Shown here in pieces: positions 1 through 64,000 of a DNA stretch of 64,000 nt. The notes under the pieces are model-generated. The model had not been told where the DNA came from. It ran no database searches and saw only the letters and a list, made by a program, of their open reading frames with translations. The position numbers and the translations under genes are program-made. The stretch's first letter is position 1. Each line of letters starts with the position of its first letter. Source of the DNA: Cystobacter fuscus (lineage in GTDB: Bacteria; Myxococcota; Myxococcia; Myxococcales; Myxococcaceae); NCBI RefSeq assembly GCF_002305875.1, contig NZ_CP022098.1, positions 2,294,001-2,358,000 on the forward strand. Direction: 5' to 3'.

Positions 1-96
1 CAGCATCCCCAGCTTGGAGAGGGGAGACAGCCAGCGGCGGAATGCAATCGCGAAGGATGGGTTCATGACTGTGGGGTTGAGGCGGTTGGAGTTCAT
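1..96 (-). CDS. N-terminus of an unknown protein, cut by the window edge
   Basis: An ATG at 96 opens a frame that stays open for all 32 codons to the window edge. A second ATG lies 11 codons in, at 66. The residues are basic and then hydrophobic, ending WLSPLSKLGML, which could lead into a membrane segment. No family can be named from so little. A 7-bp hairpin (CGAGACC/GGTCTCG, 99-119) sits directly upstream and could be regulatory. The main alternative is a chance open frame. Confidence 0.35.
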   Translation of the reverse strand, partial: MNSNRLNPTVMNPSFAIAFRRWLSPLSKLGML

Positions 97-230
97 GTCG
101 AGACCGCTCGAAGGTCTCGGGTTCCGGGCCTCAGCAAGCGACGTACCAGCACACCGGAGCACCCGGTTTCAGAGAGGGAGGTCGTCCACACGGCTCGTTC
201 TCGAGAGGCAACGGCGGCGTGGTGGGCCGT

Positions 231-266
231 TTCCACGCGTGGAACCCGGGGGCTCGACGCGTGGAA
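231..266. promoter_or_regulatory. Palindrome plus repeated half-site, possible activator binding site
   Basis: TTCCACGCGTGGAA (231-244) is a perfect 14-bp palindrome. Its right half, ACGCGTGGAA, is repeated at 257-266, exactly 22 bp or about two helical turns away. This layout is typical of binding sites for dimeric regulators such as enhancer-binding proteins. It lies between the leftward gene starting at 96 and the damaged sigma-54 activator on its right, so it may have served either. Confidence 0.4.
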
Positions 267-299
267 GTGCCGCTCTGGAAGTTTGCTTTGCTCCGGGAC

Positions 300-1525
300 G
301 TGAGCTCAGTGCCCCAGCCTCCAGCGCGCAACCCACGAGAAGTCAGGTCCAGGCAGGAGGCCGCGGATATCTCCACGGCCGATGTCTCGAGAGACCATCG
401 CACTCCGCCGGGCTCCCGCCTCGTCCCCGCGCTGACCATTGCTTCGCACCCCCAGGCGCATCGCGTCGGGGAGCGGCTGCTGCTGGAGGCGCTGGCCGAG
501 GGCCGCCAGGTCCTCCTGTCCCGCAATGAGCCGGACTTCACACGGCCTGGGAGCTCACCAGGCATGCACCTGGCGGACGCCTTCCTGAGCCGCAAGCCGC
601 TCGTCTTCGCGCCGGGCGTGGAGGGGCGCATCCGGCTGGAGCCGGGCGAGGGAAGCCGGGTGGCTGTCGGTGGAGAAGTGCTGCGCGAGCCGTGGGTGTT
701 CTCGGCCGAGGAGGTGGCCGCGGGCGTGCCGCTGGAGCTGGCCGGACGCGTGCTGCTGTTGTTGCACCTGGCGGATGCCTCGGCCAGGGAGGCCGTGGAT
801 GCACTGGGCATGGTGGGCATCAGCGTGGGGCTCCAGCGCGTGCGCCAACACGTCACGCAGGTGGCGGATCTGGACGTGCCGGTGCTCATTCGCGGGGAGA
901 CGGGCTCGGGCAAGGAGCTGATCGCCCAGGCCATCCATCGGCACAGCACGCGCGGGGACAAGCCGTTCGTCAGCGTGAACCTGGGCGCCATTCCCCGGGA
1001 GCTGGCGGCCACGGAGCTGTTCGGCGCGCGCAAGGGGGCCTTCACCGGCGCGGTGAGAGATCAGTCGGGCTTCTTCCAGGCCGCCCATGGGGGGACGCTG
1101 TTCCTGGATGAGGTGGGTGAGGCACCGCCCGAGGTGCAGGTGATGCTGCTGCGGGTGCTGGAGACAGGGCAGCTCTACCCCGTGGGCGAGCGCTCTCCCG
1201 TCGCCGTCGATGTGCGGCTCGTCGCCGCGACGGATGCGCACCTGGAGCAGCAGATCCACGAGGGGCGCTTCAAGGCGCCGCTGCTGCATCGGCTGGCTGG
1301 CTACGCCATCCGCGTGCCTCCGCTGAGGTCCGCATCCACCGGTCCTCCATCTACGATCTGATCGACAAGAGCCCGAACCTGCGGACCGCCGGGGACCTGA
1401 GCGCCGAGGAGATCACCCGCTGCCATCACGAGTGCCAGGGGGATCTGGATGCGATGACCCGGCGCCTCCAGGTGTCGAAGCGGGCGCTGGGACGTCGCGT
1501 CAAGGAGCTCGGCCTCGGCCCGGGG
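300..1525 (+). pseudogene. Decayed sigma-54 dependent regulator (FHA-like sensor, AAA+ core)
   Basis: The N-terminal part resembles the FHA-like sensor of myxobacterial enhancer-binding proteins (LSRNEPDF). It is followed by a sigma-54 interaction AAA+ core with Walker A GETGSGKE, the GAFTGA loop and Walker B GGTLFLDEVGEA. After RVPPLR near 1326 the frame is lost and hits a stop at 1359-1361. A shifted frame starting EVRIHRSSIYDL carries the conserved C-terminal tail up to ALGRRVKELGL. About 100 residues are missing at the junction, including the expected arginine finger, the WPGN segment and the start of the Fis-type helix. No stop follows the tail in that frame before the next gene. The GTG at 300 is a guess. 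Deletion plus frameshift means it is unlikely to activate transcription. Confidence 0.8.
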
Positions 1526-1639
1526 GCCACTGAGGCACGGGGCTGCTCGCGCGAACGCGGAGTGCCGGACTCCTGGCATATCCGTTGCTTTGTCCCCGAT
1601 GACGATGGGGGGTCCAACGCGATGAACAGGAGGAATGTG

Positions 1640-2188
1640 ATGCGGAGTCGTTTGTCCGAAGTGTCGCAGCGCCGTGTGAGACAGCCCCTGGTCCGTCTCC
1701 TGTTGCCGGGATTATTGCTGGGGCTTCCGTTCTCCGGACTCGTCTCCTGCAAGACGGGTGAGGGCGCGAAGACGCCAGTGCCGGATGTCACGGCGCCCCC
1801 TAAGTGCAGGTGTTATCACAAAGAGTTGAAGGTCGACGTCACCCCGGGAGGGATTGCCTTCAGTCCTTGCAGTAAGCCTGCGGACGCCACCTCGCAAGAG
1901 ATGGTCTCCACGCATCCGCTGGCTTGTCTCGAGACGGGTGGCAAGGTCACGTTCGTCATCAGTTGCTCGATTGCGAGAGCCCGCGTCGCCATCGATATCA
2001 ATGGACCCCAAGGGCCAGTCTCTTGGCGGCTGCCTCCTGACAATGGGCGCCTCGATCTCATCCCGATGGCGGGCACCTACACGATTACCGCCGAGGGTTG
2101 CTCCGATATCGGCCTGGGTGATACCAAGATCGGGACGCTGGAGGTAGGCACGGGCACTGGGGAAGACGCCCCGCCCGGTATGGGCTGA
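1640..2188 (+). CDS. Cysteine-rich lipoprotein of unknown function
   Basis: The protein has 182 residues. The start is fixed by a perfect AGGAGG (1628-1633) six bases before the ATG; an upstream in-frame ATG at 1622 has no such site. A basic N-terminus and a leucine-rich core lead to a lipobox, LVSC (Cys37), so export and lipidation are likely. The mature part contains a CRC pair and several further single cysteines, which suggests disulfides in the periplasm. The second half looks beta-rich. The frame is continuous with the tail of the broken regulator upstream, but the ribosome site argues for independent translation. No family is recognised. Confidence 0.7.
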   Translation: MRSRLSEVSQRRVRQPLVRLLLPGLLLGLPFSGLVSCKTGEGAKTPVPDVTAPPKCRCYHKELKVDVTPGGIAFSPCSKPADATSQEMVSTHPLACLETGGKVTFVISCSIARARVAIDINGPQGPVSWRLPPDNGRLDLIPMAGTYTITAEGCSDIGLGDTKIGTLEVGTGTGEDAPPGMG

Positions 2189-2196
2189 GCCGAGCG

Positions 2197-5100
2197 CTAC
2201 GGAGAGGCCGTCGCGCGGCCAGGAAACCGCCGCTTCCACCAGCCGGTGAGGTGGGGGTTCAGCGTGAGGGCCCGCTCGAGGTCTTCGCGGAAACCTGTCT
2301 CCCCAGCCTCTTCACGCAGGCTCGCGCGCAGCAGCAGCGCGTCCGCCCAGAGGGGGCGCGCGGCCAGCACCTCGTCCGCCAGGGCGAGGCCACGCTTCAG
2401 GGCGGAGTGCGGCTCGAGCCCCGCCTCCCGCCGCCACGCGCCCCACTCGCGGCAGAAGTGGCCGAAGGCGATGCGGTAGTCCAGGCGCCGGGGCTCCAGC
2501 TCGAGCGTCTTCTCGAAGGCGCGGGCGGCCTCCTCGAAGTCCTCGGCGCGCGCCTGCCGCTGGCGAGCCAGCCAGCGGGCCCGCAGTCCACGCACCTCGC
2601 CCTGGACGAGCCAGGCCAGGGGCTCCTGGGGGCCGCGCTCGAAGGCCTGGAGCAGGGCCGCCTCGGACTGCTCCAGGCTCCGCTGTGGAGTCCACCCGTG
2701 CTCCAACTCGAAGGCCGCCCGGCGGGCATGGACCCGGGCCAGGCTGGCCGGGTAGTACGCGCCGCCCGGGAGGAGCTCGCTGGCCTTCAGGTAGGCCGCT
2801 TCGGCCGCCTGGAGCTCGGGGCGCGGATCCTCCCCGGAGAGCGCGCGGTAGGTGGCGCGCTCGGCCTGGGCCTCGCCAACGTTGTGGTGGCCAAAGCCCT
2901 GCTGGGGGGCAACCTCGATGGCTTGACGCGCGGCCTGCCCGGCCTGCTCGAGCCAGGGGAGGGGAGCGCCGCCGTGATCCCAGGCCTCCCGCGCCTGCTC
3001 GATGAGGACCGCGCTCCTGCCGTTGTGGAGCTGCGCAATCCGGGCGTTGATGCGGATGCCGCCCTCGAAGGACTCCAGGGCGGTGGTCAGGTCGGGCCGG
3101 GCGTCTTCTCCCTGGCTCCTGCGCCGCTGGGCGAGCTCCAGGTGCAGCGTGCCGCCCAGGAAGTAGGACACATAGTTGCCCGGATTGAGCTTCCGGGAGG
3201 TGTCGAGCGCGGCCTGGGCCTGCTTCAGGTCCTCCAGGGGAGCCGGGGCGCGCGGGTGGGTGGCGCGGGTGCGGTAGGCGATACCCAGGTTGATCCACGC
3301 GTCCGGCAGGCGCTCATCGAGGCGGATGGCCTCGCGGTAGGACGCGATGGCCTCGCCACGGTGGGGCAGGGAGTCCTCCCCCTTCTCGTCCTCGTAGTCC
3401 GCCCAGATCTTGAAGACGAGGCCGCGGGTGGCGTGGAACTCGTAATCCTGCTCCTTGGGGGGAATGGTGCCCAGCAGCTCCACGGCCTGCTGGAGCGGCT
3501 CGTGAGGGTCCAGGCTCCGGGCCTGGAGGGAGCGGGCTCGGCGCCAGAGGCTCTGGACCTGCTCCATGCGGGCCCGGGGCGGCTCGGGCACCAGGCGCAT
3601 GGCGGTGCGCGCGGCGGAGAGGGCCTTCTGGAGGGGCTCCTCCACGTCGAGGCCCCGGCTCATGCGGTACTCCGCCAGCCGGTTGTAGAAGTACGCCTCC
3701 AGCACGCGGGCCAGCCCGAAGTCGGGGTCCGCCTGGAGCGCGCGGGCGACGGCCTCCATCCCATGGGTGAAGGGAGGCATGACGTCCCCCTTGCTGTAGA
3801 GCTCCATCACCATCACGGTGTACTCGAGCCTCGCCAGAGCCCTGTGGACCTCCGGCACGCTCTCGCCCGCGGCGGCGGCGGTGGCGTAGGCGCGGCGGCC
3901 AGCCTCGAAGTCGGCCAGCGCGCCCTCACGGTCGCCCTGGTTCCAGCGGCGGGTGGCCCGGGCCTCGAGAATCTCGCCCCGCAGCAGGGGCGCCTCGAAG
4001 AACCACGGGAGGCGGTCCTTCATCGCCTCGAGCTGGGCGAGGGCTTCGTCCAGCCGATCCTCGTAGAAGGCCAGCAGCGCCGCCACGTACTCGGGAGAGG
4101 GCACGTCGGCGCCCTGGCTCTGGCGCAACCAGTCCAGGGCGGGGGCGCGGTACTGGCGCTGGATGTCCTGCTTGCGGGACTCGCGGTGCTCCGGGTCGCG
4201 CAGGCGCTCGGCCTCCAGGAGCTGCTCCTGGTACAGATGTCCCATCACGAGGGCCAGCGACCAGGCGACACGGGGCTCGCGGAAGCCGTGGCTCCAGGCG
4301 GCCTCCAGGTGCTCGCGGGCCAGGACCACGTCGCCGAGCGCCAGGGCGCCACGTCCCAGCGCGTAGTGGCCGGAGCCCACGGCCGGCGCGCCGGCCTCGT
4401 GAATCTCTGCCTCCAACTCACGCATGCGGCCGCGGAGGGCCTCGCGGTCGGCGCGGGTGTCATGGAGCTGGGAGAGGCCGGAGTAGCGGGCCAGGGCCTC
4501 GATGCGCTCGACGCGCTCGGTGAACCGGCTCGAGAGGCGCTCGCGCCGGGTGGCCTCCTGCCGGGTGCGCGAGACCTGGACGACGGCGAGTGCCACGGCC
4601 AGCAGGGCCGCGGTGGCCACGCCCACCACGAGGCGGTGCTTGCGGAGCCTCTTGCGCAGCCGGTACCCCAGGCCGGTGGGGCGCGCCCGCACGGGTTCGC
4701 CACCGAGGAAGCGGTCCAGCTCCTCGGCCAGGGCGCGCGCCGAGTCGTAGCGGGCCGAGCGCTCCTTCTCCAGACACTTGAGGACGATGGCTTCCAGGTC
4801 CACCGGCAGGTCCGGGTTGAGCGCCCGCGGCGGGCGGGGCTCGAGGGTGGCGATGTTGCTGAGCACCTCCAGTCCGTTGCCGCCGGGGATGGGGGGCTGG
4901 CCCGTGAGCAGGGTGTAGAGCGTGGCGCCCAGGCTGTAGACGTCGGCGCGCCGGTCCAGCCGGGACACCTCGCCGCGGGCCTGCTCGGGGGCCATGTAGT
5001 GCGGGGTGCCGAGCACGGCGCCCGTGGCGGTGCTGGCCTGCTCCCTCCAGTCGCGCGCCAGCCCGAAGTCCATGACGTAGGGCTTGAGGCGGCCATCCTC

Positions 5101-5595
5101 GGTGCGCTCGACGAGGATGTTGCCGGGCTTGAGGTCACGGTGGATGAGGCCGGCCCGGTGGGCGGCGTGGACGCCCTCGGCGACGTCTCGCAGCAGCAGC
5201 ACCGCCTGCTCCACGGTGAGCTGGCTTGCGAGCTGGTTCAGCGGGTGGCCGTCCACGTACTGCATGGCGATGAAGGCGCGCCCCTGGACTTCCCCCACCT
5301 CATACACTTGGCAGACGCGCTCGTGCTCGACACGGGCCTGGGCCCGAGCCTCGGAGAGGAAGCGCTGGGTGAGCCCGGTGTCGCCGCCCCGGACGAACTT
5401 GAGGGCGGCATGGCGGCGCAGCCGTGGATCATACGCGAGGAAGACCTGGCCCATGCCGCCCTGGCCGAGGAAGCGCACGCCCTGGTAGCGCTCCCAGCCG
5501 GGCACGGGGAAGACGGGAGTCTCCGGAGGAGGAGCCCCAGGAGTGGGCGGGCCCTCCAGGGTGGATGCGCCCGCTGCTCCATCCGCCACGGTCAT
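2197..5595 (-). CDS. Hanks-type Ser/Thr protein kinase with TPR-rich C-terminal region
   Basis: The protein has 1132 residues. The kinase domain spans about residues 37-300 with glycine loop GQGGMGQVF, Lys66, catalytic loop HRDLKPGN (152-159), DFG (176-178) and APE (202-204), so all catalytic residues are present. A basic stretch and one membrane segment follow at about 320-345. The remaining ~780 residues are alpha-helical repeats of TPR type, placed outside the cytoplasm if the membrane segment is single-pass. The ATG at 5595 is chosen because the kinase domain begins soon after it, although the frame stays open much further upstream. It probably senses an envelope partner through the TPRs. 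The region upstream is a transposase remnant, so it is likely transcribed alone. Confidence 0.93.
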   Translation of the reverse strand: MTVADGAAGASTLEGPPTPGAPPPETPVFPVPGWERYQGVRFLGQGGMGQVFLAYDPRLRRHAALKFVRGGDTGLTQRFLSEARAQARVEHERVCQVYEVGEVQGRAFIAMQYVDGHPLNQLASQLTVEQAVLLLRDVAEGVHAAHRAGLIHRDLKPGNILVERTEDGRLKPYVMDFGLARDWREQASTATGAVLGTPHYMAPEQARGEVSRLDRRADVYSLGATLYTLLTGQPPIPGGNGLEVLSNIATLEPRPPRALNPDLPVDLEAIVLKCLEKERSARYDSARALAEELDRFLGGEPVRARPTGLGYRLRKRLRKHRLVVGVATAALLAVALAVVQVSRTRQEATRRERLSSRFTERVERIEALARYSGLSQLHDTRADREALRGRMRELEAEIHEAGAPAVGSGHYALGRGALALGDVVLAREHLEAAWSHGFREPRVAWSLALVMGHLYQEQLLEAERLRDPEHRESRKQDIQRQYRAPALDWLRQSQGADVPSPEYVAALLAFYEDRLDEALAQLEAMKDRLPWFFEAPLLRGEILEARATRRWNQGDREGALADFEAGRRAYATAAAAGESVPEVHRALARLEYTVMVMELYSKGDVMPPFTHGMEAVARALQADPDFGLARVLEAYFYNRLAEYRMSRGLDVEEPLQKALSAARTAMRLVPEPPRARMEQVQSLWRRARSLQARSLDPHEPLQQAVELLGTIPPKEQDYEFHATRGLVFKIWADYEDEKGEDSLPHRGEAIASYREAIRLDERLPDAWINLGIAYRTRATHPRAPAPLEDLKQAQAALDTSRKLNPGNYVSYFLGGTLHLELAQRRRSQGEDARPDLTTALESFEGGIRINARIAQLHNGRSAVLIEQAREAWDHGGAPLPWLEQAGQAARQAIEVAPQQGFGHHNVGEAQAERATYRALSGEDPRPELQAAEAAYLKASELLPGGAYYPASLARVHARRAAFELEHGWTPQRSLEQSEAALLQAFERGPQEPLAWLVQGEVRGLRARWLARQRQARAEDFEEAARAFEKTLELEPRRLDYRIAFGHFCREWGAWRREAGLEPHSALKRGLALADEVLAARPLWADALLLRASLREEAGETGFREDLERALTLNPHLTGWWKRRFPGRATASP

Positions 5596-5736
5596 GTCCG
5601 GGACTCCTCGGAAGTGTGGACGAGGCAGATCATGGCTTGAGTTCTCGCGAGGATTCCAGCCCGTGGAGTATAGGAAGGACAGGAGCCCTCTTGGGCATAG
5701 GGGGCGGGAGCAGAGCGGGAGGTGAGGGAGGCTGAC

Positions 5737-6095
5737 CCTCAAGCACGCGAACACATCCAGGGCGAACGTCCTGCGCAGCAGCCCGGCCTGGTCCAAACGG
5801 GGTGTGCGCTCCTTCCTCGACTCCTCCACCGTCGCGGCAAAGGCGGGGCTCTCCTCCTCCAGCCCCGGTTCCGCCCCTGCTTGAGGGAGCAGAAATGGAC
5901 GCACTTTCGCGCCTGGGGCAAAGACGCCGTGGAACCTCGTCAGGTTTGCCCTTGGAGGAGGCACCAGGCTCGTGACAAACGCTCCAGTGCCAGCGCACCG
6001 CGTGCTCCGTAGCGGCATAGCCGCTCCAACCCCTGCCTGTCGTTCGCATGCAGGTGCGTATTGGCGTGCAGGGAGAAGCCCTCCATGAGGCGAGG
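5737..6095 (-). pseudogene. IS91-family (Y2-type) transposase remnant
   Basis: This fills most of the 527-bp gap between two genes. Reading leftward, one frame gives [20 protein letters not shown] and then LCRY. After a frameshift a second frame gives [20 protein letters not shown] and later LLRRTFALDVFACLR. These are, in order, motifs of the C-terminal half of IS91/IS801-like transposases. The N-terminal zinc-binding part and most of the catalytic region are gone, and the segment between the frames is partly deleted. It is an old insertion that can no longer move. Terminal sequences could not be found. Confidence 0.75.
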
Positions 6096-6122
6096 CAGGG
6101 AGCGCCAAGGCGCTGCGATGCC

Positions 6123-7172
6123 TTAGGTCACGCGCCCCATGGGGGGACTCGCGCGGGGCAGGGTGACGGTGACGCGGGTGCGCGCGTTCTCGCTGCTCAG
6201 GGTGAGGTGGGCACTGCCCGCGTAGGCCAGGGCGAGTCGGCGCTCCACCGTGGGCAGGCCACTGCTGCCCTCGCGGGGGCCACGCGAGGCGCCGGGGTTC
6301 TCCAGGGTGAAGACGAGCGTGTCCCCGTGTGCGCGCACGGTGAGGTGGATGGGGCCGCGGTGTCCGGCGGCGGGCCCGTGCTTCACCGCGTTCTCCGCGA
6401 GCGGCAGCAGGACGAGCGGCGGCACGGGAAAGGACTCCAGGCCGGGCTCCACCTCCTGGGTGAGCTGGAAGAGGTCCGGGTCGCGCAACAGGTGCAGCTC
6501 GAAGAGCGTGCGCACCAGCTCCAGCTCCTGCGCCAGGGGCCAGGTGGCGGCGCGCACCCCGGCGAGCACGCTGCGCAGCATGGCGGACAGCCGCAGCACG
6601 GCGGCCTCGGCCACGGCGCCATCCGTCCGGCACCACTCGGCGATGGCGTTGAGGGTGTTGAAGAGGAAGTGGGGATCCAGGTGGCTGCGCAGGGCGAGCA
6701 GTTGCGCCTGCTCGGCCTCCAGGGCGAGCCGCTCGGCGCGGGCCCGCTCCTGGGCGAGGCTCTCCTCGAAGCCGATGTCGCGCCCCAGGCCCCAGCCGCC
6801 CACGAGGAACAGGCCCATGCTGACGGCGAGGCTGTAGCGGTCGGTGAGGAAGGTGGGCCCGAGCCGCAGCAGCTTGGGCAGCACGACGCCCGCGGACAGC
6901 ACGACGCCCAGGCCCACGGTGGCGTAGAGCAGCAGGCGGATGCCGCCGTGGCTCAGGTCGAGCCCCTCGGGGAAGAGGACGCGGTAGGACACCGGGGCCA
7001 CGCTCACGCACAGCACGCACAAGAGCAGGCCCAGGGGCCCGGCCATGGGCTCCTCGTTGCTGAAGCGCACCTGGGCGGCCACCAGCGGCACGCTCACCAG
7101 GAGGATGGGCAGCAGCCGCCGGGGCACGAGCAGCGCCCGGAGCGTGGCGCGGACGATGGAGTCTTGTTTCAT
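6123..7172 (-). CDS. LytS/YehU-type sensor histidine kinase
   Basis: The protein has 349 residues. About five hydrophobic segments fill the first ~150 residues. A short coiled segment follows, then the His_kinase phosphoacceptor motif HLDPHFLFNTLNAIAEW typical of LytS-type kinases, then an ATPase region with the N-box AENAVKHG and a short G-box region. The ATG at 7172 (MKQDSIV) is chosen because it precedes the first membrane segment and lies 16 bp after the hemG stop. It is the last gene of a pdxH-hemG-kinase run. No LytTR response regulator is adjacent, so its partner must be elsewhere. Confidence 0.88.
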   Translation of the reverse strand: MKQDSIVRATLRALLVPRRLLPILLVSVPLVAAQVRFSNEEPMAGPLGLLLCVLCVSVAPVSYRVLFPEGLDLSHGGIRLLLYATVGLGVVLSAGVVLPKLLRLGPTFLTDRYSLAVSMGLFLVGGWGLGRDIGFEESLAQERARAERLALEAEQAQLLALRSHLDPHFLFNTLNAIAEWCRTDGAVAEAAVLRLSAMLRSVLAGVRAATWPLAQELELVRTLFELHLLRDPDLFQLTQEVEPGLESFPVPPLVLLPLAENAVKHGPAAGHRGPIHLTVRAHGDTLVFTLENPGASRGPREGSSGLPTVERRLALAYAGSAHLTLSSENARTRVTVTLPRASPPMGRVT

Positions 7173-7188
7173 GGGCGGACGCCGCGGC

Positions 7189-8580
<1,392 letters not shown>

Positions 8581-8591
8581 TCACTCCCCGC

Positions 8592-9197
8592 TCAGGGGTA
8601 GAGGAGCTCCGTCCGCCAGCCCTCGCCCTCGCGCAGGTAGACGCACCGGTCATGCAGTCGGCTCGGGCGGGCGTGCCAGAACTCGATGCGATCCGGCACC
8701 ACCCTCAGGCCCGACCAGTGGGGAGGTCGGGGCACGGGCTGCCCGTCGTACTGGCGCGTGACGTCCTCCACGCGCTGCTCCAACAGCTCCCGCGAGGGCA
8801 GGGGCTGGCTCTGCAGGCTCGCCCACGCGCCCAACTGGCTGCCGCGGGGCCGGCTCTGGAAGTAGGCGTCCGCCTCCGCTTCGGACACGCGCTCCACGCG
8901 GCCCTCGATGCGGATCTGCTGCTCCAGCGACGGCCAGTGGAAGCAGAGCGCCGCCCAGGGGTGCTGGAGCAGCTCGCGGCCCTTGCGGCTGTTCAGGTTG
9001 GTGAAGAAGGCGAAGCCGCGCTCGTCGAAGTCCTTCATCAGCACCACGCGCGAGGACGGCCGGCCATCGGGCCCCACTGACGCCACGATCATGGCGTTGG
9101 GGTCCACGGGAATGACGCGCCGCGCCTCGGCGAAGATGGCGGCGAATCGCTCAAAGGGATTTTCGGGTGGTTCCACGCCGCCACCATACCAATCCAC
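8592..9197 (-). CDS. pdxH: Pyridoxamine 5'-phosphate oxidase
   Basis: The protein has 201 residues and matches the PdxH family along its length. It contains the FMN and substrate contacts [17 protein letters not shown] and [13 protein letters not shown], then [25 protein letters not shown] and the C-terminal signature [16 protein letters not shown]. It uses FMN and oxygen to turn pyridoxamine or pyridoxine phosphate into pyridoxal phosphate. It heads the pdxH-hemG-kinase operon. The start lies 64 bp from the divergent glycogen synthase gene, so both promoters must share that short space. Confidence 0.96.
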
Positions 9198-9261
9198 TCT
9201 CCGGGTGCGAGTCCCCTCGTGGGTGTTGACTCACCCATTTCACACGTCATCGTCTCGTTTC

Positions 9262-10686
9262 ATGAAGATTCTCTACGTGGCGTCCGAGGTCACGCCCTTC
9301 TCCAAGACGGGCGGCCTCGGGGATGTGTCGGGGGCCCTGCCCGCCGCGCTCGCCGCACTCGGCCATGAAGTGAAGGTGGTCTCCCCACGCTATTCCTCCG
9401 TCCAGGACGCCCGCCTCACGCCCACCGGGCACACGGTGGAGCTGCGCTTTCCCTTCGGCACCGAGCGCGGCCCGCTGCTCTCGCTGCAACTGGCGCCCCG
9501 CCTGGAGCTGCTCTTCCTGGAGCATGCGCACTACTACCTGCGTCCGGGGCTCTACGGCGACTCCGGGGGCGAGTACGGGGACAACCCCCGCCGCTTCGCC
9601 TATCTCTGCCTGGGCGCGCTCCAGGCCGCCCAGCGCCTGGGTTTCATTCCGGACATCATCCACGTCAATGACTGGCAGACGGGCCTGCTGCCGGTGGCGC
9701 TGCGGCGCGGCTTCCAGGAGACGGAACTCGGTCGGGCCAAGAGCGTGCTCACCATCCACAACCTCGCCTACCAGGGGCAGTTCGGCAAACACGTCATGGA
9801 CGAGCTGGGCCTGCCCTGGGAGCTCTTCACCGCCGAGCGGGGGCTCGAGTTCTACGACGGGGTGAACTTCCTCAAGGGGGGCCTGCAGTTCGCCGATGCG
9901 CTCACCACGGTGTCGCCCACGTACGCGCGGGAGATCCAGCGGCCGGAGGCGGGAGCCAACCTGGATGGGCTGTTGCGTCATCGCCAGGGCGTGCTCTCCG
10001 GCATCCTCAACGGCGTGGACGTGGACGAGTGGAACCCGGAGACGGATCCCCACCTGCCGGCGCGCTATGGCGTGGAGGACCTGACGGGCAAGGCCGCGTG
10101 CCGGCGCGAGCTGCTGCGCCGCTTCGGCCTGGAGGACACGGCCGCGCCGGTGTTCGGCATCGTGTCGCGGTTGGCCTGGCAGAAGGGGGTGGACCTGCTG
10201 CTGGAGGTGCTGCCCACGGCGCTCGAGGAGGACATCCGCTTCGTCGCGGTGGGCAACGGGGAGTGGCACTACGAGGAAGGGCTGCGCGCGTTGCAGCGGC
10301 GCTTTCCCGGCAAGGTGGGGGCCTTCATCGGCTTCGATCCGGCCCTGTCGCATCTGCTGGAGGCGGGCGCGGACTTCTTCCTCATGCCCAGCCGCTACGA
10401 GCCGTGCGGCCTCAACCAGATGTATTCGCTGCGCTATGGCACCGTGCCCATCGTCCGGGCCACGGGCGGGCTCGCGGACACGGTGGATGGGAGCGACGAC
10501 GGCACCGGCATCGTCTTCAATGACTTCGTGCCGGAGGCGCTGCTCTGGGCCCTGGGGCGGGCGCGCGCCCTGTACGCCGACCCCGAGCGCCTGCGCGCCT
10601 TCCAACGCCGCGGCATGGTGCAGGACTTCTCCTGGGGCGCGTCGGCCCGGATGTACGAGCGCCTCTTCGCTTCCCTGCTGGCGTAA
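9262..10686 (+). CDS. glgA: Glycogen synthase (ADP-glucose type, GT5)
   Basis: The protein has 474 residues. It starts MKILYVASEVTPFSKTGGLG, where KTGGL is the ADP-glucose-binding loop. The C-terminal Rossmann domain contains VSRLAWQKGVDLL and PSRYEPCGLNQMYSLRYG, the GT5 signature with the catalytic glutamate. It transfers glucose from ADP-glucose to the non-reducing ends of glycogen. The frame is open upstream, but the family always starts at this methionine. Debranching enzyme and amylase genes occur further along the window. A kinase gene begins 30 bp downstream on the same strand. Confidence 0.97.
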   Translation: MKILYVASEVTPFSKTGGLGDVSGALPAALAALGHEVKVVSPRYSSVQDARLTPTGHTVELRFPFGTERGPLLSLQLAPRLELLFLEHAHYYLRPGLYGDSGGEYGDNPRRFAYLCLGALQAAQRLGFIPDIIHVNDWQTGLLPVALRRGFQETELGRAKSVLTIHNLAYQGQFGKHVMDELGLPWELFTAERGLEFYDGVNFLKGGLQFADALTTVSPTYAREIQRPEAGANLDGLLRHRQGVLSGILNGVDVDEWNPETDPHLPARYGVEDLTGKAACRRELLRRFGLEDTAAPVFGIVSRLAWQKGVDLLLEVLPTALEEDIRFVAVGNGEWHYEEGLRALQRRFPGKVGAFIGFDPALSHLLEAGADFFLMPSRYEPCGLNQMYSLRYGTVPIVRATGGLADTVDGSDDGTGIVFNDFVPEALLWALGRARALYADPERLRAFQRRGMVQDFSWGASARMYERLFASLLA

Positions 10687-10716
10687 TAGTGGGGGTTTCA
10701 AGCGAAGCGCGATAGG

Positions 10717-11643
10717 GTGACCCTCGTGGCGTCACAACTGGACCTGGGTGGTTACGAGGTCATCGGCCGGCTCGCGGTAGGCGGTATGGCGGAGGTGTAT
10801 CAAGCGCGGGCCAAGCCCACGACGCAGCGCTCGCCGGGTGAGCCCGACGAGGTGGTGCTCAAGCGGCTATTGCCCGCGTACCGCAACGATGGCGCCTTCG
10901 TGAAGGCCTTCGTCGACGAGGCGAAGCTCACCGTGCGTCTGCGCCACGGCAACATCGTGCGCACCTTCCGGCTCTTCAAGGCGGGGCCGGACTACCTGAT
11001 GGTGCAGGAGCTGGTGGCGGGGCGCACGCTGGGGTTCATGCAGGAGCTGTTGATGAAGGCCGGCGCCGCGATGCCGCCGGAAGCGGCCTGCTACATCGCC
11101 TGGTGCGTGCTCAAGGCGCTGGACTACCTCCACCGCGCCAAGGCGGGCGAGGGCGGGGCCGCCATCGTCCACCGCGATGTCAACCCGGCCAACATCCTCT
11201 TGAGCGTGACGGGCGAGGTGAAGCTCACCGACTTCGGGGTGGCGGACGTGGAGGGCGGCACGCGGGGAGACACGGGCGCGCTGCGCGGCACGCTGCCCTA
11301 CATGTGCCCGGAGCAGGTGCTGGGCCAGCCGGTGGACACGCGCGGCGATCTGTTCTCGGTGGGCATCATCCTCTGGGAGCTGCTCACGTGCCGGCGCCTG
11401 TACACCGGGGAGGGAGAGGCGGAGCTGATGCACCGGGTGCGCGACGCGCGCGTGCCGCTGCTGTCCACGCTGGTGCCGGGGCTGCCGGACTACGCGGAGC
11501 AGGTGGTGCGCAAGGCGCTCTTCGCGGACAAGGCCCGCCGTTTCCAGTCGGCCGCGGAGTTCATCCGCGCGCTGGAGGCGCTGTCTCGCCGTACCGGGTG
11601 GCCGCTCACGGTGGAGGCCCTCAAGCCACTGCTGGGGGGTTGA
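10717..11643 (+). CDS. Hanks-type Ser/Thr protein kinase, soluble
   Basis: The protein has 308 residues and is almost only a kinase domain: loop GRLAVGGMAEVYQA, lysine in VVLKRLL, catalytic loop HRDVNPANIL, DFG in KLTDFGVAD, and a PEQ in place of APE. The lysine usual two residues after HRD is asparagine here; myxobacterial kinases often vary at this site, so activity is likely but not certain. No membrane segment is seen. The start is GTG at 10717, or a GTG three codons later. Its stop overlaps the ATG of the next lipoprotein gene by one base, indicating translational coupling. Confidence 0.92.
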   Translation: MTLVASQLDLGGYEVIGRLAVGGMAEVYQARAKPTTQRSPGEPDEVVLKRLLPAYRNDGAFVKAFVDEAKLTVRLRHGNIVRTFRLFKAGPDYLMVQELVAGRTLGFMQELLMKAGAAMPPEAACYIAWCVLKALDYLHRAKAGEGGAAIVHRDVNPANILLSVTGEVKLTDFGVADVEGGTRGDTGALRGTLPYMCPEQVLGQPVDTRGDLFSVGIILWELLTCRRLYTGEGEAELMHRVRDARVPLLSTLVPGLPDYAEQVVRKALFADKARRFQSAAEFIRALEALSRRTGWPLTVEALKPLLGG

Positions 11644-12113
11644 TGCACCGGCGCGCCTTCCTGTTGCTCTTGCCGGGTGTGGCCGGATGCGCCGGGATGA
11701 CGCTGCGCCCGGACGCCCTGGACGAGGCGGTGCGGGTGGAGGACCTGGGCCTGTCCTTCACGCCCTCGGGCGCGGGGGAACTCTGGGTGACCCTGGACGT
11801 GGGCAACCCCACTTTCTGGGACGCGGAGCTCACCGGGGTGGACTACGAGCTGACGCTGGATGGGCAGCGCTACGCGGTGGGCACGCGCGGTGTCCAGGGG
11901 CCCCTGGCCTCGGACGCGCGGAGCACGCTCAAGGTGTCCTTCCCGCTGCGGTGCGAGCCCACGCCGGCCGAGGGGCGCACGCGCGCGTGGCGCGTGGAGG
12001 TGGGCGGCACGGTGGCCCTGGCCTTCGGCGAGCGCCTCCGCCTGCTGCCCTTCCGCGCCGAGCGCTACCTGCGGCTCACGCACTTCCGGCCCCTGCACCT
12101 CGAGCCGGACTGA
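11643..12113 (+). CDS. LEA type 2 (WHy-like) family lipoprotein
   Basis: The protein has 156 residues. A short signal with lipobox VAGC indicates an exported lipoprotein. The body (LWVTLDVGNPTFWDAELTGV and onward) has the alternating hydrophobic pattern and the N-P turn of LEA type 2 domains, a small beta-sandwich. These bacterial proteins have no agreed function; envelope or desiccation protection is only suggested. The ATG overlaps the TGA of the upstream kinase gene (TGATG), so the two are made together. A longer relative lies at 38950-39786. Confidence 0.75.
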   Translation: MHRRAFLLLLPGVAGCAGMTLRPDALDEAVRVEDLGLSFTPSGAGELWVTLDVGNPTFWDAELTGVDYELTLDGQRYAVGTRGVQGPLASDARSTLKVSFPLRCEPTPAEGRTRAWRVEVGGTVALAFGERLRLLPFRAERYLRLTHFRPLHLEPD

Positions 12114-12126
12114 GGCGCGCTTCCGC

Positions 12127-13500
12127 TCAGCCCTTGTGCTCGGCGGTCGCGGACTCCCTCGGGCCCGGCGGCTCGCCCGCGGGCGGCTCTCCCAGCGTTT
12201 CCCGGGGCGTGGCCTCTCTGAAGGGCTGCTTGAGCTTCACCATCCGTATCCGGTCGATGCGCGCGCCCTCCTTCGCATGCACCGTGAAGGCCCAGCCGTC
12301 GTAGGTGAAGCGCTCGCCCACGTCCGGCAGGTGCCCGGCCAGCGAGGACAGGAAGCCGCCCAGGGTGTCGAAGTCGCCCTCGGGCAGCGGGAAGCCGAAG
12401 GCCTGGGTGAAGCGGTCCACCTCCATCGCGGCGTCCACCAGGAAGGCGCCGTCGGCCAGCTTCTCCACCTGCTTCTCCTCCACCTCGAACTCGTCGCCGA
12501 TGTCGCCGACGATCTCCCGGAGGATGTCCTCCAGCGTGACGATCCCCATGAAGCCGCCGTACTCGTCCACGACGATGGCCATGTGGATCTTCTGCCGCTG
12601 CATCTCGCGCAGCAGATCTCCAATGGGCTTGAGCCAGGGCACGAAGTGGGCCGGACGGATGGTGTCCTGCAACACGATGAGCTCGGGGTGCTGCAACAGC
12701 GGAATCAGGTCGCGCGCGTGCAGCACGCCCATGATGTGGTCCACGTCGTCCCGGTAGACGGGAATGCGCGAGTGGTTCTCCTCGGCCAGCAGCCGCAGCA
12801 CCTCGAGCGACGGGGTGGACAGGTCCACGCACACCACCTCGGTACGCGGCACCATGACGTCCCGGCAGCGCTTGTCGGACAGCTCGAAGATGGAGCGGAT
12901 GAGCTGGGGGGCGCTCTGATCCACCTCCTCCTTGGCGGCCTGGGCGGCGAGCAGCTTCTCCAGCTCCTCGAGCGGCGGGGGAGGGGGCTCGAAGCGCAGG
13001 GTACGGCCGAAGCCGCGGGCCACCAGGTTGATGGGCGCCATGAGCAGGCGCATGGGCGGGAAGAAGAGCAGCACGAGCAGCGACACGAGCCCCGACAGGC
13101 GCAGCGCCCAGCGCTCGGGACCGGCGTTGGCCAAGCCGCGCATCGTCACCTCGACGAGCGTGGCCAGCAGGCCCACGAGCAGGGCCCCGGCGAGCACCGT
13201 GGCCACGTTCAGCCAGGGCGATTCCCCCAGCCGGGTGAAGTTGAGCAGATGCGGCGGCACGAAGGAGCCGATGGCCGCGGCGAGGAAGCCGCTGAGTACC
13301 ATGCCCACGCGCAGCGCCGTGGCGGTGGGCTCGCGCTCGGTCTTGTGGCGCAGGATTCGTCCGCCGGCACCCGGGTGGGAGGCCGCCAGCTCCTGCGCCT
13401 TGAGATCGGACGTCCCATAGAGGGCGGACTCGGCGGCGGCGATGAAGCCCCGGAGGAAGACGAGGGCCAGGCAGGCGGTCCAGAGGACCCAGGTAGGCAT
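12127..13500 (-). CDS. CNNM/HlyC-CorC family membrane protein (DUF21, CBS pair, CorC_HlyC)
   Basis: The protein has 457 residues. It has an N-terminal DUF21 membrane domain with about four helices, including FIAAAESALYGTSDLKAQEL. A pair of CBS domains follows, with RCRDVMVPRTEVVCVD and IVVDEYGGFMGIVTLEDILR. The C-terminal CorC_HlyC domain contains FGFPLPEGDFDTLGGFLSS. The family is linked to Mg/Co ion efflux and transport regulation through nucleotide binding at the CBS pair. The frame is open far upstream, but MPTWVLWTACLALVFLRGF is the natural start before the first helix. It is convergent with the LEA lipoprotein gene. Confidence 0.92.
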   Translation of the reverse strand: MPTWVLWTACLALVFLRGFIAAAESALYGTSDLKAQELAASHPGAGGRILRHKTEREPTATALRVGMVLSGFLAAAIGSFVPPHLLNFTRLGESPWLNVATVLAGALLVGLLATLVEVTMRGLANAGPERWALRLSGLVSLLVLLFFPPMRLLMAPINLVARGFGRTLRFEPPPPPLEELEKLLAAQAAKEEVDQSAPQLIRSIFELSDKRCRDVMVPRTEVVCVDLSTPSLEVLRLLAEENHSRIPVYRDDVDHIMGVLHARDLIPLLQHPELIVLQDTIRPAHFVPWLKPIGDLLREMQRQKIHMAIVVDEYGGFMGIVTLEDILREIVGDIGDEFEVEEKQVEKLADGAFLVDAAMEVDRFTQAFGFPLPEGDFDTLGGFLSSLAGHLPDVGERFTYDGWAFTVHAKEGARIDRIRMVKLKQPFREATPRETLGEPPAGEPPGPRESATAEHKG

Positions 13501-13563
13501 AGGTAGCCCCTTATTAGCCCGTGGTAAGAGACCGTGCACCCTTTCCGCCAAGGCGCCCCGTCC

Positions 13564-14304
13564 ATGCGTCCACCAGTGAGCCGCTCCGCCCTCCTCGTGC
13601 CCCTGGCCACCCTGCTCGTGCTCCTGGCCGCACCCCCCGTCCGGGCCTGGCCGGTGGACCTGGTGATGAACCTGGAGGCGGGCAATGAGCGCTTCCACAA
13701 GCTGACGGTGGTGGACTGGGTGGAGGTGGAGGACCCGTCCATCGCCACGGCGGAGATCTTCCAGGAGAGCAAGGAGCTGATGCTCACCGGGGTGAAGCCC
13801 GGGCGCACGCTGCTGCTGTTGTACGCGGGGGGGAAGTTCGCCGTGTGGCGGCTGGTGGTGGGAGCGCCGGGCAAGCCGGTGGAGGCCGAGCCCGTCACGG
13901 GCCCCCTGGAAGCGGCGCGCAAGGCCTGCCCGGGCCTGAAGGCCACCGAGGGTGCCGAGCGCTCGCTGACGGCGGAGGTGAAGGACGCGCGCTGCCGCGA
14001 GGCGCTGCGCGCGGTGTTGAAGACGGACGCGTACCTGGCGCGCGAGTTGGATCTGACCTTCGAGCTGGCGCTGTTGCAGGAGCAACTCGCGAGCCTGTCC
14101 CCCGCGCTCAAGGCGCTGGGTCTCGAGGCGAGCTACCGCGGGGCGGGGCTGCTGCTGAAGGGGTCCACCACGCCCGAGGGTCACCGTCAGGCGCTCTGGG
14201 AGTTGTTCCGCCAGTCCGTGGGCCGCGTGCCCCTGGAGGACCGGGTCGAGGTGAAGCGGCCGGCTCCCTCGGATGCGGGTACGCCCCCGCCGCCCACTCC
14301 CTGA
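13564..14304 (+). CDS. Exported protein with a CpaC/RcpA-like pilus assembly N-domain
   Basis: The protein has 246 residues. The signal peptide ends ...APPVRA, with the ATG at 13564 directly before it; an upstream GTG at 13534 would only lengthen the leader. Residues of about 25-95 (LVMNLEAGNERFHKLTVVDW) match the N-terminal domain of CpaC/RcpA pilus secretins, which binds periplasmic partners. No secretin barrel follows. The C-terminal ~140 residues are helical and end in a Pro-rich tail. It may be a stand-alone periplasmic accessory protein, or a regulator using this domain for protein contact. No pilus genes are adjacent. Confidence 0.65.
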   Translation: MRPPVSRSALLVPLATLLVLLAAPPVRAWPVDLVMNLEAGNERFHKLTVVDWVEVEDPSIATAEIFQESKELMLTGVKPGRTLLLLYAGGKFAVWRLVVGAPGKPVEAEPVTGPLEAARKACPGLKATEGAERSLTAEVKDARCREALRAVLKTDAYLARELDLTFELALLQEQLASLSPALKALGLEASYRGAGLLLKGSTTPEGHRQALWELFRQSVGRVPLEDRVEVKRPAPSDAGTPPPPTP

Positions 14305-14448
14305 CTCACCCTGCTCGTGCTCCTGGCCCCGTTGGCGGAGCGCCTGCGCGAGCCCTGGGTCCTGCGGCGGGAATGGGCGGCATGCTCCTGCTCGGCGTGT
14401 TCCTCGCGAAGGCGCGCTGAGCCGATGGCGGGCGGCGGCTCGGGCCGC

Positions 14449-15867
14449 TCAGAAGCCGAGCGCGGGCAGGGGCGGCAAGGGCTCGGCGTGCTCCAGGGCC
14501 CGTTCCACCTCCTCGGCGTAGCGCCGCAGCAGCGCCAGGCGCGAGGAGCCGCCCAGGGCCGACTCGGCGTCCGCGCGCACCTGATGGAGCACCTCGCGGG
14601 TGGCCCGCTGGTCCTGCTCCCGCCTGGCTCTCAGCCCCACCTCTCCGGCCAACCGTAGCAACCGCAGCACCACGGCCGACTCTCCGGCGCCGTAGCGGCT
14701 GATCTGCTCGGTGGCCAGCAGGAGGTAGTCCCCCAGCTCCAGCGCGGGGAGGAAGACGCGCGGGCGGCCCTCCGGGTCCGCCAGGACGCGGGGCCCCTGC
14801 CGCAGCGCGCACAGCTCGCACAGCAGGACGGTGAGCTGGTCCAGGGACTCCACCGCCGTGGACGGGTCGTTGATGGCCGGCGAGAGCGCCTTGATGGCCA
14901 CGTCCACGAGCTGCCGCACCCCGAGCGCCAGGTCCCTGTCCGGCTCGCGCCAGGGGCCGATGAGCACGGTGCGCTCCACGGCCCGCTCCATGGGCGGGTC
15001 CTCCGTGAGGAGCCCCCTCTCCGAGAGTACCCGGCCGAGCCGCCCGCCCCGCACCACGGGCTCGCCGATGACCACGTCCACGTGGATGACGAGCTCGCGG
15101 GCCTCGGCCAGCCGCAGCAGCGCCCGCGCGTCGATGTCCACCACGAAGCCGGAGGAAGGAGAAGACACGGGCCGCCACGTGCCGGAGTGGGCTGGGGCGG
15201 AGAGGGGCTGCTCCACGTCCAGGCGGCGTCGCCGGTCCAGCTTGTGCGCCACCTTCAGGGAGTACGCCTTCGTCTGGCGGACGATCTGCTCGGCGCGCAC
15301 CAGGGCGAGCGTGGACGTCGTCTGGAAGATCAGGGCCATGCCGCAGCAGACGAGCAGCAGCATGGCGATGGAGAGCGCCGGACGGGGCGCCACGCCATGG
15401 TCTTCCACGAAGCCGAACGCGTACATGCCGGCCAGGCAGTAGACAACCGTGGCCACGAACGTGGGGATGAGGATGCGGAAGCCCAGGCTGTGCATGAAGA
15501 GGCGCAGCAGGCGCGGGGAGTACTGGCTGGCGATGTTCTGCAGCACCAACAGCGTCAGCGACAGGGCGATGCTCAGGATGGTGAGCACCACCCCCAACAC
15601 CGAACCAAGGCCCGTCCGTGCTTGCTGGACGGAGGTGCGCCAGGCCAGGCCCCGCAGCAGCCAGTGGTTGGTGTCGAGGGGGTTGGCCACGAAGAACCCG
15701 GCCAGCCCGGCTCCCAGCACCGCTCCCAAGGCGGGCAGCAGCCACACTCTGTTGCGTGCCCATACCCGGAGCCGCGGGTGCCTGCTCCGGAACCCGGTGG
15801 GTCGCGGTCTCGCGGAAGGTGCCCGCCAGCCGCGAGGGGCGGGCACCGCTCCCACGTTCATCCCCAT
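14449..15867 (-). CDS. DUF2254 family membrane protein
   Basis: The protein has 472 residues. Four membrane segments fall in about residues 40-180, and the segment VLQNIASQYSPRLLRLFM between two of them is typical of DUF2254. The soluble C-terminal part holds RQLVDVAIKALSPAINDPST, the most conserved family motif. The function of the family is unknown; the conserved Asn-Asp-Pro segment is presumably functional. It lies 6 bp from the DUF4142 gene upstream on the same strand, so the two probably form an operon. Confidence 0.88.
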   Translation of the reverse strand: MGMNVGAVPAPRGWRAPSARPRPTGFRSRHPRLRVWARNRVWLLPALGAVLGAGLAGFFVANPLDTNHWLLRGLAWRTSVQQARTGLGSVLGVVLTILSIALSLTLLVLQNIASQYSPRLLRLFMHSLGFRILIPTFVATVVYCLAGMYAFGFVEDHGVAPRPALSIAMLLLVCCGMALIFQTTSTLALVRAEQIVRQTKAYSLKVAHKLDRRRRLDVEQPLSAPAHSGTWRPVSSPSSGFVVDIDARALLRLAEARELVIHVDVVIGEPVVRGGRLGRVLSERGLLTEDPPMERAVERTVLIGPWREPDRDLALGVRQLVDVAIKALSPAINDPSTAVESLDQLTVLLCELCALRQGPRVLADPEGRPRVFLPALELGDYLLLATEQISRYGAGESAVVLRLLRLAGEVGLRARREQDQRATREVLHQVRADAESALGGSSRLALLRRYAEEVERALEHAEPLPPLPALGF

Positions 15868-15873
15868 GGGCTC

Positions 15874-16533
15874 TCACTCCCGCAGGGAGCCCTTGAGCGA
15901 CTCGGCCCGCTGCTCGTGGCTGTTGAGCACCGGCGCGGTCCTCGAGAGGAACACGGCCAGCGTCGCGTCATCGCGGTATTTGCCCAGGCCCTCGTCGACG
16001 AGTTTCCCGCCTTGCTTCTGATCCTTGCGCACCTCGTCCAGGAAGGCCCTGTCGAACTCGCTGCCGCTCAGGCCCGCCAACCGGTCGCGCCGCTCGATGA
16101 ACTCATCCACCTGCTCGTCGAGCTTCTTGTCGTACCGCCCGGCACCCTTCTCGATGCCCTTCTGCGCGCCCTCGTAGCCCGCGCCACCGATCCCCCGCTG
16201 CTCCCAGCCCAGGTCCAGCGCGGCCAACGAGAAGGCCTTGGTCCGGGCCAGGGCCTCCAGGTCTGCCTGGTTCCGCCGATGCTCTCGGATCAGCTCCCGT
16301 GCGAAGCGCCTCACCTCGGGGTTGTTGGACTTGCTCAGGGCGAGCTGGCCCATCGCGATCTGCCCCTGATTCAACAGGGCGACCTGGTCCGCGAAGCGGA
16401 CCTTTTCCGCGACGGCCTCACCCATCTTCTCGGTCTGGTGGCGTGCCTGTTTTTCCTCGTCGTGAGCACAGCCAACGCTCATGCCCATGACCGCCAGCAG
16501 CCCCGCGCTCCACAACCATCGACGCATTCTCAT
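15874..16533 (-). CDS. DUF4142 family lipoprotein
   Basis: The protein has 219 residues. A signal peptide with lipobox SVGC indicates a lipoprotein. The body is helical, with the DUF4142 pattern LALSKSNNPEVRRFARELIR followed by EHRRNQADLEALA; this ferritin-like four-helix family is exported in many bacteria and its role is unknown. The ATG at 16533 is used, with a second ATG two codons later also possible. It is followed after 6 bp by the DUF2254 gene. A second DUF4142 protein is encoded at 31712-32464. Confidence 0.85.
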   Translation of the reverse strand: MRMRRWLWSAGLLAVMGMSVGCAHDEEKQARHQTEKMGEAVAEKVRFADQVALLNQGQIAMGQLALSKSNNPEVRRFARELIREHRRNQADLEALARTKAFSLAALDLGWEQRGIGGAGYEGAQKGIEKGAGRYDKKLDEQVDEFIERRDRLAGLSGSEFDRAFLDEVRKDQKQGGKLVDEGLGKYRDDATLAVFLSRTAPVLNSHEQRAESLKGSLRE

Positions 16534-16720
16534 GTCTCCAGAACCTCCTCCGTCCCATGGATGCCGCAAAACTGGAGCGTGGGGTGGAGGCTCACAAGTG
16601 CCATGGGCGGGCGGCGCGGCAGGGGCCCGGCAAGGACCTGGGTGAGATGGGGTTGGCCCAGGGACGCGGACGCCTACCCAGCCGCTTGAGGGAGTTCGAG
16701 CAGCGATGCAGGATGGGGGA

Positions 16721-17497
16721 ATGAGGAAACTGGCGCTGGTTCGCCGGCCGAGTCCGCGTCTGGCAGACGGGCTCACCACCCATATCGAGCGCACGCCGGT
16801 GGACCTCGCGCTGGCGAGGCGGCAGTGGGAGGCATACGTCGCGACCCTGCATGCCGAGGGCTGGGAGACCATCGAGGTGGCTCCGGCCGACGATTGTCCG
16901 GACTCGGTCTTCGTCGAGGATACCGTCGTCGTGTATGGCGATCTGGCGGTCATCAGCCGTCCCGGGGCGGACGAGCGCAAGCCAGAGACAGCCGGCACCG
17001 AGGAGACGCTGCGGGGACTCGGCTACCGGATCGTCCGGATCGAGGCGCCCGGTACCCTCGACGGCGGCGACGTCCTCAAGCACGACGGCTCCGTGTGGGT
17101 CGGACTGGGCGGCCGCACGAACCCGCACGGCGTCGACCAGCTCCGCGCCCATCTCGCGCCCTTCGGGACGGAGGTCGTGGGCGTCCCGATCTCCAAGGTG
17201 CTGCACCTGAAGTCGGCGGTCACCGCCCTGCCGGATGGCACGGTCATCGGCCACGAACCGCTCGTCGACGAGCCGGGCACGTGGGAGCGCTTCCTCCCGG
17301 TGCCGGAGGCAGCCGGCGCCCACGTGGTGCTGCTTGGCCAGAACAAAGGCACCGAGACCGTGTTGATGTCCACCAGCGCGCCGCGGACGCGTCGGCTCTT
17401 CGAGGACCGTGGCCTGCGTGTGGTGGCGGTGGACATCAGCGAGTTCGAGAAGCTCGAGGGCTGCGTGACCTGCCTGTCAGTGCGGCTCCGGGGCTGA
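16721..17497 (+). CDS. ddaH: N(G),N(G)-dimethylarginine dimethylaminohydrolase
   Basis: The protein has 258 residues of the amidinotransferase fold. Family features are DSVFVEDTVVV, the TLDGGDVL segment, the catalytic histidine in KVLHLKSAVTAL, and the catalytic cysteine in the C-terminal EGCVTCLSVRL (Cys251). It hydrolyses methylated arginines to citrulline and methylamines. The ATG at 16721 follows a purine-rich GGATGGGGGA and matches the family start; the ATG at 16706 is less likely. It has its own promoter region of ~190 bp and no obvious operon partner. Confidence 0.92.
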   Translation: MRKLALVRRPSPRLADGLTTHIERTPVDLALARRQWEAYVATLHAEGWETIEVAPADDCPDSVFVEDTVVVYGDLAVISRPGADERKPETAGTEETLRGLGYRIVRIEAPGTLDGGDVLKHDGSVWVGLGGRTNPHGVDQLRAHLAPFGTEVVGVPISKVLHLKSAVTALPDGTVIGHEPLVDEPGTWERFLPVPEAAGAHVVLLGQNKGTETVLMSTSAPRTRRLFEDRGLRVVAVDISEFEKLEGCVTCLSVRLRG

Positions 17498-17526
17498 CTC
17501 ACACGCTCCGGGAGCGATTGGACTGG

Positions 17527-18315
17527 CTATCGCGGCCGGGAGGGCGTGAGCGGCGGGCGCCCTCCCTGGACGATATGGATGCCCAGCTCGACGAAGGGCC
17601 GGAGCATCTCCTCGGGGACGTCCGGCTCGGTCGCCAGATGCGTCAGCCCGGTGGCGGGCCCGACGGAGAAGGGTGCCGCGGTGCCGAGCTTCTCGCGCGA
17701 GGCGAGCCCGACGATGCGGTCCGCGCAGCCGAGCAGCACGCGGCGCACCTCCACTTCCTCGTAGTAGGGCCCGCTGATGCCACTGGTGGCGTTGAGACTC
17801 CAGACACCCAGGAAGCACACGTCGGCGGTGATGCGCCGGTAGGTCTCGATGACGTTGGCCCCGACCGCCACCATGGCCCGCCTGTCCAACGTGCCCCCCA
17901 CCAGGACGACCTCGATGCCCGGATGGCGCGCCAGCGCCGTGGCCACGGCCGGACAGTGGGTGATGAACGTCCCGGTGTGCGCCGGCGGGATGGCGTCCAC
18001 CAGATGCAGGGCCGTCGTCCCGCCGTCGAGGATGACGACCTGCCCCGGCGCGAGCAGCGTCGCGGCGGCGCGCGCCGTGGCGATCTTCCCCGGCACGCCC
18101 TGCTGCTGGCGCTCCTCGTACGTGGGCGCCACTGGAGAGCGCGCCACCGCCCCGCCATGCACCCGGCGCAGCAGATGGGCCTCGGCGAGCTCGTCCAGAT
18201 CCCGGCGGATGGTGAAACCCGACACCCCGAGCAGCTCGCTCAGCTCTCCGGCGATGATGCGGCCCTCGGTGCCGAGGATCTCGAGGATGCGGCGATGGCG
18301 TTCTTCCTTCAGCAT
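17527..18315 (-). CDS. DeoR/GlpR family transcriptional regulator
   Basis: The protein has 262 residues. The N-terminal helix-turn-helix (RHRRILEILGTEGRIIAGEL and then LGVSGFTIRRDLDELAE) is the classical DeoR type. It is followed by a sugar-phosphate-binding, ribose-5-phosphate-isomerase-like domain with VILDGGTTALHL and VVLVGGTLDRR. It should repress a carbohydrate or nucleoside operon and be released by a phosphorylated sugar. It lies 78 bp downstream of the radical SAM gene on the same strand and may share its transcript. No sugar-use operon is adjacent. Confidence 0.92.
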   Translation of the reverse strand: MLKEERHRRILEILGTEGRIIAGELSELLGVSGFTIRRDLDELAEAHLLRRVHGGAVARSPVAPTYEERQQQGVPGKIATARAAATLLAPGQVVILDGGTTALHLVDAIPPAHTGTFITHCPAVATALARHPGIEVVLVGGTLDRRAMVAVGANVIETYRRITADVCFLGVWSLNATSGISGPYYEEVEVRRVLLGCADRIVGLASREKLGTAAPFSVGPATGLTHLATEPDVPEEMLRPFVELGIHIVQGGRPPLTPSRPR

Positions 18316-18393
18316 CGCGGGCCTCCCAGGACTCCGTGCCGCTTCAGTAGCAAAAACGCGGAGAGGTCTGCGACAAAAAGCACGACGGGGGAC

Positions 18394-20115
18394 TCACGCC
18401 GGCTGGAGGAAGCGTCCGTCCACGAGATGCTCGATGACCTCGCGCGCCGAGTGGGGGTCGAGCTTCACCTTCGTCCCCAACTGCGTCACCGCGTGGGAGA
18501 CCGTCGTCGGGCGCTCGAAGGCGGCCAGGGTGGCCAGGAGGATCCGCCCGTCCTCGCCCTGATCCAGCGTCGGGTCGGCGAACCGTCGCGGGCTGAGCGA
18601 CGGTGCACAGGCCAGGCCCGTTCCGTTCACCGACCGGACGACGGTCACCTGTTCCCGCGCCACCTTCGCGGGGACCCGATGTGCTCCCAACCAATCACCG
18701 AGCTCGAACCGAAGCGTCGAGGGCGCGGTGTTCTTCAGTCGCGTGCCTCCGTTGAGTGAGATCCGCTGCTTCTTCTCTTCGTGCTTCTTGGCGAGGGCAT
18801 CCACGTGCTCCGACGTGCGCTGCACCGCCCGCTCGAGTGCCGCGTCACGGAAACGCAGCATCGGCACGGACGACACATCGCCGGGCTCGCGCTGCTCGAA
18901 GTACTCGAGGAACTCCGTGAACGTGCGCGCTTCGCTCACCATGTCGAACCGCGCGGGGTGCTCGGTGGCGAGCGCCCCGGGCTGCGCTTCGAGCCGCTGA
19001 TAGCCCACCAGGCAGTCGAGACCGATGACCCGCTCCACCAGGCGCACTTCCTCCTTGAGCGTGGCCGCGCTGGCGAAGGGCAGACCCGCGATTCCAGAGA
19101 CCTCGACGTCCAGGTTCTCGTGGCGGCGGCAGCCGTCGATGATCTCCAGGAGCTGCTGATCCGAGGCACACGGCTTGAGCAGACCGCGGCGCATCTGCTC
19201 GTGCCGCTGCTGTTCCGAGAAGCAGCCGATGTCGAGCACCATGTGGACGTGCTCGAAGGTCTGGGCCAGGGCGTCGATGAGCTCCATCCGGGCCACCCCC
19301 CACAGGAAGTACATGCAGGAGTGGCGTGAGAGATCGACCCCCGCCCAGGTGCTTTGCAGGAATGCCGCCGAGCTTCCCGAGAAGTCGTAGCGCAGCTGCC
19401 ATGCCCGCTGGGCGATCTCCTGGTGGTCGCGGCGCACGCTCTCCTCGGAGCGCAGGAACGGCTTCGCGCGTCCGAAGGCCGCCTTCTGGTTGCCGCGGGC
19501 CCCACCACAATAGAGGCAGTTCTCGCCGCAGCCCTTCCCGGGCGCGACCCACCCGGAGAAGGCATGGCGATCCTGGTGGCTCAGGAAGATGTCGTCGAAG
19601 TGCGAGTAGTAGACGTCCTCGCTGTTCGTGGCGCCTTGCACGTACTCCAGGGGCAATCGCCGTGGGTTGCCGTTCGGACCCACGGTGACGCAGTTGGGCG
19701 GGGAGGGGTCGCCCTCGCAGAGCGCCAGCAGTGGCCGCTCGCCGTCGCCCAGGACGATGTGATCGATGCAGTCGAACGCGTGCAGCTCCCGCCACCAGTA
19801 GGAGGCGGTGTTGCCGCCCACGACGATCCGGATGCTGGGGTCGATCTCGCGCAGCGTCCGGGCCAGGAGCAGCGCGCGGTGGACGTGGTGGAACCACTTG
19901 AGGCTGATGCCGACGAGCCGGGGGCGCACGCGGGCCACCAGGGCCTCGAGCGAGCGAGCCACCTCGTCCTCGCTCTGGTCCCCGTCGTAGAGCCGGACGA
20001 AGGCCTCGATCCCGCCGCGTCGCAAATAGCCCGCGAGATAGAGGATGCCGCAGGTGGCCTCGCCGATTCCGGCGCCAAGAAGGAGGACTGGAGAGAGGAC
20101 GCGACGGCCATTCAT
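18394..20115 (-). CDS. Cobalamin-binding-type radical SAM enzyme, orphan
   Basis: The protein has 573 residues. Residues 1-135 form a B12-binding-like Rossmann domain with SLKWFHHVHRALLLARTLRE, IVVGGNTASYWW and HIVLGDGERPL; it lacks the DxHxxG cobalamin histidine motif. The radical SAM motif CGENCLYC (Cys196, 200, 203) begins the barrel. The last ~90 residues look like a winged-helix or peptide-recognition segment (TTVSHAVTQLGTKVKLDPHS). Such enzymes methylate or rearrange unactivated carbons in natural products or RiPPs. No precursor or transporter gene is adjacent; upstream lies a 346-bp gap. The ATG at 20115 is the only good start. The substrate is unknown. Confidence 0.82.
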   Translation of the reverse strand: MNGRRVLSPVLLLGAGIGEATCGILYLAGYLRRGGIEAFVRLYDGDQSEDEVARSLEALVARVRPRLVGISLKWFHHVHRALLLARTLREIDPSIRIVVGGNTASYWWRELHAFDCIDHIVLGDGERPLLALCEGDPSPPNCVTVGPNGNPRRLPLEYVQGATNSEDVYYSHFDDIFLSHQDRHAFSGWVAPGKGCGENCLYCGGARGNQKAAFGRAKPFLRSEESVRRDHQEIAQRAWQLRYDFSGSSAAFLQSTWAGVDLSRHSCMYFLWGVARMELIDALAQTFEHVHMVLDIGCFSEQQRHEQMRRGLLKPCASDQQLLEIIDGCRRHENLDVEVSGIAGLPFASAATLKEEVRLVERVIGLDCLVGYQRLEAQPGALATEHPARFDMVSEARTFTEFLEYFEQREPGDVSSVPMLRFRDAALERAVQRTSEHVDALAKKHEEKKQRISLNGGTRLKNTAPSTLRFELGDWLGAHRVPAKVAREQVTVVRSVNGTGLACAPSLSPRRFADPTLDQGEDGRILLATLAAFERPTTVSHAVTQLGTKVKLDPHSAREVIEHLVDGRFLQPA

Positions 20116-20261
20116 GAGTGGAAACCCGACCTTCAGAACGCCGGGAGTATAGACGGGGCTCCTCCTGGAGTCGCCGTTCGTGGGGAGGCCTCGCCGGGCT
20201 GCTACCCGCGCTAGCTGGCGGTCGGAACCTCGCGCTTCACTAGCGCTCCGAAGTTGGAGCA

Positions 20262-20298
20262 GGTGTCGAAGAACTCGTGCCGACACATCGTGCCCTAC
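20262..20298 (+). repeat. Direct repeat copy 1, left boundary of GH2-SDR segment
   Basis: This 37-nt sequence, beginning GGTGTCGAAGAACTCGTGCC, recurs at 24707-24743 in the same orientation with 32 of 37 bases equal. It contains GTGTCG...CGACAC as an inverted pair. An 11-bp arm, CCGACACATCG (20280-20290), is matched by CGATGTGTCGG at 20316-20326. It lies in the 346-bp gap (20116-20461) between the radical SAM gene and the GH2 gene. Only short open frames (33 codons or fewer) are seen elsewhere in that gap. Confidence 0.6.
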
Positions 20299-20461
20299 CC
20301 GGAGTGCGGATTGCGCGATGTGTCGGTGGAGCAGTGAACATCTCAGCCTTCGAGAAAGACGGCTGGGCGGGGGGAGGAAGATTGAGCGATGCGGTTCTCC
20401 GCGGATCCTTCCATGCTGCGCCTGTCCATCACGTGCACTGAAAGACTGGGATCCGGGGCTC

Positions 20462-23400
20462 ATGAACGATAGGAAGCGAATGGGTAGGAATGCGCCAGGA
20501 ATGTGGGCTGCCTGGCTGGTGTGTCTGGGACTGGGATGTGTGGCGAACCAGCCGGTGCCCCCGAAGGGCGAAGAGCCTACTCCCCCTGCCACGGATCAGA
20601 GCCCTGGCAGGCGTGTGGACTTCGACAGGGATTGGAAGTTCGTCCTGGTCAACCCCGAGGGAATCACCGACCCGAGCGGTTCCTATGCGACCGCGCATGA
20701 GCCGTCTTTCGATGACTCGTCGTGGAGGAAGCTGAATGTTCCTCACGACTGGAGCATCGAGCGGGACCCCAGCCCGGGGCCGGGGACCACCAGTGGGACG
20801 GGCTTCTTCCAGGGGGGTCTGGGCTGGTACCGGAAGACTTTCACCCTCCCGTCGTCGATGGCGGGAAAGAAGCTCTCCATCGAATTCGATGGCGTGTACA
20901 TGGACTCCTACGTCTATGTGAATGGTGAACTGGTGGGCAACCACCCCTATGGCTACACCGCCTTCGACGTGGACCTGTCCTCCCGGGTGTACACGGATGG
21001 GGTGACGCCCAACGTCATCGCCGTGAAGGTCCAGAACCAGCTTCCGAGCAGCCGGTGGTACTCCGGCAGTGGCATCTACAGGCACGTCCACCTGACGGTG
21101 ACGGACCCCATCCACGTGGTGCGTTGGGGCACCTTCGTCACCGTCCCGGAACTCGAGAAGACGGTGGGAGAGGGCTACGCGAACGTCCGCGTGCAGACCG
21201 ACGTGGTCAACGAGGGCGGCACCCCGAAGGACGTAGAGGTCCGCTCCCTGGTGAAGGACGCCAACGGGAAGGTCGTGGCGCAGGTCACGTCACTCGCCAC
21301 CGCGCTGGGCCCGGCGCCCCAGCGGCTCACGGCCACCCTCCGGGTCGAGCACCCCACGCTCTGGTCGTTGGCGAATCCCTACCGGTACACCCTGGAAACC
21401 GCCCTCGTCTCCGAGGGCAAGGAGGTGGACACCACCTCCACCCGCTTCGGCATGCGGTATTTCCGCATCGATCCCAACGAGGGCTTCTCGCTCAACGGCG
21501 AGTCCACGAAGATCCAGGGAGTCGATCTGCACCATGATCTCGGCGCCCTGGGGGCGGCCGTTCACCGCGATGCCCTGGTGCGGCAGATGACGATCATGAA
21601 GAGCATGGGGGTCAACGCCCTCAGGACCGCGCACAACCCGCCTGCTCCCGAACTGATCGACATCTGCGAGGAGATGGGCATCGTCATGCTGGTGGAGGCC
21701 TTCGACTCCTGGAGGACCGGGAAGAACCCGTATGACTACGGGCGCTTCTTCGATGAGCACAGTGATGCCGACATCAAGGAGATGGTGAACGCCGCCAAGA
21801 ACTCTCCCGCGGTCATCATGTGGTCCATTGGCAACGAGATTCCGGATTCGACCTCGGAGGCGGGTCTGGCGATGGCCCAGCGACTGGTCGAGGACATCAA
21901 GTCCATCGACACCTCCCGGCCCATCGTCATCGGCTCGGACAAGTACCGGCGCGTGCCTGCTCCGGAGTCGCCGGCCGCGCGCATCCTCGGGCTGCTGGAT
22001 GGCCTGGGTCTGAACTACAACACGGCGAAGTCGGTGGATGGGCTCCGGGCCGCGTTTCCGGGCAAGTTCCTCTTCGAGTCGGAGTCCTCGTCGGAGACGT
22101 CCACCCGGGGCGTGTACCAGGACCCCCACCTGCTGAACACCGGTGAGAACTACACCCCGGGCAAGCGGGGCACGTCCTCCTACGACAACAACCTGGCCTC
22201 CTGGACCATGAGTGGGGAGTACGGCCTGAAGAAGGACCGGGACCGGAAGTTCTTCGCCGGCGAGTTCCTCTGGTCGGGCATCGACTACATCGGCGAGCCG
22301 ACCCCGTACGACGTCTATCCCGTGAAGGCCTCGTTCTTTGGCGCCGTGGACACGGCCGGCTTCCCCAAGGACATGTATTACCTGTTCAAGAGCCAGTGGA
22401 CCCAGGAGCCCATGGTCCATCTGCTTCCCATGAACTGGACGGACCACGCGCCTGGCCAGCCCGTGGCTGTCTGGGCCTATGCCAATGTCGATACGGTGGA
22501 GCTGCTCCTGAACGGCCAGTCCCTGGGCGAGCGGAAGTTCAGCCACAAGAAGACCCTGGATGGCCGGGCGTATCTGGAGACGGACGAGGCCACCGGTGAC
22601 GACAAGACATTCACCTCGGGCCCCTTCCCGGGCAGCTACACCAGTCCCAATGGCAGTGCCGGCAAGCTGCACCTGTCCTGGAGCGTGCCGTTCGCGCCGG
22701 GAGAGCTGGTGGCGGTCGCCAAGAAGGACGGCGTGGAGGTGGCCCGGGACGTGCTGCGGACCGCCGGAGCGCCGAACACCTTGAGGCTGACCCCGGACAA
22801 GACGGTCATCACCGCGGACGGCAAGTCGCTGGTGTTCGTGACGGCCGAGGTCGTGGACTCGAAGGGGGTGATGGTTCCCAGCGCCGCGAACCTGATTCAC
22901 TTCCAGGTGACGGGCGGAGCCCTGGTGGGCGCCGACAACGGGCGTCAGGAGAGCGCGGAGAACTACAAGGCCTCTTCCCGGACGGCCTTCAACGGCAAGG
23001 CGCTGGCCATCATCCAGTCCAGCGTCACCTCCGGGCCCATCACCGTCACCGCGTCATCGGACGGGCTGACTCCGGGCTCCACGACGATTGTCTCCGAGGG
23101 CGGGAGTGGTTCCGTGGCTGGCTCCGCGGCGACCTCGACTCCGGTGGGCCCGGCCAGGAGCGTGGGGACCGTGCCGGCAGCGGATCCGGAAATCCCCACC
23201 GCTGACGCGAGCTACTCGGGCTCTCCCCAGTCGGTGCCCGCGGCGATGCTCGACGGGAACAAGACCTCGGGGGGCTGGTCGAACTTCTATGAGAAGGCGG
23301 CCACCGCGCTCCTGCCCGCGGTGAGCCAGGCCAACGCGTCGGACTGGGTCTCGCTCAAGTGGCCCCAGGCGCGGTCCCTCGATTCCGTGACGGCCTGGTT

Positions 23401-23641
23401 CACGACCGGCGCGAAGCGCGTGCTGCCCGCCTCGCTCGTGGTGACCTACTGGGACGGCAAGGGCTACGTGCCGGTCTCCCACCCCTCCATCTCCTGGGCG
23501 TCCGCCTCGAACCAGCCCACGGTGATCTCCTTCGACCCGGTCCAGACCACCGAGCTGCGGCTGGAGATGACGAGCCCCGCTCCGGGGTCCGCCACCGGCT
23601 TCCTGCAGATCTCGGAGCTCGAGGTGCCAGTGAGCCGCTGA
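20462..23641 (+). CDS. Glycoside hydrolase family 2 lipoprotein (beta-galactosidase-like)
   Basis: The protein has 1059 residues. Lipobox LGLGC (Cys26) predicts a surface or periplasmic lipoprotein. The GH2 order is complete: sugar-binding jelly roll (FDRDWKFVL, VPHDWSIERD), immunoglobulin-like domain, then a TIM barrel with acid/base glutamate in MWSIGNEIPD and nucleophile in FLFESESSSET. Further immunoglobulin-like and invasin-like domains follow, and a C-terminal F5/8 discoidin-like module (about 930-1059). It should release beta-linked galactose or a related sugar from extracellular glycans. The ATG at 20462 is used, and one six codons later is possible. Codon use looks like the neighbours. 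Confidence 0.9.
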   Translation: MNDRKRMGRNAPGMWAAWLVCLGLGCVANQPVPPKGEEPTPPATDQSPGRRVDFDRDWKFVLVNPEGITDPSGSYATAHEPSFDDSSWRKLNVPHDWSIERDPSPGPGTTSGTGFFQGGLGWYRKTFTLPSSMAGKKLSIEFDGVYMDSYVYVNGELVGNHPYGYTAFDVDLSSRVYTDGVTPNVIAVKVQNQLPSSRWYSGSGIYRHVHLTVTDPIHVVRWGTFVTVPELEKTVGEGYANVRVQTDVVNEGGTPKDVEVRSLVKDANGKVVAQVTSLATALGPAPQRLTATLRVEHPTLWSLANPYRYTLETALVSEGKEVDTTSTRFGMRYFRIDPNEGFSLNGESTKIQGVDLHHDLGALGAAVHRDALVRQMTIMKSMGVNALRTAHNPPAPELIDICEEMGIVMLVEAFDSWRTGKNPYDYGRFFDEHSDADIKEMVNAAKNSPAVIMWSIGNEIPDSTSEAGLAMAQRLVEDIKSIDTSRPIVIGSDKYRRVPAPESPAARILGLLDGLGLNYNTAKSVDGLRAAFPGKFLFESESSSETSTRGVYQDPHLLNTGENYTPGKRGTSSYDNNLASWTMSGEYGLKKDRDRKFFAGEFLWSGIDYIGEPTPYDVYPVKASFFGAVDTAGFPKDMYYLFKSQWTQEPMVHLLPMNWTDHAPGQPVAVWAYANVDTVELLLNGQSLGERKFSHKKTLDGRAYLETDEATGDDKTFTSGPFPGSYTSPNGSAGKLHLSWSVPFAPGELVAVAKKDGVEVARDVLRTAGAPNTLRLTPDKTVITADGKSLVFVTAEVVDSKGVMVPSAANLIHFQVTGGALVGADNGRQESAENYKASSRTAFNGKALAIIQSSVTSGPITVTASSDGLTPGSTTIVSEGGSGSVAGSAATSTPVGPARSVGTVPAADPEIPTADASYSGSPQSVPAAMLDGNKTSGGWSNFYEKAATALLPAVSQANASDWVSLKWPQARSLDSVTAWFTTGAKRVLPASLVVTYWDGKGYVPVSHPSISWASASNQPTVISFDPVQTTELRLEMTSPAPGSATGFLQISELEVPVSR

Positions 23642-23693
23642 TGATTCATGCGGTATTGGGATGAGTTCATGGCGTCCGACTCCCCCGCTCCCT

Positions 23694-23728
23694 CACTCAC
23701 GGTGTCGAAGGTCTCAACACCATGAGTG
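23694..23728. terminator. Hairpin downstream of the GH2 gene
   Basis: CACTCACGGTGT pairs with ACACCATGAGTG across an 11-nt loop, with one mismatch. It lies 53 bp past the GH2 stop and before the SDR gene. No T-run follows, so it may be a processing site or binding palindrome rather than a terminator. The arm GGTGTCGAAG resembles the start of the 37-nt direct repeat. Confidence 0.4.
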
Positions 23729-23866
23729 GGGGAGTTGCACCGTGCGTTCATCTCGGCGTCCGCGGAGCCGCTGCTCGCCGGGCGTCGCCTTGCGATGCTC
23801 CTTCACTTCTTTCGAGAATGCGGCTGGCCCGGGTTGGCCTTGGGCATTCACACACGGAGCAGGCTC

Positions 23867-24646
23867 ATGAAGAGGTTGGAGAACAAGGTCGCCGTCATCA
23901 CTGGCGGTGGCGGCGGGATTGGCGCGGCGACGGCGAAGCTCTTCCTGCAGGAGGGCGCCCGGGTGCTGATCGTGGGCCGCACCGAGGAGAAGCTTCGCAA
24001 GACGCTCCAGGAACTCCACCACGAGAACCTCGGCTACGCCGTCGCGGACGTGTCCAGGGTCGAGGACACGCGGCGCTACATCCAGCAGGCGGCGGAGCGC
24101 TTCGGCGGCGTCGACGTGCTGGTGGGCAACGCGGGCGCCGAGGGCCCCTACAAGCCCCTGGACGAGCACTCCGTGGAGGACTTCGACGAGGTGATGGCCG
24201 TCAACGTGCGCGGCTGCTGGTTGGCCGTCAAATACGCGTTCCCCGAGATGCGCAAGCGCGGAGGCGGGAGCATCGTCCTCACCTCCTCGGTGATGGGGCT
24301 CGTCGCGTTTCCGTCCAACTCGGCGTACACCGCCGCCAAGCACGCGGTGGTGGGCCTGGCGCGCTCGCTGGCGCACGACGGCGCGCCGTTCAACATCCGG
24401 GTGAACGCGGTGTGCCCGGGCGTCATCGACAACGACATGACGGCGGGTATCCACACGCGGCTCGCGCCCGGCAACGAGGACGTGGTGAAGAGCCGGATGG
24501 CTCAGCGAATCCCCATGCAGCGCTACGGGACGAACGAGGAGATCGCCCGTCTGAACCTCTTCCTCGCCAGTGACGAGAGCAGCTACAGCACGGGTGGGGT
24601 GTTCGTGTCGGACGGCGGCATGACAGCCGGCGTGCGAGGCCGGTGA
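23867..24646 (+). CDS. Short-chain dehydrogenase/reductase
   Basis: The protein has 259 residues of the classical SDR type. The NAD(P) loop is VITGGGGGIGAATA, the structural motif is VGNAGAEGP (normally NNAG), the catalytic serine is in VLTSSVMG, and YTAAK gives the Tyr-Lys pair. The C-terminus GGVFVSDGGMTAG is the usual end. The ATG at 23867 follows GGAGCAGG; the upstream open frame has no domain content. The substrate cannot be told. It shares a repeat-bounded segment with the GH2 gene and may act on the released sugar or another small alcohol, which is inference. Confidence 0.92.
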   Translation: MKRLENKVAVITGGGGGIGAATAKLFLQEGARVLIVGRTEEKLRKTLQELHHENLGYAVADVSRVEDTRRYIQQAAERFGGVDVLVGNAGAEGPYKPLDEHSVEDFDEVMAVNVRGCWLAVKYAFPEMRKRGGGSIVLTSSVMGLVAFPSNSAYTAAKHAVVGLARSLAHDGAPFNIRVNAVCPGVIDNDMTAGIHTRLAPGNEDVVKSRMAQRIPMQRYGTNEEIARLNLFLASDESSYSTGGVFVSDGGMTAGVRGR

Positions 24647-24658
24647 GCCACCCCGGAG

Positions 24659-24676
24659 CCGGAGCCTGAGCTCCGG
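24659..24676. terminator. Hairpin after the SDR gene
   Basis: CCGGAGC-CTGA-GCTCCGG is a perfect 7-bp stem with a 4-nt loop, starting 13 bp past the SDR stop and continuing into further GC-rich pairing. There is no T-run, as is common in GC-rich genomes. It could stop transcription between the convergent SDR and pilin genes. Confidence 0.5.
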
Positions 24677-24706
24677 CCCCGGAGCCGCGGCAGGTGTTCC
24701 GCAGTG

Positions 24707-24758
24707 GGTGTCAAAGAACTCGTGCCAACACGTCGCGCGCTACGAGTCGTTCGACACC
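24707..24758 (+). repeat. Direct repeat copy 2 within a 52-bp imperfect palindrome
   Basis: Positions 24707-24743 repeat 20262-20298 in the same orientation. Here the copy extends into an imperfect palindrome: the left arm GGTGTCAAAGAACTCGT pairs with the right arm ACGAGTCGTTCGACACC (ending 24758). It lies between the convergent SDR and pilin genes, 18 bp from the pilin stop. It may be a mobile-element end, a recombination site or a bidirectional terminator. Confidence 0.55.
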
Positions 24759-24775
24759 TTCTTCAGACACCTTCC

Positions 24776-25417
24776 TCAGTCGCAGTCGATGTCGTTGAAG
24801 GAGTTGTAGGGCTCGCCAGCGACGCTCTCGGTCTCGCTGTTGCCGCAGGCCGCGGTGATCGTCTGGGCGTCCTTGGTCGAGATCCACCAGGAGTCGATGC
24901 CCCTGAACTCGTCGTCGATGTTGCCAGCGGCCAGGCCGGAGATGTTGCAGCCGATGCCCGTGGTGCAGCCACCGAGGCCGGGCATGCCCGGGTTCGCGCC
25001 CTCGCCCTCGTACGTGGGCGAGGACGGCGGGGTGACCTTGGGCGTCAGGACGTTGTTCGGGAACTCCGCCCTGTCGACGGTGATGCAGTTGGCGTTCGGG
25101 GAGTCGGTGACGCCCGACGCATTGCGGATGATGCAGTTCAAGGCGGACCCGAAGTAGTAGGCGTAGCGGTTGCCACTCTCGGGCAGGAAGCCCACGGTAT
25201 GCACGTTCTCCGAGTATCTGCCGTTCTCCTCGTGGTAGGCGCGCTGAGCGGAGAACCAGGCCTTCAAGTTGCCTTTGGCCTCCCCCTGCGCGGCGAGGGC
25301 CTGCCGCTTGAGGAAGTTCGGGATGGCGATGACCGCGAGGATGCTGAGCATGGCCGTCACGATCGTGAATTCGATGATCGTGAAGCCTCGATGCTTGCGA
25401 ATGTTGGGACGGTGCAT
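24776..25417 (-). CDS. Type IV pilin-like major or minor subunit
   Basis: The protein has 213 residues. A short basic leader ends in G, followed by FTIIEFTIVTAMLSILAVIA, the classic class III cleavage and hydrophobic helix with Glu5 present; PilD should cleave and methylate it. NFLKRQALAAQGEAKGNLKA continues the helix as in Myxococcus PilA. The globular part has six cysteines, ending in a C-terminal disulfide-like region (ITAACGNSE ... DIDCD). No pil machinery is adjacent, so this is an isolated pilin. A good sigma-54 promoter lies upstream, as for pilA. It could be an alternative PilA or a minor pilin. Confidence 0.9.
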   Translation of the reverse strand: MHRPNIRKHRGFTIIEFTIVTAMLSILAVIAIPNFLKRQALAAQGEAKGNLKAWFSAQRAYHEENGRYSENVHTVGFLPESGNRYAYYFGSALNCIIRNASGVTDSPNANCITVDRAEFPNNVLTPKVTPPSSPTYEGEGANPGMPGLGGCTTGIGCNISGLAAGNIDDEFRGIDSWWISTKDAQTITAACGNSETESVAGEPYNSFNDIDCD

Positions 25418-25489
25418 GGTGTTCCTTCTGGGATGTGCGGTGGGTTTGACCGCGTCCCTTCAAGGGGTTGGACTGCGTGTGCCGGCTTG

Positions 25490-25505
25490 AGCATGAGTCA
25501 TGCCA
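25490..25505 (-). promoter_or_regulatory. Sigma-54 (-24/-12) promoter of the pilin gene
   Basis: Read leftward, the sequence is TGGCATGACTCATGCT. The consensus is TGGCAYG-N4-TTGCW, with GG and GC exactly 10 nt apart as here; the only core deviation is A for T before TGC. The -12 element lies about 73 bp before the pilin ATG, leaving a ~60-nt leader. PilR-controlled pilA in Myxococcus is also sigma-54 dependent. The site includes a 13-bp palindrome, GCATGAGTCATGC. Confidence 0.65.
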
Positions 25506-25641
25506 GGGCAGGCGGACGGCCAAGCCCTTGGAATGAGGCGTAACCCCCCCCTGTTCTGGCAGCGGGAAGTGACGTTTTTCGGCTGACGGATGACACCCAA
25601 CGTCATCGCCGACTCCGGCAGGCCAACCGTGGCTTCCTGAA

Positions 25642-26814
25642 CTAGCGCCTCTCCTCGTGTGCACCGCCCCGGGTGTCCTGGGCCGGGTCGAGGGCGGACC
25701 AGCGCGATGCCAGGACGGCGAGCAACTCGACCATGCGCGGATCGAAGGTCTCGAGGTATGGCGCGAGCCGTGCGCCGGCGATGCCCTGGCTCAGTCGCGA
25801 CAGGATGACCCGGCTCTCGGACTCCTCGACGAGGGCCGTGACCAGCTCGCGCTGATAGAGGGCAAGCTCCTCGACGTCGAGCGGGTCGGGGAGTGGCGTG
25901 GTGCTGGCGTCGCGCACCGGACTGACGGGCGTTGCACTGGCCTCGGTCACCACTTCGACCACGGCACGGTACTGGGCGCGCCACTCGTCTCGCACGGCCC
26001 TCGACTCGAGGGTTTCGCTTCGTCGTTCGACGATGACGACCTCGCAATGGGGACAGAGGTCGAGCGCCCGGCGGAGCAGGGACAGCACCGGCGGCAGCAG
26101 GGGTCCGTCATGACTGTCGAGCCGGACGGGCCTGGGGTCTCCGGCGCGGAGCGCACGAGCCCAACTCCCACCCGAGACGTGGATCTCCCGGACGCACTCC
26201 AGCGGATGGGTTTCGAGCAGGAGTTCTGGTGGCAGGCCGGTGTTGATCGCCTGGGTCCACACGTTGTGGATGTCGAGCACCAGGAAGCCGCCGGTGGGGG
26301 TCAGGATGGCATCGAGAAACGCACCCTGGTGGAGGGCATCGGAGGGCGCGAGTGTGTTGGCCAGCACCTCGAGGCCCACGGGACCGCCGGTGGCGGCGCG
26401 GAGCCTCCCGAGTCGGTCCCGGCCGATGTCCACGGCGGCGGCGCAATACGGCAGGGGCAGCATGGTGCTGCGGGTGAACGGCCCCGCGGCGGTGAAGCCG
26501 AAGTGCTCGGAGACGTGGCGGTAGGGTCTCTGGCGGCACTCCTGGGCGAGGCGCTCGAGCCATGCGTCCTGCCGTGGCTGCCAGTCGGCGGTCAGCACCG
26601 ACAACCACACGCCGTGCCCGTACAGGGCTCCCTCCTCCGCATAGAGGTCGAGCATGCGCTCGGTCCAGTGGGGGGGCGGAGTCCTGGCCGAGAATCCCCA
26701 GGAGTCATCGATGTCCCACTCGAGCGCGGTGACCAGGCCTTCGGCGAAGAGGGGCCGTGCCGCCTCGCGGAAGGCGTCGTCGGTCAAGAGATTCAAACCC
26801 ACGCGAGGAGGCAT
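25642..26814 (-). CDS. DUF692/MNIO-family iron enzyme, probable RiPP maturase
   Basis: The protein has 390 residues. Residues 1-290 match the DUF692 TIM barrel of multinuclear non-haem iron oxidative enzymes. Candidate metal ligands are SEHFGF (His104), LDIHNVW (Asp181, His183, Asn184), REIHVSGG (His212), DSHDGP (Asp233, His235) and VIVERR (Glu263). The family modifies cysteine or aspartate in precursor peptides, as in methanobactin. A helical extension at about 315-375 may replace the separate partner protein that such enzymes usually need. The gene starts 18 bp after the 51-residue peptide gene on the same strand. Peptide binding and product are inferred. Confidence 0.85.
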   Translation of the reverse strand: MPPRVGLNLLTDDAFREAARPLFAEGLVTALEWDIDDSWGFSARTPPPHWTERMLDLYAEEGALYGHGVWLSVLTADWQPRQDAWLERLAQECRQRPYRHVSEHFGFTAAGPFTRSTMLPLPYCAAAVDIGRDRLGRLRAATGGPVGLEVLANTLAPSDALHQGAFLDAILTPTGGFLVLDIHNVWTQAINTGLPPELLLETHPLECVREIHVSGGSWARALRAGDPRPVRLDSHDGPLLPPVLSLLRRALDLCPHCEVVIVERRSETLESRAVRDEWRAQYRAVVEVVTEASATPVSPVRDASTTPLPDPLDVEELALYQRELVTALVEESESRVILSRLSQGIAGARLAPYLETFDPRMVELLAVLASRWSALDPAQDTRGGAHEERR

Positions 26815-26832
26815 GGGGGTAGCTCGTCGTGC

Positions 26833-26988
26833 TCAGCGGCCCGCGTCGGTGACGCGCTGGGTGCTGGACTCTGGCAACGCCATCATCATGCCGCAGGCCG
26901 GACAGGGAGTCGGGCGGGCATTCCTTTCCTTGGTGTTGTTCGCCATGTCGAGGAGCTGGGTGGCTTGCTCACGGAGGTTCTGATTCAT
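26833..26988 (-). CDS. Candidate RiPP precursor peptide (51 residues)
   Basis: The peptide begins MNQNLREQATQLLDMANNTK, a probable helical leader, and then carries a core-like PCPACGMMMALPESS with the only two cysteines (Cys29, Cys32). The ATG follows AGGAAAGGAAAAG. It sits 18 bp upstream of the MNIO gene and should be co-transcribed with it. MNIO enzymes act on cysteines of such short peptides, so oxidation at CPAC is the obvious guess. The alternative is a small zinc-knuckle protein, because CPxCG is also half of a zinc ribbon. No protease or exporter is adjacent. Confidence 0.75.
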   Translation of the reverse strand: MNQNLREQATQLLDMANNTKERNARPTPCPACGMMMALPESSTQRVTDAGR

Positions 26989-27185
26989 GGTTCTTTTCCT
27001 TTCCTGCTTGTGGGGGAGCCGGATGCGTGGCACCTGCCCGGCTCCTCGGGAAAGGTGGAGTCATTGCTGGCCGGATGTGCTGAAAAAGAGGCGAGCGTTC
27101 CGTCAGGCGGCAGGAGAGAAGCAGGGTCTCTTCATTGGCTTCCGGCTTTCCACCAAGCGCTCGGCGGGACTCCCGGCGCGAGGGT

Positions 27186-27210
27186 GAGGGAGGGCGAGGA
27201 CTCCTCCCTC
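27186..27210. terminator. Hairpin downstream of the immunity gene
   Basis: GAGGGAGG (27186-27193) pairs with CCTCCCTC (27203-27210) over a 9-nt loop. It lies 62 bp past the stop of the leftward immunity gene and before the RiPP operon, separating the two units. No T-run is present. The rest of the 284-bp gap (26989-27272) shows no gene. Confidence 0.4.
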
Positions 27211-27272
27211 CTCGGGCCCAGATGAAAATGGGTAAGGTCGAGGGAGCGGGGGATGGCGCACTGGGACGTGTG

Positions 27273-27980
27273 TCACGTTTGCCCGCGCGAGTCCGGAGGG
27301 GAACGCTGGTACTCCTCCACGTAGGTTTTCAGCAGCTCGGCGGCTCGGGAGTGCTCGCCTCCACACTCCATCAGCAATCCCTCTCCGTACCACGTCAACC
27401 CCTCCCGGAAGAGATCTGGACGGCGCCAGCCAAGCCAGCGCTCGAACTGGTGCCACTGTTCACCGGCCTCGGACTGGAGCGCTCCGGTCATGAATCCCTC
27501 GAGCAGGAGTTTCAGGTTGTCCAGGTCCGGCTGCCCATGGTCACTCACGGTGGCCAGGGACTCGGAGGGGGTCGAGCACCAGTGGACCACCGACTCGAGG
27601 ATGGTGTGGGGCTTCACTTGCGCACCTGGCGTTTCCTGGCTGACCGTGCGCTCTGCCGCGGGCAATGCCTGGTACTCCTCCACGTAGGCCCGCAGGCGCT
27701 CAGCGGCTCTGGCGTGTGTCTCGCCGCAGTCAAGCAAGAGCCCCTCTCCAAACCACGTCACTCCTTGCCTGAAGAGCCCTGGATGGCACTTGCCGAGCCA
27801 GAGTTCGAACTGACGCCATTCCTCATGAGACCGCTGCCGAGGGTCCGCGCACTCGAATCCCGCCAGGAGCAGGAGCAGGTTGTGAAGGTCTGGCTGCCCA
27901 CGGTCACGCGCCGTCAAGAGGAACATATATGGGCGGGAGCACCAGCGGAGCACTGCGTCGAGAATCGTGTGGGAAGACAT
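27273..27980 (-). CDS. Probable immunity protein with an internal tandem duplication
   Basis: The protein has 235 residues. It consists of two ~104-residue copies (about 4-107 and 125-228), each starting HTIL-x2-V-x2-WCS and ending in a (T/R)-x-YVEEYQ helix, with shared segments GQPDL-x-NL, W-x-QFE-x-WLG and EGLL-x-(D/E)CG. They are joined by a linker of about 17 residues. It has no signal peptide and no known domain. It begins 7 bp after the stop of a lipoprotein with a papain-like toxin domain, which is the standard position for the cognate immunity gene. The assignment rests on context. The duplication may let it bind two toxin surfaces or two toxin variants. Confidence 0.6.
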   Translation of the reverse strand: MSSHTILDAVLRWCSRPYMFLLTARDRGQPDLHNLLLLLAGFECADPRQRSHEEWRQFELWLGKCHPGLFRQGVTWFGEGLLLDCGETHARAAERLRAYVEEYQALPAAERTVSQETPGAQVKPHTILESVVHWCSTPSESLATVSDHGQPDLDNLKLLLEGFMTGALQSEAGEQWHQFERWLGWRRPDLFREGLTWYGEGLLMECGGEHSRAAELLKTYVEEYQRSPPDSRGQT

Positions 27981-27987
27981 TCAGCAC

Positions 27988-28623
27988 CTATTCCAATTCT
28001 CGGAAGAGGCTCGGAAACGAGGCATATTCCTTGGAGGCTATCTCTTGTCCCGTGTACGTGTGGATGCGGCGAAGGTATTCTGCCTCATCCATCCCTCCCG
28101 GTCCGGTGTATGCGTCAAAAACGCGCCCCTCGAACTTGACGGCAATGTGGACGCCGTTGTCGGCAAGCTGCTTCGCAACCCCAGTGCGAAGCTCGAACCC
28201 AAGGATGAGTCGTTTCTCCGTTGAGATGATCTTCAAGAAGTAGGGGCGACTTCCCATGAATTCACCCAGGCGGTGGAGTACTTGGAAACCACCACGCGCT
28301 ACGTCTCCACATTGCCCGGCGATCTGGTTCCCCTCATCGAAGAAGTGCGTCAGTCCGTTGATGATTGCCTGTTGTTGCGTGACGCTGGCACCTGTCAGGG
28401 CGGAGAGGTAGTACATCGCTGTTGCCATGTCCCCTCGCGCGAGCGCGGCGAACATGTTCGTGGCAGCGGCGTGGTAGCTGGAGCACACCAGCGTCGCCTT
28501 CGGCTCCTGAGGACAGTTCACCTCTCCGTTTCTTCGTGGGGATGGCGGTGTCGTCACGCAAGCGGTCAACAGGAACAAGACAGCCAGGGTGCAAGCCCAT
28601 GATGTCCTTTGCCTCGTTTTCAT
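27988..28623 (-). CDS. Lipoprotein with a papain-fold toxin-like domain (SitA-like candidate)
   Basis: The protein has 211 residues. A signal peptide with lipobox LTAC (Cys22) gives a lipoprotein. A helical middle (about 48-95) precedes a C-terminal papain-like core: Cys105 in GQCGDVARGG, His159 in GVHIAVKFEG, Asp170 in RVFDAYTG. This order and spacing fit Tox-PL-type polymorphic toxins, whose members deamidate or cleave target proteins. The next gene, 7 bp on, is a likely immunity protein. Myxobacterial SitA toxins are lipoproteins with variable C-terminal toxin domains, passed by TraAB outer-membrane exchange. The DNA here is visibly richer in A+T than its neighbours, suggesting transfer. 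A housekeeping cysteine peptidase is the alternative. Confidence 0.65.
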   Translation of the reverse strand: MKTRQRTSWACTLAVLFLLTACVTTPPSPRRNGEVNCPQEPKATLVCSSYHAAATNMFAALARGDMATAMYYLSALTGASVTQQQAIINGLTHFFDEGNQIAGQCGDVARGGFQVLHRLGEFMGSRPYFLKIISTEKRLILGFELRTGVAKQLADNGVHIAVKFEGRVFDAYTGPGGMDEAEYLRRIHTYTGQEIASKEYASFPSLFRELE

Positions 28624-28628
28624 GCTGT

Positions 28629-28719
28629 GGAACCTAGCGTAAATTAATCGACAAACTCAAATGGCCTTCGCATGGCAGCACAATGCCATGATATTGGAAG
28701 TTGAAGTGCGCTAGGTTCC
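28629..28719. repeat. Inverted repeat bracketing the toxin-antiporter gap
   Basis: GGAACCTAGCG (28629-28639) and its exact complement CGCTAGGTTCC (28709-28719) frame the intergenic DNA. They lie 5 bp upstream of the toxin start and 2 bp past the antiporter stop. Between them, CATGGCA-GCACAA-TGCCATG (28671-28690) forms a perfect 7-bp hairpin. The segment AAATTAATCGACAAACTC is strikingly AT-rich for this genome. It could be a terminator and promoter region, or a small palindromic insertion. Confidence 0.5.
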
Positions 28720-28721
28720 TG

Positions 28722-30806
28722 TCAAGCAGAGGCGGGCTGCTGCTCGGCCGGCGTGCTCCCGGAGAGCACCGCCCGGGCCGAGTCGATGGCCTCGTGCGTG
28801 CCGGCCAGCGCGAGCACGTCTCCCTCCCGCAACTGCTCGTCCGCGGTGGGCACGACGACCTTGTCCTCGCCGCGCCGGATGGCGAGCACCGTGGCGCCCG
28901 TCATTCCGCGCAGGTTGAGCTCGGCGAGCGTGCGCCCCACGGCGGCACTGCCGGACTCGAGCCGCACCGGCGTCGGCTCGCCGAGTCCGGGCAGGATGGC
29001 GTGCAGGGTGTCGAGGCTCTCGGCATGATGCGCCTGGGGTTTGCCCCGGGACTGGGACGCGAGCGCCTCGACGATGACCTGGGAGCCCGCGCGCACGTGC
29101 CCCTGGAGGTTGGTGGCGCTGCGCCAGAAGCCCATGCCGAGTACCGCGAGCAGGATCAGCAGCACCGCCGCGCCGAGGAATCTGGGCAGGAAGGGCTGGG
29201 TGATGGCGACGAGCGGCGCGCCCACGCCCAGCACGCTCGCCAACTGGAGCGTCACCACGAGCGCGCGCCGGGGGGCCGCGGCCCGGTCCAGACGGCCCGT
29301 CACGGAGGGGAAGGCCGTCTCCGCCAGCAGCGTGCCCAGCGAGCTCGCGAGCCGTACCACGCCCACGCAGAAGGGGGTGGCGAGCATGGCGGCCAGGAAG
29401 ATGACGAGCCAGCGCGCCACGGTGGCGCCCAGGCCGCTGCGCAGCTCCAGCGCCGCGCTCATGCGCCCGAGGAAGAGCGAGGTGCCGATGATGATGGCGG
29501 CGAGCAGGGCCGCGTCCAGGAGCATCAGGCGCACCTTGGAGCGGATCTTCGTGCCGGCGGTCTGGCGCGGCGGCGCGTTGCGCAGCTCCTCCACCCAACT
29601 GCCATAGAGCGCCGCGAAGGTCTGCAAGGGCTTGGGCAGCTTGCGGTCCACGTAGTTGGCCACCGGCCCCGAGGCCCGGATGAGGAAGGGCGTGGTGAGG
29701 GTGGTGATCGCCGACACGGCCACGGCCACCGGGTAGAGGAAGCTCCCCGTGGCGTTGAGCGACAGGCCCAGGCCCGCGATGATGAAGGAGAACTCGCCAA
29801 TCTGCGCCAGGCTCAGTCCCGACTGGATGGCCGTGCGCGTGCCGCTGCCCGTGAGGAACACCCCCAGCGCCACCCCCACCAGCTTGCCCAGGATGACCAC
29901 ACCCGTGAGCACCGCCACCGCCGCCCAGTTCTCGGCGATGAGCCCCGGATCGATGAGCATTCCCACCGACACGAAGAAGATGGCGGCGAACATGTCGCGT
30001 ACCGGCTGCACCAGGTGCTCGATCTCCTGCTCCTCTCCGGACTCGGCCACGAGCGAGCCCGCGAGGAACGCCCCGAGCGCCACCGAGTAGCCGAACGCCT
30101 GCGCGAGCAGGGCGATGGCGAAGCAGATGCCGATGCTCGCCACCAGCGTCGTCTCCGGGCGCTTGAGCCGGTGCACCGCGCGCACCGTGCGCGGAATGAC
30201 CATCAGCCCCACCACCACGAGCCCCACCAGGAAGAGCGCCAGGCGGCCCACGGTGAGGGTGAGCTGGCCCGCGGACAGTCCCGCGCCCGTGGAGATGGCC
30301 GTGAGGGTCGCCATGAGCAGGATGGCGATGAGATCCTCCACGATGAGGATGCCGACGACGATCTCCCGCAGCTTGCCTTTGATTCCCTGCTCGTCGAACG
30401 CCTTGGCGATGATGGTGGTGCTGGAGATGGCGATGATGGCGCCCGTGAAGATGCTCTCCCGGGACGTCCACCCGAAGGAGCGGCCCACCACGAACCCCAG
30501 CCAGATCATCAGGCTGCACTGGATGATGGCGGTGAGTCCCGCGGTGAATCCCACCTTGAGCAGCTTGCCCAGGCTGAACTCCAGCCCGAGCGAGAACATG
30601 AGCAGGATGACCCCCAACTCCGACAGCGTCTGGACGATGGTGGGGTCCGCCACGAGGGGGATGGGCACGTGGGGCCCCATGATGAGCCCCGCGATGATGT
30701 AGCCGAGCACCACGGGTTGCCGCAGCCGCTGGAAGATGACGGACGTCACCGCCGCGACGCACAACACCGTCGCCAGGGCCTTGAGGAAGTCGTGTGCATC
30801 GTGCAT
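28722..30806 (-). CDS. KefB-type monovalent cation:proton antiporter (CPA2) with TrkA-C domain
   Basis: The protein has 694 residues. About 12-13 membrane segments form the CPA2 exchanger domain, with LGYIIAGLIMGP, LGVILLMFSLGLEFS, IAISSTTIIAKAF and LGAFLAGSLVAES. A second hydrophobic block (about 425-560) and a C-terminal TrkA-C domain (SAAVGRTLAELNLRGMTGAT ... GDVLALAGTHEAI) follow. It should export K+ or Na+ in exchange for protons, gated by a ligand at the C-terminal domain. The TrkA-N nucleotide domain of classical KefB is not evident. The gene stands alone. Confidence 0.9.
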   Translation of the reverse strand: MHDAHDFLKALATVLCVAAVTSVIFQRLRQPVVLGYIIAGLIMGPHVPIPLVADPTIVQTLSELGVILLMFSLGLEFSLGKLLKVGFTAGLTAIIQCSLMIWLGFVVGRSFGWTSRESIFTGAIIAISSTTIIAKAFDEQGIKGKLREIVVGILIVEDLIAILLMATLTAISTGAGLSAGQLTLTVGRLALFLVGLVVVGLMVIPRTVRAVHRLKRPETTLVASIGICFAIALLAQAFGYSVALGAFLAGSLVAESGEEQEIEHLVQPVRDMFAAIFFVSVGMLIDPGLIAENWAAVAVLTGVVILGKLVGVALGVFLTGSGTRTAIQSGLSLAQIGEFSFIIAGLGLSLNATGSFLYPVAVAVSAITTLTTPFLIRASGPVANYVDRKLPKPLQTFAALYGSWVEELRNAPPRQTAGTKIRSKVRLMLLDAALLAAIIIGTSLFLGRMSAALELRSGLGATVARWLVIFLAAMLATPFCVGVVRLASSLGTLLAETAFPSVTGRLDRAAAPRRALVVTLQLASVLGVGAPLVAITQPFLPRFLGAAVLLILLAVLGMGFWRSATNLQGHVRAGSQVIVEALASQSRGKPQAHHAESLDTLHAILPGLGEPTPVRLESGSAAVGRTLAELNLRGMTGATVLAIRRGEDKVVVPTADEQLREGDVLALAGTHEAIDSARAVLSGSTPAEQQPASA

Positions 30807-30907
30807 CGCCAGGTCACCGCCAGAGAGGGAAGCCAGACAACGGGAATAACTCGAAGGGGGGACCGGTGCTCGTCCAAAGGACCGGCCCTCCCCCCGTCTT
30901 CAACAAC

Positions 30908-31069
30908 TCAGCCGAGCGCCTCGTAGGCGATGGCCGCGCCAATGATGAACAAGCAGGTCAGGACGGCCACGATGAGCCGGCCCGTCTGCCAGCGCTCGTA
31001 CTCGACGGGCGCCGGGGAAGGGGGTTGCGGAGTGGGGGTGGACGCAGAGGGGTTCTGTTCTTCGCGCAA
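30908..31069 (-). CDS. Small tail-anchored membrane protein (53 residues)
   Basis: A TTG start at 31069 preceded by GAGG opens a frame of a Ser/Thr/Pro-rich segment and one C-terminal membrane helix, LIVAVLTCLFIIGAAIAYEALG, here quoted in part. An upstream TAG limits the frame and no ATG is available. A short proline-rich, helix-ending protein of this kind is common in myxobacteria but has no known role. The hydrophobic tail argues against chance; the rare start codon lowers confidence. Confidence 0.4.
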   Translation of the reverse strand: MREEQNPSASTPTPQPPSPAPVEYERWQTGRLIVAVLTCLFIIGAAIAYEALG

Positions 31070-31140
31070 GGGGCTGCCTCGGGCGCGCCAGCACCGGCCG
31101 GCACGCCGGAAAGGGAAAATCTACCTCGGGGATCGCGACC

Positions 31141-31596
31141 TCACGCGAGCCGGGGGGGTCCTTGCGCGGGACAGTTCTCGATGAGCGGGCGATCCGCGAT
31201 GCGTCCATGGCGTCGTGTCGGCTCGCACGGGCGGTGCATCCGCGTGAGCGGCGTGACGTCCGTCTCCAGGCGCGGCGCGAGGCCATGCCGGGAATCGAAT
31301 CGCTTGTAGCCGGGGAGGGGTTTGACCGCGGGGCGGGGCAGCTCCAGGGCGCCGTGGAGCGGTGCTTCACGGTCTCCCACCAGCCGCTCGTGCTGGGGGC
31401 GCCGGGTCGCGGAGACCGAGGCGCTTCGCGCCGGTCGCGCGGTGCTGGCGGCTTCGTGGACCTCGCTCCGCCGCTGGACGCTGGACGAGGGCTCCCCGGC
31501 GAGGACGGCCAGGAGGAGGGCGCAGGCCGCGCCCCCCAGGACCATCCACCGGGCGAGTCCTTGTTCGCGCCGAGGTGAGCGGGGAGAGGTCTTCAT
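31141..31596 (-). CDS. Hypothetical protein with one N-terminal membrane segment
   Basis: The protein has 151 residues. A basic N-terminus is followed by WMVLGGAACALLLAVLAGEP, a signal anchor or signal peptide. The rest is rich in Arg, Pro and His, without recognisable domains. It may be a small exported protein. The Arg/Pro-rich composition is also what a non-coding frame of this genome would give, so the call rests on the signal segment and start codon. Confidence 0.4.
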   Translation of the reverse strand: MKTSPRSPRREQGLARWMVLGGAACALLLAVLAGEPSSSVQRRSEVHEAASTARPARSASVSATRRPQHERLVGDREAPLHGALELPRPAVKPLPGYKRFDSRHGLAPRLETDVTPLTRMHRPCEPTRRHGRIADRPLIENCPAQGPPRLA

Positions 31597-31661
31597 GAGC
31601 GGAGAGCTGACCCGTTCATCCCTACACCATCCGGAACGCGGCGGGCAAAGGTGCTCTTCAC

Positions 31662-31692
31662 GCGGGGCCGGTTCTCTCCCTCCCGGCCCCGC
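31662..31692. terminator. Strong hairpin after the second DUF4142 gene
   Basis: GCGGGGCCGG pairs perfectly with CCGGCCCCGC across an 11-nt loop, 20 bp past the stop of the leftward DUF4142 gene. A factor-independent or stabilising terminator is likely, although there is no T-run. Confidence 0.6.
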
Positions 31693-31711
31693 TCACCGCG
31701 TCGTGCCCGGC

Positions 31712-32464
31712 CTAGTTGCGCGTGCCGGAGCCCTTGGGGCCGATGGCGCCCGGGCCGGTGGTGCCCGGGCCGTTGGTGCCGCTCGGAATGCTGTTCGGAG
31801 TGCCAATGGTGCCAGCGGCGCCCGAGCCGCCCGTGTCGCCCGAGCCGCCCATGGCGGCGGGCTGCGGGCTCAGCTTGCCGAGCAGCGCATAGGCGTGCTG
31901 GCGGTGCTTGGCGACGCTCTGGGTCAGCTCGTCCAGGAGCGAGGTGAGCTCGGGGTTGGCACCCGCGGCCTGCTTGCCCGCCGCGAGCTTGCCGAGCGCG
32001 GCGTCATGGGCTCCGAGTTGCTCGGTCATGTAGCAGCCGTCGAAGGCCTCGCCCTTGAGCGACTGGAGCTTCTCCATCGAGGCCTTGTCGGCCGCCAGGG
32101 CCTTCTTCTCCACGTCGTTGATGGGCTTGGGCACGTCCGCCAGCTTCAGGTTCTGCGTCTTGGCGAGCGCCAGGATCTTCTCGTCGGCCGCCGTGTGCTC
32201 GGTGATCATCTGCTCGGCGAAAGACTTCACCTCGGGGCTCGACGCGTTCTGCTGGGCGAGTTTGGCCTGCTTGATCTCCGTCTGGTTGACGTAGTGCAGC
32301 CGCTCGAGCAGCGCCTTGGTGTCCGTGGGGACGACGAATCCCTTGTACTCAGCCGTGCCGGCCTTGGGGGCCGAGGCCTTGGTGGCCGGCTGCGCGAACG
32401 ACGTGCTTCCCATGGCCAGCGCTCCGGCGAGCATCACTCCCTGGATCATCCGCTTCATGTGCAT
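31712..32464 (-). CDS. DUF4142 family exported protein with Gly/Pro/Thr-rich tail
   Basis: The protein has 250 residues. The signal peptide ends MGSTSFAQ. The helical DUF4142 domain (about 45-190) includes LHYVNQTEIKQAKLAQQNAS and HTAADEKILALAKTQNL. The last ~45 residues are Gly, Ser, Thr and Pro, a flexible tail. Its role is unknown. It differs from the DUF4142 lipoprotein at 15874-16533 in lacking a lipobox. The ATG at 32464 follows AAAGGAAAC closely; the ATG two codons later gives better spacing and the same mature protein. It is divergent from glgX. Confidence 0.85.
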   Translation of the reverse strand: MHMKRMIQGVMLAGALAMGSTSFAQPATKASAPKAGTAEYKGFVVPTDTKALLERLHYVNQTEIKQAKLAQQNASSPEVKSFAEQMITEHTAADEKILALAKTQNLKLADVPKPINDVEKKALAADKASMEKLQSLKGEAFDGCYMTEQLGAHDAALGKLAAGKQAAGANPELTSLLDELTQSVAKHRQHAYALLGKLSPQPAAMGGSGDTGGSGAAGTIGTPNSIPSGTNGPGTTGPGAIGPKGSGTRN

Positions 32465-32680
32465 GTTTCCTTTCGTCGTGCGACCTGCGAGCCGCGCACA
32501 TTGGGGTTGCTGGAAGCTGGTGGCATGGAGCTGGAGCGGCAAGCGTGCGGTATCGCACGGCGAGGCTTCCAGATGATGGCTGGCGGACGCTTGCCTGGTT
32601 CAACCCAAGGCGAATGTGGCGGGTTCCAATCGTTTCACACATCTTCACTGATGAGTCTGTTCGAAAGGACGTTGAAGCGT

Positions 32681-34816
<2,136 letters not shown>

Positions 34817-34835
34817 AGGGCGTGCCGATGCCTCG

Positions 34836-34859
34836 CCCGCTCCCCCTCGGGTTTTTTTT
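34836..34859 (+). terminator. Intrinsic terminator of glgX
   Basis: CCCG (34836-34839) and CGGG (34848-34851) form a short stem, followed at once by eight T residues, 20 bp after the glgX stop. The stem is weak but the T-run is exceptional in this GC-rich window. The remaining 170 bp before the next gene show no coding features. Confidence 0.5.
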
Positions 34860-35029
34860 CCAGGGGGGGCGGAGGATTCTCTCCTGGGCTGCCCAGGAAC
34901 GCGGGTCCAGCGTAGACTGGTGGACATCGTGGTGAACCCACCGCATTCCAGCCGCCGTGATCCGGGAGGACAGCTCCGGGTCCATGCTCCTCCAACGAAC
35001 CTTCCGGGCCTCGGACAGGAGGCCTGGGC

Positions 35030-36331
35030 ATGAAGCCTCATTCGGAGGCGAGCCACCGCATCCTGGTGGTCGACGACAACCCCTCCATCCACCGGGACTT
35101 CCACCGCATCCTCGCGCACTCCACCTCGGGCCTCGACGCGTTGGACGCGATGGAGTCGCGGCTGTTCGGGGAGCAGGCTCCGGTGCCACGCTCCACGGAC
35201 GCCCCGTGCTTCGAGTTGGACTTCGCCTCGGAGGGGGAGGAGGGCGTGCGGTGCGTGCGCGACGCGGTGAGCGCGGGGCGCCCCTATGCGCTGGCCTTCG
35301 TGGACGTGCGCATGCCGCCGGGGCTGGATGGTGTGGAGACGACGCTGCGCATGTGGCGCGAGTCGTCGGATCTCCAGGTGGTGCTCTGCTCGGCCTACTC
35401 GGACTACTCGTGGGACGAGCTGGTGCGCAAGCTGGAGACGAGCGAGCGGCTGCTCATCCTGCGCAAGCCCTTCGACACCATCGAGGTGCGGCAGATGGCG
35501 CACGCGCTGTGTGAGAAGTGGGAGTTGTTGCGCGCGAGCCAGCAGCGGATGCAGGGGCTGTCGCTGGCGGTGGAGGAGCGCACGCGGGCGCTGGCGGAGG
35601 CCAATACCCGGCTGTTGCACGCGCAGAAGCTCGAGGCGCTGGGACGCATGTCGGCGGGACTGGCCCACGAGGTCAACAACCCCTTGAGCTTCATCCTGTC
35701 CAACCTGCGCCATGTCGTGCGGGGGCTCGAGTCGATTCCGTGGACGTCCGAGTCGACGGAGCTGCGCGAGGACTTGCGCGAGGCCAGCCGCGATGCGCTC
35801 CGGGGCGCCGAGCGCATCGCGCGCATCGTGCAGGACGTGCGCGTCTTCGCCCGGGTGGACGAGCCGCCGCGCGAGCGCGTGGACGTGCGCGAGGTGCTGG
35901 AGGGCGCCGTGCACATGGCGGCGGAGGTGCTCGGGCCGCAGCTGCGGGTGGTGCGCGCCTTCCATGAGGTGCCTCCCGTGCTGGGCAGCGAGCATGGCCT
36001 GAGCCAGGTGTTCATCAACCTGCTCGTCAACGCGGCCCACGCCCTGCGCGGCCGCACCCAGCCCTTCCTGCGCCTGGGCGTCCTGCGGCGGGCGGATGGC
36101 CGCGTCGTCGTGGAGGTCGAGGACAACGGGTGTGGCATCGCCCCGGAGAACCTGGGGCGGCTCTTCGAGCCCTTCTTCACGACGAAGCCCGCGGGCATGG
36201 GCACCGGCCTGGGCCTGTCCATCTGCCATGGCATCGTGACCCGTTTGGGAGGTGACATCTCGGTGGAAAGCACCCCGGGACAGGGGACGACCTTTCGTGT
36301 GATGCTGCCCGCCGCTCCCCAGGAGGGATGA
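35030..36331 (+). CDS. Hybrid receiver-histidine kinase, soluble
   Basis: The protein has 433 residues. The N-terminal receiver domain has the acidic pair LVVDDN, phosphoacceptor Asp in LAFVDVRMPPG and Lys in LRKPF. A coiled coil follows (about 160-200). The kinase core has H-box GRMSAGLAHEVNNPLSFIL, N-box VFINLLVNAAHAL and G-boxes VEDNGCGIAPEN and GTGLGLSICHGIV. The receiver-first order suggests the receiver controls kinase output. It lies 45 bp upstream of a second sensor kinase on the same strand, so both may belong to one phosphorelay. Confidence 0.93.
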   Translation: MKPHSEASHRILVVDDNPSIHRDFHRILAHSTSGLDALDAMESRLFGEQAPVPRSTDAPCFELDFASEGEEGVRCVRDAVSAGRPYALAFVDVRMPPGLDGVETTLRMWRESSDLQVVLCSAYSDYSWDELVRKLETSERLLILRKPFDTIEVRQMAHALCEKWELLRASQQRMQGLSLAVEERTRALAEANTRLLHAQKLEALGRMSAGLAHEVNNPLSFILSNLRHVVRGLESIPWTSESTELREDLREASRDALRGAERIARIVQDVRVFARVDEPPRERVDVREVLEGAVHMAAEVLGPQLRVVRAFHEVPPVLGSEHGLSQVFINLLVNAAHALRGRTQPFLRLGVLRRADGRVVVEVEDNGCGIAPENLGRLFEPFFTTKPAGMGTGLGLSICHGIVTRLGGDISVESTPGQGTTFRVMLPAAPQEG

Positions 36332-36376
36332 ATCGTTCCAGCCCGGAGCGTGCTCCTCGGGAAGGCGAGGTGGCTC

Positions 36377-38251
36377 ATGGGCCTGGGTCTCCGCTCCTGG
36401 TGGCTGCGGTGTCTGGATGAATCCCTGACGGCGGAGCAGCGCCGGCTGCCTTTGGATGAGCTGGGCCGCCTCCGGGTGGTGGTGGGCTCGGTGGGTCTGC
36501 TGGTGCTGCTCGACCTGACCTACCTGGTGATGATTCCCCTCTACCCGCCGGCGCAGCGCACGCCCCAGGCGCTGGTGTTGGGGGGCAACCTGCTCGTTTG
36601 TCTGGGGGTGTTGGTGCTGGTGCGCCGTCTGCGCTCGCCCTTCGTGCCGTCCCTGCTGTTGTGTGGCGCGCTCGCCGTGTCGCTCCTCGCCGCCACGCTC
36701 CTGGTGGAGCATCCCGGTGGGGTGATGCACGGGGTGAACATGTTGGTGCCCCTGCTGGCCGTCTATCTGCTGGGCGCGCGCAGGGGCTTCGTCTTCACGG
36801 CGCCGCTGGCCTTCAACGCGGCGTTCCTGCACGAGTTCGTCCACTCGGGCTTTGGCCAGACGCGCCCCCTGTTCGCCGAGCCGAGCACCTCCTGGGGCAA
36901 CTTCATGGCGGGCCTGGCGCTGCTGCTGGGCTGGGCGCTCAGCTGGCTGCATGGCGCCGCGCGCGACGAGGTCCACGCCGAGCTGCGGCGCACGCGCCAG
37001 ACGCTGCGCGAGAGCGAGGGCAAGCTGAGCAGTCTCATCGAGAGCACGGAGGACGTGGTGCTGTCGCTCGATGCGCGGGGGCGCCTGGTGATGGCCAACC
37101 CGGTGGCCCAGCAGCTCTTCGCGCGGATGACGGATGGGGTGGCGCTCGTGCCGGGCAATCCGCTCTTGTCGCGCTGCCCCCCGGCGCTGCGCGAGTGGGT
37201 GGTGACGCGCGGCCGCATGGCCCTGGGGGGACAGCGCGTGCGGGCGGAGGTGGACGTGCTCGTGGAGGGGCGGCCGCGCACGGTGGACGTCCTCTTCAAC
37301 CCGGTGCGCGAGGGAGAGCGGGTGGTGGGCCTCACGCTCTTCGGCAGGGATCTCACCGAGAGCAAGCGCGCCGAGCTCCAGCTCGGGGAGATGCACCGCA
37401 ACCTGGTGGACGCGTCACGCCAGGCGGGCATGGCGGAGATCGCCACCGGGGTGTTGCACAACGTGGGCAACACGCTCAACAGCGTGAACGTCTCGGCCAG
37501 TCTGGTGATGGAGCGGCTGCGCGACTCGCGTGTGTCCGGGTTGGGGCGGGCGGTGGCGCTGCTGCGCGAGAACGAATCCCGGCTCGGCGACTTCCTGGGC
37601 GAGGACGTGCGGGGACGGCAGCTTCCCGCCTACCTGGAGGCGCTCTCGCTCCAGCTCGCCCGGGAGCGCGAGACGATGCAGGAGGAGATGCGGCGGCTCG
37701 TCCAGAGCGTGGACCACATCAGGTCCGTGGTGAGCATGCAGCAGCGCCATGCGCGCTTCAGCGGGACGTTGGAGCAGGTGGCCGTGCCCGCGCTCCTGGA
37801 CGATGCCCTGCGCCTGCTCGCCGTGTCGTTCGATCGGCTGGGCATCGAGCTGCGGCGCGAGTACGCCGCCGAGGTGCCGACGGTGCTGGTGGACCGGCAC
37901 AAGCTGTTGCAGATCCTCGTGAACCTGCTGAGCAACGCGCGCCATGCGCTGCTGGAGGAGGGGGTCGAGGATCGCCGGCTCACCCTGCGGGTGGAGCCCA
38001 GGGGAGAGCGGCTGATCATCTCCGTGAGCGACAACGGGGTGGGCATCGCCCCGGAGGTGGTGCCCCGGCTCTTCAGCCAGGGCTTCACCACGAAGAAGGA
38101 CGGGCACGGCTTCGGCCTGCACGCGAGCGCCCTGGCGGCGCGGGAGATGGGCGGCCAGCTCTCGTGCGCGAGCGAGGGCCGCTACCGGGGCGCCACCTTC
38201 ACCCTCGAGCTGCCGTTGGGCAAGCTGACGCCTCCCGACTCAAGGGTTTGA
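36377..38251 (+). CDS. Membrane sensor histidine kinase with PAS domain and atypical H-box
   Basis: The protein has 624 residues. Six or so hydrophobic segments (about 35-205) are followed by a coiled coil and a PAS domain (SLIESTEDVVLSLDARGRLV). The dimerisation helix has GMAEIATGVLHNVGNTLNSV, the HNVGN variant instead of HExxxP. The ATPase part has LVNLLSNARHALLEEG and VSDNGVGIAPEV. Its G2 box is HGFGLHASAL. The ATG at 36377 follows GCGAGG six bases before; a GTG at 36350 is the alternative. Its 3' end overlaps the convergent aat gene by 12 bp. It probably pairs with the hybrid kinase upstream. Confidence 0.9.
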   Translation: MGLGLRSWWLRCLDESLTAEQRRLPLDELGRLRVVVGSVGLLVLLDLTYLVMIPLYPPAQRTPQALVLGGNLLVCLGVLVLVRRLRSPFVPSLLLCGALAVSLLAATLLVEHPGGVMHGVNMLVPLLAVYLLGARRGFVFTAPLAFNAAFLHEFVHSGFGQTRPLFAEPSTSWGNFMAGLALLLGWALSWLHGAARDEVHAELRRTRQTLRESEGKLSSLIESTEDVVLSLDARGRLVMANPVAQQLFARMTDGVALVPGNPLLSRCPPALREWVVTRGRMALGGQRVRAEVDVLVEGRPRTVDVLFNPVREGERVVGLTLFGRDLTESKRAELQLGEMHRNLVDASRQAGMAEIATGVLHNVGNTLNSVNVSASLVMERLRDSRVSGLGRAVALLRENESRLGDFLGEDVRGRQLPAYLEALSLQLARERETMQEEMRRLVQSVDHIRSVVSMQQRHARFSGTLEQVAVPALLDDALRLLAVSFDRLGIELRREYAAEVPTVLVDRHKLLQILVNLLSNARHALLEEGVEDRRLTLRVEPRGERLIISVSDNGVGIAPEVVPRLFSQGFTTKKDGHGFGLHASALAAREMGGQLSCASEGRYRGATFTLELPLGKLTPPDSRV

Positions 38252-38950
38252 GCCGGCGGGGGTGTCCGCCGCGCTCCACCGGCCCCGGCGCGTGGGCTCG
38301 CGCTGGGCGCGGGCGAGCGCCTCGAGGAAGTGCTTGCGCGGCCAGGGCTCGGCGCCAAAGCGCGCCAGGTGCTCCGTCTCCACCTGGCAGTCGATGAAGT
38401 GGAAGCCCCAGGCCTGGAAGCGCTCCACGGCGGTGACGAAGGCCACCTTCGAGGCGTCCGGCGCGTGCGCGAACATGCTCTCGCCGAAGAAGGCCGCCCC
38501 CAGGGACACGCCGTAGAAGCCGCCCAGCAGTTCGCCCCCGGCCCAGGCCTCCACCGAGTGCGCGTAGCCCTGCTCGTGCAGGGTGACGTAGGCGTGCTGC
38601 ATCTCGTCGGTGATCCACGTGCCGTCCTGGCCGGGACGCGGCGCGCGGGCGCACGCGGCGACGACGTCGGCGAAGGCGGTGTCCCAGCGGATGTCGTAGA
38701 CGCCCGCCTTGAGTGTCTTGCGCAGCGAGCGGCCCACGTGCAGCTTCGCGGGCTCCAGCACGAAGCGGGGGTTGGGCGAGTGCCACAAGAGGGGCTGGCC
38801 CTCGTTGTACCAGGGGAAGATGCCCCGGGAGTACGCGGCGAGCAGACGCTCGGGGCTCAGGTCTCCACCGACGGCGAGCAGACCGGTGCGGTCCGCGCGC
38901 TCGGGTGGGGGGAAGAGATGCGGGTCGTCTCCGAGCAGATAGATGGGCAC
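38240..38950 (-). CDS. aat: Leucyl/phenylalanyl-tRNA-protein transferase
   Basis: The protein has 236 residues and is full length. Family signatures are LLAVGGDLSPERLLAAYSRG, IFPWYNEGQPLLWHSPNPR, GTWITDEMQHAY, GFYGVSLGAAFFGESMFA and FIDCQVETEHLARFGA. It transfers Leu or Phe from tRNA to N-terminal Arg or Lys of proteins, marking them for ClpAP in the N-degron pathway. The start is GTG; its G is also the last base of the TAG of the upstream LEA lipoprotein gene, indicating coupling. Confidence 0.96.
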   Translation of the reverse strand: MPIYLLGDDPHLFPPPERADRTGLLAVGGDLSPERLLAAYSRGIFPWYNEGQPLLWHSPNPRFVLEPAKLHVGRSLRKTLKAGVYDIRWDTAFADVVAACARAPRPGQDGTWITDEMQHAYVTLHEQGYAHSVEAWAGGELLGGFYGVSLGAAFFGESMFAHAPDASKVAFVTAVERFQAWGFHFIDCQVETEHLARFGAEPWPRKHFLEALARAQREPTRRGRWSAADTPAGSNP

Positions 38951-39786
38951 TACCGCGACACGTTGAGCTTCACGTCTCCGGACAGCGAGTAGGGCACGCG
39001 CACCAGCGGGCCGGTGAGCTCACCCGCGACCTCGTACGGCAGCGTCCCCTTGGCGATGAGCCCCCGGACTTCCGGACCCCACGTCTCCCGTGTCACCGCC
39101 ACCTCCACGGGATACACCCCGGTGGCCGCCGCGTCCACGATGTCCTGCTTGCCCAGCGTGCCCTCTCCGAGCCGCCGGCCCTGGATGCCGAGCGCCCAGG
39201 TGAGCCCATCCAGCCGCACCGGGAAGGGATTGGGGTTCTCCACGCCCAGGCGCATCACCAGGTCCACCTGCTCGTCCGAATAGCGCGCACCCTCCATGGC
39301 CAGCACCTTCACGCGTGGCAGCCGCGGCACGCGCACCTGCCGGGAAGCGGCGAAGGGCAGGGTGCGTTCCGAGCCACCCGAGCGCACCGTCAGGGTGCCG
39401 CGCACGGCCACCAGCAGCGAGCCTCCCTGGTCGCTCAGGGCCTTGAGGTCCTCCGGGCTCTTCACGGAGGGGGTACTCGCCATGAAGGAGAAGGCCGTGG
39501 GGGAGCCGGGCACGAGGGTGACCCCCAGCGCCGCCGTGCCCTTCTCCAGCACCTGCCCGTTGGAGACGAGCTCGTAGTCGGCCTTCTCCAGGGTGGCGGT
39601 CTGGGGGCTGGTGAGCTCGCCGGAGTAGCGCAATTCCATGCTCGCCAGGTCCTGGGCGATGACGCGTGTCTCCTCCTGGGCGAGCGAGACGGGGCCCAGG
39701 GGGACCGCGGGCGGGGTGGAGGCACACCCGGAGAGCCAGGCGGCGAACGTCAGGAGGTGGACGATGGCACGCGGGGCAGAATGCAT
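38950..39786 (-). CDS. LEA type 2 family lipoprotein, two-domain
   Basis: The protein has 278 residues. Signal peptide with lipobox LSGC. Two LEA type 2-like beta domains follow: about 45-145 and about 160-270, the second with VMRLGVENPNPFPVRLDGLT, where the N-P-N-P-F motif is characteristic. The family resembles plant desiccation proteins, but the bacterial role is unknown. The TAG overlaps the GTG of aat by one base. It is divergent from an HExxH protein gene across 66 bp. It is longer than the LEA lipoprotein at 11643. Confidence 0.78.
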   Translation of the reverse strand: MHSAPRAIVHLLTFAAWLSGCASTPPAVPLGPVSLAQEETRVIAQDLASMELRYSGELTSPQTATLEKADYELVSNGQVLEKGTAALGVTLVPGSPTAFSFMASTPSVKSPEDLKALSDQGGSLLVAVRGTLTVRSGGSERTLPFAASRQVRVPRLPRVKVLAMEGARYSDEQVDLVMRLGVENPNPFPVRLDGLTWALGIQGRRLGEGTLGKQDIVDAAATGVYPVEVAVTRETWGPEVRGLIAKGTLPYEVAGELTGPLVRVPYSLSGDVKLNVSR

Positions 39787-39852
39787 GGAGGCCAAGGTGG
39801 AGCGGGGGGCGTCTGGTCTCAAGGCATTTTGCGGTACACTGTTGACTACACC

Positions 39853-40509
39853 GTGGCCTACCCCCGCCAAAACCTCAACAAGGCCGTCCGCGCGCTCATC
39901 CGCGATATCGCCGCGAAGATGCCGGAGTTTTCCCACGTGAAGGCCAGCCGCATCCTCGTGGTGGCGGGCGAGGCCCGGCGTGCCTCCCGCGGCACGGTCA
40001 AGCCGCTGTGCTTCCGGGGTGGGCGCTGCACGGATCCCAGTGGCCGCCGCAAGCCCGTCATCCGCATCCAGGGCCGGCGGATGCTCTACTGCATCACCCT
40101 GCGTCCGCGCTTCTTCCGCGCGTCCACGCCCCAGGGCCGCGTCCAGACGGTGATGCACGAGCTCTTCCACATGTCGCGCCGGTTCGACGGCACGTTGCAC
40201 GCGGGGCGGCGGCACTCGGTGCTGGGCGAGGACTTCTACCGTCAGCTCAAGCCGCTGGTGCGCCGCTATCTCAAGCAGTGTCCCCCGGAGCTGCTCGAGG
40301 CGCTCGCGCGGTCGGAGGAGGTGCGGGTATTCCAGTGGTTGGAGCGCCCCGGGCCCGCCTATGTCCCCGGCACGTTCCGCGGGCGCACGGTGTACACCGA
40401 GGAGCAGCTCTACTACGGCATCGTCCGCATGGTGACGCACAAGCGCCCCGAGGTGAAGCTCGCCAAGCCCCGGCGCAAGGAGCGCGTGGAGAAGGAGCGG
40501 GTGCATTGA
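39853..40509 (+). CDS. Putative zinc metallopeptidase (HExxH)
   Basis: The protein has 218 residues. The motif MHELFHMSRRFDG provides HExxH for zinc. Upstream is a basic domain with CFRGGRCTDPSGRRKPVIRI and LYCITLRPRFFRA, where cysteines might bind a second metal. The C-terminus is strongly basic (KPRRKERVEKER). No signal peptide is seen, so it acts in the cytoplasm. The GTG at 39853 is chosen, since the frame upstream holds no domain. It matches a small family of predicted metallopeptidases in myxobacteria whose substrate is unknown. Confidence 0.7.
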   Translation: MAYPRQNLNKAVRALIRDIAAKMPEFSHVKASRILVVAGEARRASRGTVKPLCFRGGRCTDPSGRRKPVIRIQGRRMLYCITLRPRFFRASTPQGRVQTVMHELFHMSRRFDGTLHAGRRHSVLGEDFYRQLKPLVRRYLKQCPPELLEALARSEEVRVFQWLERPGPAYVPGTFRGRTVYTEEQLYYGIVRMVTHKRPEVKLAKPRRKERVEKERVH

Positions 40510-40557
40510 GTCACCCGGTGAGCGTCACCCGGTGGGCCACCCGGCGCGCCGCGCGCG

Positions 40558-40902
40558 TCAGTTGAGGTAGCGCGGCCGCGGAGGGACGGGGGGCTCGGCG
40601 GGTTGCTCCTTCATCAGCTCCAGGCCCTGGCGGGTGAGCAGGAAGCGCACGGTGCCGGAGCCGCGCTCCGTTTCGATCTCCGCCTCGAAGGCGGGCCCCG
40701 CCAGGGTGCCCATCTGCACGTCCTTGCGCAGGTTGCGCACCCGTCCGGTGAGCAGATCTCCCGCCACCGGCTGCTCCGAGTCACCGCGCCGGTAGAGATC
40801 ATACGCCGCCTGATGCAGGGTCATGGCCAGCGCGGGCGTCAACGGCTGCGAGCTGAACAAGACCGAGATGAGGACCCAATAGGGGGGGGACTGTTCGGCC
40901 AT
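40558..40902 (-). CDS. Hypothetical protein (114 residues)
   Basis: A well-formed small protein: a hydrophobic N-terminal third (YWVLISVLFSSQPLTPALAM), then a charged region with AAYDLYRRGDSEQPVAGDLL and a beta-like end (GSGTVRFLLTRQGLELMKEQ), closing with a Pro-rich tail. It has no known domain. It is divergent from the alpha-amylase gene across 159 bp and convergent with the metallopeptidase gene. Composition and length support real coding. Confidence 0.6.
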   Translation of the reverse strand: MAEQSPPYWVLISVLFSSQPLTPALAMTLHQAAYDLYRRGDSEQPVAGDLLTGRVRNLRKDVQMGTLAGPAFEAEIETERGSGTVRFLLTRQGLELMKEQPAEPPVPPRPRYLN

Positions 40903-41061
40903 TGCCCGATCCTAACGCCTCCCAGGTGCGTCCCCCACCTCTTTCCACCGGACGGCGGCTCCGGCCTGTCCCGGCGCGTCATGACGGACCGTCTCTCCCC
41001 GGCCGGGCGGAAAGGCAGTAGAGCGCGTGTCGCCTCACCCCCCTCTTTCCTGGAGTACCCG

Positions 41062-42324
41062 ATGCTCAAGAAGAAAGTGTTTGGCGGAGCCGTGTCCCTG
41101 TCGTGGGCCCTGGCGTTGCTGGGTGCGCCGGCCGTGTTCGCGGGGCCCATGGATGGCAACAGCGGCGATGTGATGCTGCAGGGCTTCCACTGGACCTCGT
41201 ACCAGACGTCTCCCTGGTGGGGCATCGTCCAGGGCAAGGCCTCGGACATTGGCGCCAGCGGCTTCACCATGGTGTGGCTGCCGCCCTCCAGCGACGCGGC
41301 CTCCAACGAAGGCTACCTGCCGCGCCAGCTCAGCGTGCTCAACAGCCGCTACGGCACCGAGGCGCAGCTCAAGTCGGCCATCGGCGCGCTGCACACCTAC
41401 AACGTGAAGGCCATCGCGGACATCGTCATCAACCACCGCGTGGGCACCACCAACTGGGCGGACTTCACCAACCCCACCTGGGGCTCGTGGGCGGTGGCGC
41501 GCGGGGACGAGTGGACGAGCGCCACGGGCAACGCGGACACCGGGGATGGCTATGGGGCGGCGCGCGACCTGGACCACACCAACGCCACGGTGCAGGGCGA
41601 CCTCAAGAGCTGGATGAACTGGCTCAAGTCCAGCATCGGCTACGACGGGTGGCGCTATGACTACGTGAAGGGCTTCAACGGCTCGTACGTGGGCAACTAC
41701 AACACCGCCACGGTGCCCTACTTCTCCGTGGGCGAGCTGTGGACGGACCTGAACCTCGCCAACCCCGATGCCCACCGGCAGCAGCTGATGAACTGGCTCG
41801 ACGCCACGGGCGGCAAGTCGACGGTGTTCGACTTCACCACCAAGGGCATCCTCCAGCAGGCCGTGCAGTACAACGAGTTCTGGCGGCTGCGTGACAGCGC
41901 GGGCAAGCCCTCGGGCGCCATCGGGTGGTGGGCGGCCAAGTCGGTGACCTTCATCGACAACCACGACACGGGGCCGAGCACCTCGGGCACGAGCCAGAAC
42001 CACTGGCCCTTCCCCAGCGACAAGGTCATGCAGGGCTACGCCTACATCCTCACGCACCCGGGCGTCCCGTGCGTCTACTGGGTGCACTTCTACGACTGGG
42101 GCCACAAGGATGCCATCAAGACGCTGATGTCCATCCGCAAGGCCAAGGGCATCCACTCCACGTCGGCGGTGAGCATCCAGGTGGCGGACTCGAGCCGGTA
42201 TGCCGCCATCATCACCGGCACGAAGGGCAGCGTGGCGATGAAGATCGGCCCGGGCGACTGGTCGCCGGGCGCGGGCTGGACGCTGGGCACCTCGGGGACC
42301 AACTACGCGGTGTGGACGAAGTAG
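41062..42324 (+). CDS. Secreted alpha-amylase (GH13, plant/archaeal-like subfamily)
   Basis: The protein has 420 residues. A signal peptide ends ...APAVFA. The barrel has VMLQGFHWTSY, IADIVINHRVGTT, GWRYDYVKGF (nucleophile Asp200), FSVGELWTD (acid/base Glu225) and FIDNHDTG (Asp302), all catalytic residues being present. A short C-terminal beta domain ends GTNYAVWTK. These features fit the small single-domain amylases related to plant enzymes. It hydrolyses internal alpha-1,4 bonds of starch or glycogen outside the cell. Its gene starts 159 bp from a divergent hypothetical gene and is followed after 21 bp by a zinc-ribbon gene. Confidence 0.95.
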   Translation: MLKKKVFGGAVSLSWALALLGAPAVFAGPMDGNSGDVMLQGFHWTSYQTSPWWGIVQGKASDIGASGFTMVWLPPSSDAASNEGYLPRQLSVLNSRYGTEAQLKSAIGALHTYNVKAIADIVINHRVGTTNWADFTNPTWGSWAVARGDEWTSATGNADTGDGYGAARDLDHTNATVQGDLKSWMNWLKSSIGYDGWRYDYVKGFNGSYVGNYNTATVPYFSVGELWTDLNLANPDAHRQQLMNWLDATGGKSTVFDFTTKGILQQAVQYNEFWRLRDSAGKPSGAIGWWAAKSVTFIDNHDTGPSTSGTSQNHWPFPSDKVMQGYAYILTHPGVPCVYWVHFYDWGHKDAIKTLMSIRKAKGIHSTSAVSIQVADSSRYAAIITGTKGSVAMKIGPGDWSPGAGWTLGTSGTNYAVWTK

Positions 42325-42345
42325 CGTGCTAGCCTCGCGGGGGCG

Positions 42346-42987
42346 ATGATTCCGTTCACCCGCAACTACACCGACCGCTCCAACAACTACGGCTTCCAGT
42401 TCGAGTTCAAGTGCGACAAGTGCCACAACGGGCACTTGTCGCCCTTCATCGCCAGCAAGGTGGGCATGGCGACCGGACTGCTCCAGGCGGCGGGCTCGTT
42501 CTTCGGGGGCACGCTGTCGCGGGCGGCCTACGCGGGGGAGCACGTGAAGGACGCCTTGCGCGGCAGTGCCTGGGACGAGGCCTACGCCGAGGCGGTGGAG
42601 GAGGCCCGCAAGCACTTCAAGCACTGCACCCGCTGTGGCCAGTGGGTCTGCCCCCAGGCGTGCTGGAACGAGGCCCGCGGCTTGTGCGAGTCCTGCGCCC
42701 CGAACCTCCAGGAGGAGGCCGCGCACATCCAGGCCCGCGTGTCCGTGGAGCAGGCGTGGACCAAGGCGCGCGAAGTGGACCAGGTGGCGTCCCTGGACAT
42801 GAAGGCCCCACGCTCGGTGGCGGTATCGGCCTGCCCGCACTGCCAGGCTCGCGTCGCGGGGGGCAAGTTCTGCTCCGAATGTGGCAAGCCGCTCGCGGCG
42901 GCCCGCGCCTTCTGCACCCAGTGCGGCACGGAACTGGCTCCCCAGGCGCGCTTCTGTTCAGAGTGTGGCACTCCCCGCGGCGCGTGA
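42346..42987 (+). CDS. Multi zinc-ribbon protein
   Basis: The protein has 213 residues. It carries a series of Cys pairs: FKCDKCHNGH, HCTRCGQWVCPQAC, LCESCAP, ACPHCQARVAGGKFCSECGK and FCTQCGTELAPQARFCSECG. The last two are double zinc-ribbon (DZR) motifs. A middle stretch, VGMATGLLQAAGSFFGGTLS, is mildly hydrophobic. No enzymatic domain is seen, so it may be a scaffold or adaptor. It ends 3 bp from the stop of the convergent ATPase gene. Confidence 0.85.
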   Translation: MIPFTRNYTDRSNNYGFQFEFKCDKCHNGHLSPFIASKVGMATGLLQAAGSFFGGTLSRAAYAGEHVKDALRGSAWDEAYAEAVEEARKHFKHCTRCGQWVCPQACWNEARGLCESCAPNLQEEAAHIQARVSVEQAWTKAREVDQVASLDMKAPRSVAVSACPHCQARVAGGKFCSECGKPLAAARAFCTQCGTELAPQARFCSECGTPRGA

Positions 42988-42990
42988 GCG

Positions 42991-44241
42991 TTACTTCCGC
43001 TTGGAGCGGCCCGCCGGGCGCGAGGCGGCGCGGGGCTTCTTCTGGGGCGGAGGCGGCTTGCGGCCGGGGGCTTTCGCGGGCTTGCCCTTGCGATCGAAGA
43101 ACGCGTCGAGCAGCTCGCTGCCCGTGAGGAACGAGGGCGTCGAGGGCGCCGGGGACGCGTAGACGTTGCCCTCGTCGTCCTGGCGCAACACGAACACCTC
43201 ATCCTGCTCCAGTCCCGGCAGCAGCATCGCCGAGTGCGTGGTGGCGATGAACTGGAGCTTGGGGAAGACCTGCTTGAGCGTGGTGATGAGCGTCGTCTGC
43301 CAGTGCGGATGCAGGTGGAGATCCAGCTCGTCCACGAGCACCAGCCCCTCCATGCGCTCGGGCGGTACCGGCTTGCCCGCCTCCAGGAGGATGTGGCCGA
43401 TGAGGTCCGCCAGCCACGCGATCGCTCCCTGGTAGCCGCGCGACAGCCACGTGGCGGGCAGCTTCACGCGCTGGCCCCCCAGGTTGAACTCGAAGCGGTG
43501 CGCCTCGAGCAAGTCCTGCCGGGTGCGCACGATGCCGTGGCTCTGCAACTCCAGGTCCACCACGCCCGGCAGCAGGTTGCCCTGCAACAGCACCTGCTTG
43601 AGCAGCTTGACATAGGCCTTGGCCTGCGCCGGCTCGAAGACGTCGGCGAAGCCCGTGGCGATGAGCCCTCCTTGATCGAAGAGGTTCGCCATGCGCTGGC
43701 GCAGGGGATCCGACAGGCCGTCGGCGTGGAAGGCGTGGGGGCGGGGCAGGGTGCGCACCGTGCCGTAGCCCGCGACGAACCAGCCGGGCAGCTGCGTGCG
43801 GCGCGCCTCGCGGATGGGATCGAACACCTGCGTGTGCTCGACGCCCACGTAGCGCGAGCTGCCCACCAGCTCGCGCCAGGTGCTCTTGGCCGCGATGGAG
43901 CTGCGCACGTACGGCGGCAGCGAGTGCTTCTTCTCCAGTCCTGGGTACTGGCGCGCCTTGTGCCCTTCCTGCCCGAAGGTGAACTCGGCGCCGATCAGCA
44001 TCAGCTCGGTGGACGGCTGCCGCCGGTCCGGCAGGCTCGTGACATCCGCGAGCTCACTGCCCAGCGAGCATCCACTCGCCGCGAGCCCGATGGCTTGGAG
44101 GATGGCCGTCTTGCACACGCCATTCTCCCCCACGAAGACGGTCCATGGCCGTACCTCCCCATCGGGACGGGTGAAGGAGAGGGCCACCTCTCGCAGGAGT
44201 TTCAGATTCTGGAGCGTGAGGCTGCGCAGGTACATGCCCAC
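42991..44241 (-). CDS. AAA-type (SMC/OLD-like) ATPase with altered Walker A
   Basis: The protein has 416 residues. The N-terminus LRSLTLQNLKLLREVALSF is typical of OLD/RecF-like ATPases. The P-loop reads VGENGVCKTAILQAIGL, with Cys43 where the motif GxxxxGK(T/S) has glycine. Walker B is LVLVDELDLHLHPHWQ and the switch histidine lies in FIATTHSAMLLPG, both intact. The tail is Lys/Arg/Pro-rich. No TOPRIM nuclease is fused. The role may be DNA maintenance or defence. It is unclear whether the Cys change lowers ATP binding or is simply a family variant. No partner gene is adjacent. Confidence 0.82.
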   Translation of the reverse strand: MGMYLRSLTLQNLKLLREVALSFTRPDGEVRPWTVFVGENGVCKTAILQAIGLAASGCSLGSELADVTSLPDRRQPSTELMLIGAEFTFGQEGHKARQYPGLEKKHSLPPYVRSSIAAKSTWRELVGSSRYVGVEHTQVFDPIREARRTQLPGWFVAGYGTVRTLPRPHAFHADGLSDPLRQRMANLFDQGGLIATGFADVFEPAQAKAYVKLLKQVLLQGNLLPGVVDLELQSHGIVRTRQDLLEAHRFEFNLGGQRVKLPATWLSRGYQGAIAWLADLIGHILLEAGKPVPPERMEGLVLVDELDLHLHPHWQTTLITTLKQVFPKLQFIATTHSAMLLPGLEQDEVFVLRQDDEGNVYASPAPSTPSFLTGSELLDAFFDRKGKPAKAPGRKPPPPQKKPRAASRPAGRSKRK

Positions 44242-44310
44242 CCACCATATCTTCAGTTGACCGACTTGTGGGGAATTCAGAGAGATTTGGAGGGTGTTTG
44301 CTGGGGGCGC

Positions 44311-46974
44311 TCACCGCTCCGGAGGCAGTGTCTCACTCCCTGTCCCACCCGGTGTCCCACCCCATGACAGGTCCCCCAGGTCGAGTGCTTCCCCCTCGGC
44401 CAGCCGTATGGGGCGTCGCAGGCGGCCGGAGGTGTGCCTGCCGAGGATGTTCAACACGTACTCGCCCGGGTTCAAGCCGCTGATGGAGAAACGCCCCTGG
44501 TCGAGGCTCTCGCGCATGTGGACCGAGGAGGGATCGTTGTCGATGAACACGACCACGTCGCTCAGTGGGCTGCCGGTGGCCGCGTCCACCACCCGCCCCT
44601 GGACGGACGCGGTGCCGCGCAGGCGGATGTCCACCTCGGTCGTTCCGCCGGGACGGGGAGTCACCACGGCCTGTCCGCGCGAGCCATCCGGAGTCTTCAC
44701 CACCAGCCGCAGGGGCTCGGTCAGCACGTCGTGCAGCTCGAAGCGCTCGCCGGGGAATTCCCAGGGGCCCTTGCCCTGGGTGAGCCATTCCTCGCCCTCG
44801 GGCTCGATGCCGAGGGTGAAGCCGCGCACGGGCTCTCCCGCGCGTGTCACCCGGCCCCGCAGCGAGCCCGCGGAGCGCAGCCTGATCACCAGGGACCGTT
44901 CCCCCAGCCTCACGCCCGACACCTGACCGCTGCGCCCCCCATTGAGCGCACTGACCTTCAGCGCGCCCATGCCGGACTCGAGGTCGGAGTTCAGGCCGAA
45001 GGAGAAGCGGCCCTCCTCGTCCGTGTACTTCGCCTGGAGCACCCCGTCTTCCTGGGACTCGAGGCCCAGGGTGACGGTGGCTCTCGGTGAAGGTGCGCCA
45101 TCGGGCTCGAGGACGACGCCCTCCACGGAGGACGCCGGGGCGTTCTCCTCCCAGAGCAGCTCGACCCGGACCGTCTGGCCTTCCTCCACCTGGACGTGCG
45201 TCCTCTGGAAGGTGGGGCGGTGGTCGCGCGCCGAGAGCAACAGCTCGTAGCCGCCCGCGGGCAGCACCATCCGGAAGTCCCCCTTCGCTCCCACCTCGGC
45301 CTGCTGGAAGTCCTGTGCGCCGAAGGGGCTCTTCTCGTCCAACGAGGCGAGGACCTCCAGGGGCTCGGTGGGCAGTGCGCCGCGGGCCGCCCGCACCACG
45401 CCCTCCACGATGCCCGTGCCCTCCAGGGTGAAGTCCACCTGGGCCGTGCCCTCCTCGGTGACGTCCACCCAGCGGTTGACCCCTTGCGTCGCCTCTTCCC
45501 GGCGGGCGATGAGCGGCTGGCGGCCCACGTTCAGGCCCTCGAGCCGGTAGTGCCCCGTGGCATCGGTGCGGGACTCGAGGGGCGTGGACTCCAGCTCATC
45601 CGGCCCGAGGTTGGGGGCGATCACCCGTGCGCCCTCCACCGGCCGTCCGGCCACGTCGCGCACCTGGCCCTCCACCACGCCCAGGCGGGTGAGCACGAGG
45701 TCCACGGAGAAGCGCTCGCGCGGCGTCACCGTCAAGCCGCGCCGCAGCGCCGGGGTGAAGCCGGGCGCCGTCACCACCACGTCGTAGCTGCCGGGCGCGA
45801 GCCCGCCCACCTGGAAGTGACCCGTTTCATCCGTGGACTCGCGGCCGGTGTCCCCGTTCTGTCCATGGGGACTGACGTCGACCTGGGCTCCCACCACCGG
45901 CGCTCCCGCGGTGTGCTCCAGCACGCGCCCCTCCAGGACCGAGCCCGGGCCGAGCTGGAGCCGCAGGCCACGGATCGTCTTGCCCGCGCTCAGGGTGAGC
46001 GGTTGCTCCAGTGCCCCCGCTTCCTCGCCGTGCCGCGCGGACACGCCGTAGGTGCCGGCTTCCACCTCGACGGAGAAGCCGCCTCCGGGCCCCGTGATGA
46101 CGCTCTGGGGCGACGCGCCGCTCACGCGCACTTCGGCGCCCTCGGCGGGAGCGCCTCGTGCGTCCACGACGAAGCCCTCGATGACTCCCGCCACGCTCAG
46201 CGCCACCTCCAGCGGCTCCTTCGCGGGGACCTTCACCGGCACGAGCCACAGGTGGGCGTGGCCCGGCGCCTGGGCCTCCAGCAGGTAGTCCCCAGTGGCG
46301 AGCTCGTCCACGCGGAAGTGGCCCCGCTCGTCGCTCGTCGCGTACACGCGCTCCTCGGGGGGCAGCTCGGGGGCGAGTCCGGGGAGGGAGCCACTCGGCG
46401 CCGCCGTGAGGATGAGTTGCACGAGCGGCAGCGGCTCCCTTGTCCCTTTCACCACCGTCTGGCCCACGAGGGACTGACCCGGCTCCAGGACGATCCGCAC
46501 GGACGTGCGCGCCACGCCATGGGGTCGCACCACGGAGAGCACCCGGGGCGCGTGGCCATTCGCGTGGACGGCCGCCAGGTATGAACCGGGCCCGGCGGCG
46601 AGCCGTGCCTGTCCCCGTGCATCCGTCGAGCCCGTGCCCGCCAGCCGCCAGATGAGCTCCCCGAGGTTGGGGTCCCTCCGCTCACGCCAGTACAGCCGCA
46701 CGCTGGCCCCGGGCAGGCGCCGCTCGGCGGCGAGCACCTCCACCTCGAGCACTCCCTGCGTCTCGGCGGTGCTCACGTCCAGCGGGGGCGTCGCGTCCAT
46801 GACCCCTGCGCTCCTCTCCCGTGGCGCGCCCGGCCCTGACGCGGAGCGCCGCTCGTCGGACTGGAGGAGGGGAGGGGGTGTGTCCTGGGCATCTGGCCTC
46901 GCCGAGAGCCCTGCCCAGAGGAGCGCGAGCAGCGCTCCCACCAGGAGGGCCGCCACGATGAGCCGCCTTCGCAT
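44311..46974 (-). CDS. Large carboxypeptidase-regulatory-like surface protein
   Basis: The protein has 887 residues. An N-terminal signal anchor (LIVAALLVGALLALLWAGLS) precedes about eight carboxypeptidase-regulatory/transthyretin-like beta-sandwich domains. They share phrases such as TDATGHYRLEGL, TDETGHFQVGGLAPGSYDVV and LGVVEGQVRDVAGRPVEGA. No catalytic domain is present. Such repeat proteins are abundant in myxobacterial envelopes and are thought to bind proteins or glycans. The ATG at 46974 lies directly before the membrane segment. It is divergent from the MYXO-CTERM gene across a 191-bp promoter region. Confidence 0.85.
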   Translation of the reverse strand: MRRRLIVAALLVGALLALLWAGLSARPDAQDTPPPLLQSDERRSASGPGAPRERSAGVMDATPPLDVSTAETQGVLEVEVLAAERRLPGASVRLYWRERRDPNLGELIWRLAGTGSTDARGQARLAAGPGSYLAAVHANGHAPRVLSVVRPHGVARTSVRIVLEPGQSLVGQTVVKGTREPLPLVQLILTAAPSGSLPGLAPELPPEERVYATSDERGHFRVDELATGDYLLEAQAPGHAHLWLVPVKVPAKEPLEVALSVAGVIEGFVVDARGAPAEGAEVRVSGASPQSVITGPGGGFSVEVEAGTYGVSARHGEEAGALEQPLTLSAGKTIRGLRLQLGPGSVLEGRVLEHTAGAPVVGAQVDVSPHGQNGDTGRESTDETGHFQVGGLAPGSYDVVVTAPGFTPALRRGLTVTPRERFSVDLVLTRLGVVEGQVRDVAGRPVEGARVIAPNLGPDELESTPLESRTDATGHYRLEGLNVGRQPLIARREEATQGVNRWVDVTEEGTAQVDFTLEGTGIVEGVVRAARGALPTEPLEVLASLDEKSPFGAQDFQQAEVGAKGDFRMVLPAGGYELLLSARDHRPTFQRTHVQVEEGQTVRVELLWEENAPASSVEGVVLEPDGAPSPRATVTLGLESQEDGVLQAKYTDEEGRFSFGLNSDLESGMGALKVSALNGGRSGQVSGVRLGERSLVIRLRSAGSLRGRVTRAGEPVRGFTLGIEPEGEEWLTQGKGPWEFPGERFELHDVLTEPLRLVVKTPDGSRGQAVVTPRPGGTTEVDIRLRGTASVQGRVVDAATGSPLSDVVVFIDNDPSSVHMRESLDQGRFSISGLNPGEYVLNILGRHTSGRLRRPIRLAEGEALDLGDLSWGGTPGGTGSETLPPER

Positions 46975-47165
46975 GTCTGTTCTTGGGGCCGGTCGTGAGG
47001 GGATCAGAGCCGACACTCTATCCCGCGCGGACTTCGTTCCCGTGACAGCGTTCTTCTCTCTCCGCACGGTTCTGGATGGGAGAGGAAATGCCGCGATGCA
47101 GCAAACGGTCGTGGGCCAATGGAGGAAATCAGGTTAAAAAGGTAACTTCTTCTCCCGGAGGAAGT

Positions 47166-47972
47166 ATGCGGTTCTCATCAGTTATTGTCGCTGGCGTCTT
47201 CACTGCGAGTCTTCTGTCCACCCCTGCCCTGGCGCGCTCCGCGGGCATTACTGGCCGCTCTGGCAAGCCGCTCGCGGATGGAACTCCGACCCAGAACTGC
47301 ACGAGGTGCCATGCGGTGGTCGATACCGTGCCCGTGCCGACCGTGGAGATCTCCGGCCCCACGTCGGTGGTGGCGGGGACGACGAACCAGTACACCTTCA
47401 TCATCCGGGGAGGGCCCGCGGTGACTGGGGGCGTCAACCTGGCGGTGGATCGGGCGGAGGCTGCGCTCGACCTGGTCGAGAGTTCGGGCCTGAAGAAGGT
47501 CGACGTCGAGCTGACGCAATCCGCGCCCAAGGCATTTTCCAATGGAGAGGTCCGCTTCGACTTCTCGATGATCGCGCCGGGCAATGGTGGCCTCGTCACG
47601 ATCTACGGTGCCGGCAATTCCGTCAACGGAAACGGTAGCACGAGTGGTGACGGCGTGGCGGCCACGAAGCTGGAGGTGACCGTCAAGGTCTCGGACGGCA
47701 CGGACGCGGGTGTCGAGGATCCGGACTCCGGGACGCCCCTCGACGCGGGCATCGAAGTCGACGCGGGCATCGAAGTCGACGCGGGCACGGACTCCGATGC
47801 GGGCACCGTGGCCGACGCGGGCACCGGGACTGGCTCGGATCCTGACCATGACCATGACCACGACCAGGACGACGACAAGGGCGGTGGCTGCTCCTCGACG
47901 GGTGGCGCTCCCTTGCTGATGTTCGTGCTGGGTACCGCGGGCCTGACGCTGCTGCGCCGCCGTCGCGCCTGA
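47166..47972 (+). CDS. MYXO-CTERM anchored protein with CxxCH motif
   Basis: The protein has 268 residues. Signal peptide (TPALARS), then NCTRCH (Cys45, Cys48, His49), a possible haem or metal site, then a Reeler-like beta domain starting VEISGPTSVVAGTTNQYTFI. A linker of five six-residue DAG repeats and a His/Asp-rich run (DHDHDHDQDDDK) leads to the MYXO-CTERM tail: GGGCSSTGG (Cys242), hydrophobic helix, RRRR. Myxosortases process such tails, with the cysteine becoming the lipid anchor on the surface. GGAGGA precedes the ATG. It lies upstream of the envelope operon and may be its first gene. Confidence 0.88.
   Translation: MRFSSVIVAGVFTASLLSTPALARSAGITGRSGKPLADGTPTQNCTRCHAVVDTVPVPTVEISGPTSVVAGTTNQYTFIIRGGPAVTGGVNLAVDRAEAALDLVESSGLKKVDVELTQSAPKAFSNGEVRFDFSMIAPGNGGLVTIYGAGNSVNGNGSTSGDGVAATKLEVTVKVSDGTDAGVEDPDSGTPLDAGIEVDAGIEVDAGTDSDAGTVADAGTGTGSDPDHDHDHDQDDDKGGGCSSTGGAPLLMFVLGTAGLTLLRRRRA
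47742..47831 (+). repeat. Five 18-bp tandem repeats in the MYXO-CTERM linker
   Basis: Unit GACGCGGGCATCGAAGTC occurs twice exactly and is followed by three diverged copies (DAGTDS, DAGTVA, DAGTGT). It encodes a flexible acidic spacer between the beta domain and the anchor and could vary in copy number among strains. Confidence 0.7.
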
Positions 47973-48053
47973 TTCTTCCTTCCCTTCCGCCTCGCTTCGT
48001 TTCCGAGTCCTCCCGTGCCGCTTCTTCCCCGCTCGAACGCTCCCCGCTCCTCG

Positions 48054-49022
48054 ATGCTTCGCCTGGGCAGTGCCTTGTTGTCCGCCCTGCTGGTGCTCGC
48101 CACGCCGGAGGCCCTGGCCGCGTCCAAGTCCAGGTCCAAGGCCAAGAGCTCCAAGACCCGGAGCGGCACGTCCAAGGCCGCTCCCGTGACTCCCGCACCG
48201 CAGCCGGAGCCTTCACCCGAGCCCGCCGTGGAGCCCGCGTCCGAGGCGCCGAAGGAGGAGAAGGCGGAGGCGGAGGCTCCCGTGGTCCCCGTGGAGCAGC
48301 CCCGTGCCGTGGTGGCGGCCAAGCCCGCCGCCGCGGCACGGCCCGCTCCAGCCCCGCGTGCTCCGGCGGCCCGCCCCTCCGAGTCTTCCTCGAAGGCCAA
48401 CGCGGGCCGGATGCGCATCGGCGTGGGTCCGGATCTCTTCCTGGAGAGCGCGAAGCTCAGCGGCGAGCAGGGCATCAACATCTCGCGCCAGGACGAGTCC
48501 TTCGACTACTCGAGCGCGAGCTTCCTCTCCGCCACCATCTGGTTGAACACGACGGTGCCCTCGGTGAGCGAGCGGCTGCGGGTGGGTGCCGGGGCGCGCA
48601 TCTTCGGCAACTACGGTGCGGGCGGTGGTCGGACGTTTGGCTTTGGTCTGCTCAACGAGGCCTTCGCCTTCGCGGAGTACGGGCTGCCGGTGGCGGACAA
48701 GATGGAGGTGGTCTTCGCCGCGCGCGGGGGCTTCTCCGTGCTGGTGCCCGGCCAGGAGTTCGCGGAGGAGATCCGCCGGCTGCAGGAGCAGGGCGTGGGG
48801 GTGTGGAGCGTGCCGCGCGTGGGCTGGCTCGTGGGCCCGTCCGTGGGCGCGCGCCGGCGCATGACGGAGCGCATCCTGCTGCGCGCGGACATCCTCGGCC
48901 AGGTCCAGCAACAGTTCCTCTTCGCCACGAGCGAGGACATCGACGGGCTGCGCTACACCAAGAACTGGAGCACCCTGGCGCTGCGCCTGGGGTTGTCGCT
49001 CGGGGTTGAGTTTGACTTCTGA
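48054..49022 (+). CDS. Predicted outer-membrane beta-barrel protein with Lys/Pro/Ala-rich spacer
   Basis: The protein has 322 residues. Signal peptide ...TPEALA, then a long Lys/Ser and Pro/Glu/Ala-rich spacer (about 25-120), then a beta-rich domain of alternating polar and hydrophobic strands (GVGPDLFLESAKL ... LRLGLSLGVEFDF). It ends in phenylalanine, a typical barrel-assembly signal. The ATG at 48054 suits the signal peptide; a GTG at 48015 would add 13 residues. It is the first of four closely spaced exported-protein genes. It may be a small outer-membrane channel or anchor for the products downstream. Confidence 0.7.
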   Translation: MLRLGSALLSALLVLATPEALAASKSRSKAKSSKTRSGTSKAAPVTPAPQPEPSPEPAVEPASEAPKEEKAEAEAPVVPVEQPRAVVAAKPAAAARPAPAPRAPAARPSESSSKANAGRMRIGVGPDLFLESAKLSGEQGINISRQDESFDYSSASFLSATIWLNTTVPSVSERLRVGAGARIFGNYGAGGGRTFGFGLLNEAFAFAEYGLPVADKMEVVFAARGGFSVLVPGQEFAEEIRRLQEQGVGVWSVPRVGWLVGPSVGARRRMTERILLRADILGQVQQQFLFATSEDIDGLRYTKNWSTLALRLGLSLGVEFDF

Positions 49023-49053
49023 ATCCTCCCTTTCCTTCCTCCGGGAGCCGCGA

Positions 49054-50850
49054 ATGACCGTGTCTCGTCCGCTCATCCTTCCACTGCTCGCGGCGCTGGC
49101 CGCGTGTCAGCCCACCCACGTCTTCGAGCCCGACCAGCTCGCTTCCGGGCCGGGAGCCATGGTGGGCAATGGCGCGCCGCTCACCCCGGGAGACTTCCCG
49201 GGCGGGGATGATGTCCTGCCGGCGGCTCGGCAGGTGACTCCGCCCAACGAGGCGCGCCCGCCGGACTGTGACGCGGGCTGCGTGGCGTATTGCGCGGGCG
49301 CGGGCCTGAGCAACCCCGTCAATCGCGGGTTGTGCCGGAGCCTGTGGGGCGTGGGCCTGGCGTCCCGGCCCATCTCCTTCTCCGAGGCGTGTCGCCGGCT
49401 CTTCGTGGACATGCTGGGGCGCGTGCCGGACGCGGCCGAGGCCGAGGCCACGTGCGCGGGCGGGTGGGGCGCCACGGTGAAGCGGTTGATGGAAAGCGAC
49501 GAGTTCATCCTCGTCCAGCAACGCCACGCCGCGGATCGCTTCCTCTACGCCAACCAGGTGGCGAGCCTCCAGTCCATCTACGACATGGATCGGCTGGTGG
49601 CCAAGCTGCACCGGGGGCTCGTGCCGTACGATCTCTTCGCGTCGGTGGTGAGCGCGCACCCGGTGTTCACCCGCCGCTACGCGGACCCGGGGGACAAGGC
49701 CGAGGCGCTCTTCCGCCAGTTCCTCGGGCGCCCGCCCTTCGAGCACGAGCGCGCGGACATGGCCCGGCTCTACCGGCTCTGGTACTCGGGCTACTACGAT
49801 CATCCGCAGCTCGGCATGCGCCTGCCGGACGCCTTCGTGCGCTTCCGCTGTCTGGACAAGGACGGGAAGGTGAACGACGCGGCCCGGGGCGAGTGCGCCA
49901 GCGTGTTGTGGGGCTACAACGAGCTCACCTTCACCCCGGACCTGCGCGCCGCGCGCGACCCGAGCCTCGACAACGAGCTGACGCTGTGGAGCGGTCTGCT
50001 CACGGCCGAGGAGTGGGCGCGGTTGCAGATCCCCGGCCGCATCCTCGCGAGGGATCTGTCCTTCTGGGAGCGCGCGGTGGACGACGTGCTCGTGCAGTAC
50101 CTGGGTTATGACCTGTCGGCGCTCGTGCCCGAGGTGCGTGGGGCGCTGGTGCGCTTCCTGCTCGAGAATCACGGGGACATCCGCTCGGTGCACTACGCGG
50201 TGGCCACCTCGGTGGCGTACCTCCAGTCCGCCGAGGGCGCGGCGGCCTCCACCTACCGCTGGGCCTACGGGCCGCTCAAGCAGGTGGACGCCGAGGTGTG
50301 GATCGACTCGCTCGCGCGGCAGACGGGCTACGAGCTGCCCGGCTGCGACCACCGCATCAGCCAGCCCGAGTCCCTGCTCAACGCGGGCAGCATCGCCGGC
50401 TACCGCGTGCTGGCCGAGTCGCGCTGGAAGACGAACGACAAGGGCAATGTGGACAAGCGCTATTCGGAGCTGGCGCGCACCCTGGGCGGCTGTCCGGAGA
50501 ACGTGGTGGGAGGCCGCTTCCGCGTGGTGAGCATCCTCACCACCGCCACCCAGCTCTCCTTCGTGCAGTCGCTGTGCAACCCCACGTTGGATCCGAAGAT
50601 CAAAGGCGCGGACGTGGCGCGGCTGTTGCCCGAGGGCGTGAGTTCCTCGCTCGCCGTGAACGAGGAGGTGGGTGAGCGCATCGCCACCCACCAGTACCGG
50701 CTGTTGCTGGGCCGCTCGCCGGACGCCACGGAGGTGGCCGAGGCGCGCGAGGCGGGCCGCGAGTGCGCCATCACGCGTTGCTCGGCCGAGGAGTTCGCCC
50801 GTCCCTACTGCTTCGCGCTGCTGTCGAGCGCCGAGCGCATCTTCTACTGA
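49054..50850 (+). CDS. Exported lipoprotein, partner of the DUF1501 protein
   Basis: The protein has 598 residues. Lipobox LAAC follows a short signal; the ATG at 49054 has GGGAG upstream and lies 31 bp after the previous stop. The body contains 13 or more cysteines, including CDAGCVAYCAGAG. Helical segments such as EACRRLFVDMLGRVPDAAEA and EALFRQFLGRPPFEHERADM resemble the small DUF1549/DUF1553-like units often encoded beside DUF1501 proteins, but the match is weak. No enzyme is recognised. Its place between a barrel protein and a Tat-exported protein suggests an envelope complex. Confidence 0.7.
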   Translation: MTVSRPLILPLLAALAACQPTHVFEPDQLASGPGAMVGNGAPLTPGDFPGGDDVLPAARQVTPPNEARPPDCDAGCVAYCAGAGLSNPVNRGLCRSLWGVGLASRPISFSEACRRLFVDMLGRVPDAAEAEATCAGGWGATVKRLMESDEFILVQQRHAADRFLYANQVASLQSIYDMDRLVAKLHRGLVPYDLFASVVSAHPVFTRRYADPGDKAEALFRQFLGRPPFEHERADMARLYRLWYSGYYDHPQLGMRLPDAFVRFRCLDKDGKVNDAARGECASVLWGYNELTFTPDLRAARDPSLDNELTLWSGLLTAEEWARLQIPGRILARDLSFWERAVDDVLVQYLGYDLSALVPEVRGALVRFLLENHGDIRSVHYAVATSVAYLQSAEGAAASTYRWAYGPLKQVDAEVWIDSLARQTGYELPGCDHRISQPESLLNAGSIAGYRVLAESRWKTNDKGNVDKRYSELARTLGGCPENVVGGRFRVVSILTTATQLSFVQSLCNPTLDPKIKGADVARLLPEGVSSSLAVNEEVGERIATHQYRLLLGRSPDATEVAEAREAGRECAITRCSAEEFARPYCFALLSSAERIFY

Positions 50851-50867
50851 CCCCCGGAGCCCCTTCC

Positions 50868-52280
50868 ATGTCCGATCCCAAAGACTCGAAGCCCAAGTCC
50901 CCGGGCCGCCGCCAGCTCCTCCGGGGCCTGGGCGCGGGTGCCGCCGCGCTGGCCTTCCCCCACCTGTGGTTGCCGCGCACGGCGCTCGCCCAGACGAATG
51001 GGCGCGGCAGCGTGCGCCACCTCATCTACATCCGCCTGTCCGGCGGCTTCCGCTTCACCACCGCCTTCAACTCGGACGTGGCCGACGAGTTCAACCCGTT
51101 CGGCCGCTCGGACAAGCGCGCCGCGGGCACCGAGTGGGGCGTGGGCAAGCTGCTCGAGCGCGCCAGTTGGCTCGAGGGCGAGCCGTCCAAGCCCCGGCGC
51201 GATCTGGGCATGAAGCCGGTGGCGGAGTTCTCCAATGAAATCTGCGTGCTGCCGTGCGTGGACCACGAGCCCTTCTCGGCGCGCGCGGACGGAGGCCATG
51301 GCACGGGCCTGGAGCGCTTCCTCACGGGGTACGTGGGCGGGGCCACGGGCTTCCTGTCGTATGTGAACTACGGGGTGCGCGCCCGGGTGGCGGAGGAGGC
51401 CGCCAAGGGCAACACCCTTCTTCCGGCCTTCAGCCTCGGCGAGGCGGGCATGGCGACGGGGGCGGGAACCTACGCCACCTATCGGCCTCCGGTGCTCGAG
51501 GGCAGTGGCTTCCAGGGCTTCGGCGCGGATCCGAGCGCGGGTCTGCCCCCGTGGGCGGCCAAGGTGACCACCGAGGTGGACAACCGCTACCGCGCGCGGT
51601 TGCACCTGCCGCTGCGCGGCGGCGTGGACACCTACCAGCAGACGCGCAAGGCCACGAGCGACTACGGGAAGATCTTCCGCGACCCCATGCTCCGGGTGAC
51701 CGCCGACTCCGACGACGTGGTGGATGGCATCACCAACCGCCAGTTGCGCGCCATCTTCGGCACCGACACCACGGGCCAGCGCGCGGCACTCGCGCTGCGC
51801 CTGTTCCACTTCGGCTGCCCCGCGGTGTTCCTCAACCAGGGCGGCTACGACTACCACTCGCGCGAGGACGCGGAGCTGCCGGACGAGCTGGACGGCGCCA
51901 ACCGGCTGGTGAGCGGCCTGCGCACGGCGCTCAAGATGATGCAGCACCCCGAGGGCGGTACGTACTGGGACAAGACGCTGGTGGTGATCGGCAGCGAGTT
52001 CGGCCGCACCACGGGTGGCAGCCGCTTCAACTCCGCCAACGGCAGCGACCACGGCAGCGATCTGGCCACCCGGTGGATGTCCATGCCCTTCATGGGCGGC
52101 GTCATCAGCGCGGCGGGCAAGGGCGGCAAGAGCCTCGGCGCGGTGCGCGGCTCGGACCTCAAGGCCACCGGCCAGGTGTACTCGTACCGCTCGGTCCTCA
52201 AGACGATGATGGATCTGCTCGGCGCCGACCACGAGGGCATCTTCCCCGCGGATGCCCCCATCCAGGACTTCTTCTCATGA
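50868..52280 (+). CDS. DUF1501 family Tat-exported protein
   Basis: The protein has 470 residues. The twin-arginine signal GRRQLLRGLGAGAAALAF (Arg14-Arg15) sends it folded across the inner membrane. The DUF1501 body has RHLIYIRLSGGFRFTTAF, HFGCPAVFLNQGGYDYHSRE, TLVVIGSEFGRTTGGSRFNS and NGSDHGSDLATRW, which place Asp/His residues like those of the alkaline-phosphatase/sulfatase fold. The family function is unknown; a metal-dependent hydrolase is a reasonable guess. Its stop overlaps the next ATG (ATGA), so the following haem-type lipoprotein is made with it. Confidence 0.85.
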   Translation: MSDPKDSKPKSPGRRQLLRGLGAGAAALAFPHLWLPRTALAQTNGRGSVRHLIYIRLSGGFRFTTAFNSDVADEFNPFGRSDKRAAGTEWGVGKLLERASWLEGEPSKPRRDLGMKPVAEFSNEICVLPCVDHEPFSARADGGHGTGLERFLTGYVGGATGFLSYVNYGVRARVAEEAAKGNTLLPAFSLGEAGMATGAGTYATYRPPVLEGSGFQGFGADPSAGLPPWAAKVTTEVDNRYRARLHLPLRGGVDTYQQTRKATSDYGKIFRDPMLRVTADSDDVVDGITNRQLRAIFGTDTTGQRAALALRLFHFGCPAVFLNQGGYDYHSREDAELPDELDGANRLVSGLRTALKMMQHPEGGTYWDKTLVVIGSEFGRTTGGSRFNSANGSDHGSDLATRWMSMPFMGGVISAAGKGGKSLGAVRGSDLKATGQVYSYRSVLKTMMDLLGADHEGIFPADAPIQDFFS

Positions 52281-53644
52281 CGCGCTCTTGCCTCGCCGCC
52301 TCCCTCGCCGCCCTGGCGCTCGCCTGTGGTGGGGGCTCGGGCTCGACTCCGACGGACCCGGGCTCCATCCCCTTCGAGCCGGACCGTCCCTCGCCGGCTC
52401 CCACGGGGAGCACGCCCACGTACACGGGCTCGGACCCGGACGTGAAGTCCGCCCAGCTCACCTACGCCACCGGGCTCGACCTGCACCGCAAGCTGGTGAT
52501 GCGCACGTGCAGCGGCACCAACGGCGTGTGCCACAACCAGAAGGAATACCCGGACCTGCACACGGCGGGCACCTTCCTGGCCTCCATCGGCGCGCCGTGC
52601 AACGTGCAGTCCGGCAACTGGAACGGCGTGTTCGACCGGTGCGAGCGTCTGGGTGACCGCTTCCGCTTCTCCGAGCAGGCCACCAGGGATAACGAGATCG
52701 GCTGGTTCGAGCTGATTCCGGGAGAGACGCCCACGTTGGATCCCAAGGGCACCCTGCCGGACGCCGGCACTCCGGGCCTGCACCTGTACGTGCACGATGC
52801 CGTGCAGGTCACCCAGGCGCGCATCTTCTCCACGGGCACGTTCGTGCGCACCTTCATCAATGACGCGGGCGAGGTGCAGGATCTCGCCTTCGCCAGCTAC
52901 CGCACGAACTGGTGGGTGCTGGAGAACGGGCGCCACCTCTTCGCCGAGGTGGGCGACTACCAGCGCGACACCGTGGAGGGCCTGGTGGCCAGCGGCATCG
53001 TCCAGGGCGATCAGAACCGCAACGGGGTGTATGGCGCGCGCACCGGCACCACCGTGCCGCTCATCAACCCGGGCAAGCCCGAGGAGAGCTACCTCGTGGC
53101 GCGCCTGCGCGGGAGCATGAATCAGGCGCCCATCCCCGGCACGCGCATGCCCCTGGCCAACCAGCCCCCGTCCGTGCAGGACATGCTGGCGCTCATGTGC
53201 TTCATCGAGGGGTTGGATTCCAAGGCCCGCCAGTGGAGCCTGGAGTCCTCCATCGACTACACGAAGTGCTCGTACTCGGCCAACCCGCAGGCGCTCAACC
53301 TCGCGGGCTCCGGCGCCACCTGGAGCAAGGGCGTGCTGCCCATCCTCCAGTCCAACTGCGGCGGGTGCCATGGCGGCGACAACCCCCAGGGCGGGTTGAA
53401 CCTGCTCGGCTCGGCCCATGACGTCTACCAGCGCCTGATGAAGCCCTCCGCCCAGCAGCCCTCCCTGGCGCTGATCCAACCGGGCGTTCCGCTTCAAAGC
53501 TACCTGTGGCGCAAGATCTCCGGCGACGGTCCCATCACCGGCGCGCGCATGCCCATCAACCCGCTCAATGGCAACGCCTCGCTCCCCGCGGACCAGCTCA
53601 ACAGCATCCAGGAGTGGATCAGCTTCAACGCGCTCGAGAACTGA
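52277..53644 (+). CDS. Lipoprotein with c-type cytochrome-like motif
   Basis: The protein has 455 residues. Lipobox LALAC and a low-complexity spacer come first. A first domain has TCSGTNGVCHNQ (a widened CH pair). The C-terminal domain has SNCGGCHGGDNPQGGLNL, a CxxCH haem site of the type found in planctomycete-like surface cytochromes. Internal segments such as VPLINPGKPEESYLVARLRG and GTRMPL repeat in the second half (ARMPINPL), so two related modules are likely. It may pass electrons, or bind metal, for the DUF1501 partner. It is the last gene before a strong terminator hairpin. Confidence 0.8.
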   Translation: MTRSCLAASLAALALACGGGSGSTPTDPGSIPFEPDRPSPAPTGSTPTYTGSDPDVKSAQLTYATGLDLHRKLVMRTCSGTNGVCHNQKEYPDLHTAGTFLASIGAPCNVQSGNWNGVFDRCERLGDRFRFSEQATRDNEIGWFELIPGETPTLDPKGTLPDAGTPGLHLYVHDAVQVTQARIFSTGTFVRTFINDAGEVQDLAFASYRTNWWVLENGRHLFAEVGDYQRDTVEGLVASGIVQGDQNRNGVYGARTGTTVPLINPGKPEESYLVARLRGSMNQAPIPGTRMPLANQPPSVQDMLALMCFIEGLDSKARQWSLESSIDYTKCSYSANPQALNLAGSGATWSKGVLPILQSNCGGCHGGDNPQGGLNLLGSAHDVYQRLMKPSAQQPSLALIQPGVPLQSYLWRKISGDGPITGARMPINPLNGNASLPADQLNSIQEWISFNALEN

Positions 53645-53651
53645 GCGCGCC

Positions 53652-53684
53652 GGGAGCGCGGGCCACTTGACGCCCGCGCTTCCC
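53652..53684 (+). terminator. Terminator hairpin of the DUF1501 operon
   Basis: GGGAGCGCGGGC pairs with GCCCGCGCTTCCC (one bulged base) over an 8-nt loop, 7 bp past the operon's last stop. This is one of the strongest stems in the window. It marks the end of the run of exported-protein genes. Confidence 0.65.
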
Positions 53685-53739
53685 CCATCATCGGGTGGTC
53701 TTCACACCCACCTCTTCATCGGGCCTGAGACCTCTACGG

Positions 53740-53830
53740 GTTGCGGCGTTGAAAATGCAATAATTCGGCCCCGTTGAAAAAAAACATGAAGAACGGAATT
53801 CATTTTCCAACCGGTCTCAGTGTAGAAAAA
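53740..53830 (+). promoter_or_regulatory. AT-rich segment upstream of the kelch gene
   Basis: Within the 302-bp gap (53645-53946), this ~90-bp stretch holds AT-rich runs such as AATGCAATAATTC and GAAAAAAAACATGAAG, unlike the GC-rich surroundings. It is a likely promoter region for the next gene. No -35/-10 or sigma-54 match can be fixed. Nothing else is seen in the gap apart from the upstream terminator. Confidence 0.4.
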
Positions 53831-53946
53831 CGGTTGTCCGTCTTGTGCCGGACTTTCCCGGTTTTCAAGAGTCGGCTGTCCTGAGAGCGGGGCGGCGAGC
53901 CTGTGTTCACCGCTCCACCTGTGCAGCCCATCGAGGGAGGGTATGG

Positions 53947-56775
53947 ATGCGCTCTGAGACCCGCATGAAGTGTCGTCGTGGCCTGTGCGGCCGGATGTGG
54001 ATGGCCCTGGGTGTCCTGCTCCTCTCGGCCTGTAGTGGGGTGACTCCGGAAGGGGAGGACGCGTCGCCCGTGCTCTCCCAGGGAGAGACGACCACCCAGG
54101 CCCTGGGGACACCCGCTCGGGGGCTGCACAGCCTGAACAAGGTGCTGATCCTGGCGAGCACCGTGTCCAGGGGCACCGACAGCGTCGAGGCCCAGGTGGC
54201 GCGGCAGTTGGGGTACGAGGTGACGCTCGCCTCCGACGACGAGTGGCGGTCCCTGTCCACCGCGGACTTCGCCTCCTACCGCGCCCTCATCCTGGGGGAC
54301 AAATCCTGTAGCGTCGCGCCGGGCCTGCTGCTCGCCGCCGAGGAGACGCGCCACATCTGGGGCCCGGTGGTCGACGGCAACGTCATCGTCGTGGGCACCG
54401 ATCCCGTCTATCACAAGGAGACCCAGGTCACCTTCAACGCCGTGCAGTTCGCCGCCGCCGAGCCGGGCAAGACGGGCATGTACGCGGGCCTGAGCTGCTA
54501 CTACTACGAGATGGACTCCCCGACGCCGGTGCCGGTGCTCAGCCCCTTCGGCTCCTTCCAGGTGTCGGGGACGAGCGCGAACTGCAAGAAGGAGTCGTCC
54601 TACAACGACGCGCACATCGTCGCCTCGCACGAGGCCCTCGAGGGCCTGACGGACGCGGTGCTGTCCAACTGGGCCTGCTCGGTGCACGAGGTGTTCCACT
54701 CCTACCCGGAGGGAGACTTCACCCCGCTCGTGATCGCGCTGGATCCGCCCAGCGGGGGGCGCTGGCCGGGCTCCCGGGACTTCCCGGATGGTTCGCACGG
54801 CGTGCCGTACGTGCTGGCGCGCGGAGCGGCGCCGGTGCGCTGCGGTGACGGCCTGGTGCAGTACCCCGAGCAGTGCGACACGGGCTCGCAGAATGGCGTG
54901 CCGGGCACGCCGTGCTCGGCGGTGTGCCGCACGCAGTGGTGCGGAGATGGCGTGGTGGACCCGGGCGAGGAGTGCGACACGGGGGCCAGCAACGGCTCGG
55001 GCTCCTGCAGCGCTTCCTGCCGCGCCCTGGCCCTTCCTCCGGTGGCCCGCTGCAAGGATCTCCTCCTGTCCACCACCACCACCTGCGGCGCCACCGGCAG
55101 CGTGGACGATGGCTCGTCCGATCCGGATGGAGACCTGGTGGGCTGCACCCAGACGCCGTCCGCGACGTTCGCGCTGGGCACCACCGGGGTGACGCTGACG
55201 TGCACGGACGCCACGGGCCTGAGCGCGAGCTGCACGGCGCGGGTGACCGTCACCGACACCACGCCTCCGAGCATCGACTGCTCGCCCGCGCTCGCGGTGG
55301 AGTGCACCGGGCGCCACACCTCCGTCGAGGTTCCCGCGCCCGTCGTGTCCGACGTGTGCGAGTTCGGCTATCAGCGGACCACGGAGGCGACCGCCTTCCC
55401 GGTGGGCGGCCCGTACGCGGTGGGCTACGAGGCCTTCGACAGCTCCGGCAACACGTCCGCGTGCGCCACCCAGGTGCGGGTGCTCGACACGGCGGCGCCC
55501 ACGGTGACGCTGGTGGGCGAGGCGGCGCAGACGCTCGCGTGCGGCACGCCCTATGTGGAGGCGGGGGTTCAGGCCGCGGATCTCTGTGACAACGGAGAGG
55601 CCTCGTCTCCGGTGGTGACGGTCTCGGGCTCCGTCAACACCCAGGTGCCGGGCACCTATGTCGTCACCTACTCGGCCCAGGACTCGTCCGGCAACGTGGG
55701 CCGTGCCACCCGGCGGGTGACCGTCACGCCGAGCAGCGCGTGTGAGGCGCCCCAGAGCGGATGGACGCTCACGGGCAGCATGGTGCAGCCCCGCCTGTCC
55801 CACACCGCGACCCTGCTGGAGGACGGCCGGGTGTTGGTGACCGGCGGCTTCAACGTCTCTTCCGAGCTGTACGGCCCGTCCACCCGGACCTTCTCCGTCA
55901 CGGGCAGCAACCTGGGCTCCCACCGGGGCCACACCGCCACCCGGCTGCGCGACGGTCGCGTGCTCATCGCGGGGGGCACCAGCTCCACCACCAGGCCCTC
56001 CGCCGAGCTCTACGTCCCGGCGTCGGGCACGTGGCAGGCCACCGGTCGGCTCATCACGTCACGCTTCAACCACGCGGCCGTGTTGCTGCCGAGCGGCAAG
56101 GTGCTCGTGGCCGGTGGCTTCGACAAGGAGTCCGGTGGCAGCCCCCTGCGCTCGGCCGAGCTGTATGACCCGGCCACGGGCGTGTGGTCCTCCACGAGCG
56201 CCCTCGCGTACCCTCGCGGCTTCCACACCATGACCCTGCTCCCGGACGGCAAGGTGTTGGTGACGGGCGGCAGCCTCCAGTCGGATCACGAATTGGAGAG
56301 CGCCACGCTCGTGCCCGAGGCGGAGCTGTATGATCCGGTCACGGAGACGTGGACGAGCGCGGGGCGCACGCGCACGGGACATGCCTGGCACACCGCCACG
56401 CGGCTGCCGGACGGCAAGGTGCTGGTGGTGGGCGGGGTGAGCCTCACTGTCCCCCTGGGCGACGCGGCGGAGTTGTATGACCCGGCCACGGGCACGTGGA
56501 AGACCACGGGGAGCATGAAGTCGCCGCGCCGCTGGCACACGGCCACGCTGCTGCCCAACGGCGAGGTGATGGTGGCCGGTGGCTACCATCAGTACACGGG
56601 CATCCAGTACGCCGCCGAGCGCTACAACCCGGCGACGGACACGTGGTCGGCGACGGTCGCGATGCATGTGGATCGCTACCAGCACACGGCCACGCTGCTT
56701 CCCGACGGCACGGTGCTCGCGGTGGGCGGGGCCAGCAACCACGATCAGGCCTCGGCCGAGTACTACCGTCCGTAG
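53947..56775 (+). CDS. Kelch-repeat lipoprotein with HYR domains
   Basis: The protein has 942 residues. Lipobox LSAC. Domains in order: an N-terminal region (about 60-300) with KVLILASTVSRGTDSVEAQV; two Cys-rich RCGDGLVQYPEQCDTG-type units typical of myxobacterial surface proteins; HYR-like immunoglobulin domains (VTDTTPPSIDCSPALAVECT and VTYSAQDSSGNVGRATRR); then about seven kelch repeats of the form HTATLLPDGKVLV-x-GG, which close a beta-propeller. It is probably a surface adhesin or ligand-binding protein. GAGGGAGGG precedes the ATG at 53947. It converges on a propeller-like lipoprotein with a shared terminator. Confidence 0.88.
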   Translation: MRSETRMKCRRGLCGRMWMALGVLLLSACSGVTPEGEDASPVLSQGETTTQALGTPARGLHSLNKVLILASTVSRGTDSVEAQVARQLGYEVTLASDDEWRSLSTADFASYRALILGDKSCSVAPGLLLAAEETRHIWGPVVDGNVIVVGTDPVYHKETQVTFNAVQFAAAEPGKTGMYAGLSCYYYEMDSPTPVPVLSPFGSFQVSGTSANCKKESSYNDAHIVASHEALEGLTDAVLSNWACSVHEVFHSYPEGDFTPLVIALDPPSGGRWPGSRDFPDGSHGVPYVLARGAAPVRCGDGLVQYPEQCDTGSQNGVPGTPCSAVCRTQWCGDGVVDPGEECDTGASNGSGSCSASCRALALPPVARCKDLLLSTTTTCGATGSVDDGSSDPDGDLVGCTQTPSATFALGTTGVTLTCTDATGLSASCTARVTVTDTTPPSIDCSPALAVECTGRHTSVEVPAPVVSDVCEFGYQRTTEATAFPVGGPYAVGYEAFDSSGNTSACATQVRVLDTAAPTVTLVGEAAQTLACGTPYVEAGVQAADLCDNGEASSPVVTVSGSVNTQVPGTYVVTYSAQDSSGNVGRATRRVTVTPSSACEAPQSGWTLTGSMVQPRLSHTATLLEDGRVLVTGGFNVSSELYGPSTRTFSVTGSNLGSHRGHTATRLRDGRVLIAGGTSSTTRPSAELYVPASGTWQATGRLITSRFNHAAVLLPSGKVLVAGGFDKESGGSPLRSAELYDPATGVWSSTSALAYPRGFHTMTLLPDGKVLVTGGSLQSDHELESATLVPEAELYDPVTETWTSAGRTRTGHAWHTATRLPDGKVLVVGGVSLTVPLGDAAELYDPATGTWKTTGSMKSPRRWHTATLLPNGEVMVAGGYHQYTGIQYAAERYNPATDTWSATVAMHVDRYQHTATLLPDGTVLAVGGASNHDQASAEYYRP

Positions 56776-56787
56776 TCCGCGCATGCG

Positions 56788-56836
56788 CGGAGGGCGCGAG
56801 GAGTCCGGGACGCATCCCGGGCGCTCGCGCCCTCCG
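56788..56836. terminator. Bidirectional terminator between convergent genes
   Basis: CGGAGGGCGCGAG (56788-56800) pairs perfectly with CTCGCGCCCTCCG (56824-56836), and an inner stem (TCCGGGA/TCCCGGG) fills the loop. It lies 12 bp past the kelch gene stop and 26 bp past the stop of the opposing gene, so it can serve both. Confidence 0.75.
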
Positions 56837-56862
56837 TGTTTCAGGCCCTCGCGGGGCGGGAC

Positions 56863-58377
56863 TCAGTGGCCGGTATAGATGCCGAGGGCACCGGGCACGT
56901 GGTTCTCGTCACTGCCCATGAAGGCCACGAGGATGCGGTGGCCATCCGCCTTGATGTCGGAGATGCGGCTGCTGCACAGGCGCCGGCCGAACTCCGAGCA
57001 GCTATAGGTCTTCACCGCGTCCCCCTGGAGCCGGTAGACGATCCCCAGCCACCGGGCGCCCACCCACACGCTGCCATCGGCGGTCCTGGCCTCCACCGCG
57101 GACAGGGCCTTCTCGCCGAGCGGCACGTACTGCACGTCCCCCCCGTTCACGTTCATTCGCGCGAGCCCCTTGGTGAAGGAGCTCACCCACACGGTGTCAC
57201 CCACCACGGACATGGCGGACACGTTGTCGTCATCGCGCTCGGCCGGCTTGGGCATGCTGCCCTCGCCCACCAGGTCCGGCCAGACGTCGATGCGGTTGCT
57301 CACGTAGGGCGAGTCCTCGGTCCTGGATTGCGCCTCCCAGTAGTCGTTGCCCGTGGTGCCGTAGAGGAAGCGGGTGGAGCGGTTGGCGCCGCCGAAGAGC
57401 ACGTCTCCGCTCGAGTGGACGGACACCCCGTAGTAGGCGTCGGTGAGCAGGATGTCGGGGTAGGCGTTGATGGCCGGGTGCACGTGCTCCATCACGCCCG
57501 AGCAGTCGAGCTGACCATTGCACGTGGGGTTGCCCTGGTAGTTCGCGTCGCCGCGGGCGAAGCCGTGGTTGCCGCCGAACCAGACGCTCCCGGTGTTCTT
57601 GTCATAGGCGATGCGCAGGATGCTGCAGAGCTTCTCGCGGCCGCGCATCTCGGCGGCCACGATGCCGGGGCCGGAGAAGATGTCGTAGTGGACGACCTGC
57701 AGGGAGCCATCCGCGCGCAGCGTCACCTTGTCCGCGTCACCGCTCTTGTAGCGCGAGGGATCCGGGCGGGAGCCGTCCCAGTTGTTCTCGCAGTGCTCGT
57801 CGCCCTTGCCGGGCCGTCCCTCGTAGCCCACGAAGACGGTGTCCGCGGGGCCGCCCGCCACCGAGATGACCTTGAGGTACTTCTCCCCCATGGGCGCGCT
57901 GCCATCCGGCATGTAGCCGTAGGGGCGCAGGCCCTGTTCCATGGTGAAGCGCTGGAACGTGGTCGCCCCCGGACGCAGCACGAAGAGGCCATCCTCACCA
58001 CCGGCCACCCAGACGTTGCCGCCCTCGTCCGCGGACACCCCGTAGATGCGGCGGGGGCCTCCGTGCTGGGTGCCGTAGAACGTCCAGCCCGGGACCGAGG
58101 GGAAGTCGATGGCCGCTTCCGGGGGAGGCGGCGGCGTGCTGGGAGTCGGGGGCGTGTCGGGCACGGGGGCGGGCGTGTCGGGCACGGGGGCGGGCGTGTC
58201 GGGCACGGGGGCGGGCGGAGCCGTGGGAGGGTCGGCCTGGGGAGCATCGGGCTTGGGTGAGTCCAGGCCCGGGTTGTTCTGTTCCGACACGTCCCTCTTG
58301 TTGGGCGCTTGTGTGCAGCCCGTCCAGACCGCGCCCGCCGCCACCACCGCCGCCGCCCACCGCCATCCAGCCTTCAT
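56863..58377 (-). CDS. Lipoprotein with beta-propeller-like body and Pro-rich spacer
   Basis: The protein has 504 residues. Lipobox WTGC; a Pro/Asp/Ala spacer with three PAPVPDT repeats; then a body of blade-like repeats (RIYGVSADEGGNVWVAGGED, ILRIAYDKNTGSVWFGGNHG, SVVGDTVWVSSFTKGLARM). These resemble the NHL/two-component-regulator propeller. No catalytic site is seen. It may be a surface sensor or binding protein. The ATG at 58377 precedes the signal; one four codons upstream is possible. It is convergent with the kelch gene. Confidence 0.8.
   Translation of the reverse strand: MKAGWRWAAAVVAAGAVWTGCTQAPNKRDVSEQNNPGLDSPKPDAPQADPPTAPPAPVPDTPAPVPDTPAPVPDTPPTPSTPPPPPEAAIDFPSVPGWTFYGTQHGGPRRIYGVSADEGGNVWVAGGEDGLFVLRPGATTFQRFTMEQGLRPYGYMPDGSAPMGEKYLKVISVAGGPADTVFVGYEGRPGKGDEHCENNWDGSRPDPSRYKSGDADKVTLRADGSLQVVHYDIFSGPGIVAAEMRGREKLCSILRIAYDKNTGSVWFGGNHGFARGDANYQGNPTCNGQLDCSGVMEHVHPAINAYPDILLTDAYYGVSVHSSGDVLFGGANRSTRFLYGTTGNDYWEAQSRTEDSPYVSNRIDVWPDLVGEGSMPKPAERDDDNVSAMSVVGDTVWVSSFTKGLARMNVNGGDVQYVPLGEKALSAVEARTADGSVWVGARWLGIVYRLQGDAVKTYSCSEFGRRLCSSRISDIKADGHRILVAFMGSDENHVPGALGIYTGH
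58151..58213. repeat. Three perfect 21-bp tandem repeats
   Basis: The 21-bp unit beginning GGCGTGTCGGGCACGGGGGC occurs three times without mismatch and encodes the repeated PAPVPDT spacer of the lipoprotein gene on the other strand. Exact copies suggest recent slippage and probable length variation between strains. Confidence 0.85.
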
Positions 58378-58574
58378 GTCCTTGCCCACCCTTGAAGATC
58401 GGAAACGCCTCCGTGGCGATTCCGGGTTCCTTGCCTCGCAAGTGCGGTGCCACTCCCACCGTCCGTGGGGTCGGGGTCATGCGTCGACTCGGCGACACCG
58501 GATGGGTAGGAGATTGCCCACGGGGAGCAGTCTGGCGGCCCTTTCGTGCCTCCAACCGTGCTACGCCGGATACA

Positions 58575-59270
58575 ATGGCCGGAAACGACACGCGCGGCCG
58601 CACGCCGCTGTCCCTCGTCGGGCAGGAGCCCGATCTCCTCTTCTATACGCGTCAGGCCCAGGCACAGGGTGGGCCCGTGCTCGTGCTGGGCGCGGCCAAC
58701 GGGCGGGTGCCGTGGACGCTGGCCCAGGCGGGCCTGGCGGTGCTCGGGGTGGACCCGTCCGAGCGGATGATCCACGCGGCCGAGGAGGTACGCGCCTCGG
58801 AGTCGCCCGAGGTGTCGGGCCGGGTGCGGCTGCTGCACGCGGATCTGCGCTCGCTGCGGCTGGAGGAGCGCTTCCCGGTGGTGCTCGCGCCGCAACACGC
58901 CCTGGGGCTCATGGGGTCGCACGAGGACCTGGAGGCCTTCCTGGCCACGGTGCGCCACCACCTGCGGCCCGAGGGGCTCTTCATCTACGACGTGCTCAAC
59001 CCGCCCGTCGAGCCTGGCCGGCCCTCGGACGAGGAGCCGGGCGCCGCGCTCGAGCCACGCCGGCCCGTCTTCTCCTTCCACCTGCGCGAGCGCAAGCGGC
59101 CCGGTGCCCCCTCGGGCATCCACCGCCTCAAGTTCAAGCCCTTCTCGTGGGAGGAGCTGGAGGGGGCGATGAAGGCCTGTGGGCTCACGCCCCGCGAGCG
59201 CTATGGAGGGTTCGACGGCAAGCCGTTCGATCCGTCGGATGCGCACCACATCGGCGTGGTGGACGGGTGA
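58575..59270 (+). CDS. Class I SAM-dependent methyltransferase
   Basis: The protein has 231 residues. Motif I is VLVLGAANGRVPW, motif II VLGVDPSERM, then VRLLHADLRSLRL and APQHALGLM in the motif IV position. Motif V is in LRPEGLFIYDVLNP. It is a Rossmann-type methyltransferase with a short C-terminal substrate region; the target (small molecule or macromolecule) cannot be told. The ATG at 58575 is used. It is convergent with the response regulator gene, with 13 bp between stops. Confidence 0.88.
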   Translation: MAGNDTRGRTPLSLVGQEPDLLFYTRQAQAQGGPVLVLGAANGRVPWTLAQAGLAVLGVDPSERMIHAAEEVRASESPEVSGRVRLLHADLRSLRLEERFPVVLAPQHALGLMGSHEDLEAFLATVRHHLRPEGLFIYDVLNPPVEPGRPSDEEPGAALEPRRPVFSFHLRERKRPGAPSGIHRLKFKPFSWEELEGAMKACGLTPRERYGGFDGKPFDPSDAHHIGVVDG

Positions 59271-59283
59271 GGGGACGAGGGCC

Positions 59284-59973
59284 TCAGCGATCGAAGCGGT
59301 AGCCGAGGCCGCGCACGGTGAGGAAGTGCAGGGGGGCCTCGGGGTCCGGCTCCAGCTTGAGCCGGAGCTGGCGCATGAAGTTGTCCACGGTGCGGGCGCT
59401 GCCCTCGTAGGCGTAGCCCCAGGCGGCGCTGAGCAGCTCCTCGCGGCTGAAGGTGCGCCCCGGGTGCGCGAGGAAGTGGGCGAGCAGCTTGAACTCCTGC
59501 GCGGTGAGCTCCACGGGCTGGCCGGTGCGGGTCACGGTCTTGGCCGTCAGGTCCACCCGCACGTCGCCGAAGCCCACGGGGGCCTGGGCGGCGGACGGGT
59601 AGCGCCGGCGCAGCACGGCCTTGATGCGCGCGAGCAGCTCCTGGAGCCCGAAGGGTTTGACCACGTAGTCGTCCGCGCCGAGGTTGAGCCCGACGATCTT
59701 GTCCACCTCGGCGCCCTTGGCGCTGAGCACGACGACGGGGGTGTCCCGGCCGCGCTGGCGCAGCTCCTTGAGGACCTCGAAGCCGTTGAGCTCGGGCAGC
59801 ATCACGTCCAGCACCACGAGGTCCGGCGCTTCGTCGAGCGCGCGCGCGAGCCCCTGCCGGCCATCCTGGGCCTGGAGGATGTCGTAGCCCTCGAAGCGCA
59901 GGTTCATGGAGAGACCGGTGAGGATGGCCAGGTCGTCCTCCACCACCAGGATGCGTCGTGGCTTGTCGCTCAT
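59284..59973 (-). CDS. OmpR-family response regulator
   Basis: The protein has 229 residues. The receiver has LVVEDD, phosphoacceptor in LVVLDVMLPELNG, and Lys in VVKPFGLQELLAR. The C-terminal winged helix has LTAQEFKLLAHFLAHPGRTF and TVDNFMRQLRLKLEPDP. It begins right after a decayed kinase 3' end; the sequence GGCATGAGC there would have given a 4-base ATGA overlap between that kinase's stop and this ATG. Its cognate kinase is almost certainly the gene at 61947-63470, now 2 kb upstream because a toxin-immunity pair lies between. Confidence 0.95.
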   Translation of the reverse strand: MSDKPRRILVVEDDLAILTGLSMNLRFEGYDILQAQDGRQGLARALDEAPDLVVLDVMLPELNGFEVLKELRQRGRDTPVVVLSAKGAEVDKIVGLNLGADDYVVKPFGLQELLARIKAVLRRRYPSAAQAPVGFGDVRVDLTAKTVTRTGQPVELTAQEFKLLAHFLAHPGRTFSREELLSAAWGYAYEGSARTVDNFMRQLRLKLEPDPEAPLHFLTVRGLGYRFDR

Positions 59974-60120
59974 GCCTTGTCCACGGGGAGTTGAGGGGTG
60001 AAGCGGCGGCCCTGGAGCCTCCACGATGCGCCAGGCGATGGCCAGTCCCAACCCACGACCCCTGGAGGTGATGGCACGGCGAATTGTCCTCCCGATTAGA
60101 AGCGCTCGAGCGTAGCGGGG
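59974..60120 (-). pseudogene. Decayed 3' end of a histidine kinase gene
   Basis: This DNA aligns with the 3' end of the kinase gene at 61947-63470. TCCACGGGGAG, GGTGAAGCGGC, CCTCCACGATGCGCC, GGCGATGGC, CCCAACCCA and TAGAAGCGCTCGA occur in the same order in both, about 80-85% identical in the alignable blocks. About 35 bp are missing here. One frame still reads GRGLGLAIAWRIVEA, the G2 box. It runs straight into the response regulator start. It is best explained as the old kinase end left behind when the toxin-immunity module entered. Confidence 0.85.
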
Positions 60121-60204
60121 TTGTGTCAGTGCTTCGTCACGCCGAGTGCGTCCCCATCCTCTGTCGCGGCGTGTCATCGCGACCACGAGGCAATGGCCGT
60201 CGGC

Positions 60205-61119
60205 TCATTCGAGGAAACGGCGCTCCCATTGACGCAGCGCCTCGGGCGGGAAGTCAGGGTGGAGCCGGTGCTCGAGATAGAGCCAGGGCTCCAGGACACG
60301 CGCGAGCTCCCGATAGGCGGGCAAGGTGATGCCACGCTCGCGGTCGCCCGCCTCGGGCCACTCTCCGAGTGTCACCACCGCTCGTTCTCCCTCGAGGGCC
60401 TGGACGGTGGTTCCCGGGGTATGCAGCCGGGCGCGAAGGGCCTCTACACCCCCCAAGGCACTGAGCACCGGCTGGCCCAGGAAGGTGAGCCACGAGGGGC
60501 CACGGATGCGCGTGCCGATCGTGCTCGAGAAGATTTCCACATCGGGGATGTCCATGCCTGGGTAGCGCATGCAGCGCTCGTAGACCTCCCTGGTCATCCC
60601 CATGAGATGGATGGGGGCCAGGATGGCCAGACCTCCGTTGCCCGAACACCAGGGCAGCGGGGCCGCCAGCTCCAGTGCCAACGCCCGTACATGCTCTGGC
60701 CCATGGGTCTCCAGGTATTCAGTGGACAGCCAGAACGAGGCCACACACGCCTCTTTGTCCGCGCCTCTCCACTCGGGGACATTGACCCGCCTGCTCCCAT
60801 AGTATTCGAACCGGTTTCTGTTTGGATTGCCAGGCGACGACCCTCCCAGGATCACGCGAGGCCACGTGTACTCCAACAGTTTACGCCGGATGAGCGACCA
60901 TCCTGACTCGTCGAGTTCCTGCCAGTCTCCTTCTTCATCGACATAAAGGCTGAGTGCTTCCGGACCTACTGCGCGTATATATGCCTCCATCGATTGCAGC
61001 ACCGCTGGAGCCATCTCCGTGTGGAGCCGGCGCATGTAGAAGTCGAACCGCAATCCCTCGCGGAGCCACGCACCACTGAACTTGTCCTGAAAACGGATTC
61101 GGGGGTAGCGCTCGTTCAT
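60205..61119 (-). CDS. DUF3396 (type VI immunity-like) protein
   Basis: The protein has 304 residues. The segment FWLSTEYLETHGPEHVRALA, followed by AAPLPWCSGNGGLA, and later ERCMRYPGMDIPDVEIF, PSWLTFLGQPVL and EGERAVVTLGEWPEAGDR follow the DUF3396 pattern, a family annotated as type VI-type immunity proteins. It has no signal peptide, so it is cytoplasmic. Its ATG overlaps the stop of the upstream lipoprotein toxin (ATGA), the expected coupling of toxin and immunity. It should neutralise that nuclease. Confidence 0.82.
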   Translation of the reverse strand: MNERYPRIRFQDKFSGAWLREGLRFDFYMRRLHTEMAPAVLQSMEAYIRAVGPEALSLYVDEEGDWQELDESGWSLIRRKLLEYTWPRVILGGSSPGNPNRNRFEYYGSRRVNVPEWRGADKEACVASFWLSTEYLETHGPEHVRALALELAAPLPWCSGNGGLAILAPIHLMGMTREVYERCMRYPGMDIPDVEIFSSTIGTRIRGPSWLTFLGQPVLSALGGVEALRARLHTPGTTVQALEGERAVVTLGEWPEAGDRERGITLPAYRELARVLEPWLYLEHRLHPDFPPEALRQWERRFLE

Positions 61120-61946
61120 CGGAATACTCCTGCCCGGGGCCCAATCAGTTCAACGTGGTCTCCAAAAGCTTCTCGATAAATTTCTCCTTGAGACAAACCT
61201 GCGTAACGATGTCCTGGGGGGTAGTCCCTCCACCTGGGCTCTTCATCGAAATTCACACACCGGAATTTGAAGTCGAAGACTACCTGGATCTGGAGTGGAT
61301 CCCCTGAGTGGATGACCACATCGGGCTCTAGTGTGCCCTTCAATCCCTCTCCTCCCTGGCGTAGCAGGGCAGCCTTTTCCTCGGGAGTTATCAATTCCTT
61401 CTCCTTCGTTTTCTGATTGAATCGGTAGCGCGGCATGAGGCTGAACCCTCCTGGACGAATCCTCTCCAGCTTCATCTGGGCGCACCGCAAGGCGGCCTCG
61501 TGCATCTCCAATCCCAGCCGGATGGCCCACGTGACGCTCCGGCCCTGCGCATCCACAGTCAGGCGCTTGCACTCCGCGGGGCTGGGCACCGGGCGCGCGA
61601 ATACACCTCCATGTTGCAGCAACACGTCCGTGCGTGCCTGATCCGCGCACTCTTCCATCTCCTTCTTGAGGGAGAGCCGCGCCCTGTCGTCCAGCACCTT
61701 CAGCGCCACTCCCACCGAGGCACCCGCCCCCACCGCCAATACGGAACCGATGGCGATCGTCTTTCCGTTCAGCAGGGCGCAAAGCACGGGGTCTCGCAGG
61801 CACCGAGCGCTCGCCGAGTCCAGGGCATAGTGGCTTGGAACTCCCCGGCCAGGCACTCCCGCGCAGGCGCTTAGCCCCAGAACTCCGGCCAGGAGCCAGT
61901 GGGTCCGGGGCCTTGGGCACTCTCTGTTCTCTTCCAACGGGCTCAT
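61116..61946 (-). CDS. Lipoprotein with PD-(D/E)XK nuclease-type toxin domain (SitA-like candidate)
   Basis: The protein has 276 residues. Lipobox LSAC (Cys28). A hydrophobic glycine-rich segment (about 62-85) and a helical, Cys-containing middle precede the C-terminal toxin. There, GTLEPDVVIHSG (Asp209) and QVVFDFKFRC (Asp225-x-Lys227) form the D...DxK pattern of restriction-endonuclease folds, followed by HRYAGLSQGEIYREAFG. The immunity gene overlaps its stop. The ATG begins at the base right after the kinase TGA upstream. It fits SitA: a lipoprotein toxin moved between kin by outer-membrane exchange. Toxicity is inferred. Confidence 0.75.
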   Translation of the reverse strand: MSPLEENRECPRPRTHWLLAGVLGLSACAGVPGRGVPSHYALDSASARCLRDPVLCALLNGKTIAIGSVLAVGAGASVGVALKVLDDRARLSLKKEMEECADQARTDVLLQHGGVFARPVPSPAECKRLTVDAQGRSVTWAIRLGLEMHEAALRCAQMKLERIRPGGFSLMPRYRFNQKTKEKELITPEEKAALLRQGGEGLKGTLEPDVVIHSGDPLQIQVVFDFKFRCVNFDEEPRWRDYPPGHRYAGLSQGEIYREAFGDHVELIGPRAGVFR

Positions 61947-63470
61947 TCAGACCTTCTCCACGGGGAGCTGGATGGTGAAGCGGCTGCCCTTGCCCAGCTC
62001 GCTCTTGAGGGTGATGTAGCCGCCGTGTGCCTCCACGATGCGCCGGGCGATGGCGAGCCCCAACCCACTGCCCTCGGTGCGGCGGGTGAGCAGGTTGTCC
62101 ACCCGGTAGAAGCGCTCGAAGATGCGCCGGTGGTCCCTCCGGGCGATGCCCACGCCATGGTCCTCCACCGTCAGGTCCACCCACTTGCGCGCCGCCCGCA
62201 CGGTGAGGTGGATGCGCTTGTCCTCCCGGCTGTACTTGTAGGCGTTCTGCAAGAGGTTGAGCAGGGCGCCGGAAATGGCGCTCCGGTCCACGTGCACCGG
62301 CGTCGCCGTGTCGGGCATCTCCACGGACAGATGCACGTCTCCATCCAGGTGCTGGGCGCGGAAGGCGGACACGGCGGTGTCCACCACCTCGGACACGGGA
62401 ATCGTCTCCGGGTGGTACTCCTTGCGGCCGCTCTCGATGCGCGACCAGTCCAGCACGCGCTCGATGAGCGTGCTCAAGCGCTCCGTCTCCTGGGTGAGCA
62501 GCCGCAGCACCTCCTGCGTCTGCGCCTCGTCCCGGACGCGGCCGAGCGCGAGCGTCTCGATGAACATGCGGATGGAGGTGACGGGGGTGCGCAGCTCGTG
62601 GCTCACCAGCGACACGAAGTCCGTCTTCATGCGCGACAGCCGGGCCTCGCGGTAGAGCACCCGGCCCGTGTAGACGACGCCGAAGGTGAGCGTGAGATAG
62701 AAGAGCGCCAGCAATATCCCGTACACCAGCCGGTTGCGCGTGGAGGCCCGCGCCACGGGATCCTCCCCCGTGGGCACCACCCCCAGACGGAAGTCTTGCA
62801 GGGGCAGGGGCAGGGTGCGCTCGGCGAGCACCTGGGGCCCGAGCGCGTTGGCGCGCGCCTGGGCCACCTCCGAGGCGAGCTTGCCCATGAGTCCCTCGCC
62901 CACGGGCTCCTGACGGGCGAGCAGCACGAAGCGCACGGGCTCTCCCGAGGTCACCTGTGCCTCGGCGTGCTCGGCGAGCAGTGTCTCCACCGCTTCCTGC
63001 GAGACGCGCGCGCCGTACACCACCGGGCCGTCGCGCTCGGCGGCGATGAGCGTGGCGTGGCCTCCCACCATGAGCGAGAAGAGCGAGGTGCCCGGGGGGA
63101 AGTCCTTGGACGAGGACTCCACCGCCGTCAGGGCCGCGGCGAGTTCCTGATCGCTCGTGTGCACCTGCTTGCCCTCCAGTTGGAACGAGTCGCGGGTGGA
63201 CAGGCGGCGGCCATCGGCGTCCACCAGCCACATCTGGCCGTTGACCTGCTTGAAGCTCGCGGCACGCAGCACCGCGGGCAGCTCCTCCGCCAGCGCGCTC
63301 AGGGTGCCCTGCCACGTGGCCTGGAGCCGTTTCTCCACGGCGGCGCGCTCGTTGATGATGGCCACCACCCCGAAGCCGGACAGCCCGGCCGAGGGCAGCA
63401 CCACCAGGACGATGAGCAGCGCGAAGGTGCGCCGGAAACTGAGGATGATGGGAGGCGGGTGGGTGGCCAC
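61947..63470 (-). CDS. Membrane sensor histidine kinase (partner of the OmpR-type regulator)
   Basis: The protein has 507 residues. Two membrane segments (about 14-38 and 245-268) flank a ~200-residue periplasmic sensor. The core has H-box [20 protein letters not shown]-box [14 protein letters not shown]1 [10 protein letters not shown]-box [12 protein letters not shown] and G2 [18 protein letters not shown]. The start is GTG at 63470. Its 3' end is duplicated in decayed form next to the response regulator 2 kb away, showing that kinase and regulator were once adjacent. The TGA is followed at once by the toxin ATG. Confidence 0.95.
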
Positions 63471-63551
63471 GGCTCTCCTCTCTACCTCCCCCCGGGACGG
63501 GACGCTCGTGGGAGCCAGGGTGTGCGGCGGTGTCTCACCCCGCCGTGGGGT

Positions 63552-64000
63552 TCATGCGGCGCGGTCCGAGGAGTCGAGCTGGGCCTGGACGAGGGCGGTG
63601 TAGAGGCCGCCGCGGGCGAGCAGCTCGGCGTGGGTGCCCGCCTCCACGAGCTGGCCGCCGTCCATCACCAGGATGAGGTCCGCGTTCACCACGGTGCTCA
63701 GCCGGTGGGCGATGACGATGCGCGTGCAGCGCAGCCCCGCGAGTGCTTCCTGCACCTTGCGCTCGGTGATGGCGTCCAGCGCGCTGGTGGCTTCGTCGAG
63801 CAGCAGCACGGCGGGCTTGCGCACCAGGGCGCGCGCGAGCGAGAGGCGCTGGCGCTGGCCGCCGGAGAGCGCCGCGCCCCGGTCCACCATGGGCGTCTCG
63901 TAGCGCATGGGCATGGCCATGATGTCCTCGTGCACCTGCGCGGCCCGTGCGGCTTCCTCCACCGCCGCCAGTGGCACCTCGGGGTCGAGCATGGCGATGT
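63552..64000 (-). CDS. ABC transporter, C-terminal nucleotide-binding part (cut by window edge)
   Basis: The last ~149 residues of an ATP-binding domain are present: signature [19 protein letters not shown], Walker [15 protein letters not shown] and switch His in IVIAHRLST. The open frame runs through the window edge, so Walker A and any membrane part lie outside. The sequence style ([20 protein letters not shown]) is that of exporter-type or bacteriocin/peptidase-containing transporters. The end [10 protein letters not shown] is a normal terminus. The substrate is unknown. Confidence 0.9.

Follow-up and report, generated by a model that had tools for sequence, protein, structure and literature searches.

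A very probable ChrH-type MNIO RiPP unit of two genes, with an embedded CPACGMMM core, in Cystobacter fuscus

The chemistry of the ChrH family of MNIO enzymes and their precursor peptides was described between 2023 and 2025 (PMC10214503, PMC12636315). The chryseobasin precursor has the core CPACGMG (PMC10214503), and the structures of the ChrA and DybA products were shown by NMR (PMC10214503, PMC12636315). Both peptides undergo an O2-dependent four-electron oxidation, which is proposed to start at the second Cys of the core; the carbonyl carbon of this residue comes to lie between the next two amide nitrogens as a hydantoin, the thiol of the first Cys becomes bonded to the former beta-carbon of the second to give a ring, and the sulfur of the second Cys is left, free or methylated, on its former alpha-carbon (PMC10214503, PMC12636315). 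As reported for DybA/DybH, the peptide and the MNIO alone suffice, an action free of partner proteins (PMC12636315). The same source, a 2025 preprint, describes some myxobacterial precursors with an embedded CPACGMMM, and one such pair, Archangium ArlAH, when co-expressed in E. coli, gave a -4 Da product together with an S-methylated form, as judged by mass (PMC12636315). In the literature that we searched, the CPACGMMM string occurs in this preprint only.

Here we describe a gene pair of this kind in a 64,000-nucleotide stretch of the Cystobacter fuscus genome (contig NZ_CP022098.1, positions 2,294,001 to 2,358,000; hereafter the window). A precursor peptide gene (26833..26988, minus strand; an ORF of 51 amino acids with no evident signal peptide) lies upstream of the gene for a ChrH-subfamily MNIO (25642..26814, minus strand; an ORF of 390 amino acids), with 18 bp between the peptide stop and the enzyme start. 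From orthology, conserved ligands, a matching core and adjacency, which form the direct basis for its identity, we conclude with high confidence that the pair is a two-gene ChrH (chryseobasin-type) MNIO RiPP unit and the orthologue of Archangium arlA-arlH. An initial annotation had already placed a CPACG peptide gene of 51 codons 18 bp upstream of a DUF692 enzyme, as the ORFs and Pfam bear out (PF05114, E 1.2e-30, 107 bits against a gathering cut-off of 25). It had also held the core to be unlike any known core, a view that does not survive the CPACGMG of ChrA (PMC10214503) and the embedded CPACGMMM of myxobacteria (PMC12636315), and had proposed a new class with an unknown product, which we reject on the strength of the NCBIfam matches, with MNIO_ChrH as the best model for the enzyme, and by the literature, in which ArlAH products were seen by mass (PMC12636315). 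The pair is a new example of the published embedded-core ChrH branch and comes from a different genus than G004, one of two further genomes that carry an orthologous pair.

The peptide looks like a real gene and not a chance ORF, because orthologues of it precede the enzyme gene in G004 and in a second genome, G042, again with 18 bp between the two, because of its dN/dS and because its CPACGM codons match only once. The dN/dS of the enzyme is 0.24 against G004 and 0.18 against G042; the peptide, with values of 0.39 against G004 (51 codons) and 0.52 against G042 (48 codons), is under weaker constraint, as measured over about 50 codons and without error bars. The CPACGM codon pattern has a single occurrence in the 12.35-Mb C. 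fuscus genome, inside the precursor peptide gene, and a reversed-pattern control gave 0 matches in the same genome. Judged by its sequence, AGGAAAGG at 26998..27005 (minus strand) is a putative ribosome-binding site of the peptide gene. A simple consensus search for a promoter or terminator of the pair found none, a result that carries little information, and a PHROGs search gave no match.

Compared with the window, the G004 peptide and enzyme are 73% and 87% identical and those of G042 53% and 80%. The enzyme (E <= 1e-20) is present in three of the 96 genomes of the window's family, and the peptide in the same three. The peptide occurring without the enzyme, which the initial annotation had named as the mark of an ordinary zinc-binding protein, has its only candidate in G023, where a weak peptide match (E 0.0098) with an internal stop and without the enzyme is probably due to chance. 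Across 195 genomes of the phylum, full-length close enzyme matches were confined to these three; the other matches listed have at most 35% identity and lie mainly in the barrel, with the exception of a second piece in G004. This piece, on contig 52 of G004 (L019, ~7627-8256), is a decayed second copy that comprises enzyme residues 67-231 and the upstream region and from which the peptide and the enzyme start are missing. When contigs were searched with the single enzyme protein, 14 pattern matches and 0 relatives were obtained; a four-sequence alignment gave 266 relatives, the best 80 of which were kept. These add four myxobacterial genomes that were evidently not among the 195: two of Polyangium, with 58% identity in the best segment, and two others with 49-51%. 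Six plasmid records matched the enzyme, one of them across most of the protein. The best 80 of the 266 relatives and this last locus, from a Hymenobacter plasmid, make up the 81 loci compared below. As the initial annotation had advised, we looked for homologous peptide-enzyme pairs, which turned up, besides the orthologous pairs of G004 and G042, 76 of the 81 loci with a CxxCG peptide encoded in the 1.5 kb before the enzyme gene.

The best NCBIfam model for the enzyme, MNIO_ChrH (NF050165), matches at 1.3e-67 with 228.5 bits, below its equivalog cut-off of 600; a Chryseobacterium control enzyme scores 695 bits, and a DybH-type Hymenobacter enzyme, at 400 bits, likewise stays under the cut-off. 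Behind it come BufB (2.7e-25), HvfB (2.2e-17), ApyH and MbnB, the last with 11 bits (cut-off 325). The BufB and HvfB matches, and the fact that other MNIOs carry out such reactions, would favour a different reaction on the same peptide, for example one giving an oxazolone-thioamide or a thiooxazole for metal binding, but MNIO_ChrH matches far better, the orthologous ArlAH pair gave ChrH-type masses (PMC12636315) and the peptide shows the pattern of ChrA, in which two residues with free amides come after CxxCG (PMC10214503), which together make such a reaction very improbable. The assignment to the ChrH subfamily is further borne out by a tree of 51 enzyme rows, in which the window enzyme and 44 other ChrH-type enzymes stand apart, with support of 100/99, from six other MNIOs of the same genome that served as the outgroup and of which two are long-branched. 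The C. fuscus genome (G000) has eight MNIO-domain loci in all; six of them, none being that of the window pair, lie outside the ChrH subfamily in the tree. The window pair has three marks of this subfamily: the helical domain, the tree grouping and an adjacent CPxCGx core 18 bp upstream.

In the AlphaFold2 model of the enzyme (mean pLDDT 89, pTM 0.90), residues 314-373 form a helical bundle behind a TIM barrel. Among solved structures, Foldseek ranks entries of TglHI and MbnBC as the best matches to this model, with TM by target of 0.68-0.81. Projecting the nine TglH ligands given in PMC10880893 onto the enzyme predicts His67, His104, Glu149, Asp181, Asn184, His212, Asp233, His235 and Glu263 as iron ligands. 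Six of these nine were in the initial annotation's list, from which His67, Glu149 and Asn184 were missing and in which His183 was wrongly included: this position is not a ligand position. It holds His in all 45 subfamily rows, which comprise the window, G004, G042 and 42 of the 81 loci, whereas the six other MNIOs of the C. fuscus genome have Asn or Ala there. The nine TglH-type ligands themselves are kept in 45/45 subfamily rows and in 6/6 of the other MNIOs.

The C-terminal helical domain (residues 314-373; 25696..25875, minus strand) is the counterpart of the separate MelHc. Its AlphaFold2 helices span residues 314-330, 334-343, 345-349, 351-354 and 359-373 (pLDDT 89), in agreement with the helical extension that had been predicted from the sequence at the outset. 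A profile of this domain matches a separate downstream ORF at all eight loci with a short enzyme among those drawn from the best 80 of the 266 relatives, with E-values of 9e-5 to 4.5e-12 at the enzyme 3' end; since the profile was built from fused enzymes, its 73/73 matches to long enzymes are by construction. These eight loci comprise two from Polyangium, two from other Myxococcota and one each from Planctomycetota, Verrucomicrobiota, Cyanobacteriota and Melainabacteria. The separate helical ORF overlaps or adjoins the MNIO gene (L049, at 3989-4885 and 4878-5129; L050, L051, L053, L054, L059, L060 and L063). One enzyme cut by a contig end (L104) is also matched by the profile. In the passages of PMC12636315 drawn on here, the separate form is mentioned for Cyanobacteriota only. 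A single clade of all 37 fused enzyme rows was rejected (AU p 0.0078), as was a single fused clade without the fused Melainabacteria row L052 (AU p 0.0112), tests for which the grouping was chosen after the first tree and in which several rows, including the window's, have an odd amino-acid make-up. The rejection of one fused clade points to separate fusions of the helical domain, probably one in the window's group and another in Bacteroidota.

The only cysteines of the peptide, Cys29 and Cys32, lie in CPACG, and they are the likely site of modification, as the initial annotation had supposed. The core CPACGMMM (residues 29-36; 26881..26904, minus strand) is assigned from the sequence, with its chemistry carried over from ChrA, DybA and ArlA (PMC10214503, PMC12636315), and is predicted to form a ring between Cys29 and Cys32 and a hydantoin through the amide nitrogens of Gly33 and Met34. 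In a DNA alignment of the three orthologues, which is all that the conservation of these patterns covers, MNQxLRxxATxxLD is kept in the leader region (residues 1-28; 26905..26988, minus strand) and ALPxSSxxxVT in the follower (residues 37-51; 26836..26880, minus strand). The peptide does not end in CPxCGxG, as 18 residues follow CPACG, and its maximum 12-residue hydropathy before the core, a crude measure used without SignalP, is -0.19 and gives no indication of a signal peptide. The NCBIfam model ChrA_rel_RiPP matches residues 17-34 weakly (E 0.0022, 18.7 bits against a cut-off of 40), and the ChrA equivalog model NF050124 has no match in the window peptide, whereas a Chryseobacterium control peptide scores 117 bits against its cut-off of 50; the G042 and Polyangium peptides have no NCBIfam match. 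With both enzyme and peptide under the MNIO_ChrH and ChrA_rel_RiPP cut-offs, the pair is therefore not a chryseobasin system in the strict sense. CPxCG is also a common half motif of zinc ribbons, and the YacG model does match the peptide weakly (0.048), so that the peptide could in principle be an ordinary small zinc-knuckle protein, its place beside the enzyme incidental. The peptide has, however, a single CPxCG pair, the three of 96 genomes that carry it are the three that carry the enzyme, 76 of 81 further subfamily loci (from the best 80 of 266 relatives and the plasmid) have the CxxCG peptide within 1.5 kb upstream, and CPACGM occurs once in the C. fuscus genome; we regard this explanation as extremely unlikely.

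A GSSHHHHHH tag, presumably the one carried by ArlA, joined to the G004 peptide without its Met gives a computed mass of 6453.074. This is 0.004 Da from the ArlA [M+H]+ of 6453.07 (legend in PMC12636315), and it is from this mass, with the tag string assumed, that we equate the G004 peptide with ArlA. If G004 is indeed the Archangium of the preprint, the window's family would be the Archangiaceae / Cystobacterineae. Among 6624 peptide-tag combinations set against five published masses there was one other match within 0.02 Da, between a Chitinophaga peptide and the HymA mass, which is evidently chance; the other four published masses otherwise lack a fitting peptide, and the tag convention is not independently calibrated. 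For the three peptides of the window's family, chance agreement in mass is unlikely. Because the ArlA mass fits G004, whose pair is 73% and 87% identical to that of the window, it is very probable that the macrocycle of ArlAH is also the product of the window pair, and the reaction steps outlined above would transfer to it by orthology.

To place the window peptide among its relatives, we compared 79 precursors: 76 from the 81 loci, and those of the window, G004 and G042. The 1.5 kb upstream of the enzyme yielded no precursor at the remaining five loci (L054, L063, L077, L117 and L127); they were left out of the core counts, and four of them (not L077) are among the 40 tree rows labelled C-terminal. 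In 74 of the 79 (drawn from the best 80 of 266 relatives), the core ends the peptide two residues past CxxCG. The other five, from the window, G004, G042 and the two Polyangium genomes, have an embedded core with a follower, and their enzymes form one clade, all myxobacterial, with support of 100/99.7 in the 51-row tree. Hydropathy ahead of the core is also lowest in these five (-0.22, -0.19, -0.18 and -0.03, and 1.05 in G042), against at least 1.34 in the 74 precursors with a C-terminal core and an overall median of 2.44; on this crude measure they have no evident signal peptide, G042 being the least clear. An internal core and no evident signal peptide, together with a G042 core that lacks Pro and Met, are among the points that speak against a chryseobasin-type reading. 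The absence of a C-terminal core is no bar to the ChrH subfamily, as PMC12636315 names members with an embedded CPACGMMM, and the features of the ArlAH type, namely this embedded core, an orthologous enzyme and adjacency, are all present in the window pair. The embedded cores read CPACGMMM, except for CLACGRLQ in G042 and C[AM]ACGLVA in Polyangium. Bacteroidota and other loci likewise include cores that lack Pro at position 2 or carry R, L or K at position 6, and the G042 and Polyangium variants are therefore within the family's range. The G042 peptide (L018, 8513-8659) with its CLACGRLQ core stands next to an intact enzyme, so that nature provides in this pair a test of which core residues the enzyme requires.

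Tandem precursors, two to four before one enzyme, were seen at 12 of the 81 loci (best 80 of 266 relatives plus the plasmid): four each at L055, L058 and L093, three at L075, and two each at L052, L056, L059, L070, L072, L078, L094 and L126. Cores differ within the array in nine of these 12 (for example CGKCGKG, CEACGRG, CPGCGMG and CPPCGMG), suggesting that one enzyme may make a set of ring variants from mixed-core arrays. Plasmid NZ_CP095062.1 of Hymenobacter volaticus encodes, just upstream of a ChrH-type MNIO, a precursor of the DybA type (L048, 4776-4943) that resembles a lipoprotein, has CPACGMG at its end and is absent from the PLSDB gene table.

The surroundings of the pair differ among the three genomes. 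A blastn comparison of window positions 15001-38000 with the 16 kb surrounding each orthologue found DNA in common with G004 at 25682-27093 only (both genes and ~100 bp upstream) and with G042 at 25673-26913 only (the enzyme gene and the peptide gene up to the core). The pair is flanked by a PilA pilin and a two-repeat protein in the window, by metallo-beta-lactamase-fold and GNAT proteins in G004, and in G042 by a chemotaxis receptor and a protein kinase. The upstream neighbour in the window (27273-27980, minus strand) consists of two similar halves with no significant family match and lies outside the DNA shared with G004 and G042; farther off, 18394-20592 (minus strand) encodes a B12-binding, radical-SAM-like protein (TIGR04190-like, 71 bits, cut-off 500) with a CGENCLYC motif. 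The enzyme dS of 0.30 to G004 and 0.69 to G042 exceeds the rpoB dS (0.16 and 0.23, in the same order), and there is thus no sign of recent horizontal transfer among the three genomes; the distribution of the pair may reflect either an old transfer or repeated loss. Pfam scans of seven neighbouring window ORFs found no MNIO partner (DUF2063 or similar), protease or peptide exporter, in line with the partner-free pair initially described; one of the neighbours (28725-30806) is a Na/H-exchanger-type transporter. Nor did the scans find a protease or peptide exporter in two neighbours each of G004 and G042.

With an internal core and no evident signal peptide, the modified peptide should therefore either stay in the cell or need unlinked processing. 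The second course, in which an unlinked protease trims the peptide after the core and the product is exported with a C-terminal macrocycle, is compatible with the ChrH-type assignment; it would bring the peptide into line with the 74 of 79 precursors (from the best 80 of 266 relatives) that end two residues past CxxCG and with the export signals carried by ChrA, MelA1 and DybA (PMC12636315). Against it stand the lack of a protease or peptide exporter among the Pfam-scanned neighbours and the partial conservation of the follower in three sequences, which would be surprising in a tail that is thrown away, unless the tail serves in recognition, and we see such trimming as a serious possibility that falls somewhat short of probable. 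More tentatively, and with some doubt, we suggest that the embedded-core clade is a branch in which a secreted end-group was turned into an internal, cytosolic modification: the signal peptide would have been lost and a recognised follower gained, rings without proline and non-Met hydantoin residues (CLACGRLQ, CAACGLVA) would be tolerated, giving congeners beyond those described in the papers cited here, and the function would be intracellular, unlike that of ChrA and DybA.

As the class is already described, the main worth of the window pair as a ChrH-type unit is as a clean comparative case. New here are the confinement of embedded-core precursors with varied cores and no evident signal peptide to one myxobacterial enzyme clade (the window's family plus Polyangium) among the 79 compared, and a helical domain that Polyangium encodes separately and that probably became fused to the enzyme on separate occasions in Bacteroidota and in the window's group. 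The clade may part what the enzyme needs (CxxCG and the next amide) from the traits of Bacteroidota precursors (C-terminal position, Pro, Met and export signal), and it offers natural core variants for making congeners with a small, partner-free enzyme.

Among the described systems, ArlA/ArlH of Archangium is the most like the window pair, with an embedded CPACGMMM and a ChrH-type enzyme that is active on co-expression (PMC12636315); it comes from a genome other than the window's, the pair that fits the ArlA mass being that of G004. DybA/DybH of Dyadobacter shares the CPACGM core and the fused C-terminal helical domain, but DybA, unlike the window peptide, is a lipoprotein precursor with a C-terminal core and an unmethylated product (PMC12636315). 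ChrA/ChrH(I) has the CPACGM core, the MNIO family and, as predicted for the window, the ring and hydantoin in common with it, and differs in the signal peptide of ChrA, in the C-terminal place of its core and in a cluster that includes ChrI, ChrE and ChrP (PMC10214503). MelA1/MelH/MelHc of Melainabacteria has the same set of domains and the same core chemistry, yet its helical domain is separate and its substrate is a 34-kDa secreted protein (PMC12636315). MbnABC, the bufferins, the oxazolins and TglAHI share the MNIO fold with the window enzyme, and TglH its ligand set too, whereas these systems differ in their partner proteins, cores and chemistry (PMC12452194, PMC12636315).
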